NCBI GenBank assembly: GCA_031432545.1
Contig: JAVKGX010000002.1
Location: forward strand, 139,457-203,456
DNA length: 64,000 nucleotides
Source of the DNA: Armatimonadota bacterium
GTDB taxonomy: Bacteria > Sysuimicrobiota > Sysuimicrobiia > Sysuimicrobiales > Sysuimicrobiaceae
Direction: 5' to 3'
Positions 1 to 64,000 of this stretch are shown here, piece after piece; position 1 is the first letter of the stretch, and each line of letters starts with the position of its first letter. Both the position numbers and the translations under genes were made by a program. The notes beneath the pieces are model-generated. The model was given only the letters and a program-made list of their open reading frames with translations, had not been told where the DNA came from and did not search any database.

Positions 1-1
1 G

Positions 2-208
2 CGCCGACCGTCGTCGGGACGGGAAGCCCTGGTCGGTGCGGTCGGGGTGGCGCGGTCGGAGATCGCGCCGGCGGGTACCGTCTTCGTGCAAGGGGAGCTG
101 TGGACCGCCGAAGCGGACGGCGATCCGATCCAACCGGGTGAGCGCGTCCGCGTAGTGGGACTGGAGGGGCTACGCCTGCGCGTGCGGAGGGAGGGGGAGA
201 GATCGTGA
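2..208 (+). CDS. NfeD family protein, C-terminal part (5' end outside window)
   Basis: The reading frame is open from the window edge to a TGA at 206-208 and gives the last 68 residues of a protein. These look like the small OB-fold beta-barrel that ends NfeD proteins: a pattern of glycine, valine and '[10 protein letters not shown]', then '[19 protein letters not shown]'. NfeD proteins are membrane proteins that pair with stomatin/slipin proteins. The stop codon overlaps the GTG start of the next gene, a slipin, in a GTGA arrangement, which is the classic nfeD-slipin operon. Whether the missing N-terminus carries the ClpP-like protease domain of long NfeD forms cannot be seen. Confidence 0.8.
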
Positions 209-960
209 CCACCACCACGGCTGTCACCATCCTGGTTTTGGTCTTCGTGGTGCTGTCCTCGATGATCCGGATCGTCCGCGAGTACGAACGCGGCGTGATC
301 TTCCGGCTCGGGCGACTCGTGGGCGCCAAGGGGCCGGGGTTGTTCATCCTGTGGCCCGTCATCGACCGCATGATCAAGGTCGACCTACGGATCGTCACCC
401 TCGACGTCCCCCGGCAGGAGATGATGACGCGCGACAACGTACCGGTGACCGTGGATGCGGTCGTCTACTTCCGCGTCGTCAACCCGGAGGATGCGATCGT
501 GAGGGTCGAGGACTTCGTGCGCGCCACATCGCTGTACGCGCAGACCACCCTGCGCAGCGTCATCGGGCAGCACGAACTGGACGACCTGCTGGCGCGGCGC
601 GAGAAAGTGAACCAGCAGCTCCAGCAGACGATCGATGAGGCCACGGATCCCTGGGGGATCAAGGTGACCGCGGTGGAAGTGAAGGATGTCGCGCTCCCGG
701 AGGGGATGAAGCGGGCGATGGCGCGTCAGGCCGAGACCGAGCGCGAACGGCGGGCAAAGATCATCAACGCCGAAGGCGAGTTCCAGGCGGCGGAGAAGCT
801 GGTCGAGGCGGCGCGCCGGATCGCCGAGCAGCCGATCGCGTTGCAGCTGCGCTACCTGCAGACCCTGTCGGAGATTGCGAGCGAGCAGAACAGCACGACG
901 ATCTTCCCGATTCCGATCGATCTCCTGCGGCCGTTCCTCGCGCGCGATGCCCGGGACTGA
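205..960 (+). CDS. Stomatin/slipin family SPFH-domain membrane protein
   Basis: This 251-residue protein has one N-terminal membrane segment (about residues 5-21) followed directly by the SPFH/band-7 start '[13 protein letters not shown]'. Typical slipin features follow: '[19 protein letters not shown]', '[20 protein letters not shown]', and a helical coiled stretch rich in Arg/Glu/Ala ('[19 protein letters not shown]'). Family members oligomerise on the membrane as scaffolds and are cleaved by or assembled with NfeD. The GTG start overlaps the nfeD stop and has a purine-rich GGAGGGGGAGAG just before it, so the two proteins are probably made in stoichiometric amounts. The exact cellular role is not known from sequence. 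Confidence 0.9.
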
Positions 961-966
961 GGTGCA

Positions 967-1500
967 ATGGTCTGGCGCCGGTGGGTGACGGACGGCCCCG
1001 AACAGACTCGCGCGCTGGGCAGGGCTCTGGGCCGGGCGGTGCGGGCGGCCGATGTCGTCGCGCTGACCGGAGACTTGGGGGCGGGCAAGACGACCCTGGT
1101 GCAGGGCATGGCCGCGGGCATGGGGGTGCGTGGCTACGTCGCCAGTCCGACGTTCACCCTGATCCGGGAGTATCACGGTTCGCTGCGCCTGTACCACGTC
1201 GACCTGTACCGGCTCGACCCGGCGGACCTCCTCAGCATCGGTCTGGATGAGCTCTTCGACGAGGGCGGGGTCGTCGTGATCGAGTGGGCCGAGCGCGCGA
1301 GGGATGTCTTGCCGGTCGACAGCCTGTGGGTGGAGATGCAAATCCTGGAGGGGGATCGACGGGCGCTGAACCTGCGTCCCGTGGGCGTCCGCAGCACGGA
1401 GCTGGCCCAACGCTGGGCGGCTGACGCCCACGTGCACGAGCCCGGCCGCGCGGCGTCGAGCGAGCCGTTCGCCCGTCGTCTGGCGCCGGGCTCGGGGTAG
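967..1500 (+). CDS. tsaE: tRNA threonylcarbamoyladenosine biosynthesis ATPase TsaE
   Basis: TsaE is the ATPase that drives turnover of the TsaB-TsaD complex making t6A at position 37 of ANN-decoding tRNAs. The 177-residue protein shows the family P-loop 'GDLGAGKTTLVQG' at about residues 35-47, the switch-like 'SPTFTLIREY', 'LYHVDLYRL' and the Walker-B-like 'VVVIEWAER'. The tail after about residue 145 is variable. It is preceded by a GAGGTG ribosome-binding site and sits six bases after the slipin stop. tsaB follows after six bases and then rimI and tsaD, so the t6A genes are clustered. Confidence 0.94.
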   Translation: MVWRRWVTDGPEQTRALGRALGRAVRAADVVALTGDLGAGKTTLVQGMAAGMGVRGYVASPTFTLIREYHGSLRLYHVDLYRLDPADLLSIGLDELFDEGGVVVIEWAERARDVLPVDSLWVEMQILEGDRRALNLRPVGVRSTELAQRWAADAHVHEPGRAASSEPFARRLAPGSG

Positions 1501-1506
1501 GGGCGG

Positions 1507-2199
1507 ATGCTGGTCCTGGGGATCGAGTCGGCGACGCGGGCCTGCAGCGTCGCACTGGTGGACGACGGAGGACTGCGCGCGGAGCGGACGCTGGTGGGCC
1601 GTGCCCGTGCGCTTGAGTGGCTCGCGCCGGCGATCGAGGACATGCTGGGCGAAAGTGACCTCGGACCGGAGGCGGTGGAAGGGGTGGCCGTCTCCGTCGG
1701 TCCGGGGTCGTTCACGGGGTTGCGGATCGGCATCGCCACCGCCCAGGCCTGGGCGCGGGGACGCGACCTGCCGGCGTGCGGGGTCCCGACGCTGGAGGCG
1801 ATGGCGGCGGCCATGGAGGGCGCCGACGCCGTGGTACCGGTCCTCGACGCCCGACGCGGCGAGGTCGCCGCCGCGTTGTTCGCGCGTCGGGACCACGGAT
1901 GGGTTCGTGCGGTCGAGGAGGTGACCGCCCCACCGGAGCAGATCCTGGTGCGCTTTTCTGCCTGCGGGATCGACCTGCGCGGACTGGTTCTGACGGGCGA
2001 CGGTCTGCTGGCCTACGGGGACCTGTTCACGGCGGCGCTGCCCGGTGCCCGGATCGCCGAACGCGTCCTGTGGGCGCCGCGCGCGGCCACGGTGGCCGCG
2101 GTGGGCCGCAGCCGCATCCTGCAGGGCGGGGAGAGTCTGTACTCGATCCAGCCGCGGTACGGGCGGAGCCCGGCGCTGCGCGCTGCCGGTGTGGGATGA
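1507..2199 (+). CDS. tsaB: tRNA threonylcarbamoyladenosine biosynthesis protein TsaB
   Basis: TsaB is the inactive ASKHA-fold paralogue that dimerises with TsaD for t6A synthesis. The 230-residue product starts with the family signature 'MLVLGIESATRACSVALVD' and carries 'VSVGPGSFTGLRIG' at about residues 62-75, followed by 'PTLEAMAAA' and 'VLDARRGEVAAALF'. It lies between tsaE and rimI; its TGA overlaps the ATG of rimI by one base step (ATGA), indicating translational coupling. Length is normal for the family. Confidence 0.95.
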   Translation: MLVLGIESATRACSVALVDDGGLRAERTLVGRARALEWLAPAIEDMLGESDLGPEAVEGVAVSVGPGSFTGLRIGIATAQAWARGRDLPACGVPTLEAMAAAMEGADAVVPVLDARRGEVAAALFARRDHGWVRAVEEVTAPPEQILVRFSACGIDLRGLVLTGDGLLAYGDLFTAALPGARIAERVLWAPRAATVAAVGRSRILQGGESLYSIQPRYGRSPALRAAGVG

Positions 2200-2717
2200 A
2201 GCTTCTGTCGGCGGTGAGAATCGACGCGATGCGCGCGGAGGACATCCCGCGCGTGATGGAGATCGAGCGTCAGTCGTTTGCAACCCCTTGGCCCGCGGAT
2301 GCCTACCGGCGCGAGATCCGTGAGAACCGGGTCGCCTGCTACGTGGTTGCGCGAAAGGGCGAAGACGTGGTGGGCTACGCCGGCATGTGGGTGATCCTCG
2401 AGGAGGCGCACATCACCACGATCGCTGTGGACCCCCGGTTTCGTGGGCAGGGAATCGGCGAGCGGCTGCTGGCGGCGCTGATCGAGCAGGCGCGTTCCCG
2501 CGGCGCGCGCTGGGTCACACTGGAGGTGCGCAAGTCCAACCGCATCGCGCAGTCCCTGTACCGGAAATACGGATTCCGCGAGGTCCACGTGCGCCGTCGC
2601 TACTACAGCGACAACGGCGAAGACGCCATCATCATGTGGACCGGCAACATCTGGGAGGAGCCGTTCCGGCAGCGGTTCGACGCGCTGCGCGCCGCCCTCG
2701 AGACTTCCAGCGACTAA
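2196..2717 (+). CDS. rimI: Ribosomal-protein S18 N-terminal alanine acetyltransferase RimI
   Basis: This 173-residue GNAT acetyltransferase transfers acetyl from acetyl-CoA to the N-terminal alanine of ribosomal protein S18 (and possibly other proteins). It has the RimI opening 'MRAEDIPRVMEIERQSF', the acetyl-CoA motif 'VDPRFRGQGIGERLL' with RGQGIG at about 83-88, and the closing 'LYRKYGFREVHVRRRYY' and 'EDAIIMW'. The ATG at 2196 was chosen because it overlaps the tsaB stop and gives the family's usual N-terminus; the same frame extends upstream but without homology. Clustering with tsaB/tsaD is common and is sometimes taken as shared tRNA/ribosome maturation. Confidence 0.93.
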   Translation: MKLLSAVRIDAMRAEDIPRVMEIERQSFATPWPADAYRREIRENRVACYVVARKGEDVVGYAGMWVILEEAHITTIAVDPRFRGQGIGERLLAALIEQARSRGARWVTLEVRKSNRIAQSLYRKYGFREVHVRRRYYSDNGEDAIIMWTGNIWEEPFRQRFDALRAALETSSD

Positions 2718-2762
2718 TCGAAGGCGGGCTGCAGGATCTGTCATGCATCCTTCTTCGCCGTT

Positions 2763-2774
2763 TACCATGGATCC
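2763..2774 (+). promoter_or_regulatory. Predicted leaderless promoter (-10 box) of tsaD
   Basis: A TACCAT hexamer at 2763-2768 is followed by exactly six bases (GGATCC) and then the ATG of tsaD at 2775. With the usual -10 to start-site distance the transcript would begin at the A of the ATG. No Shine-Dalgarno sequence precedes the ATG. The -35 region is weak. The same TANNNT-N6-start layout occurs at 7284, 39679 and 61313 in this window. Confidence 0.55.
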
Positions 2775-3809
2775 ATGACCGGTGAGGTGGTTTTGGGCAT
2801 CGAGACGTCGTGCGACGAGACCGCGGCCGCGGTGGTCCGCGGACGGGAGATCCTGTCGAACGTGGTCGCGTCGCAAGTGGACCTGCATGCCCGCTACGGC
2901 GGCGTGGTGCCCGAACTGGCGTCGCGGAGGCACATCGAACGCCTGCTGCCGGTCGTCGACGAAGCCCTCGAACGCGGGGGGGTGCGTTTGCCTGTGCGAG
3001 CGGACGGCTCCGATCGGCCCGCAATCGAGGGCATCGCCGTCACCTACGGACCCGGGTTGGTGGGCGCCCTGGCGGTCGGGGTCGCATTCGCGAAGGCCTT
3101 GGCGGCGAGCACGCGGCTGCCCCTGGTGGGTGTCAACCACCTGGAGGGGCACATCTACGCCAACGTGCTCGCGCACGGCCCGTTTCCGCTGCCCGCTCTG
3201 GCGCTCGTCGTATCCGGCGCGCATACCGACCTGCTGTGGATCCCCGCGTACGGAGCGTACGAAGTCCTGGGACGTACGCGCGACGACGCCGCCGGCGAAG
3301 CATTCGACAAGGCCGCGCGGGCGATGGGTCTGGGATACCCCGGTGGACCGGAGATCGACCGCCTCAGTCGCGACGGCGACCCCGGCCGCGTATCGCTCCC
3401 CGAGCCGCTGGCGGGCGAGGGCGGCTACGACTTCAGCTTCAGCGGCCTCAAGACCGCCGTGGTCCGGGCCTTGCGGTCCGACCCCGCGCCGGACCCGGCC
3501 GACCTGGCGGCCTCCTTCCAGGCCGCAGTCGTCAACCACCTGGTCAGCCGGACGGGCCAGGCGCTGCAGGACCGCCGCCCCGCATCGGTGCTGCTGGGGG
3601 GCGGGGTCGCCGCGAACCGACTCCTCCGGCAGAGGTTGAGCAACGCCGCCGAGCGTGCCGGGGTCCCGCTGTTCGTGCCACCGCCGGATCTGTGCACCGA
3701 CAACGCCGCGATGATCGCCTGCGCGGGCGCCTACCGTCTGGCCGCGGGTGAGCGTGCGGCGTGGAACCTCACCGCGATCGCCGATCTGCCGCTGGCGACC
3801 TCCGCGTAG
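2775..3809 (+). CDS. tsaD: tRNA N6-adenosine threonylcarbamoyltransferase TsaD
   Basis: TsaD is the catalytic ASKHA subunit that moves the threonylcarbamoyl group from threonylcarbamoyl-AMP to A37 of tRNA. The 344-residue sequence begins 'GIETSCDETAAAVV', carries 'VPELASRRHIERLLPV', and has the metal-binding 'NHLEGHIYAN' with His122 and His126, then 'GEAFDKAARAMGLGYPGGP', 'FSFSGLKTAV' and the late metal-binding Asp in 'DLCTDNAAMIA'. All catalytic features are intact. It is separated from rimI by 57 bases holding a likely separate promoter, so it may be both co-transcribed and independently expressed. Confidence 0.97.
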   Translation: MTGEVVLGIETSCDETAAAVVRGREILSNVVASQVDLHARYGGVVPELASRRHIERLLPVVDEALERGGVRLPVRADGSDRPAIEGIAVTYGPGLVGALAVGVAFAKALAASTRLPLVGVNHLEGHIYANVLAHGPFPLPALALVVSGAHTDLLWIPAYGAYEVLGRTRDDAAGEAFDKAARAMGLGYPGGPEIDRLSRDGDPGRVSLPEPLAGEGGYDFSFSGLKTAVVRALRSDPAPDPADLAASFQAAVVNHLVSRTGQALQDRRPASVLLGGGVAANRLLRQRLSNAAERAGVPLFVPPPDLCTDNAAMIACAGAYRLAAGERAAWNLTAIADLPLATSA

Positions 3810-3861
3810 TCGCACGGCCGCCCGCCCTCGGCTCCGTGTCGCCGGGGCGTGGAACAGGGGC

Positions 3862-3890
3862 TTGAAGACCTGCGGCCGGCGGCCTACTAT
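3862..3890 (+). promoter_or_regulatory. Sigma70-type promoter of groES-groEL
   Basis: TTGAAG at 3862-3867 and TACTAT at 3885-3890 are separated by 17 bases, close to the sigma70 consensus. Transcription should start near 3897, inside or just before the CIRCE operator, so HrcA bound there would block initiation. Confidence 0.85.
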
Positions 3891-3899
3891 GGAGACGGA

Positions 3900-3926
3900 T
3901 TAGCACTCAGACGCCGCGAGTGCTAA
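3900..3926 (+). promoter_or_regulatory. CIRCE operator (HrcA binding site)
   Basis: A perfect inverted repeat, TTAGCACTC at 3900-3908 and GAGTGCTAA at 3918-3926, with a nine-base spacer. It matches the CIRCE consensus at every position of both arms. CIRCE is bound by the heat-shock repressor HrcA, so the groE operon here should be repressed at normal temperature and induced on heat stress. No hrcA gene lies in the window. Confidence 0.97.
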
Positions 3927-3964
3927 GCACCACAACCCACGTCCGTTCGAGGAGGGATGCAGAC

Positions 3965-5934
<1,970 letters not shown>

Positions 5935-5966
5935 CCACAGCCAAGCCTCGGGTGAGGGGCCGGTGA

Positions 5967-6000
5967 CGGAGGGGGCATTGCGATGCCCCCTCCGGTTTTT
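5967..6000 (+). terminator. Rho-independent terminator after groEL
   Basis: An 11-bp perfect stem pairs CGGAGGGGGCA (5967-5977) with TGCCCCCTCCG (5984-5994) around a six-base loop, followed by a run of five T at 5996-6000. It closes the groES-groEL operon and also separates it from the convergent thiolase gene, whose stop lies at 6010. Confidence 0.93.
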
Positions 6001-6009
6001 GCGGCCCGT

Positions 6010-7155
6010 CTACGGCAGCCGCTCGATGACCGTCGCGTTGGCCATGCCGCCGCCTTCACAGATCGCGATCAGGCCGTGTCGGGCCCGGCGACGCTCCATC
6101 TCGTGCAGCAGGGTGGCGAGGATCCGCGTACCGGTGGCCCCCAGGGGGTGCCCCAGGGCAATTGCGCCGCCGTTTACGTTCACCCGGTCCCACGGGGCCC
6201 GAAATTCGCGTTGCCAGGCGAGGACCACCGACGCGAATGCCTCGTTGACCTCGAACAGGTCGACGTCCTCCACCCGCAGGCCCGCCCTCTCGAGCGCCTT
6301 CCACGTGGCGGGTATGGGCCCTGTCAGCATCGTCACGGGGTCGACGCCCACCACGGCGAACGAGACGAACCTGGCGCGCACCCGCAGCCCGAGCGCTTCG
6401 GCGGCCCGAGGCGAGACGATGAGCGCCGCACTGGCGCCGTCGGAGATCTGGCTGGAGTTGCCGGCGGTGATGAGTTCCAGGTGCGGGAAGGCCGGCGGCA
6501 GCGACAGCATCTTCTCCAGCGAGGTGTCGTGCCGAATGCCTTCGTCTGCGGCCAAACCGCCCACGGGCACGATCTCTGCCTCGAACCGGCCGGCGCGCTG
6601 CGCCGCCGAGGCCCTGCGGTGGCTTTCCAGGCCGAACCGGTCGAGGTCTTCCCGCCCGAACCCCCACCGCCGCGCGATCCGCTCAGCACCCTCGGCCTGG
6701 TCGAACCACTCCCTCTCCAACCGGTAGCGGTCGCGCATCCTGGCGACCAGGGGGGTGCCCGGTCCGCGCGCCGCGTTCGCGAACAATGGGACGCGCGTCA
6801 TCGACTCCACGCCGCCGGCGATCACCGCCTCGTAGGCTCCGGCGATCACCCCTTGGGCAGCGAAGTGGACCGCCTGCAGACTCGATCCGCACTGGCGGTC
6901 GATCGTCACCGCGGGGACGGACTCCGGCAGCCCCGCCGCCAGCCATGCGTTGCGCGCCACGTTGGCGGCCTGTTCGCCCACCTGGTCGACGCAGCCGACG
7001 ATGACATCGTCGATGCGGGCCGGATCGATCCCGGTCCGCTCCACAAGCGCGGTCAGCAGATCCGCCAGCAGATCGACCGGATGGACCTCCCGCAGACCCC
7101 GGTCGCGCTTGGCGATCGGCGTCCGAATCGCCTCGACGATCAGCGCTTCGCGCAT
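6010..7155 (-). CDS. Thiolase: acetyl-CoA C-acetyltransferase
   Basis: This 381-residue thiolase condenses two acetyl-CoA or cleaves 3-ketoacyl-CoA. The acyl-accepting Cys89 lies in 'DRQCGSSLQAVHFAAQ', followed by 'GGVESMTRVP'; the other active-site blocks are 'FEVNEAFASV', 'NVNGGAIALGHPLGATGTRI' and the C-terminal Cys in 'CEGGGMANATV'. The ATG at 7155 has GGGGGAGG upstream; the frame extends further but without thiolase sequence. It stands alone with no beta-oxidation or polyhydroxybutyrate genes nearby, so the direction and substrate (acetoacetyl-CoA or longer) are open. Confidence 0.92.
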   Translation of the reverse strand: MREALIVEAIRTPIAKRDRGLREVHPVDLLADLLTALVERTGIDPARIDDVIVGCVDQVGEQAANVARNAWLAAGLPESVPAVTIDRQCGSSLQAVHFAAQGVIAGAYEAVIAGGVESMTRVPLFANAARGPGTPLVARMRDRYRLEREWFDQAEGAERIARRWGFGREDLDRFGLESHRRASAAQRAGRFEAEIVPVGGLAADEGIRHDTSLEKMLSLPPAFPHLELITAGNSSQISDGASAALIVSPRAAEALGLRVRARFVSFAVVGVDPVTMLTGPIPATWKALERAGLRVEDVDLFEVNEAFASVVLAWQREFRAPWDRVNVNGGAIALGHPLGATGTRILATLLHEMERRRARHGLIAICEGGGMANATVIERLP

Positions 7156-7283
7156 CGCCTCCCCCTCGTCGGTTCCGTGGCCTGAGCGTCGTCCGCGCGT
7201 CCCGTGCGCCCGGCGAAGCTCGCCAGGACGTGTCGACGCGGTCTGCGCACAGCAGAACGGTTTTCGTCCCGTGCCCGCGCGCA

Positions 7284-7295
7284 TAGAATGGATAC
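7284..7295 (+). promoter_or_regulatory. Predicted leaderless promoter (-10 box) of the NagX-like gene
   Basis: TAGAAT at 7284-7289 is followed by six bases and then the GTG start at 7296. There is no Shine-Dalgarno sequence in the preceding 20 bases. This repeats the TANNNT-N6-start geometry seen before tsaD. Confidence 0.5.
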
Positions 7296-8447
7296 GTGCA
7301 GGTCGTGACGGTCGGACGCAGCTTGGCATCCTCCGCATCGGCTGCGGCGGACGCGTCGCCAGCGGACGCAGCGGCGGCGCGCGTCGCCTCACTGGACGCC
7401 TTCCGCGGGTTCCTGATCTTCTGGATGTTGCTGGCCAACCACATCGTCTGGAGCCCCTCTATACCGGTGCAGCTGCGGCACGCCCCGTGGGGTGCCGGCG
7501 TGACGCTGACGGACGTGGTCTTCCCGTGGTTTCTGTTCGTGATGGGTGTGGCGATTCCCCTGAGCGCCGCCCGGTCGCGCCAGGCCGCCGGAGGTCTCCC
7601 GCCGGTGCTGCGGATCCTCCGACGTTCGTTCTTGCTGGTCGTGTTGGGGTTGGTGGTGTACACGAGCGTGTACGGGCGCCTGTACCTCGGTCTGGGCATC
7701 CTGCAGGTGCTGGGTCTGACCTATCTCGTGGCCGCGACGACGGCGCGGTTGCCGGTCGGCGGGAGGGCGGCGTTGTGCGCTGCGCTGGTGTTGGGCCACT
7801 GGGCGCTGTTGAAGTTTGCGCCGGTGCCCGGTGTCGGCAGCGGCGTGCTGGAGCCGGGACGGAACATCCTGCACTACCTCAACACCACCTACTTCCAGAG
7901 ATACCATCTGGCCGGGCTCGCCTCCCTCGTGCCGACATCCGCGATCGTCATCGCCGGGACCCTCGCCGGAGAGGTCTTCGCACGCGCCACCCTACCGGCG
8001 GTGCGGCGCATCGGCTGGCTGGTCGGCGGCGGAGCGGCCCTGACGCTGGCCGGTTGGTTGTGGCAGCTCGAGATGCCGTTCAACCGGGCGCTGTGGACGC
8101 CCTCGCTGGTCCTGTGGGTGATCGGAACCGGCGCTCTCGCGGTCGGTGGCCTGTATGGGCTGCTCGACGTGCGGGGCTGGCGGGCGGTCGCGTTGCCTCT
8201 GGTCGTGCTGGGTTCCAACGCGATCCTGGTATACATGGGCGCCATCCTGTTCCGCGTGTACGTCGTCCAACGCCTGCGCCTGCCCGTCGGCTCGGAAGGA
8301 CCGACCCTGCACGAGGCCGTACTGGGATGGTTGGTCAAGGAGATGGGCGCCCTCCATGGCGCCTGGGCGTACGCATCCGCTGTGGTCGCCTTCTGGTGGC
8401 TCGTCCTCTTCGTCTTGTACCGTCGGCGGATCTTCCTCCGCCTGTAG
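7296..8447 (+). CDS. NagX/HGSNAT-like membrane acyltransferase (DUF5009/DUF1624 type)
   Basis: A 383-residue polytopic membrane protein with about ten hydrophobic segments. Near the N-terminus it has 'SLDAFRGFLIFWMLLANH', then 'HAPWGAGVTLTDVVFPWFLFVMGVAIPLS', the hallmark of the heparan-alpha-glucosaminide N-acetyltransferase/NagX family. Relatives move acetyl groups across the membrane onto amino sugars, and bacterial NagX genes sit with chitin or peptidoglycan amino-sugar catabolism. Here the neighbours include a polysaccharide deacetylase and, further on, a NamZ muramidase, which fits an amino-sugar role, but the substrate is inferred only. The first 25 residues are Ala/Ser-rich and probably cytoplasmic. 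Confidence 0.8.
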   Translation: MQVVTVGRSLASSASAAADASPADAAAARVASLDAFRGFLIFWMLLANHIVWSPSIPVQLRHAPWGAGVTLTDVVFPWFLFVMGVAIPLSAARSRQAAGGLPPVLRILRRSFLLVVLGLVVYTSVYGRLYLGLGILQVLGLTYLVAATTARLPVGGRAALCAALVLGHWALLKFAPVPGVGSGVLEPGRNILHYLNTTYFQRYHLAGLASLVPTSAIVIAGTLAGEVFARATLPAVRRIGWLVGGGAALTLAGWLWQLEMPFNRALWTPSLVLWVIGTGALAVGGLYGLLDVRGWRAVALPLVVLGSNAILVYMGAILFRVYVVQRLRLPVGSEGPTLHEAVLGWLVKEMGALHGAWAYASAVVAFWWLVLFVLYRRRIFLRL

Positions 8448-8495
8448 CCACCCCGCCTGCCCCACCAGGGTCTGGCCGATCGATCGGCGGGTCCA

Positions 8496-9704
8496 TCACG
8501 ACGCCTCCTCTTCGGAGACCACGTCGGTGACGGTGAGCAGGGAGAACCCGCGCCGCCGCAACTCGGAGGCTACCGCCGGCAGGGCCTGGATGGTCTGGGG
8601 GATGCCCTGGTGCAGCAGCACGATCCCACCGTTGCGGGCGGACCGCGTGATGCGGTCGGCGAGTTCTGCGGGGGCAGGGGCAGTGTGGTCGCCCGGCGCG
8701 TCGCTCCACAGCACCGTCGCCAGACCCTGGCGCGAAGCCTCGCGTACGACGGCGGTGTTGTACTGCCCCCCGGGCGGTCGGAAGTAGCGCGGCGTCCGGC
8801 CGGTCGCCGCCGTGATGGCACGCTGGGCCTGGGCGATCTCGGTACGGAGCACCGCCGGAGGAAGCTGCGTGAGGGTCGGGTGGGTGTGCGTGTGGTTGGC
8901 GACCTCGTGCCCGTCGTCGGCGATCGCGCGGGCGAGGTACGGGTACTGCAGCACCCGCGTCCCGATCAGGAAGAACGTGGATCGCACGTTCAGCGACCGG
9001 AGCGTGTCGAGCAGCAGGGTCGTGTACACGGGGACCGGACCGTCGTCGAACGTCAGCGCGATCGCTGTGCGGTTCGGCGCACCGCGGAAGATCTTGCCGT
9101 CCGACGGACCGCCCCGGAACATGCTGATCAGACGGTCCCGCAGTTCCACGATCCGTTCCACCGCCCGGCCCACGAAGGTCGGTTGCGATTCGTAGGTTAT
9201 CGGGGCCAGGGAGCGCGCGTACACGTCGAGCGCTGCCATACGCTGGGCAGCGGGCCAGACCCGGAGCGCCGGATGGGCCCAGCTGCGCAGCACGCGGTCG
9301 GCGGAACCGTCGGCGGCCGCTCGGAGTTCGCGGGCAGAGACCGCCGCCGTGAACGTCACGTCCCAGCGGTTTCCGTCGAACCACCCTCCGGCGTGGTGGA
9401 ACGCGGTCACGTGGAACTCGGTCAGATCCGCCAAGGTGGCGAACGCCACCGCAGCCAACCGCCACGTGCGGGTTTGCAGCGCGGGCACCGGATCACGTTG
9501 TCGGGGGTCGTACGTTAGCACCACGCCGGCGACCCGGATCCGGCCGTTCGTGTCGACGACGACCCGCACCACGCGCTCGGAGGGCTCGACCCGCAGCAAC
9601 GCCTGCCGGAGGCGTTCGGCCGGTGTGGCTGGCTGGGGGGCCGCTTGTGACGGCCAGACAGGGACGGCCGCGGACAACGCGAGCGCACAGGTGACTGTGG
9701 CCAT
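8496..9704 (-). CDS. Secreted polysaccharide deacetylase (NodB/CE4 family)
   Basis: The 402-residue product has a signal peptide-like start (residues 1-22, ending near 'PSQAAPQ'), an unassigned domain of about 190 residues, and a C-terminal NodB domain. All CE4 motifs are present: 'TFDDGP' at 218-223, metal-binding 'HTHTHP' at 271-276 and 'RPPGG' at 309-313, with 'IVLLHQ' near the end. It should remove N-acetyl (or other) groups from a cell-wall or surface glycan. The start at 9704 is chosen for the signal peptide; the frame extends to 9854 into the upstream gene. No clear ribosome-binding site is visible, so the start is uncertain. Confidence 0.87.
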   Translation of the reverse strand: MATVTCALALSAAVPVWPSQAAPQPATPAERLRQALLRVEPSERVVRVVVDTNGRIRVAGVVLTYDPRQRDPVPALQTRTWRLAAVAFATLADLTEFHVTAFHHAGGWFDGNRWDVTFTAAVSARELRAAADGSADRVLRSWAHPALRVWPAAQRMAALDVYARSLAPITYESQPTFVGRAVERIVELRDRLISMFRGGPSDGKIFRGAPNRTAIALTFDDGPVPVYTTLLLDTLRSLNVRSTFFLIGTRVLQYPYLARAIADDGHEVANHTHTHPTLTQLPPAVLRTEIAQAQRAITAATGRTPRYFRPPGGQYNTAVVREASRQGLATVLWSDAPGDHTAPAPAELADRITRSARNGGIVLLHQGIPQTIQALPAVASELRRRGFSLLTVTDVVSEEEAS

Positions 9705-9756
9705 CCGCAGACCGACATCTCGCGCGCGGGTCCCGCCGGAGTAAAGCAGCCGGCGG

Positions 9757-10818
9757 CTACCGCGTGGCCCAGCGGTAGGCATCGGCGGGTCCGGCGGGGA
9801 CGTACCCGTAGGAGTCGTACAGACGATGAGCGCGCCGGTACTGCTCCTTGGCATCTGCGATGCGATTCTGCTTGCGGTACACGTGCCCCAATACGTATAC
9901 GGCCAGCGGATTGCCGGGGTTCAGGCGCTGCGCTTGCTCCATGTGGGCCGCAGAGCGTGCCAGCCCCTGGGGCGTGGACGGCTTGGCGAGCCACCCGCCG
10001 GGTGCGTGTTCGCCGCGGTAGAAGTAGAACTGGGAGCGCAAGAACGCCTCGTCCAGCCCCTGAATCGTCCCCAAGGGGATGGCCCGGCGGCTGGCCCGGT
10101 AGCCCGTGATCGTCCCGTCGGCGGCGTAGAGCGGCTCCGCGAACCGGTACGTGTCACCGTGGCGTACGAACACCCCCTGGTGCCGGACGAACGGCTCGGG
10201 GTAGGAGGCGTCCACGAGGATGTCACGCCCGTTCGAGAGCCGTGCGAATGCCGTCGCGTGGCCGTTGTTGGTCGTCTGTCCCTTGTCGTTCCTCCACACC
10301 ATGTACGTGCCCGCTTCGATGCCCGCCCCCTGCAGCAGTGCGGCCAGGAGGACCGACTGGAGGAAACACTGGCGTTCCCCGTAGCGTACAGTGTAGGCGA
10401 ACTCGTAGCCGCGCTCGATGCTGAACCGCGGAATCAGTCTCTTGGTGACGCGGTGCAGCCATGCTGCCGCCTCCCGTTCGAGCGCCGACCGCTGGTCGAC
10501 ACCCGCCGTGCGCTGGAGGTCTGCCCGGATGCGCCGCAGGGCCTCGGTCAGATCCGCCACGCCCTTCCAGTGGACGGAGGAGTCGGCCCAGTAGGTGTCC
10601 TCCAGCCAGGACGTGAACGCCGGCAGATCGCCGGCGCCGGTCTCCGCGTACGACTCGGCGATCCAGCCGTTGAGCGTGGCACCGCCGTAAGGGTATCGGG
10701 CGAAACCGCTCGGGGACGCCTCCAGCTGGGCCCAGGGGGCGGGGATCAGTTGGATGCCGAGCAGCAAGGCGAGCGCCGTTCCCGCGGTGCCGATCAACAG
10801 CGTCCTGTGCGTCCGCAT
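9757..10818 (-). CDS. Exported transglutaminase-like protein with C-terminal TPR-like repeats
   Basis: A 353-residue protein with an N-terminal hydrophobic export segment (about 7-30). The central domain has the transglutaminase/protease triad in order: Cys151 in 'ERQCFLQSVLLAALL', His187 in 'NNGHATAF' and Asp203 in 'ILVDASYP'. The last 80 residues ('QRLNPGNPLAVYVLGHVYRK', 'DAKEQYRRAHRLYDSYGY') look like one or two TPR units. It has a strong GGGGAGGT site before ATG 10818. It probably acts outside the cytoplasm as a protease or cross-linking enzyme on wall or surface material. The deacetylase gene follows after 52 bases, likely in the same transcript. Confidence 0.75.
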   Translation of the reverse strand: MRTHRTLLIGTAGTALALLLGIQLIPAPWAQLEASPSGFARYPYGGATLNGWIAESYAETGAGDLPAFTSWLEDTYWADSSVHWKGVADLTEALRRIRADLQRTAGVDQRSALEREAAAWLHRVTKRLIPRFSIERGYEFAYTVRYGERQCFLQSVLLAALLQGAGIEAGTYMVWRNDKGQTTNNGHATAFARLSNGRDILVDASYPEPFVRHQGVFVRHGDTYRFAEPLYAADGTITGYRASRRAIPLGTIQGLDEAFLRSQFYFYRGEHAPGGWLAKPSTPQGLARSAAHMEQAQRLNPGNPLAVYVLGHVYRKQNRIADAKEQYRRAHRLYDSYGYVPAGPADAYRWATR

Positions 10819-10905
10819 CGTCGATACCTCCCCTACATCGCATGCTGCGTTTTCGGCTGCGTCGTGGCCACCGGACGCGGAGAGGATCCGCCGGATCGTG
10901 GAGGG

Positions 10906-10982
10906 TGGTGGGCCGTCGTGGACTCGAACCACGGACCTCAGTCTTATCAGGACTGCGCTCTGACCACCTGAGCTAACGGCCC
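10906..10982 (-). tRNA. tRNA-Ile (anticodon GAT)
   Basis: On the minus strand a full cloverleaf can be folded: acceptor arms GGGCCGT (10982-10976) and ACGGCCC (10916-10910), the D-arm around AGCTCAGGTGGTCAGAGC, an anticodon stem CAGTC/GACTG with loop CTGATAA giving anticodon GAT, and the T-arm with TTCGAGTC. Discriminator A is followed by an encoded CCA at 10908-10906. Interestingly this tRNA reads AUC/AUU, an ANN codon family, and so is a substrate of the TsaBDE enzymes encoded at the start of the window. Confidence 0.97.
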
Positions 10983-10998
10983 GCCGTGGACAGTATCG

Positions 10999-11028
10999 AG
11001 TATAGGAACCGCGGGGTTGGGGTGTCAA
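10999..11028 (-). promoter_or_regulatory. Sigma70-type promoter of tRNA-Ile
   Basis: On the minus strand a perfect TTGACA (11028-11023) is followed after 18 bases by TATACT (11004-10999). Transcription should start near 10991, about nine bases upstream of the mature tRNA 5' end. This is the closest match to the sigma70 consensus in the window. Confidence 0.85.
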
Positions 11029-11064
11029 ACGAACGGCGGGCGTGCGAACGGGCCGAGGACGGCG

Positions 11065-11110
11065 GTGGACACTAAGTGGACAGAGCCTGCCCACGACCGA
11101 AAAGGCTCTG
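11065..11110 (+). repeat. GTGGACA direct repeats and 8-bp inverted repeat before the 75-residue membrane protein
   Basis: GTGGACA occurs at 11065-11071 and again at 11076-11082, 11 bases apart (one helical turn); another copy lies at 10986-10992 beside the tRNA start site. Directly after the second copy, CAGAGCCT (11081-11088) pairs perfectly with AGGCTCTG (11103-11110) across a 14-base loop. The hairpin lies 28 bases before the start codon and has no T-run, so it looks like a 5' leader element or operator rather than a terminator. Confidence 0.45.
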
Positions 11111-11137
11111 AGTCACTTCCGTCGAGGTGAACAGAAC

Positions 11138-11365
11138 ATGAGGACAGTTGTGATCTTGCTGGGCGTCGTGCTGATCGTCGTCGGTACGATGGCGCTGTTC
11201 TTCGAAGGCATTCCCTACGGGACGGAGCGCACCGAGGTGCAGTTGGGGCCAGTGGAGATCCAGGCGGAACGGCGCAGGGTGATCCCGTTGTCGCCGGCCG
11301 CCGGCGGCGTCGTCTTGGCCGGTGGGGTCGTGCTCGTCGCGCTCGGGCTCAGCCGGATGCGCTAG
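11138..11365 (+). CDS. Small two-helix membrane protein, unknown function
   Basis: A 75-residue protein with a hydrophobic helix at about 3-22 ('VVILLGVVLIVVGTMALFF') and a second at about 54-71 ('GGVVLAGGVVLVALGL'), joined by a polar loop containing 'GTERTEVQLGPVEIQAERRR'. The layout resembles the small DUF3185/DUF3096-like membrane proteins, but I do not assign a family. ATG 11138 has GAGGTGA upstream; longer starts in the frame lack support. The gene ends inside the 3' end of the convergent MFS gene (17-base overlap). Confidence 0.7.
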   Translation: MRTVVILLGVVLIVVGTMALFFEGIPYGTERTEVQLGPVEIQAERRRVIPLSPAAGGVVLAGGVVLVALGLSRMR

Positions 11366-12582
11366 GGGAAGGCATCCGCCAGATCAGGAGCATCGGCAGC
11401 AGCGTTACGGTCGCCGCGATCCCGGCGGTTCCGGCGAATCCCCATAGGCTGGCCGCACCGGCTCCGGCAACGGGAAACAGCAGGTTGGCCAAACGTGCGG
11501 CGAACTCAGTCATGCCGAAGGTGCGACCCCGCAGCCGGGCCGAGGTGGCGTTGGCGAGCAGCGCGGTGGCCGCGACCAGACCTGCGGACCACCCCACCCC
11601 CACGACGAAGAGGCAGGCTGTCGCGGCCCAGTAGTCGGTCACGGCCATGGCCCCGGCAGCGCCGACCGCGCAGGCCACCGTCCCTGCGGCCATCATCGCG
11701 CGATGGCCCAGCCAGTCGGCGAGCCGGCCGAGGGGGAAGCCCGAACGCATACATCCCGATCGCATGGATAGACACCGCGGAGACGATCGCGCCGAGGTGG
11801 TGTCCGTGCTGTCGGAGGGCGACCGGCGTCACCACCATGGCCAGGGTCATCGTGCCCCACAGGCAGGCCGACACGGCGATGGGCGCCAGAGTGGCGGGGT
11901 GGCGCAGCAGCATCGCTGCCGTCGGGCTCACCGCCTCCGGGGCGCCGCCGGTGCGGCGCGCGATTTCCAGGGGGTCCGGACGCAGCCATGCGAGCACGCC
12001 CGCCGCGACCGCGAGTGCTCCCGCGCCGAAGATCCACGTGGCGACGATTCCTTCCGCTTCCGCGTGCGCGCCGCGCGTCAGCCATGCCACCAGGGCGGGC
12101 GTAAAGAGCACTCCCACGACGCTGCCCGTCAGTACGAGCCCCAGGGCCGACGCACGCCGCTCGGGTGGCTGGATCTCCGCGGCCACCATCCCGATTTGAT
12201 GCAGCGGACCGCTCGCGTATCCGAAGGCCACTGCCGCCAGGAGGAACAGCATCAGGTCTGCGGCCCCGAACGTCGCCGCGATCGCTGTCGAGCCGATCGC
12301 GGACAGCGCTGCGGCGCCCAGCAGCACCAACCTCCGGCCGTAGGCGTCCATCAGCCTCCCTGCGGGGTACGCGGTGACGGTCTGCCCCAACTGGGAGAGT
12401 GCGATGGGAAGCCCGATGGCCGCGACGTCTCCTGTCAGCTGCAGAACCATGCTACCCCCCAGCGCGGGCATCAGCATGAAGACCGCGGTGACCAGCGCCT
12501 GGGCGGTGAACAGGATCGCCGTGTGGTGCAGGACGATCCGGTCCATACGGTCGATCGGCAGGCTGTGATCTGCGTCGGGCAT
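11349..12582 (-). pseudogene. MFS transporter gene interrupted by one frameshift
   Basis: The first frame (ATG at 12582) codes for a major-facilitator protein with repeated membrane helices and the MFS loop motif 'GRLMDAYGRRLVLLG'. Around 11735-11750 the MFS sequence leaves this frame after 'HAIGMYAFG' and resumes in the neighbouring frame as 'FPLGRLADWLGHRAMMAAG' through to a stop at 11349. The two pieces together give about 410 residues, the normal MFS length, with no other damage. The shift lies at a GGG-C-TT-CCCCC run, so it is either a recent inactivating mutation or a base-calling error. The substrate cannot be told. TAGGCT eight bases before the ATG may be a -10 box. Confidence 0.85.
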
Positions 12583-12680
12583 TCAGCACGAGCCTACCAC
12601 ACATTCCGTGTCCACGAGCCTGAGACCGGTCGCCATGCGGGTTCGCCGGGCGGCGGCACCAGAGCACCGTCGCCGGTGGA

Positions 12681-13889
12681 TCAGCGATAGAGGAGGTGGC
12701 GTTCGCGCAGCCGCTCGAACCGATGCCGTCCGGCCTCCCAGCGTGCCACGATCCGTGCGGGTGGGTCCTTGCGCCGGATGGCTGACCGCACCTGCTGGGT
12801 TCCCCACACCACGTCAAACAGCGCACGCCCGCGGGGTGGCACGCGGAACGCGAGACGGTCACCATATAGGTCGCGGATCTCGCAGAGGATGTAGACGGTC
12901 GTCGTCGCCGGCCGAAACGCGGCGGGTTCGGTGACGTGAAGCCGCACGCCCCGCCAGACACGGCCGGTGCGGGGATGAGGGAGGGCGGACGCCGAGAACC
13001 GCACGCCGGGCAGCCGGTGACGGTTCAGCCGTTCGGCGAGCTGCGCCCCGTCCGGGATCCATGGGGCCAGCACGACCTGGAACCGCGAGGACGTGCCCAC
13101 GCCGTTCCACAAGTTGGTGCCGTCGATCGGCCCTGTGGCGGCGTAATAGAAGGGCGCTTGGGGACTGGTGATCCCGGGAGACGGGTTGACCCAGCCGAGT
13201 CCGGTGTCCGCCCACGTCATCGTCCGCGTCCAGCCTTCCATCGGCACGACGCGCAGTTGCGCACCGATTCCGAACGCGTCGTTGAACAACCGTGCCAGTT
13301 CGCCGATCGTCATGCCGTGGACCATCGGGATGGGGTGGGGGCCGATGAAGGAGCGAAACGGCGGCTCGAGAACGGGCCCGTCCACGGTGACGCCGCCGAG
13401 CGGATTGGGTCGGTCGAGGACGACCACCGGCCGGCGTGCGGCACGTGCGGCTTCCAGCACCAGGCTCATGGTGGACGCGTAGGTGTACGGACGGACGCCC
13501 ACGTCCTGGAGGTCGATCACCAAGAGGTCGACACCGTGCAGCATCTGTCGGGTCGGCCTGAGCGTAGATCCGTACAGGCTGTAGACGGGTGTGGGGCCCC
13601 GCACGTTCGGCACCGGCTCTCCGGCGCCGAACGTGCCGTCGATGCCGTGTTCGGGGGCGAACAGCGCGGTGACGCGGAGCTCAGTGTTTTCGATCAGCGC
13701 GGCGGCGGTGGTGCGGCCGTCGCGGGTGACCGCCGCGCGGTGCGTCACGAGCCCGATCCGGCGGCCCCGTGCCGGCGCGGGGTCTGCCAGGAAGACATCG
13801 ATGCCCGGGGCCACCGGAAGCGGCGCTCCTTGGGCCGCGGCCGCCAGCGAGGCCGCGGCGATCACGACGAGGGCGATGCACGACCGCAC
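12681..13889 (-). CDS. NamZ-like exo-beta-N-acetylmuramidase (DUF1343)
   Basis: A 402-residue secreted protein: hydrophobic signal segment 1-21, then the DUF1343 landmarks 'GIDVFLADP', 'RIGLVTHRAAVTRDGR', 'LFAPEHGIDGTFGAGE', 'VYSLYGSTLRPT', 'LLVIDLQDVGVRPYTYASTM', 'VVLDRPNPLGG' and 'WVNPSPGI'. NamZ of Tannerella/Bacillus releases N-acetylmuramic acid from the non-reducing end of peptidoglycan fragments, so this protein probably acts in wall turnover. It starts with GTG; no strong ribosome-binding site is seen. It is divergent from the aglF operon (114 bases between starts). Confidence 0.88.
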   Translation of the reverse strand: MRSCIALVVIAAASLAAAAQGAPLPVAPGIDVFLADPAPARGRRIGLVTHRAAVTRDGRTTAAALIENTELRVTALFAPEHGIDGTFGAGEPVPNVRGPTPVYSLYGSTLRPTRQMLHGVDLLVIDLQDVGVRPYTYASTMSLVLEAARAARRPVVVLDRPNPLGGVTVDGPVLEPPFRSFIGPHPIPMVHGMTIGELARLFNDAFGIGAQLRVVPMEGWTRTMTWADTGLGWVNPSPGITSPQAPFYYAATGPIDGTNLWNGVGTSSRFQVVLAPWIPDGAQLAERLNRHRLPGVRFSASALPHPRTGRVWRGVRLHVTEPAAFRPATTTVYILCEIRDLYGDRLAFRVPPRGRALFDVVWGTQQVRSAIRRKDPPARIVARWEAGRHRFERLRERHLLYR

Positions 13890-14003
13890 GCCGGGTTGGT
13901 CTGACGGTTCACCGTCCCCGAGCGTTTCTCCTGTGTGCTCGGGGTGACGACGATCCGCGTGCCCAGGAATTGATCGCGGGTGCGCCGAACACCAACCGGT
14001 AGG

Positions 14004-14978
14004 ATGGAACGGTTTGCCGCGGTCCTGCTCGTGGCGGTTGGGGCCCCGCTCGTGTCCGCGGCGTACGTCGCAGCGGCCGAACTGGCGATCCGACAGCTGC
14101 CGGAGACGACGCAGCGGCGCGTGCGGCCCTGGGTGTGGGTGGGACCGGCGCTGGTCTTCCTGACGGTCTTCCTCGTCTACCCCACGGTCAATACCTTCGT
14201 GCTGAGCCTACGCAACGCGAACGGGACGCAGTGGGTGGGACTCGCCAACTACGTCTTCGCCTTCACCGACCGCGAGATGCTGATCGCGTTCCGCAACAAC
14301 ATGATCTGGCTGGCCTTCTTCACGGGGCTGACGGTCTCGGCAGGCCTGCTGATCGCGGTGCTCGCCGAGCGCGTACGCTACGAGTCGATCGCGAAGGGGA
14401 TTGTGTTCCTGCCGATGGCCTTATCGTTCGTCGCGGCCGGCGTGATCTGGAAGTTCGTGTACGAGTTCCGGCCCGCGGGCACTCCGCAGATCGGGACGCT
14501 GAACGCAGTGCTGACGGGTTTGGTTCCCGGATTTCAGCCGCGGGCCTGGCTGGTCAACGCACCGGAGAACAACTTCTTCCTCGTCCTCGTCGGCGTGTGG
14601 ATGTGGACGGGGTTCTGCGCGGTGATCCTGTCCGCGGCCCTCAAAGGGGTACCAACGGAGGTACTGGAAGCCGGACGCGTGGACGGTGCGGGGGAGGTGC
14701 GCCTGTTCTGGCAGATCACGCTGCCGATGATCGCTTCGACGGTGGCAGTCGTGGCGACGACGATGGTCATCACCTCGCTGAAGGTGTTCGACGTCGTCTA
14801 TGTGATGACGAACGGCAACTTTGGCACCGAAGTCATTGCGAACCGCATGTACAAGGAGCTGTTCAACATTCGCCACTTCGGCCGGGCCAGCGCGATCGCG
14901 ATCGTCTTGTTCCTGGCGATCCTGCCGGTGATGGTCGCGAACATCCGACGGTTCCGTGAGCAGGAGGCGACGCGGTGA
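14004..14978 (+). CDS. Carbohydrate ABC transporter permease, AglF type
   Basis: A 324-residue inner-membrane permease. It has the extra N-terminal helix typical of alpha-glucoside AglF proteins ('VAAAELAIRQLPETTQRRVRPWVWVGPAL'), then 'VFLVYPTVNTFVLSLRNANG', 'VGLANYVFAF', 'KGIVFLPMALSFVAAGVIWKF' and the permease EAA loop 'EAGRVDGAGEVRLFWQITLPM'. Likely substrates are trehalose, maltose or other alpha-glucosides, given the family and the following treT. No sugar-binding protein or ATPase gene lies beside it. The ATG overlaps a possible -10 box (TAGGAT 14000-14005); if that box is used, translation must instead begin at GTG 14031. Confidence 0.88.
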   Translation: MERFAAVLLVAVGAPLVSAAYVAAAELAIRQLPETTQRRVRPWVWVGPALVFLTVFLVYPTVNTFVLSLRNANGTQWVGLANYVFAFTDREMLIAFRNNMIWLAFFTGLTVSAGLLIAVLAERVRYESIAKGIVFLPMALSFVAAGVIWKFVYEFRPAGTPQIGTLNAVLTGLVPGFQPRAWLVNAPENNFFLVLVGVWMWTGFCAVILSAALKGVPTEVLEAGRVDGAGEVRLFWQITLPMIASTVAVVATTMVITSLKVFDVVYVMTNGNFGTEVIANRMYKELFNIRHFGRASAIAIVLFLAILPVMVANIRRFREQEATR

Positions 14979-15859
14979 CGACCGCGACGGTGGCTTTGCC
15001 ACGAAAGCGCGCGGTGCGGCGCGCGGCCGAGATCGCGTTGGCCCTGCCGGCCCACGTCGGACTCTGGATCCTCTGCACGATCTGGCTGGTGCCCACGGTC
15101 GGCCTGCTCGTCAGCTCGTTTCGTCCGGCGCGCGACGTGGCGACCTCTGGGTGGTGGACCGTCCTGTGGAACCCCACGTTCACGCTGGAGAACTACGCGC
15201 AGGTCCTGACGACACAGAACATGGCCTTGAGCTTCGCCAACAGTCTGGTGATCACGATCCCGGCGACGGTGATCCCGCTGCTGATCGCCGCGTTCGCGGC
15301 GTATGCGTTCGCCTGGATGGAATTCCCCGGACGCGGCGCGCTGTTCATCGTCGTCGTCGCGCTGCTCGTGATCCCGCTGCAGACCACGCTGGTGCCCGTG
15401 TTGCGTCTGTTCAACGCCCTGGGACTGACGGGCACGTTCCCCGCGCTGTGGCTGGCCCACACGGGATACGGGCTGCCGTTTGCGATCTACTTGCTGCGCA
15501 ACTTCATCGGGTCGCTGCCGCGGGACCTGTTCGAGTCGGCATACCTCGACGGCGCTTCGCCGCTGACCGCATTCTTCCGGCTCGTTCTGCCCCTCTCCGT
15601 TCCGGCGCTGGCGTCGTTGGCGATCTTTCAGTTCCTCTGGGTTTGGAACGACCTGCTGGCGGCGCTCATCTATCTGGGCGGTCGGCCCGCGGTGGCGCCG
15701 ATGACGGTCACCATCAGCAACCTGGTGAACTCGCTGGGCGGGGGCTGGCACCTGCTGACTGCCGCGGCGTTCGTCTCGATGGCCCTGCCGCTCATCGTCT
15801 TCTTCGCGCTGCAGCGGTACTTCGTCAGCGGGATCCTCACCGGCGCGGTCAAGGGGTAG
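14975..15859 (+). CDS. Carbohydrate ABC transporter permease, AglG/MalG type
   Basis: A 294-residue second permease subunit with six predicted helices. Landmarks are 'WLVPTVGLLVSSFRPARD', 'NYAQVLTTQNMALSFANSL', 'AYAFAWMEFPGR', 'VIPLQTTLVPVLRLFNALG' and the EAA loop 'ESAYLDGASPLTAFFRLVLPL'. The start overlaps the end of aglF by four bases, so the two are coupled and form one heterodimeric channel. The operon continues with trehalose genes, as in the archaeal trehalose/maltose transporter operon where malF-malG is followed by treT. Confidence 0.9.
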   Translation: MTTATVALPRKRAVRRAAEIALALPAHVGLWILCTIWLVPTVGLLVSSFRPARDVATSGWWTVLWNPTFTLENYAQVLTTQNMALSFANSLVITIPATVIPLLIAAFAAYAFAWMEFPGRGALFIVVVALLVIPLQTTLVPVLRLFNALGLTGTFPALWLAHTGYGLPFAIYLLRNFIGSLPRDLFESAYLDGASPLTAFFRLVLPLSVPALASLAIFQFLWVWNDLLAALIYLGGRPAVAPMTVTISNLVNSLGGGWHLLTAAAFVSMALPLIVFFALQRYFVSGILTGAVKG

Positions 15860-15906
15860 AAAGGCGGCACCGGACGCACGGTCGCCGCCCGCGGAGGAGA
15901 GGAAGT

Positions 15907-17184
15907 ATGCTCCAAAGGGTCGCCTGCAAGGTCAAGTCCCTCGCGGCCTACGCCGCGGTCGCCGGAGGGGAAGTGCTGGACGAGATCCGCGACTTGGGGC
16001 GCGCCCTGCGGGGGCTGCAGTTGGTGCAAGTGAACTCGGCGGCACACGGCGGAGGGGTCGCCGAACTGCTGACGTCGATGATCCCGCTGGAATGTGACGT
16101 CGGGTTGGATGCGCAGTGGTGGGTGATCGGCGGCGCGCAGGAGTTTTTCCGAGTCACCAAGGGCTTCCACAATGCGCTGCAGGGTGCCACGTTCGACCTG
16201 ACCGACCAGGTGCAGGACGTCTACCTGCGCCACAACGAAACCTGCGCGGCGGAGCTGGCCGGCCCCTTCGACGTCGCCATCGTCCACGACCCCCAGCCCG
16301 CGGCGATGCGACGCTACTCGAACGTCGACGCGCGGTGGGTCTGGCGGTGCCACATCGACACCTCCTCGCCGAACGCAGCGGTCTGGGCATTTCTCAAACC
16401 CTACGTCGAGAGCTACGACGCTGCGGTGTTCACGCTGCCAAAGTTCGTGCCCGCCGACTGGGTCGGCCCCTCGACCGCCTTCGTCCCGCCCGCGATCGAT
16501 CCGCTGAGCCCGAAGAATCGGGTGCTGCCGCGGCACCTGTGCCGCGAGGAGGTGGCGGAGTTCGGTGTGGACCTGACACGGCCGCTGGTGATCCAGGTGT
16601 CACGTTTCGACCCCTGGAAGGACCCCCAGGGCGTCATCGACGCCTACCGGATTGTCAAGGCACAGATGCCGGAAGTTCAGTTGGCGCTCATCGGCGCGAT
16701 GGCGGACGACGACCCCGGGGGGTGGGAAATCTACGAACAGATCCGTACGGAGGGGGAGGGGGATCCCGACTTCTTTCTGTTTACGAACCTCACCGGTGTC
16801 GGTGCGCACGAGGTCAACGCGTTCCAGTCAGTCGCCGACGTCGCGGTCCAGAAGTCGATCCGCGAAGGCTTCGGCCTGGTTGTCTCCGAGGCGCTGTGGA
16901 AGCGCACTCCGGTGGTGGGCGGGAGGGCCGGGGGGATCCCTCTGCAGATTGAAGACGGCGTCGGCGGATTCCTGGTGGACTCGGTAGAGAGCTGTGCCGA
17001 CCGCATCCTCTACCTCCTCACGCACCCCGACGAGGCCAGCCTGATCGCGCAACGGGGCTGGGAGCGCGTGCGGGACCGATTCCTGATCCCGCGACTGGTG
17101 CGTGACGAACTGCGGCTGGTCCGTTCTTTGGTCGACCGGGGAGGGTCGGCCGCGAACGAAGGCCCCAAGGGGGCCGCATGCTGA
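15907..17184 (+). CDS. treT: Trehalose glycosyltransferring synthase TreT (GT4)
   Basis: TreT joins ADP/UDP-glucose and free glucose to trehalose, or cleaves trehalose in the reverse direction. The 425-residue GT4 protein has 'QLVQVNSAAHGGGVAELLTS', 'DVAIVHDPQPAAM', 'RCHIDTSSPN', 'VSRFDPWKDPQGVIDAY', the nucleotide-sugar motif region 'SIREGFGLVVSEALWKRTPVV' and 'GRAGGIPLQIEDGVGGFLV'. The ATG follows a GGAGGAGAGGA site by a few bases; the same frame extends upstream through aglG without homology. Position directly after two permease genes mirrors the Thermococcus/Pyrococcus malFG-treT order. Confidence 0.88.
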   Translation: MLQRVACKVKSLAAYAAVAGGEVLDEIRDLGRALRGLQLVQVNSAAHGGGVAELLTSMIPLECDVGLDAQWWVIGGAQEFFRVTKGFHNALQGATFDLTDQVQDVYLRHNETCAAELAGPFDVAIVHDPQPAAMRRYSNVDARWVWRCHIDTSSPNAAVWAFLKPYVESYDAAVFTLPKFVPADWVGPSTAFVPPAIDPLSPKNRVLPRHLCREEVAEFGVDLTRPLVIQVSRFDPWKDPQGVIDAYRIVKAQMPEVQLALIGAMADDDPGGWEIYEQIRTEGEGDPDFFLFTNLTGVGAHEVNAFQSVADVAVQKSIREGFGLVVSEALWKRTPVVGGRAGGIPLQIEDGVGGFLVDSVESCADRILYLLTHPDEASLIAQRGWERVRDRFLIPRLVRDELRLVRSLVDRGGSAANEGPKGAAC

Positions 17185-19372
17185 TCGTCGCCAACCGGCT
17201 CCCGGTGACGGTGGTCAAGCGCAGGGACGGAGTACGGCTGGTCCCGAGTGTCGGAGGACTCGCGACCGGTCTGCGCGCGGTTCAGCAGTCGGAGGACCGA
17301 TGGATCGGATGGCCGGGCATCGCGCGCGAACGGTTGTCCGCCGACGAGCGCACGGAAGTCGACGTGCGCCTGGGAGCCGTCCACTGCCAGCCGGTTCACC
17401 TCAGCCAGGCCGACGTCGAAGCCTACTACGCAGGGTTCTCCAACCGCACGTTGTGGCCTCTGGCGCACTCCTTTCCCGCCTACGCCGTCTACGAAAGGGG
17501 GTACTGGGAGGCCTACCGGCGCGTCAACGAGGCCTTCGCCGAGGCGACCGGTGAAGCCGCCACATCGGACGATACGGTGTGGGTGCACGACTACCAGCTC
17601 ATGCTGGTGCCGCGCGAACTCCGCCTGCGCCGGGCCGACGCGACGATCGGCTTCTTCCTGCACATCCCGTTCCCCCCGTGGGAGGTGTTCCGTCTGCTGC
17701 CGTGGCGGCGCGAGATCGTCGAGGGGATTCTGGGAGCCGATCTCGTCGGCTTCCACACGCACGACTACGCGCTGCACTTCCTGGAAGCCGCTCAGCGTCT
17801 GCTTGGGGTGGAGCACCGGCTGGGACGACTGGTCGTCGGTGAACGCCTCGTGCAGGTGCACGCGTTTCCCATGGGCATCGACTACGAGAGGTTCGCGCGT
17901 GCCGACGAGGACCCGGGCGTGCGCCGCGAGCTCGAGCGGGTCCGCCAGGAGACGTCCGGGCAGCGGGTGGTGCTGTCCGTGGATCGACTCGACTACACGA
18001 AGGGGATCCCGCAGCGCCTGACGGCCTTCGATCGCTTCCTCGACTGTTACCCGGACTACCGCGGCCGCGTGACGCTGGTGATGGTGGCCGTGCCCTCACG
18101 TACGGAAGTCGACCGTTACCAGGCGCTGCGCCGGGACGTACAGGAGCGCATCGGTGGCATCGAAGGACGCCATGCCACGCTCGGGTGGACCCCCATCCGC
18201 TACCTGTATCGACCCGTCCCGTTTTCCACCCTGGCCGCGCTGTACCGGGTCGCGGACGTTGCCCTCGTCACCCCGCTGCGGGACGGCATGAACCTCGTGG
18301 CCAAGGAGTACGTGGCGTCGCGCTCGGACGGCCGCGGGGTGCTCATCCTTGGGGAGACTGCGGGGGCGGCGAGGGAACTCTCGGAGGCGCTGATCGTCAA
18401 CCCCAACGACACCGAAGCGGTGGCCGAGGCGCTGCACGCGGCGCTGACGATGCCTGTTCTCGAGCAGGTGGAGCGGAACCGCAAGATGCAGGAGCGACTG
18501 CGTGCCCACGACGTGCGCGCGTGGGCGCGGCAGTTCATCGACGACCTGCGCGGTGTGCGCGGTGTGCAGCGCCGTCTGGCGGGCCGCACGCTGCGGGGCG
18601 AATCGCGGGCTGCGCTGGTGTCCGCCTACCGGGGCGCCCGGTGGCGGCTGCTGCTGGTCGACTACGACGGGACGCTTGTGGGATTTGCGGGTCGACCCGC
18701 CGACGCCGTTCCGGACGTCTCTCTCGTCGAACTGATGAAGGCCCTGGCCGCCGATCCGCGCAACCGACTCGTCCTGGTGAGCGGCCGAGACCGTCGGACG
18801 CTGGAGACCTGGTGGGGCGCCTTGCCCGCGGACATGGCCGCCGAGCACGGTGCCTGGGTCAGGGAAGGCGGTGCATGGTGCTTGGTGACGGACGACGCTC
18901 CGGCGTGGAAGGTCGAGGTAAGGCGGATCCTAGATGCATACACCGTCCGCACGCCGGGCACGTTCGTCGAGGAAAAGACGCTTTCGTTGGCGTGGCACTA
19001 CCGGCTGGCGGATCCGGTGCTGGGCAGCTTGAGGGCGGACGAACTGATCGCCACCCTGAGCCAGCTGGCCGGCCTGTGGCAGCTGGGGATCGTCGCGGGC
19101 AACCGGGTCGTCGAGATCAAGGACGGTCGCGTCGGCAAGGGGCGTGTGGCCGCCCGATGGCTGCAGAGCAGAGAGTGGGACTTCGTGCTGGCGGCCGGCG
19201 ACGACGCCACCGACGAGGAGATGTTCGCGGCCATGCCGGAAGACGCCCATACGATCAAGGTAGGGTTCGGCCCCACGCGCGCTCGCCATTGGGTCGCCGA
19301 CCCGACCGAGATTCGGGAGGTGCTCGGCGAGCTCGCCCGCGCCGGGGCGCCGCGCGGGGATGCCACCGAGGG

Positions 19373-19376
<4 letters not shown>
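17178..19376 (+). CDS. Fused trehalose-6-phosphate synthase/phosphatase (OtsA-OtsB)
   Basis: A 732-residue two-domain enzyme. Residues 1 to about 470 are GT20 trehalose-6-phosphate synthase ('[12 protein letters not shown]', 'SVGGLATGL', '[12 protein letters not shown]', '[18 protein letters not shown]', '[10 protein letters not shown]', '[13 protein letters not shown]', '[16 protein letters not shown]'). From about residue 490 a HAD phosphatase follows: nucleophile Asp near 495 in '[13 protein letters not shown]', '[13 protein letters not shown]', 'EHGAW', and the metal-binding '[12 protein letters not shown]'. It makes trehalose from a nucleotide-glucose and glucose-6-phosphate in one protein. 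The ATG overlaps the treT stop by seven bases, and its own stop overlaps the glgE start. Confidence 0.95.
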
Positions 19377-21358
<1,982 letters not shown>

Positions 21359-21402
21359 CCGGAGCTTGGGTGAAACCCCTGCCCACTGGCGCGGAGTGAC
21401 CC

Positions 21403-24653
<3,251 letters not shown>

Positions 24654-24657
<4 letters not shown>

Positions 24658-26681
24658 GCCGTCCGCACGCGGCACGAGCACGCCAAAGGCGCACGCTGCG
24701 CGCGCTCGCCGGACGCTACGGCGTGCAGGTCGCCTACCGCGACCTGACCGGCCGGGTCCGTGCCGCCTCCGAGGAGTCGCTGATGGCGGTGCTGCGCGCG
24801 CTGGGAGCGCCGTTGGACTCCGCATCCGACGCGCCCGAAGCCCTGCAGGAGCATCGAGACGTGCAACCCACGTTCGGGCCGGTGGCCGTCGCCTGGGAAG
24901 GCAAGCTCGTGCTCGTGGCTCCGGCGGGTGTCCGGTGCGAGCGACTGGACTGCGTCGTGCACCACGAGGGCGGTGAGACGCGGTCCTACCGGCTGTCCGG
25001 GGTCGGCTCGGTGGGTGGGCGGCGCTTCGTCGTGCCGGATCGCCTGCCGCCCGGATACCATCGCGTCGACATCGAAGCCGATTCGGGGCGCGCAACCTCG
25101 CTCGTGATCTCCGCGCCGTCCCGGGTCCCCGATCCGGGCGGTCGCGTCTGGGGACTGTTCGCGCCGCTGTACGCGCTTCGTTCGGTGGAGGACTGGGGGA
25201 TCGGCGGCTACACCGAGCTGTCTCGTCTGGGAAGGCAAGTGACCGGTCGGGGTGGCGCAGCCGTGGGCACGCTGCCGCTGCTGCCGTGCTTCCTCGACGA
25301 CCCCTTCGAGCCGAGTCCCTACATGCCGGTCAGCCGGCTGTGCTGGAACGAAGCGTACGTCGATCCGGTCCGGGCAGCCGCGATGGTTGGGATCGACGTG
25401 CCGTCGTCGCCCGACCTGCGCGCGCAGCAGGAGTCTGTGCGCGCCGCGGCGTTGGTCGACTACCGCCGCGTCGGTGCGCTGAAGCGGCGCGTGCTCGGTG
25501 AGATCGCCGCGCACATCTGCGATCGGCCTCGACAGCGAGCGGTGCTGGAGCGGTTTCTGGCCAGCCACCCGCACGTTGCGGACTACGCGCGGTTCCGGAC
25601 GGCCTGCGAGCGCTGGAGACGGCCGTGGCGTGCGTGGTCCGGTGCCGCGCGGGCCGACGCAGACGTCTCGGACGGAACGTTCCGCTACTACGCCTGCGCG
25701 CAGTGGATGGCCGACGCGCAGTTGCGCGAAGCCGCAGGCACCGGTGTGCGGCTGTACATGGACCTCCCGCTGGGCGTCCATCCCGACGGGTACGACGCAT
25801 GGCGGTACCGTCGGGCGTTCGCCGAGGGCGTTTCGGTGGGTGCGCCTCCCGATCCTCTGGCGCCGCAGGGTCAGGACTGGGGGTTTGCGCCGCCGCATCC
25901 TTTTGCCGTGCGCGAGGACGGATACGCATACCTCCGCGCCTGTCTTCGGCACCACTTCCAGGTCGCCCGGATGCTGCGGGTCGACCACGTCATGGGGCTG
26001 CATCGGCTGTTTTGGATCCCTCGGGGAATGCCGCCCTCGGAGGGTGTCTACGTCCGGTACCCCGCCGAGGAACTGTATGCGGTCCTCGCGCTGGAGGCGC
26101 ACCGCAGCGGAGCGGTGCTGGTCGGTGAAGATCTGGGTACGCTGTTGTCGTCGGTGCGAAGCGCGATGCGGCGGCGCGGGTTGTGGCGCATGTACGTCCT
26201 GCCCTTCGAGATCGATGCACAGCGTGGCGTCCGCCCACCGCCGCAGATGTGCGTGGCTTCCCTCGATACCCACGACACACCCACCTTCGCAGCCTTCTGG
26301 GCCGGCGCGGACATCGTGGAGCGTCGACGGCTGGGACTGATCGACGAGGCGCAGGCCGAGCGCGCGCGGTCGGAACGATCGGCGGTGCGCCGTGCGCTGC
26401 AGCGCACGCTGCGCGAGGAGGGCTACCTGCGCGGTGGAGATGCGCGTGCCGTCCTGGCGGCCTGCCTGAGCTACCTGGCCGCGAGCGCGGCGCGCTGCGT
26501 GCTCGTCAGCCTTGAGGACCTGTGGCTGGAGACCGAACCGCAGAACGTGCCGGGAACGCGCGACGAATATCCCAACTGGCGCCGGCGCCTGCGCTGCGAT
26601 CTCGACGAGGCGATGGGCATGGCGCAGGTACACGAAGCGCTCGAGCTGCTGGCCCGGGCCCGGTCACACACGGAGGGCTGA
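24654..26681 (+). CDS. malQ: 4-alpha-glucanotransferase (MalQ, amylomaltase)
   Basis: A 675-residue GH77 enzyme that moves maltodextrin segments between glucans, releasing glucose. The N-terminal ~150 residues resemble the beta-sandwich of long, E. coli-type MalQ. The catalytic part shows 'GGYTELSRL', '[17 protein letters not shown]', nucleophile Asp444 in '[16 protein letters not shown]', Glu492 in '[10 protein letters not shown]', and '[15 protein letters not shown]'. The GTG at 24654 overlaps the TreS-Mak stop (GTGA), the reason for choosing this start over others in a longer open frame. It is the last gene of the operon, convergent with sod. Confidence 0.93.
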
Positions 26682-26725
26682 GCGCCGGGCAGACCCCAAG
26701 CCCGTGCGACGGCGACTTCCGGGAC

Positions 26726-27346
26726 CTACTTCCTGGCCGCCTGGTACGTCTCCTCGACGACGTCCCAGTTCACCACGTTCCACCAGGCGCTCACATAGTC
26801 GGCGCGCCGGTTCTGGTACTTGAGGTAGTAGGCGTGCTCCCAGACGTCGATGCCCAAGACCGGCTTGAGGCCCTCCATCACCGGGCTGTCTTGGTTCGGT
26901 GTCGAGATGACCTTCAGCGCACCACGCGCGTCGACGACGAGCCAGGCCCATCCCGAGCCGAACCGCCCCAGGGCCGCCTTCGTGAGCTGCTCTTTGAACC
27001 CGTCCAGCGACGCGAACGTCGCCTTCAGGTCTTCCAACAGTCTGCCCCCGGGTTCCTTGCTGCCGCCCGGTTTCATCCACCGCCAGAACAAGGTGTGGTT
27101 GTGGTGACCGCCGCCGTTGTTGCGCACCGCGGTCTGGATCTCTTCCGGGAGTTCCGACAGACGGGCCAGCAGCTCCTCGACGTCCATCTTGTGGTACGCC
27201 TCGTGCTTCTCCAGAGCCTGGTTGAGGTTGTTCACGTAGGTCTGGTGGTGCTTGGTGTGGTGGATCTCCATCGTCCGGGCATCGATGTGCGGCTCCAGGG
27301 CGTCGTACGGATACCCGAGTTCGGGCAACTGGAAGGGGTAGGGCAT
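26726..27346 (-). CDS. Superoxide dismutase (Fe/Mn type)
   Basis: The 206-residue enzyme dismutates superoxide. Metal ligands are visible in '[17 protein letters not shown]' (His of the first helix), '[11 protein letters not shown]', and '[19 protein letters not shown]' (Asp and His). '[10 protein letters not shown]' is typical of the family. No signal peptide, so it is cytoplasmic. ATG 27346 has AGGAGGAAA-type spacing upstream; the frame extends to 27550 without homology. Iron and manganese forms cannot be separated reliably by eye. It is divergent from glgB and convergent with malQ. Confidence 0.96.
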
Positions 27347-27444
27347 CGGTCGTTTCCTCCTTTCGTCGTGGGCTACAACACCGCTATCAGAATATCCTAC
27401 GGGAGCGAGTTTGGGTGACCCTGCCCGGCATCGGCCGATCCCGA

Positions 27445-27450
27445 TACACT
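27445..27450 (+). promoter_or_regulatory. Possible -10 box of the glgB operon
   Basis: TACACT at 27445-27450 followed by GGGA, 49 bases before the TTG start of glgB. No convincing -35 hexamer is seen at 16-18 bases. The GGGA after the box resembles the GC-rich discriminators of other promoters in this window. Confidence 0.35.
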
Positions 27451-27498
27451 GGGAAAGGGTCGCCCAGCGGGAGGACGCGGCCCACAGGAGGGAATACG

Positions 27499-29421
27499 TT
27501 GGCCGATCCCCGATACGGTCGGACCGGGTCGGCGCACCAGCCGATGCCACCCGGTTGGCTCAGCGACTACGATCTGCACCTGTTCAACGAGGGCAGCCAC
27601 TTCCGCCTCTACGAACGTCTGGGCGCCCATCCCGTCGCCGGGGGCGTCGTCTTCGCGGTCTGGGCGCCCAACGCCGAGCGTGTGGCGGTGATCGGCGACT
27701 TCAACGGCTGGAACGCCGAGCGGCACCTGCTGCGACCGCGGGGCAGCTCCGGCGTGTGGGAGGGGTTCGTGCCGGACGTCGGTCCCGGTGCCCTGTACAA
27801 GTATCGCATCGTCTCCCGGTATGGACACACTCTCGACAAAGCGGACCCGTTCGCCTTCCGGTCGGAGACTCCGCCACGGACGGCTTCCGTCGTGTGGACC
27901 CTCGACTACCCGTGGGGCGACGATGCGTGGATGGCGTCCCGCCGCCGCAGGAACGCGTTGGATTCCGCGGTGTCGATCTACGAGGTGCACCTGGGCTCGT
28001 GGATGCGCGATCCTTCGGGCCGGTTTCTGACCTGCCGGGAGCTGGCGCCGCGTCTGGCCGAGTACGTGCGCGAACGGGGCTTCACCCATGTCGAATTCCT
28101 GCCGGTGATGGAGCATCCCTTTTACGGTTCGTGGGGCTACCAGGTCACCGGTTACTTCGCCCCCACCAGCCGTTACGGCACACCCCAGGACTTCATGTTC
28201 CTCATCGACCACCTGCACCGCAACGGCATCGGCGTGATCTTGGACTGGGTGCCCTCGCACTTTCCGAACGATCCGCACGGGCTGGCCTTCTTCGACGGCA
28301 CGCACCTGTACGAGCATGCCGACCCGAGGCGGGGCTTCCACCCCGACTGGCACAGCGCGATCTTCAACTACGGCCGCAACGAGGTCCGCAGCTTCCTGAT
28401 CAGCAACGCGATGTTCTGGCTTGACCGCTACCACGCCGACGGGCTGCGGGTCGACGCCGTCGCGTCGATGCTCTACCTGGACTATTCGCGCCCCGAAGGG
28501 CAGTGGGTCCCCAACGAGTACGGCGGGCGGGAGAACCTGGAGGCGATCGCGTTCCTGCGCCGCTTGAACGAAGAGGTGTACCGCGCGTACCCGGATGTGC
28601 AGACGATCGCGGAGGAGTCGACGGCCTGGCCGATGGTGTCGCGGCCCACGTACGTCGGCGGGCTGGGGTTCGGCCTGAAGTGGGACATGGGCTGGATGCA
28701 CGACACGCTCAACTACATGTCGCACGACCCCATCCACCGCAGCTACCACCACGACCGGGTCACCTTCCGCATGCTGTACGCGTTCGGCGAGAACTACATA
28801 CTTCCCCTCTCGCACGACGAGGTGGTCCACGGCAAGGGATCCCTATGGGCCAGGATGCCGGGCGACGACTGGCAGCGCTTCGCCAACCTCCGGCTGCTGT
28901 TCGGATATATGTATGCGCAGCCGGGCAAGAAGTTGCTCTTCATGGGCGACGAGATCGCCCAGAAGAGGGAGTGGGACCACGACGCGGCGGTGGACTGGCA
29001 CCTTCTGGCCGACGACCGGCACCGCGGTGTGCAGCGCTGGATCGACGACCTGAATCGCGCGTACTGCACCCACGCGGCACTGCACGAGCTGGACTGCGAG
29101 CCAGGCGGGTTCGAGTGGATCGACGCCAACGACAGCGCACACAGCGTGCTCAGCTTCCTGCGCAAGGGACGGAGCGGCCCGCCGGTGATCGTCGTCTGCA
29201 ACTTCACGCCCGTCCCGCGGACGAACTACCGGGTGGGAGCGCCCACCAGCGGGTTCTGGCGCGAGATCCTCAACAGCGACGCGTCAGTCTACGGCGGCAG
29301 CGGCTGGGGCAACATGGGAGGTGCGGACGCGGTACCGGTGCCGTTCCACGGTCGGCCGTACTCGTTGAATCTCACCCTGCCGCCGCTCGGGGCGGTCTTT
29401 TTGCGCTGGGAGGGATTGTGA
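27499..29421 (+). CDS. glgB: 1,4-alpha-glucan branching enzyme GlgB
   Basis: A 640-residue GH13 branching enzyme that makes alpha-1,6 branches in glycogen. It has the CBM48 part ('[20 protein letters not shown]'), then '[17 protein letters not shown]', '[16 protein letters not shown]', '[20 protein letters not shown]', nucleophile Asp319 in '[15 protein letters not shown]', acid/base Glu372 in '[10 protein letters not shown]' and '[14 protein letters not shown]'. The TTG at 27499 is preferred because an AGGAGGG site stands seven bases before it; an upstream GTG at 27415 in frame has no such site and would add 28 unrelated residues. glgX overlaps its stop. Confidence 0.95.
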
Positions 29422-31553
29422 GCGGGGCTCGGGTGTGGCGGGGGCGCCCCCACCCGCTCGGCGCAACCTGGGACGGCCTGGGCGTCAACTTCGCGTTGTA
29501 CTCCGAGCACGCCGAGGCGGTCGAACTGGTCCTCTTCGACGGCCCCGACGCCCCCGAACCCACCCACACACTGCCCCTGCCCGAGCGGACGGGACCGGTC
29601 TGGCACGGCTACGTCCCCGGACTGCGCCCCGGCCAGCTGTACGGTTACCGCGTCAGGGGCCTGTACGAGCCGTGTGCCGGCCACCGCTTCAACCACCACA
29701 AGGTGCTCATCGATCCGTACGCGAAGGCGGTTGGCCGGCCGCTGCGCTGGCACGACAGTCTGTTCGGCTACCGGGTGGGCGACCCGAACGGCGACCTATC
29801 GTTCGACACCTCCGACAGCGCGCCGTACGCGCCGCTGGGCGCGGTCGTCGAGGACGCGTTCGAGTGGGCCGACGACCGCCCTCCCCAGATCCCCTGGGAA
29901 GACACCATCATCTACGAGACCCACGTAAAGGGGATCAGCCGTCTGCACCCGGAGGTGGCGGAGTCGATCCGCGGCACGTATCTGGGGCTGGCTTCGGAGC
30001 CGATCGTCGATCACCTGACCCGGTTGGGCGTGACGGCGGTCCAGCTGCTGCCGGTGCACGCCCATGTCGACGACAGGCGGCTGGTGGAGGCTGGGCTCAC
30101 CAACTACTGGGGCTACAACCCCCTCGCCTACTTCGCGCCGGAGCCCGCCTACGCGTCGGCCGGCGCCGGGCCGGTGGAGGCGGTGCGGGAGTTCAAGATG
30201 ATGGTGCGGTCCCTTCACGCGGCCGGGCTCGAAGTGATCGTGGACGTCGTGTACAATCACACTGGCGAGGGCAACCACCTCGGGCCGACGCTGTGCTTTC
30301 GCGGGGTGGACAACCGCAGCTACTACAAGCTGAGTCCGGACGAACCCCGCTACTACATCGACTACACCGGCACCGGCAACACGCTGGATCCCGGCAATCC
30401 CTACGTCCTCCAGCTCATCACCGACAGCCTGCGGTACTGGGTCACCGAGATGCACGTCGACGGGTTCCGGTTCGATCTGGCCGCCGCACTCGCGCGCGAG
30501 CTGTACGACGTCAACATGCTGTCAGCCTTCTTCAAGGTCATCCAGCAGGACCCCGTGCTCTCGCGCGTCAAGCTGATCGCCGAGCCCTGGGACGTGGGCC
30601 CCGGAGGCTATCAGATCGGCAATTTCCCTTGGTACTGGGCGGAGTGGAACGGCCGCTACCGGGACGCGGTTCGGAGGTTCTGGCGGGGGGACGCCGGCAC
30701 GCTCGGAGAACTGGCCACCCGGGTGGCGGGCAGTGCCGACCTCTACGAGCGGTCGGGCCGCCGTCCGTTCGCTTCGATCAACTTCGTGACCGCCCACGAC
30801 GGGTTCACCCTGCAGGATTTGGTCAGCTACGAACGCAAGCACAACGAGGCGAACCTGGAGGACAACCGGGATGGGGCCGAAGACAACCACAGCACCAACT
30901 GCGGCGTCGAGGGGCCGAGCGAAGACACACCCGTGGTGCTGTGCCGGGAGACGCTCAAGCGCAGCCTGATCGCCACGCTGTTCTGCTCGCAGGGCGTGCC
31001 GATGCTGCTCGGCGGGGACGAGCTCTCGCGCACGCAGCGCGGCAACAACAACGCCTATTGCCAGGACAACGAGCTGTCGTGGTATGACTGGAACCTGGAC
31101 GAGCGGCGCCGCGCGTTCCTGGAATCCGTGCGCCAGGCCATCGCGCTGCGCAGGCGCCACCCGACCTTCCGTCGCCGCAGTTTCCTGCGCGGCGCGGGGA
31201 ACGGACCTTGCAAGGACGTGGCGTGGTTCCACCCCGCCGGGCGGGAGATGACGCCCGAGGACTGGAACGATCCGGATCTGCGGGCGGTGGGCATGATGCT
31301 GTGCGGCCAGGCACTCAACGAGTTCGACCCGCGCGGTGCGCCCCTGACCGATCGCACGTTCCTCGTCCTCTTCAACGGCGGTCGGGCGAGTCGGTTCGTG
31401 CTGCCCGAACCGCCAGGGGAGTGGGGGTGGGAGCGCGTGTGGTCCACGGATGCCCAGCGCCCGCGCCGTCGCCCTCAGCCGCTGCCTGCCGGAACCGCCC
31501 TGATCGTGCGCCCGAGGACGCTGCGGGTGTTGCGGGCCGTCCGGGCGCGCTAG
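29418..31553 (+). CDS. glgX: Glycogen debranching enzyme GlgX
   Basis: A 711-residue GH13_11 enzyme hydrolysing alpha-1,6 branches of limit glycogen. Landmarks: '[20 protein letters not shown]', '[15 protein letters not shown]', '[18 protein letters not shown]', nucleophile Asp353 in '[15 protein letters not shown]', '[20 protein letters not shown]', '[16 protein letters not shown]' and '[15 protein letters not shown]'. The GTG at 29418 overlaps the glgB stop as GTGA, so branching and debranching enzymes are translationally coupled. A longer reading frame upstream within glgB is a shadow. Confidence 0.96.
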
Positions 31554-31581
31554 TCTCGGAGAGGAGGGAGCCTCCTGCAGC

Positions 31582-33222
31582 GTGCGCCGCACCCGTGAGC
31601 CTGACCGACGAGAGATGTCGACGGCGCGAACGAACCTCAGGTGGTGGCAGACCGCGGCGATCTACCAGGTCTACCCTCGGTCCTTCCAGGATACGGACGG
31701 GGACGGCGTCGGGGACCTGCCGGGCGTGATCCGGCGCCTGGACCATCTGTGCGACCTCGGGGTCGATGCGGTCTGGATCAATCCGTTCTTCCGGTCGCCG
31801 ATGAAGGACTTCGGATACGACGTCAGCGACTACTGCGATGTGGACCCGACCTTCGGAACGCTCGCCGACTTCGATCGGCTCCTTGCGGAGGCCCACCGCC
31901 GCGGGCTGCGCGTTCTGCTGGACCTCGTGCCGAACCACACCTCCGACCGGCACCCGTGGTTTGTGGAGTCGCACGCCGACCGAGGCAGTCCCAAGCGCGA
32001 CTGGTACGTGTGGCGGGATCCGGCGCCGGGGGGCGGCCCGCCGAACAACTGGATCAGCTTCTTCGGAGGTCCGGCTTGGACGCTCGACCGGCGCACGGGG
32101 CAGTACTATTTGCACCACTTCCTGCCCGAGCAGCCCGACCTCAACTACCGGAACCCCGAAGTCGTCGAGGCGATGCTGGACGTCATGCGGTTCTGGCTGG
32201 ACCGCGGCGCAGACGGCTTCCGCGTCGACGTGCTGTGGATGCTCGTGGAGGATCCCCACTTCCGGGACGAACCGGACAACCCTGCGTGGCGGCCCGGGAT
32301 GCGCCCGCGCGACCGGTTGATCCACTGCTACACCGACGACCAGCTGGAGACCCACGAGATTGTCCGCCGCATGCGCGCGCTGCTCGATGCGTACGGCGAG
32401 CCGGAGCGGATCATGGTCGGCGAGATTTACCTGCCGTATCCGAAGCTCGTGCGCTACTACGGGACGCCGCAGACGCCCGAGTGCCACCTGCCGTACAACT
32501 TCGGATTGGTCGAACGCGCCCTGGGGGATTGGCGCCCGGAGGTCGTACGCGCGGTCGTGGAGGACTACGAGGCCCACCTGCCGCCGTGGGCGTGGCCGAA
32601 CTGGGTGTTGGGGAACCACGACCGCCCGCGCGTGGCCGCACGGATCGGCTCGGAGCAGGCGCGGGTAGCCACGATGCTGCTGTGCACGCTGCGTGGCACG
32701 CCCACGATCTACTACGGGGACGAGATCGCCATGACCGGCACCGAGGTGCCGCCAGACCGGGTACGCGATCTGCCGGGGCTGCGCGACCCGTTGGCCCACC
32801 CACCGCGGGATCCGGCGCGCACGCCGATGCAGTGGGACGACTCACCGTACGCCGGCTTCAGCGTGGTTGAGCCGTGGCTGCCGGTCCATCCCGACTACCG
32901 CACGCGCAACGTCGCGGCCCAGCGGGACGACCCCCGGTCGATGCTGAACCTGACGCGCCGGCTTCTGCGCCTGCGGAGGGAATCCGTCGCCTTCCTGGAG
33001 GGGACGTACCGGAGCGTGACGGCGCCGCAGGGTGTGTTTGCGTTCGTGCGGGCTGCGGATCGACAACGTTGGCTGGTGGCGCTGAACTTGACCGGCGCCG
33101 GGCGCCGGCTGGAGGGTGAAGGCGGCGAGGTGGTGCTGTCGACCCACATGGACCGCGAGGGGCGCGAGCGAAACGCACTGGAACTGAGGCCCCACGAGGG
33201 AGTCGTGGTGCGCATCGCGTAG
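31582..33222 (+). CDS. Alpha-glucosidase / oligo-1,6-glucosidase (GH13)
   Basis: A 546-residue cytoplasmic GH13 enzyme of the alpha-glucosidase/oligo-glucosidase type: 'WWQTAAIYQVYPRSFQDTDG', 'DLVPNHTSDRHPWF', 'EQPDLNYRNPEV', nucleophile Asp216 in 'DGFRVDVLWMLVED', acid/base Glu281 in 'IMVGEIYLPYP' and 'WVLGNHDRPRVAARIG'. It probably hydrolyses short maltodextrins or trehalose/isomaltose-type sugars released by GlgX and MalQ. Two starts are possible: GTG 31582, 11 bases after GAGGAGGGAG, or ATG 31615 with a weak site. A TAGTCT at 31552-31557 may give an internal promoter. Confidence 0.9.
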   Translation: MRRTREPDRREMSTARTNLRWWQTAAIYQVYPRSFQDTDGDGVGDLPGVIRRLDHLCDLGVDAVWINPFFRSPMKDFGYDVSDYCDVDPTFGTLADFDRLLAEAHRRGLRVLLDLVPNHTSDRHPWFVESHADRGSPKRDWYVWRDPAPGGGPPNNWISFFGGPAWTLDRRTGQYYLHHFLPEQPDLNYRNPEVVEAMLDVMRFWLDRGADGFRVDVLWMLVEDPHFRDEPDNPAWRPGMRPRDRLIHCYTDDQLETHEIVRRMRALLDAYGEPERIMVGEIYLPYPKLVRYYGTPQTPECHLPYNFGLVERALGDWRPEVVRAVVEDYEAHLPPWAWPNWVLGNHDRPRVAARIGSEQARVATMLLCTLRGTPTIYYGDEIAMTGTEVPPDRVRDLPGLRDPLAHPPRDPARTPMQWDDSPYAGFSVVEPWLPVHPDYRTRNVAAQRDDPRSMLNLTRRLLRLRRESVAFLEGTYRSVTAPQGVFAFVRAADRQRWLVALNLTGAGRRLEGEGGEVVLSTHMDREGRERNALELRPHEGVVVRIA

Positions 33223-33235
33223 CGTCCATGGGTGC

Positions 33236-33241
33236 TACGAT
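33236..33241 (+). promoter_or_regulatory. Possible -10 box of the Mrp-family gene
   Basis: TACGAT at 33236-33241 followed by GGAAGA. A transcript starting near 33248 would have a 25-base leader with GAGGAGG at 33262-33268 before the ATG at 33273. The downstream GGA matches the bases after the -10 boxes of groES, tsaD and the NagX-like gene. Confidence 0.4.
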
Positions 33242-33272
33242 GGAAGAGAGTCAGCGGCCCCGAGGAGGCGAC

Positions 33273-34367
33273 ATGTTCGGTCACAGACCAGGTCCGTCGC
33301 GCGAGCAGGTGCTGGAGGCGCTGCGCGACGTGCAGGATCCGGAGTTGCACCGGTCGATCGTGGAGCTCGACATGGTGCGCGACGTCACGATCCGGGATGG
33401 ACAGGTCCGGGTCGACGCGCTGTTGACGATCAGCGGGTGTCCGTTGCGCGAGACCATCGTGGAGTCGATCCGTCAACGCGTCGCGCAGCTGCCGGGCGTG
33501 CGCGCGGTGGACGTCAACCTGGGCGTGATGTCGGCGGAGCAGCGGCAGGCGCTGATCACCAAGCTGCGCGGGCCGCAGCCCACGGACCGCCCCCCGGCGT
33601 TTCTGGGGCCCGACAGCCCGGTGCGCGTACTGGCCGTGGCGAGCGGAAAGGGCGGGGTGGGCAAGTCCACTGTCACCGCGAACCTGGCCGTCGCACTGGC
33701 GCAGCGCGGGGCGCGCGTCGGCCTGATCGACGCGGACGTGTACGGCTTTTCGATTCCCCGGATGCTGGGGCTGGAGGGGCGGCCGACGGTGATCGACCAG
33801 ATGATCATCCCGATGGAGCGCTGGGGCGTGCGCGCGATCTCGATGGGGATGCTCGTGGACCGGGAAGATGCGGTCGTCTGGCGCGGCCCGATGCTGCACA
33901 AGGCGCTCGTGACCTTCATCGGCGAGGTCCACTGGGGCGACGTCGAAACTTTGCTGATCGACCTGCCGCCGGGCACCGGAGACGTCTCGATCACGATCGC
34001 CCAGCAGCTGCCGCGCGCCGAGATGCTGGTCGTGACGACACCGCAGCCGGCGGCAGTGGAGGTGGCCGCCCGGGCGGCACGGATGGCTCAAAAGGTCAAC
34101 ATGCGCGTCGTCGGCGTGATCGAGAACATGTCGTACTACGACCCGCCGGGTGCTGGGCGCGTCTACCCGTTCGGCACGGGCGGTGGGCGTGCTCTCGCCC
34201 AGCGCCTGGGCGTTCCGCTGCTGGCGGAGGTGCCACTGGATCCGCGGGTGCGCGAGTGCGCCGACCGGGGAGAACCGGTCGTGTTGGCGGAACCCGACAG
34301 CCCGGCGGTGGCGGCGTTCTTGCGAGCGGCCGAGGCGCTGCGGGCAGCAGCGGTCGCGGCGCCGTAG
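33273..34367 (+). CDS. Iron-sulfur cluster carrier ATPase of the Mrp/NBP35 family
   Basis: A 364-residue P-loop ATPase implicated in loading Fe-S clusters onto apoproteins. It has an N-terminal MIP18/DUF59 domain ('VLEALRDVQDPELHRSIVEL', 'ALLTISGCPLRETIVESI') and the deviant Walker A 'VASGKGGVGKSTVTANLAVA' at about 122-141, 'GLIDADVYGFSIPRMLG', 'LLIDLPPGTGDVSITIAQ' and 'VIENMSYY'. The C-terminal CxxC of some relatives is not visible. The ATG at 33273 has GAGGAGG upstream; an earlier in-frame ATG at 33228 overlaps the likely -10 box and is rejected. Confidence 0.93.
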   Translation: MFGHRPGPSREQVLEALRDVQDPELHRSIVELDMVRDVTIRDGQVRVDALLTISGCPLRETIVESIRQRVAQLPGVRAVDVNLGVMSAEQRQALITKLRGPQPTDRPPAFLGPDSPVRVLAVASGKGGVGKSTVTANLAVALAQRGARVGLIDADVYGFSIPRMLGLEGRPTVIDQMIIPMERWGVRAISMGMLVDREDAVVWRGPMLHKALVTFIGEVHWGDVETLLIDLPPGTGDVSITIAQQLPRAEMLVVTTPQPAAVEVAARAARMAQKVNMRVVGVIENMSYYDPPGAGRVYPFGTGGGRALAQRLGVPLLAEVPLDPRVRECADRGEPVVLAEPDSPAVAAFLRAAEALRAAAVAAP

Positions 34368-34506
34368 CCGTGCGGGCCGTCTGTCAGGGGAGAGCGGGCC
34401 GCAGCGACGGTGAGCACCTGCTACGCGCCGCTTCCAGGAGAAGCGGGTCGGAGCCCTGAGCAGAAAGTGAACTCCGGCGTCCGTCTGGGACGAGGGGGGT
34501 GATCGC

Positions 34507-36000
<1,494 letters not shown>

Positions 36001-36046
36001 CGGGGTGATCGCCAACGGGTCACGGCTGCGGGCCGACTGCGGTTCC

Positions 36047-36877
36047 GTGAGGCGCCGACAGAAACCGAACCTCCGCAACCCCGGAACAGTCTTCGCCCTC
36101 GTCGTCGCCGCGATGGCGCTGGTCGGCGGCGCTCCTGCACCCTCACGTTCGCTCACCGTCTTCGCCGAACAGGTGGACGTCGAGGCCGCCACCGACGTGC
36201 TCACGGCCGTGAACGTGCGCCTGACCGACGGCCGATACACGCTGACGGCGCCGCGCATGGTGTTGCGGCGGCGCGCAGGAGAGGCCCGGCTCGAAGGCGG
36301 CGTCCGGGGTCAGGGGCCGGAAGGAAATCTCCAAAGCCGCGAGCTGGTGATCCGCTTCACGGCGCGCCTGGAACTGACGCGCATCGAAGCGCTCGCCGCG
36401 CAGTTGAGTTCGGACGGCCGCCGCATCACGGCCGATCGCCTTACTCTGGATCCGCGTACGGGCGTGGCCGAGACCGGTCTGAACCCCGTGCTGTTCCTGC
36501 CGCCCGACGTCCGCGGTACGGGGATGCGGATGGTGTACCGGTCGCGCCAGGGCACCGCCGACGTCGCCGCCCCCTCCGAGATCCGCACCGACCAGGGGTC
36601 CCTGCGTGGCCGCGACGTCTCGATCGACTTCAACGCGCAGAGCGCCGTGATGCGCGGTCCCGTGCAGGCGACGTTCGAGGTGGCGGAGGGCACGGCGAAC
36701 CGCGCGCAGGCGTTCTTCCGAGAGGGGCGCGCCGTGCTGGAGGGCAACGTCCGCATCCGCCGTGGCAACAGCCGGCTGGCGGCCGATCGCGTGATAATCT
36801 GGTATCGCGAGAACCGGATCCGGGTCGAGGGCGCGGTCCGTATGGATCTGGAGGAAGAGCCCCCGAACCGACCCTAG
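36047..36877 (+). CDS. Exported OstA/LptA-like lipopolysaccharide-transport protein
   Basis: A 276-residue protein with a signal segment (about 12-27, 'PGTVFALVVAAMALVGG') followed by a repetitive beta-strand pattern typical of OstA/LptA/LptC jellyroll proteins: 'LTVFAEQVDVEAATDVLTAV', 'YTLTAPRMVLRRRAGEARLE', 'ADRLTLDPRTGVAETGL', 'AQAFFREGRAVLEGNVRIRR', 'LAADRVIIWYRENRIRVEGA'. Such proteins form the periplasmic bridge carrying lipopolysaccharide to LptD. The start at GTG 36047 puts the signal segment at the N-terminus; GTG 36005 is an alternative. It stands between metabolic genes, far from the lptD-like gene at 61405. Confidence 0.72.
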   Translation: MRRRQKPNLRNPGTVFALVVAAMALVGGAPAPSRSLTVFAEQVDVEAATDVLTAVNVRLTDGRYTLTAPRMVLRRRAGEARLEGGVRGQGPEGNLQSRELVIRFTARLELTRIEALAAQLSSDGRRITADRLTLDPRTGVAETGLNPVLFLPPDVRGTGMRMVYRSRQGTADVAAPSEIRTDQGSLRGRDVSIDFNAQSAVMRGPVQATFEVAEGTANRAQAFFREGRAVLEGNVRIRRGNSRLAADRVIIWYRENRIRVEGAVRMDLEEEPPNRP

Positions 36878-36912
36878 ACATTCCGGATCACTTCCCCTCG
36901 AGGAGGTGCGTC

Positions 36913-37845
36913 GTGGCGTTGGGATACACCGAGTCGCTGTACATCCTCGCGTTCGACCACCGCGGGTCGTTCCTCAAGATGGCCGGCATCAAAGGCGAGC
37001 CGACGCCCGAAGACGCCCGGCGGATCTCCGACGCCAAGAGCGTGATCTTCGAAGGGTTCCGGCGGGCGATCGCCCTGGGTGCGCCTCGCGACGCCGCAGG
37101 CGTGCTCGTGGACGAGCAGTTCGGAGCCGATATCGCGCGGGCCGCTCGCGCGGCCGGTCACATCTTTGCGATGCCGGTCGAAAAGAGCGGACAGGACGAG
37201 TTCGATTTCGAGTACGGAGAGGCGTTCGGTGAGCACATCGAAGCCTTCGATCCGACGTTCGCCAAGGTGCTGGTCCGCTACAACCCGGGAGGCGACGGCG
37301 CGTTGAATGAGCGCCAGGCGTCCCGCCTCCGCCGGCTGTCAGACTGGCTGCACGAGCGCGGCCGCAAGTTCCTGTTCGAGCTGCTCGTGCCCCCCGAGGA
37401 ACATCAGCTCGCGCAGGTGGGCGGCGACCGCGCACGCTACGACAGGGAACTGCGGCCCGATCTGATGGTGACCGCGATCGCGGAATTGCAGGCCGCCGGC
37501 GTGGAGCCCGACGTCTGGAAGATCGAGGGGATCGATCGCAGGGACGACTGCGAGCGCATCGCGGCCCAGGTGACCTCCGGCAGGCGCGACGACGTCGCCT
37601 GCGTCGTGCTGGGACGAGGTGCCGACGAGAACGCGGTCGTCCACTGGCTGCAGCAGGGCGCCGGCGTGCGCGGCTACGTCGGATTCGCCATCGGCCGAAC
37701 GATCTGGTCGGACGCGGTGAAAGGGTATCTCGAGGGATCCGTGGATCGGGAGGGTGCGGCCGACCGGATCGCCAACAACTACCTGCGCATGATCGAAGTG
37801 TACCGGAACGCCGCCAGGGAGCGGTCGGCGGTGGGCGGCGGGTAA
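36913..37845 (+). CDS. DUF2090-domain protein, aldolase-like, standalone
   Basis: A 310-residue protein related to the DUF2090 domain that is fused to 5-dehydro-2-deoxygluconokinase (IolC) in myo-inositol catabolism. Landmarks: 'YILAFDHRGSFLKMAG', 'GVLVDEQFGADIARAA', 'AMPVEKSGQDEFDFEYGEAF', 'AKVLVRYNPGGDGALN', 'FELLVPPEEHQ', 'DVWKIEGIDRRDDC', 'GFAIGRTIWSDAV'. The TIM-barrel-like pattern and family suggest an aldolase acting on a sugar phosphate. No kinase domain or other iol genes are near, so the substrate is unknown. GTG start behind AGGAGGT. Confidence 0.7.
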   Translation: MALGYTESLYILAFDHRGSFLKMAGIKGEPTPEDARRISDAKSVIFEGFRRAIALGAPRDAAGVLVDEQFGADIARAARAAGHIFAMPVEKSGQDEFDFEYGEAFGEHIEAFDPTFAKVLVRYNPGGDGALNERQASRLRRLSDWLHERGRKFLFELLVPPEEHQLAQVGGDRARYDRELRPDLMVTAIAELQAAGVEPDVWKIEGIDRRDDCERIAAQVTSGRRDDVACVVLGRGADENAVVHWLQQGAGVRGYVGFAIGRTIWSDAVKGYLEGSVDREGAADRIANNYLRMIEVYRNAARERSAVGGG

Positions 37846-37917
37846 GTCGTCCCGAACACCGTGGACAATGTGCCGTAGGGAGCGCCCGCCGGCCAGGTCC
37901 GAGCGATCCTGCCATCG

Positions 37918-38946
37918 ATGAGAGCCGTTCGCATTCACGAGCACGGGGGCCCGGAGGTCCTGCGCATCGAAGAAGTTCCGGAGCCGGCCGTTGGACCGTA
38001 CGATGTGCGGATCCGGGTCCGCGCAGCGTCGATGAACCATCTCGATCTATGGGTGCGGCGGGGCCTGCCTGGTGTGCGGTTTCCGCTCCCGCTCATCCTC
38101 GGGTGCGACGCCGCGGGCGTCGTGGACAGCGTCGGCGACCGGGTGAGCTCGGTCGGACCGGGCGACGAGGTCGTGGTCAACCCCGGCGTATCCTGCGGTC
38201 ACTGCCGGATGTGCCTGTCGGGGCGTGATAACCTCTGCCGCGCGTATGCGATCGTCGGCGAGCACCGCGACGGGGCCGACGCGGAATGGCTTGTCGTGCC
38301 CGAGGCCAACGTCGTGCCCAAGCCCGCCGGGCTCACCTTCGAGCAGGCCGCCGCGTTCCCGCTCGTCTTTCTGACCGCCTGGAACATGCTCGTCACGCAC
38401 GCACGGGTGCGGCCGGGCGAGGACGTGCTGGTCTGGGGTGCGGGCTCCGGCGTGGGCAGCGCCGCAATCCAGATCGCAAAGACGCACCACGCCCGGGTGA
38501 TCGCCGTTGCTGGGGAAGACTGGAAGCTCGAACGAGCCCGCGAGCTGGGCGCCGACGACGTCGTCAATCACCGGACCCAGGACGTGCTTGAGGAGGTGCG
38601 CCGCCTGACCGGTAGGCGCGGGGCCGATGTGGTGTTCGAGCACGTGGGGCAGGCCAGCTGGGAGACCAGCATAAAGGCGCTGGCGCGGGGAGGGCGGCTG
38701 GTGACCTGCGGAGCCACGACCGGACCGGTTGGCCAGACCGATCTGCGCTACGTCTTCGGCCGTGCGCTGGCGATCCACGGCACCTGGATGGGTGGCAAGG
38801 CGGAGCTGTACGAACTGCTGCCGCTCGTCGAGCAGGGCGTACTGCGACCGGTCGTCGATCGCGTCTTCACGCTGTCCCAGATTCGCGAGGCGCACACCCA
38901 CCTGGAGTCCGGCCGGCACTTCGGAAAGGTGATCGTCGTTCCCTAA
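37918..38946 (+). CDS. Zinc-type medium-chain alcohol dehydrogenase
   Basis: A 342-residue MDR-superfamily oxidoreductase. The catalytic-zinc ligand region is 'LILGCDAAGVVDSVGDRVSS', the structural zinc loop is 'VSCGHCRMCLSGRDNLC' with the four Cys, and the nucleotide-binding motif is 'VLVWGAGSGVGSAAIQIAK'. Substrate is not clear; relatives include quinone reductases and alcohol dehydrogenases. No obvious ribosome-binding site precedes the ATG. The gene converges with moaD-moaE, seven bases between stops. Confidence 0.88.
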   Translation: MRAVRIHEHGGPEVLRIEEVPEPAVGPYDVRIRVRAASMNHLDLWVRRGLPGVRFPLPLILGCDAAGVVDSVGDRVSSVGPGDEVVVNPGVSCGHCRMCLSGRDNLCRAYAIVGEHRDGADAEWLVVPEANVVPKPAGLTFEQAAAFPLVFLTAWNMLVTHARVRPGEDVLVWGAGSGVGSAAIQIAKTHHARVIAVAGEDWKLERARELGADDVVNHRTQDVLEEVRRLTGRRGADVVFEHVGQASWETSIKALARGGRLVTCGATTGPVGQTDLRYVFGRALAIHGTWMGGKAELYELLPLVEQGVLRPVVDRVFTLSQIREAHTHLESGRHFGKVIVVP

Positions 38947-38953
38947 AGCGCCG

Positions 38954-39640
38954 TCACACCCCGCCCTCGGCCGGACCCGGCACCGGGTCGGTGCCCACCC
39001 AGGCCGCACCGCCTTCCCAGACTTCCTTTTTCCAGATCGGCACGGTGACTTTCAGCGTGTCGATCGCGTACTTCGCCGCCTCGAAGGCATCCTTGCGGTG
39101 CGCTGATGACACCGCCACCGCGACGCTGATCTCGCCGACGCCGAGCCGCCCCGTGCGGTGCACGATCGCCGCGTGCAGCACCGGCCACCTCTCGGCGATC
39201 TGGCGGGCGATGCGCTCCATCTCCGAACGGGCGAGCCGCTCGTAGGCTTCGTACTCGAGGTGCACGACGCGCTGATCGTTGCGGGCGGTCTGGCGCACCG
39301 TCCCCAAGAACAGCACGACTGCCCCCGCGCCCGGGTCCCGCACGCGTTCGAGCAGATCGTCGGTGGAGATCGGGCCGGTCTGCACCGCCACGTAGATGTC
39401 GCCTCCGCTGACCGGAGGGATCAGGGCCACCTCCTCGCCGTCCCTCAAGGGCCGGTTGGCCGGCGCGTACTCGTCGTTCACGGCGAAAGCAGGCGTTGCC
39501 AGGCCCGCCAGCGCCGGATAGCGTCGGATGAGGGCGGCCCACACCGCCTCCGGAGTCGCCTCGCCGTCCAGATGGACATCGATCGACGGCGAGCCGACCG
39601 TCTCTCGGTAGGACGCAAACAATCGGACACGTACGCGCAC
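38954..39640 (-). CDS. Fused molybdopterin synthase MoaD-MoaE
   Basis: A 228-residue fusion of the two molybdopterin synthase subunits, which insert sulfur into precursor Z. Residues 1-80 are MoaD, a ubiquitin-fold sulfur carrier that ends in the reactive 'PPVSGG' (Gly79-Gly80). MoaE follows without a linker: 'AVVLFLGTVRQTARN', 'LEYEAYERLARSEMERIA', 'HRTGRLGVGEISVAVAVSSAHR' and 'VPIWKKEVWEGGAAWV' with the catalytic lysine region. Because the Gly-Gly is internal, the protein probably has to be cleaved there to be active, as reported for MoaX fusions. GTG start behind AGGAG. No other mo-cofactor genes are nearby. Confidence 0.93.
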   Translation of the reverse strand: MRVRVRLFASYRETVGSPSIDVHLDGEATPEAVWAALIRRYPALAGLATPAFAVNDEYAPANRPLRDGEEVALIPPVSGGDIYVAVQTGPISTDDLLERVRDPGAGAVVLFLGTVRQTARNDQRVVHLEYEAYERLARSEMERIARQIAERWPVLHAAIVHRTGRLGVGEISVAVAVSSAHRKDAFEAAKYAIDTLKVTVPIWKKEVWEGGAAWVGTDPVPGPAEGGV

Positions 39641-39675
39641 CGTCGGCTCCTGCGCTGTGGACCTGGCTAGGTGCA

Positions 39676-39690
39676 GTGTACATTGAAACC
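39676..39690. promoter_or_regulatory. Overlapping divergent -10 boxes for moaD-moaE and the PHP gene
   Basis: On the plus strand TACATT (39679-39684) lies exactly six bases before the ATG of the PHP gene at 39691, a leaderless layout. On the minus strand TACACT (39681-39676) faces moaD-moaE, which has a normal leader with a ribosome-binding site. The two hexamers share the TGTA core at 39678-39681, so RNA polymerase cannot occupy both at once. Confidence 0.5.
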
Positions 39691-40575
39691 ATGCACATTC
39701 TCGACCCCTACGCGGTACCCGGAACGGACCGTCGGGCGCAGCTGCACTGCCACACCACCAACTCTGACGGGCGATACGAGCCAGCGGAGGTCGTGCAGAA
39801 GTACCGGAATGCAGGCTACGCCTTCGTGGCCTTCACCGACCACGACCGGGTGACGCCCGCCGAAGGTCTGTCTGACCGGGACTTCTGCACCATCTCCGGC
39901 GTCGAGCGTACAATCCCCAAGCCCGTGCGACCGCTGGGACCCCACCTGTCCTGCCTGTTCGTCGACGTGCTGCCGGCGGGTTCCGGCGCGCAGGCCGTGG
40001 TGGAGGATGTGCGTCGCCGGGGCGGGGTGGCCGGGCTGAACCACCCGTCGTGGAGGGGCAACCTCGGGTCGGCGGGGTGGAGCCTGCGGACGATGCTGCA
40101 GTTGCGGGGATACTCCTTCGTGGAGGTCTGGAACGTCCACTCCAACAGCGACGAGGACACACGGCGCTGGGCCGCTGCCGCAGCCCACCACGGTCCCGGT
40201 CATCCGATCGCGCCGGCGGCCGGCGACGACCTGCACGTGGCCGACCAGTTCGACCGCGCCTGGGTGGTCGTGCGCGTGAGGGAGGTCAGCGCCGTGGCCC
40301 TGAAGGAAGCGCTAATCCGCGGGGCCGTCTACGCGTCCACGGGCCCGACGGCGCGCTTCGGTGTTCGGGACGGGAGGATCGTCGCACAGACGGACGCCGC
40401 GACGATCCGGTTCCTCGACCACCGCGGCGCCATCCGCCGCGAGGTGGCCGGCCCGTCCGCCGAGTACGAGCCCTCCCCGGAAGATCGGTTCGTGCGGGTG
40501 GAGTGTCTGGGCCGCAGCGTGGGCCGCGCGTGGTCCAACATCTTCTGGGTGCTGCCGGCCGCCGGGCCCCGGTAG
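39691..40575 (+). CDS. PHP-domain metal-dependent phosphoesterase
   Basis: A 294-residue PHP-superfamily hydrolase. Metal-binding blocks are in order: 'QLHCHTTNSDGRYEP' (His19, His21, Asp26), 'VAFTDHDRVTP' (Asp50, His51), 'GVERTI' (Glu), 'AGLNHPSW' (His) and 'AAGDDLHVADQF' (Asp, His). Small PHP proteins act on phosphoesters such as 3',5'-nucleoside bisphosphates or histidinol phosphate; the substrate here is not known. The C-terminal 70 residues form an extra beta-rich part. It converges with acsA, nine bases between. Confidence 0.85.
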   Translation: MHILDPYAVPGTDRRAQLHCHTTNSDGRYEPAEVVQKYRNAGYAFVAFTDHDRVTPAEGLSDRDFCTISGVERTIPKPVRPLGPHLSCLFVDVLPAGSGAQAVVEDVRRRGGVAGLNHPSWRGNLGSAGWSLRTMLQLRGYSFVEVWNVHSNSDEDTRRWAAAAAHHGPGHPIAPAAGDDLHVADQFDRAWVVVRVREVSAVALKEALIRGAVYASTGPTARFGVRDGRIVAQTDAATIRFLDHRGAIRREVAGPSAEYEPSPEDRFVRVECLGRSVGRAWSNIFWVLPAAGPR

Positions 40576-40584
40576 CCGGCAGCG

Positions 40585-42567
<1,983 letters not shown>

Positions 42568-42640
42568 CTCCAGATCCCCCCTCACCGGCTTGTGGCGCCG
42601 TCTCCCGTCACGAAAGCCGACCCCTGTGGATTGCTTAGCC

Positions 42641-44593
<1,953 letters not shown>

Positions 44594-44672
44594 GGATCCG
44601 CCGCCTACCGTGGAGGCAGCCGGCAGTCCGGGGTGAGGCGAGAAGCGGAATGCCGGCTGCCGTTTGTTTGCC

Positions 44673-46493
44673 CTACGTCGCGCTCGACGAACCGCGCGCC
44701 TCCTCCCCGCCGTCGGACCCACCCGCCACCGCCGGCATGTGCGCCAGATCGGGTAGGCGCATGCGGTCGACGAACTGCATCACCGCCCGGCCCTCCGGCT
44801 GGGTGATCAGGGAGACGATGACCGACACGACCAGGTTGACCGCGAACGCAATGCAGCCCCAGGCGAGAGTGCCGATGGGCTGACCGAACAGAGACCACGG
44901 AGGGGCACCGAAGACGCCCACTGCCAGCACGTAGGGGAGCGCTGTGGCCATGCCCGCGACCATGCCCCAGATGATCCCGTAGCGGTTGAGCCGTTTCCAG
45001 AATGTTCCCAGAACCACTGCGGGCGTGAAGCTGGCGGCGGCGAACACGAACGCCCAGCCGACCAGCAGGGCGACGTAGAAGGCAAACCGCGGATCGTTGA
45101 TCGCCAGGAACGCGAGGAAGCTTGCCAGGACCGACAGGACCATGACGAGAATCCGGGTCAGGCGGATTTCCTGCTGCTCGCTGACGTTGGGGTTGATGAA
45201 CCGGTGGTAGATGTCGCGCGTCACGCCGGTCGTCATGACCATCAGCAGGCCGTCGGCGGTGCTCAGGGCCGCCGCCAGGCCGCCGACCGCCACGAACGGA
45301 GCGATCCACCAGGCCAGATCCCACATGTCGGGCATGCCGATCACGACGATGTCGCCGTGGAAGCTGAGCTCGACAGGCTGTAGGATCCCGTCGGCGTTGG
45401 CGTCCTCGATCCGGATGAGCCCCGTCGGAAGGAACTTCGCCACCCACGGCACCGCCTGAACCTCCGCGATCGGACGACCCCACAGGCCACTGAAGGCGTG
45501 GCGGGCCATCGCCGCGTACATCGGCGCGGTGCAGTACAGGAGGCCGATAAAGAACAGCGCCCAGCCGACGCTGAGGCGCGCCGCCGACGCGGTCGGCGTC
45601 GTGTACGAGCGCATGAGGATGTGCGGCAACCCGATGGTGCCCAGCATCAGCAGCAGAGCGGAGAGGATCCAGTTGACCTGACCCGAAGCGCCCCCCAGCG
45701 GCTTAGCGAACGGCGTGGTCCAGGGGGTCTGTCCGAACTGAGCTTCGCGACTCTGCAGCGACTGGATGAGATCCCCGTAACCGAACCAGGGCAGCGGCTT
45801 GAACAGGCCGAGCATGCTGGCGACGATGAACACCGCCCCGAGGTAGGCGATGATCAACACGATGTACTGCGCGAATTGCGTCCACGTGATGCTCTTCCAG
45901 CCGCCGCTGGCGGCGTAGATGCCCATGCCGAACAGGGCTCCGAACACGCCGATCTGCGCGGGGATACCCAAAAAGCGCGAGAAGACCACGCCGGCGCCCA
46001 CCAGCTGCGCGGTGAGGTAGGTGAGCGACGTGATGAACAGCATGATCACCGCGATAACCCGCGCCGGTCCGTAGCCGCCGGCGCGGGTCTCCACCAGGTC
46101 GGGCACCGTCCAGGTGTTGGACTTGCGGACGTAGGGTGCGATGAAGAAGGCGTGGATCGTGTAGCCGAGCGTCCAGCCGATGATGTAGGGCAGACCGTCA
46201 TATCCCAGCAGCGCGATCGCACCGGCCATCGATAGGAAGCTCGCCGCGCTCATCCAGTCCGCGGCGGTGGCGGCCCCGTTGACGACGGGCGGGATCCGCC
46301 GTTCGGCGACGTACATCGCGTGTGCGGTCGTGCCGCGGGCGACGTAGGCGATCGAGATGTACATGAAAATCGATCCGATCACCATCCAGCCGGCGGCGAT
46401 CCTGGGGTTGAACGCCCCGAGGACGACTGTGATCGCAATGTAGGCGGCGATGCTCGGGATCAGGACGCGATAGACCTCGGGATGGATCCGCAT
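44673..46493 (-). CDS. Sodium:solute symporter, acetate/carboxylate type (VC_2705-like)
   Basis: A 606-residue polytopic transporter of the SSS family with about 13 membrane helices. Landmarks are 'VPDLVETRAGGYGPARVIAV', 'QLVGAGVVFSRFLGIPAQIG', 'GIYAASGGWKSITWTQFAQY', 'GTIGLPHILMRSYTTPTAS', 'GGLAAALSTADGLLMVMTTG' and 'ATALPYVLAVGVF'. Relatives paired with a DUF4212 subunit are thought to take up acetate or similar acids with sodium. ATG 46493 has GAGGAGGAG upstream. Directly upstream is the DUF4212 gene, downstream are two acyl-CoA synthetases, fitting import followed by activation. Confidence 0.92.
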   Translation of the reverse strand: MRIHPEVYRVLIPSIAAYIAITVVLGAFNPRIAAGWMVIGSIFMYISIAYVARGTTAHAMYVAERRIPPVVNGAATAADWMSAASFLSMAGAIALLGYDGLPYIIGWTLGYTIHAFFIAPYVRKSNTWTVPDLVETRAGGYGPARVIAVIMLFITSLTYLTAQLVGAGVVFSRFLGIPAQIGVFGALFGMGIYAASGGWKSITWTQFAQYIVLIIAYLGAVFIVASMLGLFKPLPWFGYGDLIQSLQSREAQFGQTPWTTPFAKPLGGASGQVNWILSALLLMLGTIGLPHILMRSYTTPTASAARLSVGWALFFIGLLYCTAPMYAAMARHAFSGLWGRPIAEVQAVPWVAKFLPTGLIRIEDANADGILQPVELSFHGDIVVIGMPDMWDLAWWIAPFVAVGGLAAALSTADGLLMVMTTGVTRDIYHRFINPNVSEQQEIRLTRILVMVLSVLASFLAFLAINDPRFAFYVALLVGWAFVFAAASFTPAVVLGTFWKRLNRYGIIWGMVAGMATALPYVLAVGVFGAPPWSLFGQPIGTLAWGCIAFAVNLVVSVIVSLITQPEGRAVMQFVDRMRLPDLAHMPAVAGGSDGGEEARGSSSAT

Positions 46494-46506
46494 GCCGGTC
46501 TCCTCC

Positions 46507-46881
46507 TCACGGCTCGTGGCTCGCGCCGCTGGGCGTCCCGGCCGCACCGAGTTCGAGCCGGACGTCGTCGGGCAGCCGTTCCCACTCTTCCAGGGCCCGC
46601 TCGCGCAGGCCGCGTTCGACCCGGCTCATCGCCACGTGGTAGACGAAAATCATCGCGACACCGACCCAGATGCTCATGAACGCGGCCAGGTACCAGTGCA
46701 GCGGCATGTTGCCGAAGATCAAGACGTTCCGCCAGGCGTGCGGCGCCGGGATGTGCCACCAGACGGCGATCACGCTCCACAACAGGAAGAACCAGAAGGT
46801 GATCCGGACCAGGCGTTGCCAGTACCAGCTCTTGAGGTCGTCGGGCAGATGCTCTTCGGGATGTTCGACGGTCTTCGCCAT
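46507..46881 (-). CDS. DUF4212 small membrane subunit of sodium:solute symporter
   Basis: A 124-residue membrane protein with two helices (about 28-46 and 62-84): 'ITFWFFLLWSVIAVWWHIPA' and 'WYLAAFMSIWVGVAMIFVYH', flanked by charged ends. This is the layout of DUF4212 proteins (sodium/substrate symporter small subunit), which are nearly always next to a VC_2705-type symporter as here, 13 bases away. ATG 46881 has a GGGGGG stretch upstream; GTG 46887 is an alternative. Confidence 0.88.
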   Translation of the reverse strand: MAKTVEHPEEHLPDDLKSWYWQRLVRITFWFFLLWSVIAVWWHIPAPHAWRNVLIFGNMPLHWYLAAFMSIWVGVAMIFVYHVAMSRVERGLRERALEEWERLPDDVRLELGAAGTPSGASHEP

Positions 46882-46955
46882 GCGCACCCCCCTGTCGTCG
46901 CCCGCCTCGTCGCCCGCCGGCGCGGGCTTCGGGTTTGCGAACAGCCCCCACCCCT

Positions 46956-46984
46956 TCGGTAAGACCGCACACCGAGCAGGTCAA
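46956..46984 (-). promoter_or_regulatory. Possible sigma70 promoter of the DUF4212-symporter-acs operon
   Basis: On the minus strand TTGACC (46984-46979) and TACCGA (46961-46956) are 17 bases apart. The -35 is good, the -10 misses the final T, which would suit an activator-dependent promoter. A start near 46949 gives a leader of about 68 bases. The direct repeats at 47080-47121 lie upstream of it. Confidence 0.45.
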
Positions 46985-47079
46985 CGATTGCGGCCTCAGC
47001 GCGGCGGTTTGCCGGGCGAACCGGCTCGGAGAGGGGGTGAGCCGTCGCACCCCCGACGTCGACCGGGTGTTTCGTGCGG

Positions 47080-47121
47080 GTGAACGGTGCGGTGAACGGT
47101 GGTCTCGCGACGGTGAACGGG
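47080..47121 (-). promoter_or_regulatory. Direct repeats resembling LytTR-type response-regulator binding sites
   Basis: Read on the minus strand, ACCGTTCAC occurs at 47088-47080 and 47100-47092, and CCCGTTCAC at 47121-47113. The last two are 21 bases apart from start to start, the spacing used by LytTR-domain regulators, and the 9-mer fits the general LytTR half-site pattern (core GTT). It also resembles the E. coli BtsR half-site (ACC-purine-CT). The cognate candidate, a LytTR response regulator, is encoded at 50912 in the operon that starts just downstream. Binding is inferred. Confidence 0.55.
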
Positions 47122-47237
47122 CCTTGCGCCCGCGCGGGCGGCCGGGGGATTGTCGCCGAAACGGGAATTCGCTGGGCCGCTGGGGAGGGTTTGGCTGTGC
47201 CCTCCGTCAAAGTACTGCGCGTCGGAGGGTCCACGTC

Positions 47238-48479
47238 ATGCTCCGGGTCGCGGCGGCCAGCGCGGCGTTGCTGACGGTCCTCGAGACGATCGTCCTCTAC
47301 TCCATGGTCCGCGCGGATCCGCTTTCCCTCGCGGTGGCGGTGGGACTGTTCAATGCGGTACTCGCCGTGGTGGTGGGACGTCTGAGCATGGCCCACCTCG
47401 GCTACCACGGCAAGCGGAGCGCCGCCGCGCTGGGCGGGATCTCGGACCCGTTGACGGTGCTGCGAGAGGGGCTGAACCGGGAGACTGCGCGAGAGACCGT
47501 CCGGATGCTCGCGCAGCTGGACAACGTCCGCGGCGTCGTCGTCGCCGAGCGCCAGGAGGTGCTGGCCTCCGAGGGGCCCGCCTTCGAAGACCCGCAGGTC
47601 GTGGAGGTGGTGCGGCAGGTCCTGCGGGATGTCAGAAGCCGCGGCGGCGCGGTGCGCCGGGCGCTGTCGGGGGTGGCCGTGGTTGCGGCGCCGCTGGTCT
47701 ACCGCCGAGACGTCCTGGGAGCGCTCGGGTTCGTGGTCTCGGGGAACGGCGAGTCCGTGAACGAAGTCGCGCGGGCGGCCGAGGTGTTCGCGCGGCTGCT
47801 GGCGATGCAGTTGGCGCTGGCGCAGATGGACCAGCAGGCCCGTCTGGCCGCCGAGGCGGAGTTGCGGGCGCTGCAGGCTCAGATCAACCCGCACTTCTTC
47901 TTCAACACGCTCAACACCGTCGTCAGCTACATGCGCGACGACCCGGAGATGGCCCGCAGGCTGTTGCTGCGCCTGGCGGACCTCTTTCGGATGAACATGC
48001 AGCTGGGAGGGCAGATCATCCCGTTCGCAGACGAATACCAGTACATCCGCGACTACCTCTTCATCGAGCAGGCGCGCTTCCGGGACCGGCTCCGGGTGAC
48101 CTACGACATCGATCCCCAGGTGCTCAAGGTGGGCGTGCCGGCGCTGTCGGTTCAGCCTTTGGTGGAGAACGCGGTGCGGCACGGCATCGCGCCCAAGAAC
48201 GGGCCCGGCACGCTGGAGATCCGTGCTCGCTTGGACCTCCTGCTGCTGCGTGTGCACATCACCGTGCGGGACGACGGTGTCGGGATGCCGCCGGAGCGGG
48301 TGGAGGAGATCCTGCACGGTCACCCCGGCGAAGCGATGCCGCGGAGCGTCCGGGGTGGGGTCGCGCTGGCCAACGTGCGGGAGCGCCTGCGGAGGCTGTA
48401 CGGTGATGCGTGCAGCCTCGAGATCGAGAGCACGCCCGGCAGGGGTACTACGGTGCACCTCAGGCTACCCATGCGGTGA
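47238..48479 (+). CDS. LytS-type sensor histidine kinase
   Basis: A 413-residue membrane sensor kinase. Two N-terminal helices (about 5-23 and 29-48), then a GAF-like region (about 65-205, 'VRGVVVAERQEVLASEGPAF'), and a LytS/YehU-type kinase: phosphate-accepting His219 in 'QAQINPHFFFNTLNTVVSY', 'QIIPFADEYQYIRDYLFIEQ', N-box 'QPLVENAVRHGIAPK' and G-box 'VRDDGVGMPPERV'. The region before His219 carries only two helices, fewer than the 5TM-LYT sensors. ATG 47238 follows GGAGG. It is first in an operon with a cNMP/CBS protein, an exonuclease and the LytTR regulator that is its likely partner. Confidence 0.9.
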   Translation: MLRVAAASAALLTVLETIVLYSMVRADPLSLAVAVGLFNAVLAVVVGRLSMAHLGYHGKRSAAALGGISDPLTVLREGLNRETARETVRMLAQLDNVRGVVVAERQEVLASEGPAFEDPQVVEVVRQVLRDVRSRGGAVRRALSGVAVVAAPLVYRRDVLGALGFVVSGNGESVNEVARAAEVFARLLAMQLALAQMDQQARLAAEAELRALQAQINPHFFFNTLNTVVSYMRDDPEMARRLLLRLADLFRMNMQLGGQIIPFADEYQYIRDYLFIEQARFRDRLRVTYDIDPQVLKVGVPALSVQPLVENAVRHGIAPKNGPGTLEIRARLDLLLLRVHITVRDDGVGMPPERVEEILHGHPGEAMPRSVRGGVALANVRERLRRLYGDACSLEIESTPGRGTTVHLRLPMR

Positions 48480-48495
48480 GCGCTCGGTGGCCGCC

Positions 48496-50253
48496 ATGGA
48501 TCCCATGGAGTTCGTCCGCCGCACCGCACCGTTCGGCAGGCTATCCCGTGCTGCGGTCGCGCAACTGGAAGGCCAGCTCGAGATCCTGTTCTTCCCAAAG
48601 GGAAGGGTGGTCGTGAACTGGGACGCGCAGACCCCGCACGTCTACCTGATCCGAAGGGGTGCGGTGAAGGTCGCGACCCCCGCCGGAGAGAGCGTGCACC
48701 TGGAGGAAGGCGAGACGTTCGGCAGAGGGGAGCGTCCTTTCGGCGGGCTGCCGGCGGAGGTCACGGCCGAGGAAGACCTGCTCGTGTACCGATGGCCAGC
48801 AGAGCTCGTCGCCCGGGTGCGGGCGACCGCGGAAAGTGTGCGCGACGAACCGCCCGCTGGCCTGTTCGTGCCCGTGGGCAGCCTCGTGCGCAGGCGCCTG
48901 GTGTGGGTGACACCTGGGGTGACGGTCGGCGAGGCGGCGCGCCGGATGGCCGAAGAGGGCGTCAGCTCACTGGTGGTGGCGCGGGCCCAGCCAGGCACCG
49001 ACAGCGTGGCGCTGGGCGAGGTCGCAGGCGTCGTGACGGATCGCGACCTGCGCTCGAAGGTGTTGGCCCGCGGGCTGGGCTCCGACACCCCCGTGGATGC
49101 GATCATGACGAGTCCGGCGCACACCATCCCGGCCGATGCGCCGGTCTTCGCGGTGCTCATGGAGATGCTCGAGAGGCGCATCCACCATCTGCCCGTCCTT
49201 CGCGACGGGCAGGTCGTGGGCATGGTCACCGATACCGACCTCATGCAGCTGCAGGCTCGCAGCCCGCTGTTCGTGTTGAAGCGGCTGGAGGAAGGCAGCC
49301 TGGACCGGTATGCGGACGAGGTCGCCTCCGTGGCCTCCTCGCTGATGGAGGCCGGCGTGGGGATCGCTGCTCTGTGCCAGACCGTCTCGCGCCTCCACGA
49401 CGCCCTGTGTCGTCGCGTGCTGCGCGAGGCGGAGGCCGAACTGGGGGCGCCCCCGGTTCCCTACGCGTGGATGGTGTATGGATCGGAGGGCAGGCAGGAG
49501 CAGATCCTGCCCACCGATCAGGACAATGCGTTGGTGTACGGTGGGCAGGGCGAGGAGCCGTACTTCGTGCGCTTCGCCCAGGCCGTGTCGCGTCGTCTGG
49601 CGACGGCTGGGTTTCCTCCGTGTCCCGGCGGCTACATGGCGATCAACTGGCACGGCCCGTTGGCGGAGTGGGTGCAGCGCTTCACGATGTGGATGCGGCG
49701 ACCGGAAGGCGAGAACCTCCTGAACGCCCATGTGTTCTTCGACTTCCGCAGCGCCGGCGGCGAGCTCGATCTGGAACCTCTGGAGCGGACGGTCGCCGGC
49801 GCCCGCAACAACCGCCTGTTCGTGGCCCACCTCGCCCGCGGTTGCGTCCAGTTCCGGCCACCGCTGGGCCCGTTCCGTCGGCTACAGACGCACGAGGGCA
49901 GACTGGATCTGAAGACCGGTGCGATCGCGCCGGTGGTGTGCATCGGCCGGCTGTTGGCGCTGCAAGGCGCAACGCGGGAGCGCAACACCATTCGCAGACT
50001 GCGCTCGGCGTCCGAGAGCGGCCTGCTCAGCCGCGAGGACGCCGAGGGGCTCGTCGATGCGTTCGAACTGGCCATGCGGCTTCGCCTGCGTGCCCAGCTG
50101 GCCGCGTGGAAGCGAGGGGACAAACCGGGCAATGAGATCGCACTGGACGCGCTGTCGCCGGGAGAGCGGCGCAACCTCCGCCACGCGCTCTGGTTCGTCC
50201 GCCAGGCGCAGGAGGGGATCCGGCACCGATTCCACATGGGTCTGTGGGCGTGA
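48496..50253 (+). CDS. cNMP-binding / CBS-pair / DUF294 nucleotidyltransferase-like protein
   Basis: A 585-residue cytoplasmic signalling protein of four parts: a cyclic-nucleotide-binding-type beta roll (about 1-110, 'GRVVVNWDAQTPHVYLIRRG'), a CBS pair (about 118-260, 'VSSLVVARAQ', 'DAIMTSPAHTIPADAPVF', 'RRIHHLPVLRDGQVVGMVTD'), a DUF294 nucleotidyltransferase domain with 'YGSEGRQEQILPTDQDNAL' (Gly329-Ser330, Asp341, Asp343 as catalytic pattern) and a C-terminal helical DUF294_C domain. Related to the uridylyltransferase part of GlnD. It is often found with acetate-type symporters, but its target is not known. ATG 48496 is likely; GTG 48487 possible. Confidence 0.88.
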   Translation: MDPMEFVRRTAPFGRLSRAAVAQLEGQLEILFFPKGRVVVNWDAQTPHVYLIRRGAVKVATPAGESVHLEEGETFGRGERPFGGLPAEVTAEEDLLVYRWPAELVARVRATAESVRDEPPAGLFVPVGSLVRRRLVWVTPGVTVGEAARRMAEEGVSSLVVARAQPGTDSVALGEVAGVVTDRDLRSKVLARGLGSDTPVDAIMTSPAHTIPADAPVFAVLMEMLERRIHHLPVLRDGQVVGMVTDTDLMQLQARSPLFVLKRLEEGSLDRYADEVASVASSLMEAGVGIAALCQTVSRLHDALCRRVLREAEAELGAPPVPYAWMVYGSEGRQEQILPTDQDNALVYGGQGEEPYFVRFAQAVSRRLATAGFPPCPGGYMAINWHGPLAEWVQRFTMWMRRPEGENLLNAHVFFDFRSAGGELDLEPLERTVAGARNNRLFVAHLARGCVQFRPPLGPFRRLQTHEGRLDLKTGAIAPVVCIGRLLALQGATRERNTIRRLRSASESGLLSREDAEGLVDAFELAMRLRLRAQLAAWKRGDKPGNEIALDALSPGERRNLRHALWFVRQAQEGIRHRFHMGLWA

Positions 50254-50915
50254 CGGCTCGCGCGGGCCGTCCGGAGGCAGAGACCTTGACAAGCGTGGGG
50301 TTCCGTCGGGCAGAGGGGGTTCGCAGTCCCTGGCACGAAGCGGTCTACTGGTGCCTGGACCTGGAGACGTCGGATCTGGACGCTGCACGCGCGGAGGTCC
50401 TCTCCGTGGGTGTGGTGCCGGTGCACGGAGGCGTCGTCTGTTGCGCCGACCTGTACCGCAGCTTCGTCCGGCTGGAGCGAGAGACGGCGCGGTGGCGCGG
50501 TTCGCGTGCGCACCACATCGTACCCGCCGACCTGACCGACGCACCCGCGTGGCCGGAGGTGGTGCGCGAGGTGGATCGCCGGCTGCGCGGCGGCGTGCTC
50601 GTGGTGCACGGGGCCAGCGTGGACGTCCCGTTCCTCCGGCGCGGCTACGAACGTGCCGGGATCTCCTGGCCCCCCGGGCCGGTGGTCGACACCGTGCGCC
50701 TGTTGCAGCGGCTCGACGGCAGGCTACGCTGGCTGTTTGGCCGAAGTGGCACGGTGCCTGTGGAGCTCGGGCGGGCGCGCGCGCGGGTGGGGCTTCCCCG
50801 GTATCCGCGCCACGACGCCGCCACCGACGCGGTGGCGACGGCGGAGCTGTTTTTGGTGTTGGTGAACAGGCTGGGCGTCAGGTCGGTGGGTGACGTCGTG
50901 AGGTGGGGGGCATGA
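50250..50915 (+). CDS. DEDDh 3'-5' exonuclease-like protein
   Basis: A 221-residue protein of the DnaQ/RNase T superfamily. Exo I is 'YWCLDLETSDLD' with Asp37 and Glu39, Exo II lies around 'VVHGASVDVPFLRRGYERAG', and Exo III is 'YPRHDAATDAVATAELF' with the His and Asp of the DEDDh type. It could degrade short oligonucleotides or single-strand ends. The GTG at 50250 overlaps the previous stop (GTGA), and its own stop overlaps the response-regulator start (ATGA), so it is tightly embedded in the signalling operon rather than in a repair context. Confidence 0.87.
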   Translation: MTARAGRPEAETLTSVGFRRAEGVRSPWHEAVYWCLDLETSDLDAARAEVLSVGVVPVHGGVVCCADLYRSFVRLERETARWRGSRAHHIVPADLTDAPAWPEVVREVDRRLRGGVLVVHGASVDVPFLRRGYERAGISWPPGPVVDTVRLLQRLDGRLRWLFGRSGTVPVELGRARARVGLPRYPRHDAATDAVATAELFLVLVNRLGVRSVGDVVRWGA

Positions 50916-51646
50916 TGCGCGCACTGATCGTCGACGACGAGTACCCGGCGCGGAGAGAACTCCGGGCGCAACTGTCCCACTTCCCCAACGTGGAGATCGT
51001 CGGCGAGGCGGCCACCGCGGACGAGGCACGCAAGCTGATCGCGGCGGTACCCTACGACGTGGTGTTCTTGGACATCGAGATGCCCGGGCGCAGCGGGCTG
51101 GATCTGGCGCGCGAACTGGCGGCCAGCGGTGGTCCGCACGTGGTGTTTACGACGGCGTATTCACAGTACGCCGTCGACGCGTTCGACGTCGGCGCCGCCG
51201 GCTACCTCCTCAAGCCGTTCGACGAGGAACGCATCGCACACGTGCTCGAGCGCCTGGGGGCCCATCCGCCTCCGAAGGGCGCCACCGAGCGGGCCGCCCC
51301 TTCACCGGCGCGCATCCCCGCGCACCGCCACGACGTCACCGTGCTCGTGCCGCCCGAGGAGATCGCCTTCGCCTACGCGGAGGCCGAGCAAGTCTACCTG
51401 AAGCTGCACCGGGAGCGGCTGGGCTGTCGGTTCACGCTGAGAGAACTCGAGGCGAGACTGCGGCCGCACGGATTCTTGCGCGTGCACCGCAGGTTCCTCG
51501 TGAACCTCGCCAAGGTACGCGAGGTGGTACCGTACTTCAAAGGCAACATCGGGCTGGTGGTCGACGACGCCGAACGGACGGAGATCCCGGTGAGTCGGGC
51601 TCTAGCCCCCGTGGTACGCCGCTGCCTCGGACTGCGCGAACCCTGA
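50912..51646 (+). CDS. LytTR-family response regulator
   Basis: A 244-residue two-domain regulator. The receiver domain (about 1-120) has the acidic pair in 'ALIVDDEYPARREL', phosphate-accepting Asp54 in 'VVFLDIEMPGRSGLDLAREL', 'VFTTAYSQYAVDAF' and the lysine in 'GYLLKPFDEERI'. After a Pro/Arg-rich linker comes a LytTR DNA-binding domain (about 135-244): 'VLVPPEEIAFAYAEAEQVYL', 'FTLRELEARLRPHGFLRVHRRFLVNLAKV' and 'EIPVSRALAPVV'. It is presumably phosphorylated by the LytS-type kinase in the same operon and may bind the repeats at 47080-47121. Confidence 0.93.
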   Translation: MMRALIVDDEYPARRELRAQLSHFPNVEIVGEAATADEARKLIAAVPYDVVFLDIEMPGRSGLDLARELAASGGPHVVFTTAYSQYAVDAFDVGAAGYLLKPFDEERIAHVLERLGAHPPPKGATERAAPSPARIPAHRHDVTVLVPPEEIAFAYAEAEQVYLKLHRERLGCRFTLRELEARLRPHGFLRVHRRFLVNLAKVREVVPYFKGNIGLVVDDAERTEIPVSRALAPVVRRCLGLREP

Positions 51647-51665
51647 CCCCGGCGGGCGTCGGAGG

Positions 51666-53492
51666 TCAGGTCGGAGGGACCGCCCCCGTTCCCAGCTGCT
51701 CGAGCAGCCGTTCCTGACGCTCGCGGGCCGTGCCGTGGAGCCGCAGCCAGATCTCGCCCACGTGCTGCGGCACGTTGCGGCGGTCCGCCAGCGAGACTGC
51801 CACCATGACGAGCAGGGCGACAGGCGCCGTGTACAGCGTCGGCAGGGAGAATCCCGTGAGCCCCCCGAGAAAAGGCGGCGTCGGTCCGTCCAGGATGCGC
51901 AGGAGGTCGGCGCCTAGCAGGAGCAGACATCCGCCGCCGCCGGTGATCATCCCCGCGATGGCTCCGCGCGGTGTGACCCCCTTCCACCAGATGCTGGCCA
52001 CCAGCACCGGCACGAGGCCGCTGGCCGAGACCGCGAACGCCCAGCTGACCATCAGGGCGATCACCGCCGGAAACGCACGGAATAGGGCGACACGGGGGAT
52101 CGCGAGGCCGACGGCCAAAGCCACCAGGGCCATCGCCACCAGCGCGATCTTGGCGACGCGCACTCGGAGGCGTTCTGGGGCGTCGGGTCGCAGGAACTGC
52201 TCGAAGACGTCGTGGCCCCAGGACGCCGCCGACGCCAGCAGCAACCCGCCGATGGTGGACAGCATCGCCGCGAAGGCACCCGCAGCCACGTACCCCAGCA
52301 GCATGCTGCCTCCCAGACTCTGCGCGAGGAAGGGCAGCACCTGATCGGGGTGCATCAGCAGCCCGTCCACGACCTGGACCGCCAACCCCACGCCCACGTT
52401 GTCGTCGGACAGGGCGGGGGTGAGCGTGCGTCCGGCCACGCCGGCCGCGCTCGCCAGCCAGTAGAACGCGCTGGTGAACAGCACGACGTACACCGTGGTG
52501 CGGCGAGCCATCGGGCCCGTGGGGTTCGTGTAAAAGCGCATCACGACGTGCGGCAACCCCGCGGTCCCGAGGACCAGCGTCAGCAGCAGCGACGCATGGT
52601 CCAGCGGCGTGTACAGGTGTCCCGGACGGTTGAATACCGCCGGTTCGGCCCGTAGGCGGCTGCGCTGTGGCATCAACACCACGACCTCGGCATCGGGATC
52701 CGCCAGCCGGGGTGCGATGTGCTGCTGCCAGTACGCCTCGCGCATCACCGAGCGGGCGACCTCGACCGGAAGCCGGCCGTCGGGATCCGGGCGCAGCAGG
52801 TCGGCCACGCGCCAGCGCTCCGGATTGACCAGCGGTCCGGCGCTGAGATCCCGCAGCGCCCGAGTGTAGCTGAAACCGGCGGCGGCTGCGAATGCGAGCA
52901 CGAGCGCGACGGCCGACAGCATGATCCAGAACTGCAGCGCCTGGTTCCAGGTCATCCCCCGCATGCCGCCGAGGATGCTGAAGGCGATCATCGCCACGGC
53001 GGTGACCGTCACGCCGGTGGCGTAGGGGCTGAGGCCCAGGACCCCGCCTCCGACCAGCAGTTCCCACACCGTCCCGGCACCGACCATCTGCGGAGCCAGG
53101 TAGAACAGGACGATGATCTGCACGAGCGCGACGGCGACCAGCCGGGCAGCGGCCGAATCGAACCGAGCTGCAAAGTAATCCGGCAGGGTGTACTCCCCGA
53201 AGCGCCGCAGCGGACTGGCGGTGAACAGCAGCAGAGGCACGAAGCCGCCGGCGAACCCCACCCCGAACCAGACGCCGTCCAGCCCGGATGCGTACACGGC
53301 CCCCGCTACACCCAAGAACGACGCGGCGCTGAAGTAGTCGCCGCACACCGCCGAGGCATTCAGCGAGGCATTCACCGTGCGGCTGGCCAGGTAGAACTCG
53401 AGCCGTGTGCTGGCCTGCCGGCGCGCATACCACGACAGCACCAGCGCGGCCGCCATCACGCCCAGCGTGGTCGCCAGAGCGGCCGTCTGCAC
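51666..53492 (-). CDS. Second sodium:solute symporter (ActP-like)
   Basis: A 608-residue SSS-family transporter with about 13 helices: 'EFYLASRTVNASLNASAVCG' (ActP-type opening), 'GDYFSAASFLGVAGAVYASG', 'YTLPDYFAARFDSAAARLV', 'FYLAPQMVGAGTVWELLVG', 'FSILGGMRGMTWNQALQFWI', 'GTAGLPHVVMRFYTNPTGP' and 'GAFAAMLSTIGGLLLASAAS'. A hydrophilic insert of about 70 residues lies after helix 5. Closest in style to cation/acetate symporters. GTG start; the small membrane partner gene ends one base upstream. It converges with the LytTR regulator gene. Confidence 0.9.
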   Translation of the reverse strand: MQTAALATTLGVMAAALVLSWYARRQASTRLEFYLASRTVNASLNASAVCGDYFSAASFLGVAGAVYASGLDGVWFGVGFAGGFVPLLLFTASPLRRFGEYTLPDYFAARFDSAAARLVAVALVQIIVLFYLAPQMVGAGTVWELLVGGGVLGLSPYATGVTVTAVAMIAFSILGGMRGMTWNQALQFWIMLSAVALVLAFAAAAGFSYTRALRDLSAGPLVNPERWRVADLLRPDPDGRLPVEVARSVMREAYWQQHIAPRLADPDAEVVVLMPQRSRLRAEPAVFNRPGHLYTPLDHASLLLTLVLGTAGLPHVVMRFYTNPTGPMARRTTVYVVLFTSAFYWLASAAGVAGRTLTPALSDDNVGVGLAVQVVDGLLMHPDQVLPFLAQSLGGSMLLGYVAAGAFAAMLSTIGGLLLASAASWGHDVFEQFLRPDAPERLRVRVAKIALVAMALVALAVGLAIPRVALFRAFPAVIALMVSWAFAVSASGLVPVLVASIWWKGVTPRGAIAGMITGGGGCLLLLGADLLRILDGPTPPFLGGLTGFSLPTLYTAPVALLVMVAVSLADRRNVPQHVGEIWLRLHGTARERQERLLEQLGTGAVPPT

Positions 53493-53493
53493 G

Positions 53494-53904
53494 TCACCGA
53501 CCTCCGGGCGGCGCCCAGCTACCCGGGCGGAGGGAGTCGTCGCGATGGCGTTCGAGCAGGTCTTCCTCCAGGCGGTTGGCCCGCATCGTGTACGAGATCG
53601 CCAGGAGAACGCAAAACAGCGGGTAGACGATGGTGGCCGCGACGAACGCGGGCGTGAGTCCGCCCCAGATGGGCAGCGTCACCCACGGATCCCAAAGCGC
53701 CTGCAGCACCGGCAGGAGGAGCGTCCCCGCGAAGAACAAAGCCGCATGTCCGAAGGTCAGTCGGCGCTGGGCGCGGAAGACCGCCTCGACTTCCTCCGGG
53801 GTATCGAACTCGGGGTAGTTCCACAGGACGGAGTCGACTTCGTCCTGTGAGGTCAAAGCATCGCCTGCATATCCAGGCAAGATCGGCCCCAGATTCCGCC
53901 GCAC
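53494..53904 (-). CDS. Small two-helix membrane protein, DUF485-like partner of the second symporter
   Basis: A 136-residue protein with two helices (about 51-68 and 80-103): 'FGHAALFFAGTLLLPVLQAL' and 'GLTPAFVAATIVYPLFCVLL', flanked by charged regions. Size, topology and position directly before an ActP-like symporter match DUF485/YjcH-type partners, though sequence similarity is weak. A stop codon lies three codons upstream of GTG 53904, so the start is there or at a later TTG. No clear ribosome-binding site is seen. Confidence 0.65.
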   Translation of the reverse strand: MRRNLGPILPGYAGDALTSQDEVDSVLWNYPEFDTPEEVEAVFRAQRRLTFGHAALFFAGTLLLPVLQALWDPWVTLPIWGGLTPAFVAATIVYPLFCVLLAISYTMRANRLEEDLLERHRDDSLRPGSWAPPGGR

Positions 53905-53991
53905 ACTCTGCTATCGCGTGCCGCCACACAGGGCGCGCCGACGGAGCGGTTGCTTACCCCCCTTGAGATTGGCCGGCGCGTATCGAAAGTC

Positions 53992-56115
53992 CTACGGGCC
54001 GAGGATGCGGTCGGCCATGCGCTTTGCCGCTCCGGGTGTCCCCATGTTTGCCCGACCGGCCTCGCCGCGCCGGGTGCGTTCGGTGGGATCGGCCAGCAGG
54101 CGCAACACCACGGCGGCGGCCTGCGCCGGATCCGCGACGGGGACGAGGGCCTCGCCCAACAACTTCGCCTGCAGCGCGAGGAACCTGCGCGTGAACTGCG
54201 GGCCCGGACCGGGAAAGGCCACCACCGGCTTGCCCAAGCCAGCGGCCTGTTCGTTGGCGGTGCCGCCCATTCCCAAGACGACCGTCGCGCGCACGGCGGC
54301 GTCGGCAAAGCGGCGTGTGAGGCGGACGGACAGACCGCGCTGGACGGCCGGTCCCTGCCGATCGAGGACGCGGATCTCATCTCCGGCGAGCACCGCGCCG
54401 GCCTTCTCGGCGAGGGTCCGGCTGTGGACGGTCGGGGACAGCGCGCAGAGGAACGCGACGTCGTCGCGCACCGCGGCCACGCGCGCCGCGGCTTCCAGCA
54501 GCAGACGGAGGTTGGCGGGCGCGTCGGCGCGGCTGCCCGGGAGCAGCAGGACGACGGGTGCGTGCAGAGGCAGACCGAAGTCGTCGCCGTCAGGCTGCAG
54601 GCAGTCCATCATGAGGTTGCCGACGTACTCCGCGCGCAACCCAGCAGCCGCGAACCGCCGGGTCGTGAGCTCGTCGCGCGGGAAGGACGACTCGGCCAGC
54701 CGCCGGATCATGGCGATCTCGAAGCCGAGGTGGGGATCGTTGCGTTCCGACTTGGCGGTGGGAACGTAGACGACCCGTCCGGGGTCTGCGGCGGCGGCCA
54801 TCCACAGGCAGAAGACGTCGCCGATCGCCACGATCCGGTCGACGGCGCCTCGCATCGCCCGCAGGGTCCTGCGCTGCGCGAGCGTGAGCCGGATCCATCC
54901 GGCGCGGAGGTCGCGCCACGCCTCGCGCACGCCGGTGCGAAACCCGAAGCCCGCGGTCGGGAGCGTGCGGCGCGGATCCAGCACCGAGACGTCGATCGCG
55001 TGGTAGGCGTGGCCCATGCCGACCAGCGGGTAGGCGGACACCGCGGCTCCGCGCGCAACCAGTTCGCGCGCCAGCACCGCACCCATCAGGTCCTCTCCGT
55101 ATCCGTTGGAGACGATGAGGACGTGCGTTCGGCGGTCGGCGCCGCGTGGTGCGGGGTGGGCCGTCGGCGGTCCCTGCCGCAGCGCCCGCCACACCCCCTC
55201 GTAGTATGCCTCCCACAGCATGTGGTTGTAGCACTCGCTGGCGATCAGCAGCCACAGGCGCCGGCGCCATCCGGCCCCGCGCTCCAGTCGCCGTTCGGCG
55301 GCGCGCAGGACGACGCGGATCCACGGCGTGAACAGCCCGCTGCGGTAGACGACCCACTTCAGCGGCCGGATCAGCGGGTGGAGTTCCAAGAACATGCCCA
55401 ACCCGAACGGCGACCCGTGCTTGCGCCAGAAATACACCGCTCCGGCTCCGGATTCGGTCTGCTTGCGGCGCGCCGTGGGGAGGTCTTCGACGTGGTGGTG
55501 CCAACTGATCGCGGCCGGCTCCCAGCGCAGGCTCACACCGTGCCTGCGCAGCCGCAGTCCGAGTTCGATGTCCTCCCACCCGTAGCCGGTGAACGACTCG
55601 TCGAAACCGCCCACCGCCCACAGGTCGTCGGCGCGCACGGAGAAGTTGCGCGTGATGACGTGGTAGGGGGAGAGGTCTCGTCGGCGTCGGGGCGTCAGAT
55701 CGGGGAACAGTTCTTTGACCTCCATGAAGGGGTTGGTGCGGGAGGCCGGATGCGTCCGACTCGGCCCCTGTACCCCCACGCGCTCGCCGCCGTCGTGGTG
55801 CTTGGCGTGCTGGCGGAGGAGGTCGGGTTCGGCCCAGACATCGGCGTCCAGGAACAGGATCACCGGATGGCGTGCCGCTCGCGCGCCGGCGTTGCGCGCC
55901 GCGGCCCGGCCGGCGTTGGGCTGGTACACGTAGCGGACCGGAAGCGTTGCGGACCGCGCCTGGACGACTCGTTGGGTATCGTCGGTCGATCCGTCGTCGA
56001 GGACAACGACTTCGAACCGGTCGGGCGGGTAGTCCTGGCGCGCCAGGTGATCCAGGGTCGTGCCCAGCACGTGTGCGCTGTTGTGCGTCGGAATGACGAC
56101 GGAGATCCTCGTCAT
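53992..56115 (-). CDS. Fusion of family-2 glycosyltransferase with lipid-A-disaccharide-synthase-related protein
   Basis: A 707-residue single open frame. Residues 1 to about 320 are GT2: 'SVVIPTHNSAHVLGTTLDHL', 'VVVLDDGSTDDTQRVV', the metal motif 'LFLDADVW' (Asp90, Asp92) and 'GYGWEDIELGLRLRR'. From about 332 the LpxB-related family seen in cyanobacteria (TIGR03492-like) begins with 'VLIVSNGYGEDLMGAVLARE', continues with 'LLLPGSRADAPANLRLLLEA' and ends 'GTANEQAAGLGKPVVAFPG', 'RFLALQAKLLGEALVPVAD'. It probably adds sugars to an envelope lipid. The ATG at 56115 overlaps the ligase stop (ATGA). I do not know this fusion from described systems. Confidence 0.85.
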   Translation of the reverse strand: MTRISVVIPTHNSAHVLGTTLDHLARQDYPPDRFEVVVLDDGSTDDTQRVVQARSATLPVRYVYQPNAGRAAARNAGARAARHPVILFLDADVWAEPDLLRQHAKHHDGGERVGVQGPSRTHPASRTNPFMEVKELFPDLTPRRRRDLSPYHVITRNFSVRADDLWAVGGFDESFTGYGWEDIELGLRLRRHGVSLRWEPAAISWHHHVEDLPTARRKQTESGAGAVYFWRKHGSPFGLGMFLELHPLIRPLKWVVYRSGLFTPWIRVVLRAAERRLERGAGWRRRLWLLIASECYNHMLWEAYYEGVWRALRQGPPTAHPAPRGADRRTHVLIVSNGYGEDLMGAVLARELVARGAAVSAYPLVGMGHAYHAIDVSVLDPRRTLPTAGFGFRTGVREAWRDLRAGWIRLTLAQRRTLRAMRGAVDRIVAIGDVFCLWMAAAADPGRVVYVPTAKSERNDPHLGFEIAMIRRLAESSFPRDELTTRRFAAAGLRAEYVGNLMMDCLQPDGDDFGLPLHAPVVLLLPGSRADAPANLRLLLEAAARVAAVRDDVAFLCALSPTVHSRTLAEKAGAVLAGDEIRVLDRQGPAVQRGLSVRLTRRFADAAVRATVVLGMGGTANEQAAGLGKPVVAFPGPGPQFTRRFLALQAKLLGEALVPVADPAQAAAVVLRLLADPTERTRRGEAGRANMGTPGAAKRMADRILGP

Positions 56116-57431
56116 CGGGGCGGATTCGTGGGACGGAGATCGACGGCGTTCTGCGAAGAGGCTTCCTGAGGCGCACGGTCCGGTGGCGCCACCATCACCG
56201 CGACGAGGAACCAGAACGCAAAGCCCAGGTGGAACGCCTGCAACGTCCCGTCTACCATCTGGTGGCCCATCACTCCGGCAAACGCCGCTGTCGCACCGGC
56301 CCGCAGCATCCCGTGCTCGGGGGGACCCCGCAGGCTCCGGGACGCGCCCACCCACGCGATTGCCACGATCAACGCGAGGAAGGCTGCTGCGGCCGGTGCG
56401 CCGGTCTCAACCGCCATGCTGAGCAGCAGGTTGTGCGCGAACGGCGGAAACTCGTTGGGATCGCCCGGCAAGCGGTAGCCGGGGAAGACGTGGACGAACG
56501 CCCCGAACCCGACACCCCACCAGGGGTGGTCGGCGAACATGCGCCACGACGCCTGCCACAGCAGGAGGCGGTCACGGTTCACTTCGGCTGTCAGCGTCGA
56601 CCTGGCACGCCGCAAGAGGTCGGGATGCGCCGCCACCGCGACGAGCACGGCCGCCGCGAGCACTCCTGCGGCTGCCCACGCGCGCCGCCGCATGGATGGG
56701 GTGCCGACCCGCGCCATGACCAGCAGGGTGAACACGCCGACCCACCAGCCCAGCCACGCGCCCCGGCTCATGGTGCTCGCCAGCCCTGCGAGGATCGGCA
56801 GCTGTGCCGCCGCCGCGAGGTACGTCGTGCGGCCGCGGCCGGTGACGAGCAGCGTCAGGGCGAGCAGCGAGGCGATCAGCAGGACGGTGCCGGTGGCGTT
56901 GAACCCCAGCTGGGGCAGCTCCCCACGCCCGCCGGTGCCACCCCGCGCGAAGTGGACGATGGCCATCACGCCGGCGACGGCGCCGCCGGCGACCCACCAC
57001 GTGTACAGCGCGCGCACGAACCTGGGTCTTTCGTGCAGGGTACGTGTCATCGGGGCGCAGCCGAGCATGATGCCCAGTGCGAGCAGCGCGCTGTTGAGCA
57101 CCGCCAGCGTGCGGTGGTCAGACATCAACGCCGAGGCGGTGACCGCCCCGATCCACACCACGATCAGGGGGTCGATCGGGGTCGGCTCCCAGGGGTTGCG
57201 ACGGCAGGCGATCGCTTCGAAGACCAGCACCACGAACAGCAAGACCGCCCCGACGAGGGCGTATCCCGGGGAGAGCAGTGCGGCGGTCGCGCAGAGGATG
57301 GCGTCCCGCGCCGACGACCAGCCGCCCGCCGGCGCCGCGGGTGGGCTGCCGTGCGGGAACGGTCCGGAGGGGGCGGTTACGGCCGCCGTTGTTACATCTG
57401 CGTGGCCCGTACGGTGGCCGTGCGGTTCCAT
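56112..57431 (-). CDS. O-antigen ligase / polymerase-like membrane protein
   Basis: A 439-residue polytopic protein with about ten to twelve helices and the O-antigen ligase (Wzy_C/WaaL) signature region 'ASTMSRGAWLGWWVGVFTLL', then a large loop with 'RDRLLLWQASWRMFADHPWWGVGFGAF' and 'PPFAHNLLLSMAVETG'. Such proteins join polymerised or single glycan units to a lipid carrier at the periplasmic face. The first 40 residues are Pro/Gly-rich. ATG 57431 overlaps the upstream GT2 gene by 40 bases; a shorter start is possible. Stop overlaps the start of the GT2-LpxB fusion. Confidence 0.83.
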   Translation of the reverse strand: MEPHGHRTGHADVTTAAVTAPSGPFPHGSPPAAPAGGWSSARDAILCATAALLSPGYALVGAVLLFVVLVFEAIACRRNPWEPTPIDPLIVVWIGAVTASALMSDHRTLAVLNSALLALGIMLGCAPMTRTLHERPRFVRALYTWWVAGGAVAGVMAIVHFARGGTGGRGELPQLGFNATGTVLLIASLLALTLLVTGRGRTTYLAAAAQLPILAGLASTMSRGAWLGWWVGVFTLLVMARVGTPSMRRRAWAAAGVLAAAVLVAVAAHPDLLRRARSTLTAEVNRDRLLLWQASWRMFADHPWWGVGFGAFVHVFPGYRLPGDPNEFPPFAHNLLLSMAVETGAPAAAAFLALIVAIAWVGASRSLRGPPEHGMLRAGATAAFAGVMGHQMVDGTLQAFHLGFAFWFLVAVMVAPPDRAPQEASSQNAVDLRPTNPPR

Positions 57432-58306
57432 TCCCGTCTGAGCACCTTGAGGTAGTGGCGGTTCAGGACGCCCCGCAGCAGCAGGTGGCGCAGGAAACGG
57501 TTCCCAACTCTCTGTAGGATCCCGGGCAGGGTGCGCTCGTTGACCACGCCTCCCAGCGTCATGACCTGAACGACGGCGCCGTGGAGCGGAGTCAGCTGCA
57601 CGACCATGCGGCTTGCCCACCCCGGGTGCTTGCGCAAGAACCGCACCGCCGTACCCGCGCGCTCTTCTTCTTTGTGCAACAGAGCTGGCAGGGCCGCAGC
57701 CGACGGCGCAGGTTGGTAGTGATAGGCCAGCGCGCGGGCAGAGAACACGCGCCGCAGGCCCAGCCGCCGCAGGCGGATCCCCAGGTCCACGTCCTCCCAC
57801 CCGTACCGGCGGAAGCCCTCGTCGAACCCGCCGGCCGCCAGCAGGTGCGATCGGCGAACCGAGGCGTTCGCGGTGTCCAAGAACGCGGGGGAGGCGTCCC
57901 GCATCAGCCTGCCCCTGGCGAACCTGCCGTCCGCCCTGTCGGTCAGGATCAGCGGTCCGCGGCCGACGACCCGCTCGCCGCGCGCATGGACGTCGGCGTG
58001 CGCCCGCAGAAACCCGGGCGTGGGGAAGACGTCGCTGTCCACGAAGACGACGACCTCACCGGCGGCCTCCCGAATTCCGCGGTTACGGGCCGCGGCCCGT
58101 CCCCGGTTCTCCGGCTGCCTGAGATAGCGGATATGGAGGTCGCTTTCGAAGGCCGTCACCACCTGCCGGGTATGATCGTCGGAGCCGTCGTCGACGACGA
58201 GGACCTCGAAGCGGTCGCGGGACAGCGTCTGTTCCGTCAGACACCGCAGGCAGACGCGCAGGATCTCGGCGCGGTTGTAGGTCGGGACGACGACGGACAG
58301 CTTCAC
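57392..58306 (-). CDS. Family-2 glycosyltransferase
   Basis: A 304-residue GT2 enzyme: 'SVVVPTYNRAEILRVCLRCL', 'VLVVDDGSDDHTRQVV', 'NRGRAAARNRGIREAAGEVV', metal motif 'VFVDSDVFP' and acceptor-side 'FDEGFRRYGWEDVDLGIRLR'. It strongly resembles the GT2 half of the fusion protein three genes on, suggesting duplication. Acts on a nucleotide-sugar and an envelope acceptor at the cytoplasmic face. GTG start overlaps the ABC exporter stop (GTGA). Confidence 0.9.
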   Translation of the reverse strand: MKLSVVVPTYNRAEILRVCLRCLTEQTLSRDRFEVLVVDDGSDDHTRQVVTAFESDLHIRYLRQPENRGRAAARNRGIREAAGEVVVFVDSDVFPTPGFLRAHADVHARGERVVGRGPLILTDRADGRFARGRLMRDASPAFLDTANASVRRSHLLAAGGFDEGFRRYGWEDVDLGIRLRRLGLRRVFSARALAYHYQPAPSAAALPALLHKEEERAGTAVRFLRKHPGWASRMVVQLTPLHGAVVQVMTLGGVVNERTLPGILQRVGNRFLRHLLLRGVLNRHYLKVLRREWNRTATVRATQM

Positions 58307-60144
58307 GGCTCACCCCGTCCCGGTGTGGGAGGTCCGTGGAGGACGGGCTGCTCGCTACCCTCCGACAGCAGCTGTCCTTCGGCGAGCGTCCTGAACGCGC
58401 CGCCGGCAGCCATCAGCGCCGAGTACGAACCTTCTTCGACCACCCGGCCTTCGTCCAGCACCACGATTCGATCGGCGTGACGCACCGTGCTCAGGCGGTG
58501 TGCGATCACGAGTGCGGTGCGTCCATGCATCAGGCGGTCGATGGCCTCCTGCACCAGCAACTCGGACTCCGCGTCGAGGGACGAGGTCGCCTCGTCCAGG
58601 ACGATCACGTCCGGATCCATCAACAGCGCCCGCGCGATCGCCAGCCGCTGCCGCTGACCGCCGGAGAGGTTCAGGCCGGCTTCGGAGAGTTCGGTATCGT
58701 AGCCTCTGGGCAGGGCCCGGATGAATTCGTCAGCGTTGGCGGCCCGAGCGGCCCGCACGACCTCCTCGGACGGAGCGTCCGGGCGACCGTAGGCGATGTT
58801 GTCGCGCACCGTGCCGCCGAAGAGGATCGTCTCCTGGGGGACGTAGGCCACCCGCCGCCGCAGCGAGTCCGCCCGAACCTCGCGCAGGTCGACGCCGCCC
58901 ACGGTGATGCGCCCGCGCGTGGGGTCGTAGAAGCGCAGCAGCAGGTTGACCACGGAGCTCTTGCCGGCGCCGCTGGGGCCCACCAGTGCGACGTGCTCGC
59001 CGGGATCGATGCGCAACGAGACGCCGCGCAGCGCCCACCGGTCGGGCTCGTAGGCCAGCCACACGTCGTCGTAGACGATCTCACCCAGCGGTGAGGGAAC
59101 TTCCCGGGCGCCCCACGGTTCCAGGACGACCGGGACCCGCAGCACCTCCTCGATCCGTTCGAGGGCGGCTTGCGCCTGGCGCACGTTGCTGTAGATCCTC
59201 GTGAGGTTCACTCCTGGCTCGACCGCAAGCGCCACGTAGGCGACGAACGCGACGAGCGCCCCGGGCGTCATCGTGCCCGAGGCGACCAGTTGTCCGCCCA
59301 GCCACAGGAAGGCCACCAGGCCGAGCGCGGTAGCCATCGTGACGGCCGAGACCTCAAAGGCGATCAGGCGGCTGATGCGGATCTGTTCGCCCAGCAGCGC
59401 GCGGTTCTCGCGCGCGAAGCGTTCCCGCTCCCGAGCCTCCTGGACGAAGGCGCGCACGACGCGGGCGCCGGCGATGACATCCCGCACCCGCGATGCGAGG
59501 TCTGCGACCACCTGCTGTGCACGTTCGGAGGCGGCTTGGATCTGGCCTCCGAAGTGGCGCGCGACCAGCGCGACCACCGGGAGGATGACGAGCGTGACCG
59601 AGGCCAGGCGCCACTCCAGGACAAACAGCATCGCGATCGTCCCCAGCAGCGTTGCGGCGGTCCCGATGAAGTCCACCAGCCCGACCAGCAGGTGGGTGTG
59701 CACGAGTTGCGTGTCGTGCAGAGAGCGCGACATGATCTCTCCGCTGCGCCACGTACCGACGTGTTCGACCGGCCAGCGCAGCATCCGCCAGAAGATCCGG
59801 TCGCGCAGCGCCGCCGTGGACATGTGGGCGAAGGCAAAGTTGAAGTAGATCTGTCCATATAGGAACAGTGTACGCAGCGCGAAGACACCCAAGACGACGA
59901 GGGCTGCGTGTCCGAGGACCGCAAGATCGCCGGTGGCGACGATGCGGTCGACGGTGTCCCCGAACAGGAGCGGCACGGCCAGACCCGCGGCGGTCACGGC
60001 CAGCACGCACACCACTGCCAGTGCGAGCCGACCGCGGTGCGGGCGAGCGGCCTCCCACAGCGCGCCGCGTACCGGCTGCAGCAGGGTGTCGCGGAGTCGT
60101 CCGGTTTCCACGCCGGCGATCCTCCTGGGGTGTGGCGGAGTCAT
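58303..60144 (-). CDS. ABC exporter, MsbA-like (fused membrane and ATPase domains)
   Basis: A 613-residue half-transporter expected to work as a homodimer. Six helices in the first ~330 residues ('LALAVVCVLAVTAAGLAVPL', 'LVVLGVFALRTLFLYGQIYF', 'ALGLVAFLWLGGQLVASG'), then an ATPase domain with Walker A 'LVGPSGAGKSSVVNLLLRFY', Q-loop 'VAYVPQETILF', signature 'LNLSGGQRQRLAIARALL', Walker B 'DVIVLDEATSSLD' and switch His in 'ALVIAHRLSTV'. In this locus it most likely flips the glycolipid made by the neighbouring glycosyltransferases. ATG 60144 overlaps the lpxB-like stop (ATGA). Confidence 0.92.
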   Translation of the reverse strand: MTPPHPRRIAGVETGRLRDTLLQPVRGALWEAARPHRGRLALAVVCVLAVTAAGLAVPLLFGDTVDRIVATGDLAVLGHAALVVLGVFALRTLFLYGQIYFNFAFAHMSTAALRDRIFWRMLRWPVEHVGTWRSGEIMSRSLHDTQLVHTHLLVGLVDFIGTAATLLGTIAMLFVLEWRLASVTLVILPVVALVARHFGGQIQAASERAQQVVADLASRVRDVIAGARVVRAFVQEARERERFARENRALLGEQIRISRLIAFEVSAVTMATALGLVAFLWLGGQLVASGTMTPGALVAFVAYVALAVEPGVNLTRIYSNVRQAQAALERIEEVLRVPVVLEPWGAREVPSPLGEIVYDDVWLAYEPDRWALRGVSLRIDPGEHVALVGPSGAGKSSVVNLLLRFYDPTRGRITVGGVDLREVRADSLRRRVAYVPQETILFGGTVRDNIAYGRPDAPSEEVVRAARAANADEFIRALPRGYDTELSEAGLNLSGGQRQRLAIARALLMDPDVIVLDEATSSLDAESELLVQEAIDRLMHGRTALVIAHRLSTVRHADRIVVLDEGRVVEEGSYSALMAAGGAFRTLAEGQLLSEGSEQPVLHGPPTPGRGEP

Positions 60145-61301
60145 GCTGCGATCTCCACGATCCCGCCGGCGAGGCGCTCGGCGGCGCCGGGGGTTGCGGG
60201 GAAGTGCCGTCGGAGCCCCTGTCGCATCGACCGCAGCCGCTGGGGATCCCGCAGCAGCGCGGCGACGCGGCGGACCACCTCGTCCGGTGGGGCGTCCCCG
60301 ACGACCTCCTCGACGAGGGGCCGACCGCTCAGACGGTTGGGGGTCGCGACGAACCGCCCCGCCCGGAAGTAGCGCCGCAGAAGGACCCCCTTGACCGCAG
60401 GACCAATCACCGGAAACCGCAGCACCCACTCCTTGGTCCCTTCGAGCGGGATCCGAGACGGGTCATACAGTGGCATCCACACGAGCATCGGTGTGCCCAG
60501 CAACCCGAGTTCCACGGTGCTCGTGCCTGGGATCGTCAGGGCCAGCGCCGCACGCCGGAACGCCTGCAGACGTTCGGATTCATCGGTGACGACCCGCACC
60601 CTGGCGCCGTCGAGGCGGTGGCGCACCAGGTCTTCGGACAAAAACGGGGAGGGCGCGACCGCCACCTCGGTTTCTGGCACCAGGCGGCGGACGCCCTCGC
60701 CCACCTCCACCATCAGCGGCGCCAGCGCCTCGAAGATCCGCGGCCGCGAACCGGGCAAAAGCAGCAGCAGGGGCCGCCGCCCGTCGGCCCCTTCTAGGGA
60801 GACGTCTGCTCCGAGCCCGTCGGTGCGTTGATCGATCAGGTTCAGCGCGTCGGCCCGCAGGTCACCCACGGTTTCGATCTTGGTCTGCGGTACGCCCAGC
60901 GCGACGAGTTGCCGTGCGAGTTCGGAGGTGTTGGTGGCGATCCATGCGAACGCCCGGTGCCGGCGGGCGATCAGCGTGCGCTCGACGTACGCCACCGCAG
61001 GACAACCGCAGCGCCGCGCAAGACGCGCAGCATACCACAGATCCCCACCGAGGTGGGCCACGCAGTCGGCCCGCACATGTCCTGCACCCAGGACCAGCCG
61101 CACGACGCGCGCGGGGGGCTCGATGCGGTCAAACAATCCGGATCGCGCCGCCAGGTCGGCTTCCCGCCCGGTCGCGTACTGACAGGGCGGCAGGGCCAGC
61201 GTCACGGACGCCCGCGCGTGCACGCTGCGGAGGGCCCGGGCCAGCGGAAACGCCCATCCCCAGACCTCGCCCGGCCCGTTCGACACGATCAGAATGTCCA
61301 C
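60141..61301 (-). CDS. LpxB-superfamily lipid disaccharide synthase-like glycosyltransferase
   Basis: A 386-residue GT19-like enzyme. It opens 'DILIVSNGPGEVWGWAFPLA' in place of the GETSGD motif of canonical LpxB, and has 'RADCVAHLGGDLWYAARLAR', 'VAYVERTLIARRHRAFAWIA', 'IETVGDLRADALNL', the nucleotide-sugar motif 'LLLLPGSRPRIFEAL' and 'LTIPGTSTVELGLLGTPMLVW'. Canonical LpxB joins two glucosamine lipids to the lipid A disaccharide; the diverged opening makes the exact substrate uncertain. GTG 61301 is chosen because a perfect TATAAT ends six bases before it and no ribosome-binding site is present. Confidence 0.82.
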   Translation of the reverse strand: MDILIVSNGPGEVWGWAFPLARALRSVHARASVTLALPPCQYATGREADLAARSGLFDRIEPPARVVRLVLGAGHVRADCVAHLGGDLWYAARLARRCGCPAVAYVERTLIARRHRAFAWIATNTSELARQLVALGVPQTKIETVGDLRADALNLIDQRTDGLGADVSLEGADGRRPLLLLLPGSRPRIFEALAPLMVEVGEGVRRLVPETEVAVAPSPFLSEDLVRHRLDGARVRVVTDESERLQAFRRAALALTIPGTSTVELGLLGTPMLVWMPLYDPSRIPLEGTKEWVLRFPVIGPAVKGVLLRRYFRAGRFVATPNRLSGRPLVEEVVGDAPPDEVVRRVAALLRDPQRLRSMRQGLRRHFPATPGAAERLAGGIVEIAA

Positions 61302-61313
61302 CACGTCATTATA
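61302..61313 (-). promoter_or_regulatory. Predicted leaderless promoter (-10 box) of the lpxB-like gene
   Basis: On the minus strand a perfect TATAAT (61313-61308) is followed by six bases and then the GTG start of the lpxB-like gene at 61301. This is the strongest case of the TANNNT-N6-start layout in the window and probably drives the whole five-gene envelope operon. Confidence 0.65.
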
Positions 61314-61330
61314 GTGCGCTGGCCGTGTGC

Positions 61331-61365
61331 TATCCTCCGCGTTGGTGCCCGCCGTCGCCGGGCAC
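61331..61365 (+). promoter_or_regulatory. Possible -10 box and leader hairpin of the lptD-like gene
   Basis: TATCCT at 61331-61336 could be a plus-strand -10 box. Just after the expected start site, GTGCCCG (61345-61351) pairs with CGGGCAC (61359-61365) around a seven-base loop, with no T-run behind it. GGAGG at 61385-61389 is rather far (15 bases) from the ATG at 61405. Confidence 0.35.
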
Positions 61366-61404
61366 AGTCGCACGTGAAGAACACGGAGGTTAGGTAACGA
61401 TTCC

Positions 61405-62865
61405 ATGCGTCGTGCTCGTGCCGCCTGTGCACTCGCCGTGCTGCTCGTCACGGCTCCCGCTGCGGCCCAGATCCCGCCGGTCGTCGTCGAGGCCGATCGG
61501 ATCGTGTACGACACCACCGGGCGGCGCATCGAAGCCACCGGGAACGTTCGCATCGAGTACCGCGACGTCCGGCTGTGGGCCGACTACGCGCTGGTGGACC
61601 TGGATCGTCAGGAAATCCTCCTACGCGGAAGCGTGATCCTGGTCCAGGGGGACCGGCGGCTGGCCGCAGGGGCGCTCCGCTACGACCTGCGCAACCAGAC
61701 CGGGGAGGCGATCGACGTCCGTGCCGTCCAGGACGCCGTCTACTACCGTGCACGAGAAGTGCAGTTGCAGCAGGGAGTGTTTCGCGCGCTCGATGCGCTC
61801 GTCACCATCTGCGATCCTGCCTCCCCTTTGTACAGCGTTACGGCCGAGCGGGTCACGGTCGTCCCGGGGCGTATGGTGATCGCCGAGAATGCGGCGCTGC
61901 GCGCCGGTGATGCGGTCATCCTGCGGGTCCCGCGGTTCGAGATCCCCCTCGACGACGCGGCGCCGGAGGCACCGGCCCGAAACTTCCCGCGTCCGGAGGG
62001 CGGCTACGACGGGCTGTCCGGTCTGTGGGTCGGGGTGCGCTACCCGTACCCGCTCGGAGACGTCGCCGGGGAGGCGTACCTGCGCTACAACACCGCCCTG
62101 GGGTGGGAGGGATACAACCGGTTGCGCTACGCGCAACCGACCTGGTCCGCGGAGTTCTTGGCCGGTGTCCTGCGGGATGCCGAAAACCGCCTGTACGAGG
62201 CGGCCGAGCTGCGCTACGCCACCGCCCCTTGGGGTGGGCTGCTTCCGGTGTCGTTCGCAGCCTCCGCCGGATACTACCGCGAACGTGCGACCGGCGCGGA
62301 GAGTCCGAAACTCGAAGCCACCGTCCGGGTGGGCGGCGCATCCTGGGCACTGGGCGACGCGATGACCCTGACACTGGGCGGATCCGTCCGCTACTCTGTC
62401 TACGCGGACCGGACGCTGTTGGTGCCCGCCGCGGGTGCCACGCTCGCCTATCGAGTCGACGCACGCTCGACCTTCTCGCTGTCGTACTTGTGGTCGGAAA
62501 TCTACGGCAGCACGCCGTTCCTGTTCGACGCGCCCTTGCGCGAGAGCGTCGTCACGGCTTCGTACGCCTACGCCTCGACCGGGTTCGCATTCGCAGCCGG
62601 GGTGCAGTACGACTTCGTGTTGCAACACGCGAAACTGCTCGGGGACGTGCGCTTCGTCACGCCGGGCGAGTGGCGGTTTGGCGTCCTCGCGAAGTACAAT
62701 CTGACCACCGGCGCGTTCGAAGACCTCGCCCTGAGCATCGGCAAGAGGTGCGACTGCCTGGACGTCGGTCTAACGTACCGCGTGGTCCAGCAGCAGTTCT
62801 GGATTACCTTCAACCTGTTCTCCTCGCCCAGAGTCCAGCAACACGTCCCGCAACCCCCTCCCTGA
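61405..62865 (+). CDS. LptD-like outer-membrane LPS-assembly protein (short form)
   Basis: A 486-residue protein with a signal peptide (about 1-22, 'ALAVLLVTAPAAAQ'), an OstA jellyroll part ('VVVEADRIVYDTTGRRIEAT', 'ADYALVDLDRQEILLRGSVI') and a C-terminal run of alternating aromatic beta strands forming a barrel ('AEAYLRYNTALGWEGYN'-like strands to 'YRVVQQQFWITFNLF'). 'SIGKRCDCLDVGLTYR' near the end matches the cysteine-containing end of LptD. It is much shorter than the ~780 residues of E. coli LptD. It should insert a glycolipid into the outer leaflet. Divergent from the lpxB-like operon. Confidence 0.8.
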   Translation: MRRARAACALAVLLVTAPAAAQIPPVVVEADRIVYDTTGRRIEATGNVRIEYRDVRLWADYALVDLDRQEILLRGSVILVQGDRRLAAGALRYDLRNQTGEAIDVRAVQDAVYYRAREVQLQQGVFRALDALVTICDPASPLYSVTAERVTVVPGRMVIAENAALRAGDAVILRVPRFEIPLDDAAPEAPARNFPRPEGGYDGLSGLWVGVRYPYPLGDVAGEAYLRYNTALGWEGYNRLRYAQPTWSAEFLAGVLRDAENRLYEAAELRYATAPWGGLLPVSFAASAGYYRERATGAESPKLEATVRVGGASWALGDAMTLTLGGSVRYSVYADRTLLVPAAGATLAYRVDARSTFSLSYLWSEIYGSTPFLFDAPLRESVVTASYAYASTGFAFAAGVQYDFVLQHAKLLGDVRFVTPGEWRFGVLAKYNLTTGAFEDLALSIGKRCDCLDVGLTYRVVQQQFWITFNLFSSPRVQQHVPQPPP

Positions 62866-62915
62866 GCCGCCCGTCACGGCGACGGGGTGTGCCGCAGGCG
62901 GCGGCCCGACCAGGG

Positions 62916-62921
62916 TACAAT
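62916..62921 (+). promoter_or_regulatory. Possible -10 box of the phosphohexomutase gene
   Basis: TACAAT at 62916-62921, about 130 bases before the ATG at 63052. No strong -35 is visible. The leader between holds a short CCCC-ATT-GGGG hairpin at about 63013-63026 and a GAGGAGG ribosome-binding site. Confidence 0.45.
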
Positions 62922-63051
62922 AGCGGCGAGCCGAACCGGTGGGCGGCGGGGATCGCTTGGAGCGGAACCGAGAGGGGATCGATGACGCCCGGCACACGCG
63001 GTGAGTCACCTTCCCCCCCATTGGGGACGGGGTCGGGTCGAGGAGGACGCC

Positions 63052-64000
63052 ATGGTCAAAGCCGAGATCTTCCGCGAGTACGACATCCGCGGCGTCTTCG
63101 GGCAGGACATCACTCCGCAAGGCGCAGCGGCGATCGCGCGCGCCTTCGCCGCGTATTTGCATTCCAGACTCCCTTCGCCCGCCGTGGGGCTCCCGGTCGT
63201 CGTGGGCTACGACAACCGCACCTCCTCACCGCAGCTACGGGACGCGGTCGTCGACGCGCTTGTCGATTCCGGCTGCGAGGTCACCGACCTGGGGATGGTG
63301 ACAACGCCGCTGTTCTACTTCGCGCGCGTGCACCTGGGGATCGACGGCGGGATCATGATCACCGCCAGCCACAATCCTCCCGAATACAATGGCTTCAAGC
63401 TCGCGCACGGATTCGGCACCCTGTACGGGGAGCAAATCCAGGAGATCCGGCGGCTCGTCGAATCCGAAGCGCACGTCACCGCCCGCGGATCCGTCCGCGC
63501 CACCGATGTCAAGCCCGCCTACCGGCGGATGCTGCAGGAGAAGGTCCGGCTGGGAGCACGGCGGCTGCGCGCGGTCGTGGACTGCGGAAACGGCACGGCA
63601 AGCGTGATCGCACCGGACGCGTTGCGCGACTTGGGCGTCGACGTGCTGCCCCTGTACTGTGAGAGCGATCCGACGTTTCCCCATCACCATCCGGATCCAG
63701 TCGATCCGGGAAACCTCCGTGACCTGATCCAGACGGTGCGGACCGAACGTGCCGATGTGGGAATCGCGTTCGACGGCGACGGGGACCGCATCGGCGTCGT
63801 CGACGACCAGGGCGCGATCGTGTGGGGAGACCAGCTGATGATCCTGTTCTGGCGCGAGATCCTCCCCAAGCACCCCGGCGCGGACGCCATCGTAGAGGTG
63901 AAGTGCTCGCAGGCCCTGGTGGATGAGATCCGGCGGCTGGGCGGCAAGCCGTTCTTCTACAAGACCGGCCACTCCCTGATCAAGGCGAAGATGCGCGAAA
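63052..64000 (+). CDS. Phosphomannomutase/phosphoglucomutase (3' end outside window)
   Basis: The first 316 residues of an alpha-D-phosphohexomutase, open to the window end. It opens 'IFREYDIRGVFGQDI', has the phosphoserine loop 'IMITASHNPPEYNGFKL' with Ser106, and the metal loop 'GIAFDGDGDRIGVVD'. 'KTGHSLIKAKM' at the end of the window is the start of the sugar-binding region of PMM/PGM-type enzymes. It interconverts hexose-6- and hexose-1-phosphates and so supplies both the glucan block and nucleotide-sugars for the envelope locus. ATG 63052 has GAGGAGGACG upstream. Confidence 0.94.
   Translation, partial: MVKAEIFREYDIRGVFGQDITPQGAAAIARAFAAYLHSRLPSPAVGLPVVVGYDNRTSSPQLRDAVVDALVDSGCEVTDLGMVTTPLFYFARVHLGIDGGIMITASHNPPEYNGFKLAHGFGTLYGEQIQEIRRLVESEAHVTARGSVRATDVKPAYRRMLQEKVRLGARRLRAVVDCGNGTASVIAPDALRDLGVDVLPLYCESDPTFPHHHPDPVDPGNLRDLIQTVRTERADVGIAFDGDGDRIGVVDDQGAIVWGDQLMILFWREILPKHPGADAIVEVKCSQALVDEIRRLGGKPFFYKTGHSLIKAKMRE

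Follow-up and report, generated by a model that had tools for sequence, protein, structure and literature searches.

The closest known system to the gene cassette described here is the Pseudomonas pair PP_0354/PP_0353 (Pflu5625; PA3233/PA3232) of the MxtR/ErdR (CrbS/CrbR) acetate regulon. In P. putida, PP_0354, encoding a DUF294 protein, and PP_0353, encoding an exonuclease, form an operon with a promoter bound by ErdR (PMC8402216, PMC9927547). Deletion of either gene left growth on 20 mM acetate unaffected, and the actP-I mutant, like the PP_0353 mutant, was not impaired on this substrate; on 20 mM pyruvate, the deletions of PP_0353 and actP-I were both impaired, while the deletion of PP_0354 was not (PMC9927547). 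Nucleotidylation had already been proposed for the DUF294 homologue by the Pseudomonas authors, from its domains alone (PMC5715377). No report of nucleotidylation by, or of a substrate of, any DUF294 protein was found in the literature searched.

The BtsS/BtsR and YpdA/YpdB systems combine a LytS-type kinase core and a LytTR regulator beside monocarboxylate transport, and BtsS/BtsR is a pyruvate two-component system (PMC5552118). The protein-adenylylating enzymes GlnE and DrrA have a fold composed of a nucleotidyltransferase and a helical C-terminal domain, with a GS...DxD active site. In MNT–HEPN type VII toxin–antitoxin systems, a Pol-beta nucleotidyltransferase modifies a protein by AMPylation, and DUF294_C and HEPN share a Pfam clan (PMC3710099, PMC11586414).

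The window analyzed here is a stretch of 64,000 nucleotides from an Armatimonadota bacterium with a genome of 2.19 Mb in 21 contigs. The nearest named relatives were Armatimonadota-labelled metagenome bins and Bacterium HR32 (HRbin32), followed by Meiothermus. The following features were identified:

40585–42567, minus strand: acetate--CoA ligase AcsA (TIGR02188, 974.9 bits; cut-off 724.95)
42641–44590, minus strand: acetate--CoA ligase-like protein 1 (PRK00174, 732.8 bits, cut-off 657; TIGR02188, 709 bits, slightly below the cut-off)
44673–46547, minus strand: sodium:solute symporter 1 of the VC_2705 family (TIGR03648, 520.2 bits; cut-off 320.75)
46507–46887, minus strand: DUF4212 small subunit of symporter 1 (PF13937; TIGR03647, 28.6 bits, cut-off 26.05)
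47077–47118, no strand assigned: candidate LytTR operator in the divergent promoter region, three copies of GTGAACGG
47238–48479, plus strand: LytS-type sensor histidine kinase (two hydrophobic N-terminal segments, weak GAF, His_kinase PF06580, HATPase_c)
48487 (GTG) or 48496 (ATG)–50253, plus strand: cNMP-fold/CBS pair/DUF294 nucleotidyltransferase/DUF294_C protein (Pfam, fold, residues)
50244–50915, plus strand: DEDDh 3'-5' exonuclease of the DUF294-linked family (PF00929, E 1.5e-14; D-E-D-H-D residues; tree; genome survey)
50915–51646, plus strand, alternative start GTG at 50903: LytTR-type response regulator (PF00072, PF04397)
51666–53492, minus strand: sodium:solute symporter 2, ActP/VC_2705-like (PF00474; TIGR03648, 270.2 bits, below the family cut-off of 320.75)
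53494–53904, minus strand: DUF485-like small subunit of symporter 2 (PF04341, 26.1 bits, slightly below the cut-off of 28)

All four cassette genes were confirmed on the plus strand at 47238–51646 and are contiguous or overlapping, as an earlier sequence-only reading had described. The exonuclease ORF starts before the DUF294 stop codon and the ATG of the regulator lies at the exonuclease stop; thus, the cassette genes look translationally coupled. The symporters claimed on either side were also found; however, the two acyl-CoA synthetases of that reading resemble acetate--CoA ligases and are encoded on a single side of the cassette. Each symporter is accompanied by a small-subunit gene that had been missed; no mention of the term DUF4212 was found in the literature searched.

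As in the Pseudomonas operon, a CBS/nucleotidyltransferase protein and an RNase_T exonuclease are associated with an ActP-type symporter and with the use of acetate or pyruvate (PMC9927547, PMC8402216, PMC5715377). Whereas the Pseudomonas pair is under an unlinked SSS-STAC kinase and an unlinked response regulator, linked LytS and LytTR genes bracket both enzyme genes in the window; the linked kinase is therefore not a CrbS-type (SSS-STAC) sensor. The core, DUF294 with a DEDDh exonuclease beside acetate/pyruvate symporters, is an association already known from Pseudomonas but unexplained. The present analysis adds a measure of how strong this association is, the occurrence of both enzymes in receptor fusions, an exonuclease family dedicated to DUF294, and the version with LytS/LytTR.

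We propose that the cassette provides two-level control of short-monocarboxylate uptake (acetate, pyruvate, propionate class), a tentative reading with a probability of about 0.4, mostly for its writer half. At the first level, the LytS kinase would phosphorylate the LytTR regulator, which would bind the repeats in the divergent promoter of symporter 1 and the cassette and set transcription. At the second level, the DUF294 protein would act as a GlnE/DrrA-type nucleotidylyltransferase, gated through its CBS pair by an adenylate or another ligand, on an uptake or activation partner (the symporter, its small subunit, or acetate--CoA ligase), the nucleotide lowering the activity of this partner. 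The DEDDh exonuclease would restore uptake by removing the nucleotide, or by shortening an oligonucleotide tail made from it. The writer step, nucleotidylation of an uptake partner by DUF294, is moderately supported; the eraser step, removal of the tag by the exonuclease, is one that we infer, and the full writer-plus-eraser scheme appears doubtful. Observation covers the linkage of the genes, their intact active sites, the fold, the dedicated exonuclease family, and the receptor fusions; that a protein is the acceptor, which partner this is, the direction of the control, the eraser role, and binding by LytTR are deduced from these.

The DUF294 protein contains PF00027, two copies of PF00571, PF03445 (E 1.3e-43, 148.6 bits), and PF10335 (E 4.2e-39, 134.1 bits), which identifies it as a DUF294-CBS nucleotidyltransferase. 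Residues G329, S330, R333, D341, Q342, D343, D416, and K473 (numbered from the ATG at 48496) were invariant in 48 of the 48 DUF294 proteins compared. The GS...D.D residues, which had been called intact from the window alone, are thus conserved throughout this set, and their loss in most orthologues was not seen.

A sequence search of the PDB gave no experimental structure that covers the DUF294 domain. In the AlphaFold model (mean pLDDT 84), residues 221–577 matched the N-terminal domain of GlnE with a Z-score of 25.8 over 299 residues, the C-terminal domain of GlnE with 24.5, and the DrrA AMPylase with 24.1; the two-domain fold is shared over 292–299 residues (Z 24.1–25.8). These matches are protein adenylyltransferases, which makes transfer of a nucleotide onto a protein the leading reading, although similarity of fold does not demonstrate the reaction; the earlier suggestion that the transferase modifies a partner is consistent with the modelled fold. 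Compared with GlnE and DrrA, the window protein adds a CBS pair and a cNMP-type fold, has no second transferase domain, and has a DEDDh exonuclease as its partner. Unlike MNT–HEPN systems, the cassette has no toxin and lies in a transport context, and DUF294_C is listed among the HEPN relatives as lacking the HEPN RNase motif (PMC3710099, PMC11586414).

The cNMP-type domain of the window protein lacks the Glu and Arg of the canonical phosphate-binding cassette; cyclic-nucleotide sensing, part of the sequence-only reading, is therefore unsupported, and a canonical cAMP sensor is ruled out for this protein. Adenylates are ligands of CBS pairs.

DUF294 was encoded in only 5 of the 43 genomes examined for the phylum, all from the family of the window. 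In three of them (G002, G004, and G005), the full arrangement and gene order are kept, including all cassette genes, the two symporters, and the two ligases, and in G006 the 3' part of the cassette was located on a short contig; this recurrence exceeds chance. At loci L036–L038, the kinase is the first cassette gene. In Meiothermus, the symporter, DUF294, and the exonuclease were found together without LytS/LytTR.

Among 386 sampled genomes, 45 encoded DUF294, and neighbourhoods were analyzed for 40 loci of 34 distant genomes. An SSS symporter was located within 3 kb of DUF294 at 27 of the 40 loci, against 0.28 expected from the symporter counts of the same genomes, and a DEDDh exonuclease was encoded directly downstream (same strand, within 100 bp) at 13 of them, against 0.004 expected; both counts are lower bounds because some contigs are cut. 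LytS/LytTR adjoined DUF294 at none of the 40 loci and was seen only in the family of the window, so it is rejected as a constant partner. The four families of the sequence-only reading thus become a constant three (symporter, DUF294, and exonuclease), which co-occur far above chance, plus a local two-component system. With the transferase residues and the fold, this three-way association is what stood of that reading; the four-family set and the cyclic-nucleotide pocket did not.

Some DUF294–exonuclease pairs lie away from acetate genes, which speaks against the proposed scheme: one among glycosyl hydrolase genes on a Hymenobacter plasmid (L116:6800-9410) and one beside kdgR on a Vibrio tritonius plasmid (L113:7971-10561). 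Such pairs may serve further uptake systems. A Skermanella plasmid encodes, directly 3' of DUF294 and in the expected position of the exonuclease, a protein of 194 aa (L112:9842-10426) that is not recognizable as an exonuclease; it is possibly a functional replacement. Genome G350 has four DUF294 genes in different contexts (L095, L096, L097, and G350:C19:74270-74644) and suits work on specificity.

The 40 DUF294 proteins comprised 17 of the cNMP-fold/CBS/DUF294 architecture, 12 of the Cache-PAS-CBS-DUF294 architecture, and 11 shorter ones. In the first class, the exonuclease was directly downstream of 10 and a symporter was present at 10. In the second (L074:7145-10672, L075:9149-12172, L077:9152-12043, L083:8150-10690, L098:8156-10684, and seven other loci), an extracytoplasmic Cache domain is followed by PAS, CBS, and DUF294 as output; an SSS symporter lay within 3 kb of all 12, and the exonuclease was found at none (Fisher's test, p 0.0035, with related genomes counted separately). 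No description of these receptors was found in the literature searched, an absence that is not proof, and no plasmid record reached 80% query coverage. In a Sci Adv paper on sulfate uptake, Cache kinases and CBS proteins accompany other transporters, in a different arrangement.

The window exonuclease has the D, E, D, H, and D residues of DEDDh enzymes; the second Asp is replaced by Glu in a few relatives (L036, L037). In a tree of the DUF294-linked enzymes and 31 other RNase_T domains from the sampled genomes, one clade of moderate support (93/88) held 21 of the 24 stand-alone DUF294-linked exonucleases and all 6 receptor-fused ones, with a single outsider; the 3 stand-alone enzymes outside the clade count against the scheme. 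A profile of the stand-alone form gave 20 strong matches (>170 bits; next score 155 bits) in 19 of the 386 genomes, all of which also encode DUF294. Fifteen of these 19 genomes are not independent, which also weighs against the scheme, since 11 supplied profile sequences and 4 are close kin of those; for the remaining 4, of three lineages, the co-occurrence with DUF294 had p 0.0005. The exonuclease is a dedicated family tied to DUF294, with moderate clade support.

The P. putida phenotypes follow the pattern expected from losing the eraser, but not the writer, of an inhibitory tag, and other schemes would fit them too; the published genetics is compatible with the exonuclease as a reverser but is not specific to such a role. 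Removal of a nucleotide from a protein is not known for any DEDDh enzyme, which argues against the eraser.

Control could instead operate on RNA: the exonuclease would degrade or trim particular RNAs (mRNAs of transporters or of central carbon metabolism, or the 3' ends of tRNA or sRNA), DUF294 would tail or sense RNA, and transcript stability would be set in this way. The closest PDB folds to the exonuclease are DNA/RNA exonucleases (PolC, DnaQ, DinG), the P. putida authors suggested mRNA decay (PMC9927547), and MenT nucleotidyltransferases extend tRNA ends. We regard this explanation as unlikely: the top fold matches of DUF294 with DUF294_C are protein adenylyltransferases and not RNA-tailing enzymes, an RNA-binding domain was looked for and none was found, and the Cache receptor fusions beside symporters suggest local membrane signalling.

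Fusions were also found on the second enzyme. In some HAMP/PAS proteins with a degenerate kinase core (L097:13613-15784, L078:11583-13646, L094:13614-15503, L117:10201-12138, L118:8710-10773, and L119:7543-9657), an exonuclease forms the C-terminal output domain; several of these membrane/PAS proteins apparently share an operon with genes for a receiver, a kinase, and DUF294. No description of such receptors was found in the literature searched. In Paracoccus, DUF294, a kinase, a receiver, and then the receptor-exonuclease form one apparent operon; the same order was found at L094, where the kinase has a detectable SSS segment. Since these kinases are non-homologous to the LytS kinase of the window, the combination of kinase, receiver, DUF294, and exonuclease was assembled at least two times, which strengthens the point of the sequence-only reading that the pairing matters.

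DUF294 and the exonuclease each serve as a receptor output, a role that messenger synthases and hydrolases have as well, and a soluble messenger would also suit the binding of adenylates by CBS pairs. DUF294 would then make a small (oligo)nucleotide or a nucleotidylated metabolite, degraded by the exonuclease in an oligoribonuclease-like manner, with the symporter or the kinase as receptor. However, the closest folds act on proteins and not on small acceptors, no messenger-binding partner was found, and the exonuclease is absent near all 12 Cache-type loci, which makes a messenger improbable.

The silent DUF294 deletion in P. putida, on acetate as on pyruvate, counts against the writer/eraser scheme and also fits a dispensable gene. 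It would be explained as well if the CBS and nucleotidyltransferase domains only sensed the adenylate energy state and controlled the symporter allosterically, with no transfer and with the exonuclease as an operon passenger. The invariance of the catalytic residues in 48 of 48 proteins argues for catalysis, and the confinement of a dedicated exonuclease family to DUF294 genomes argues against a passenger; binding alone is thus quite improbable.

As for the first level of the proposed two-level control, the kinase contains His_kinase (PF06580, E 2.5e-25) and HATPase_c. The LytS-type kinase named in the sequence-only reading was thus found, but the LytS-type multi-TM (5TM) sensor had no Pfam match in the kinase, the N-terminus of which consists of two hydrophobic segments and a weak GAF. 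The closest named model for the regulator was BtsR (PRK11697), with 167.9 bits against a cut-off of 246; the regulator is therefore not a BtsR equivalog, although its nearness to a pyruvate system supports the proposed scheme (PMC5552118). The window differs from BtsS/BtsR and YpdA/YpdB in this undetected 5TM sensor, in the score of the regulator, and in its SSS transporters, those of the two systems being CstA or MFS.

In the divergent region between the genes of symporter 1 and the kinase, two of the three repeats form a perfect GGTGAAC-N14-GGTGAAC pair with a 21-bp period (47091–47118), the sole perfect match in the 2.19-Mb genome, and related, looser promoter repeats at 21–22 bp were found in three relatives. 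A scan with a LytTR consensus did not place the promoter above background, and this weakness of the repeats counts against the scheme. The repeats are therefore a candidate LytTR operator, for which the evidence is the exact 21-bp repeat, unique in the genome, and the less exact repeats of the relatives.

That LytS/LytTR is a mere neighbour regulating the symporters, the lineage's own BtsSR-like pyruvate system beside an ordinary DUF294–exonuclease pair, with the cassette a single operon only through proximity, would agree with the closeness of the regulator to BtsR and the absence of LytS at the 40 distant loci. This is more improbable still: in all family genomes with a complete region, the pair is enclosed by the kinase and regulator genes, with gene overlaps, and in Paracoccus, an alphaproteobacterium, DUF294 and the exonuclease are likewise separated by a kinase and a receiver, although these are of unrelated type.

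The writer/eraser reading may extend beyond the cassette: nutrient receptors of the Cache-PAS or the CBS/cNMP-fold kind would have DUF294 as their output enzyme and place a reversible nucleotide tag on uptake proteins, with the dedicated DEDDh exonuclease family as eraser, a generalization that we consider rather unlikely. The control of acetate and pyruvate transporter activity after synthesis is poorly understood in bacteria. Many unrelated bacteria encode, beside such transporters, a conserved enzyme with a protein-adenylyltransferase fold, which in some cases forms the output of a receptor that faces outward. If transporters are indeed reversibly tagged, nutrient control would gain a new layer and the exonuclease fold a new function, and bacterial transporters would be controlled, along a widespread and so far undescribed signalling route, through protein (oligo)nucleotidylation.
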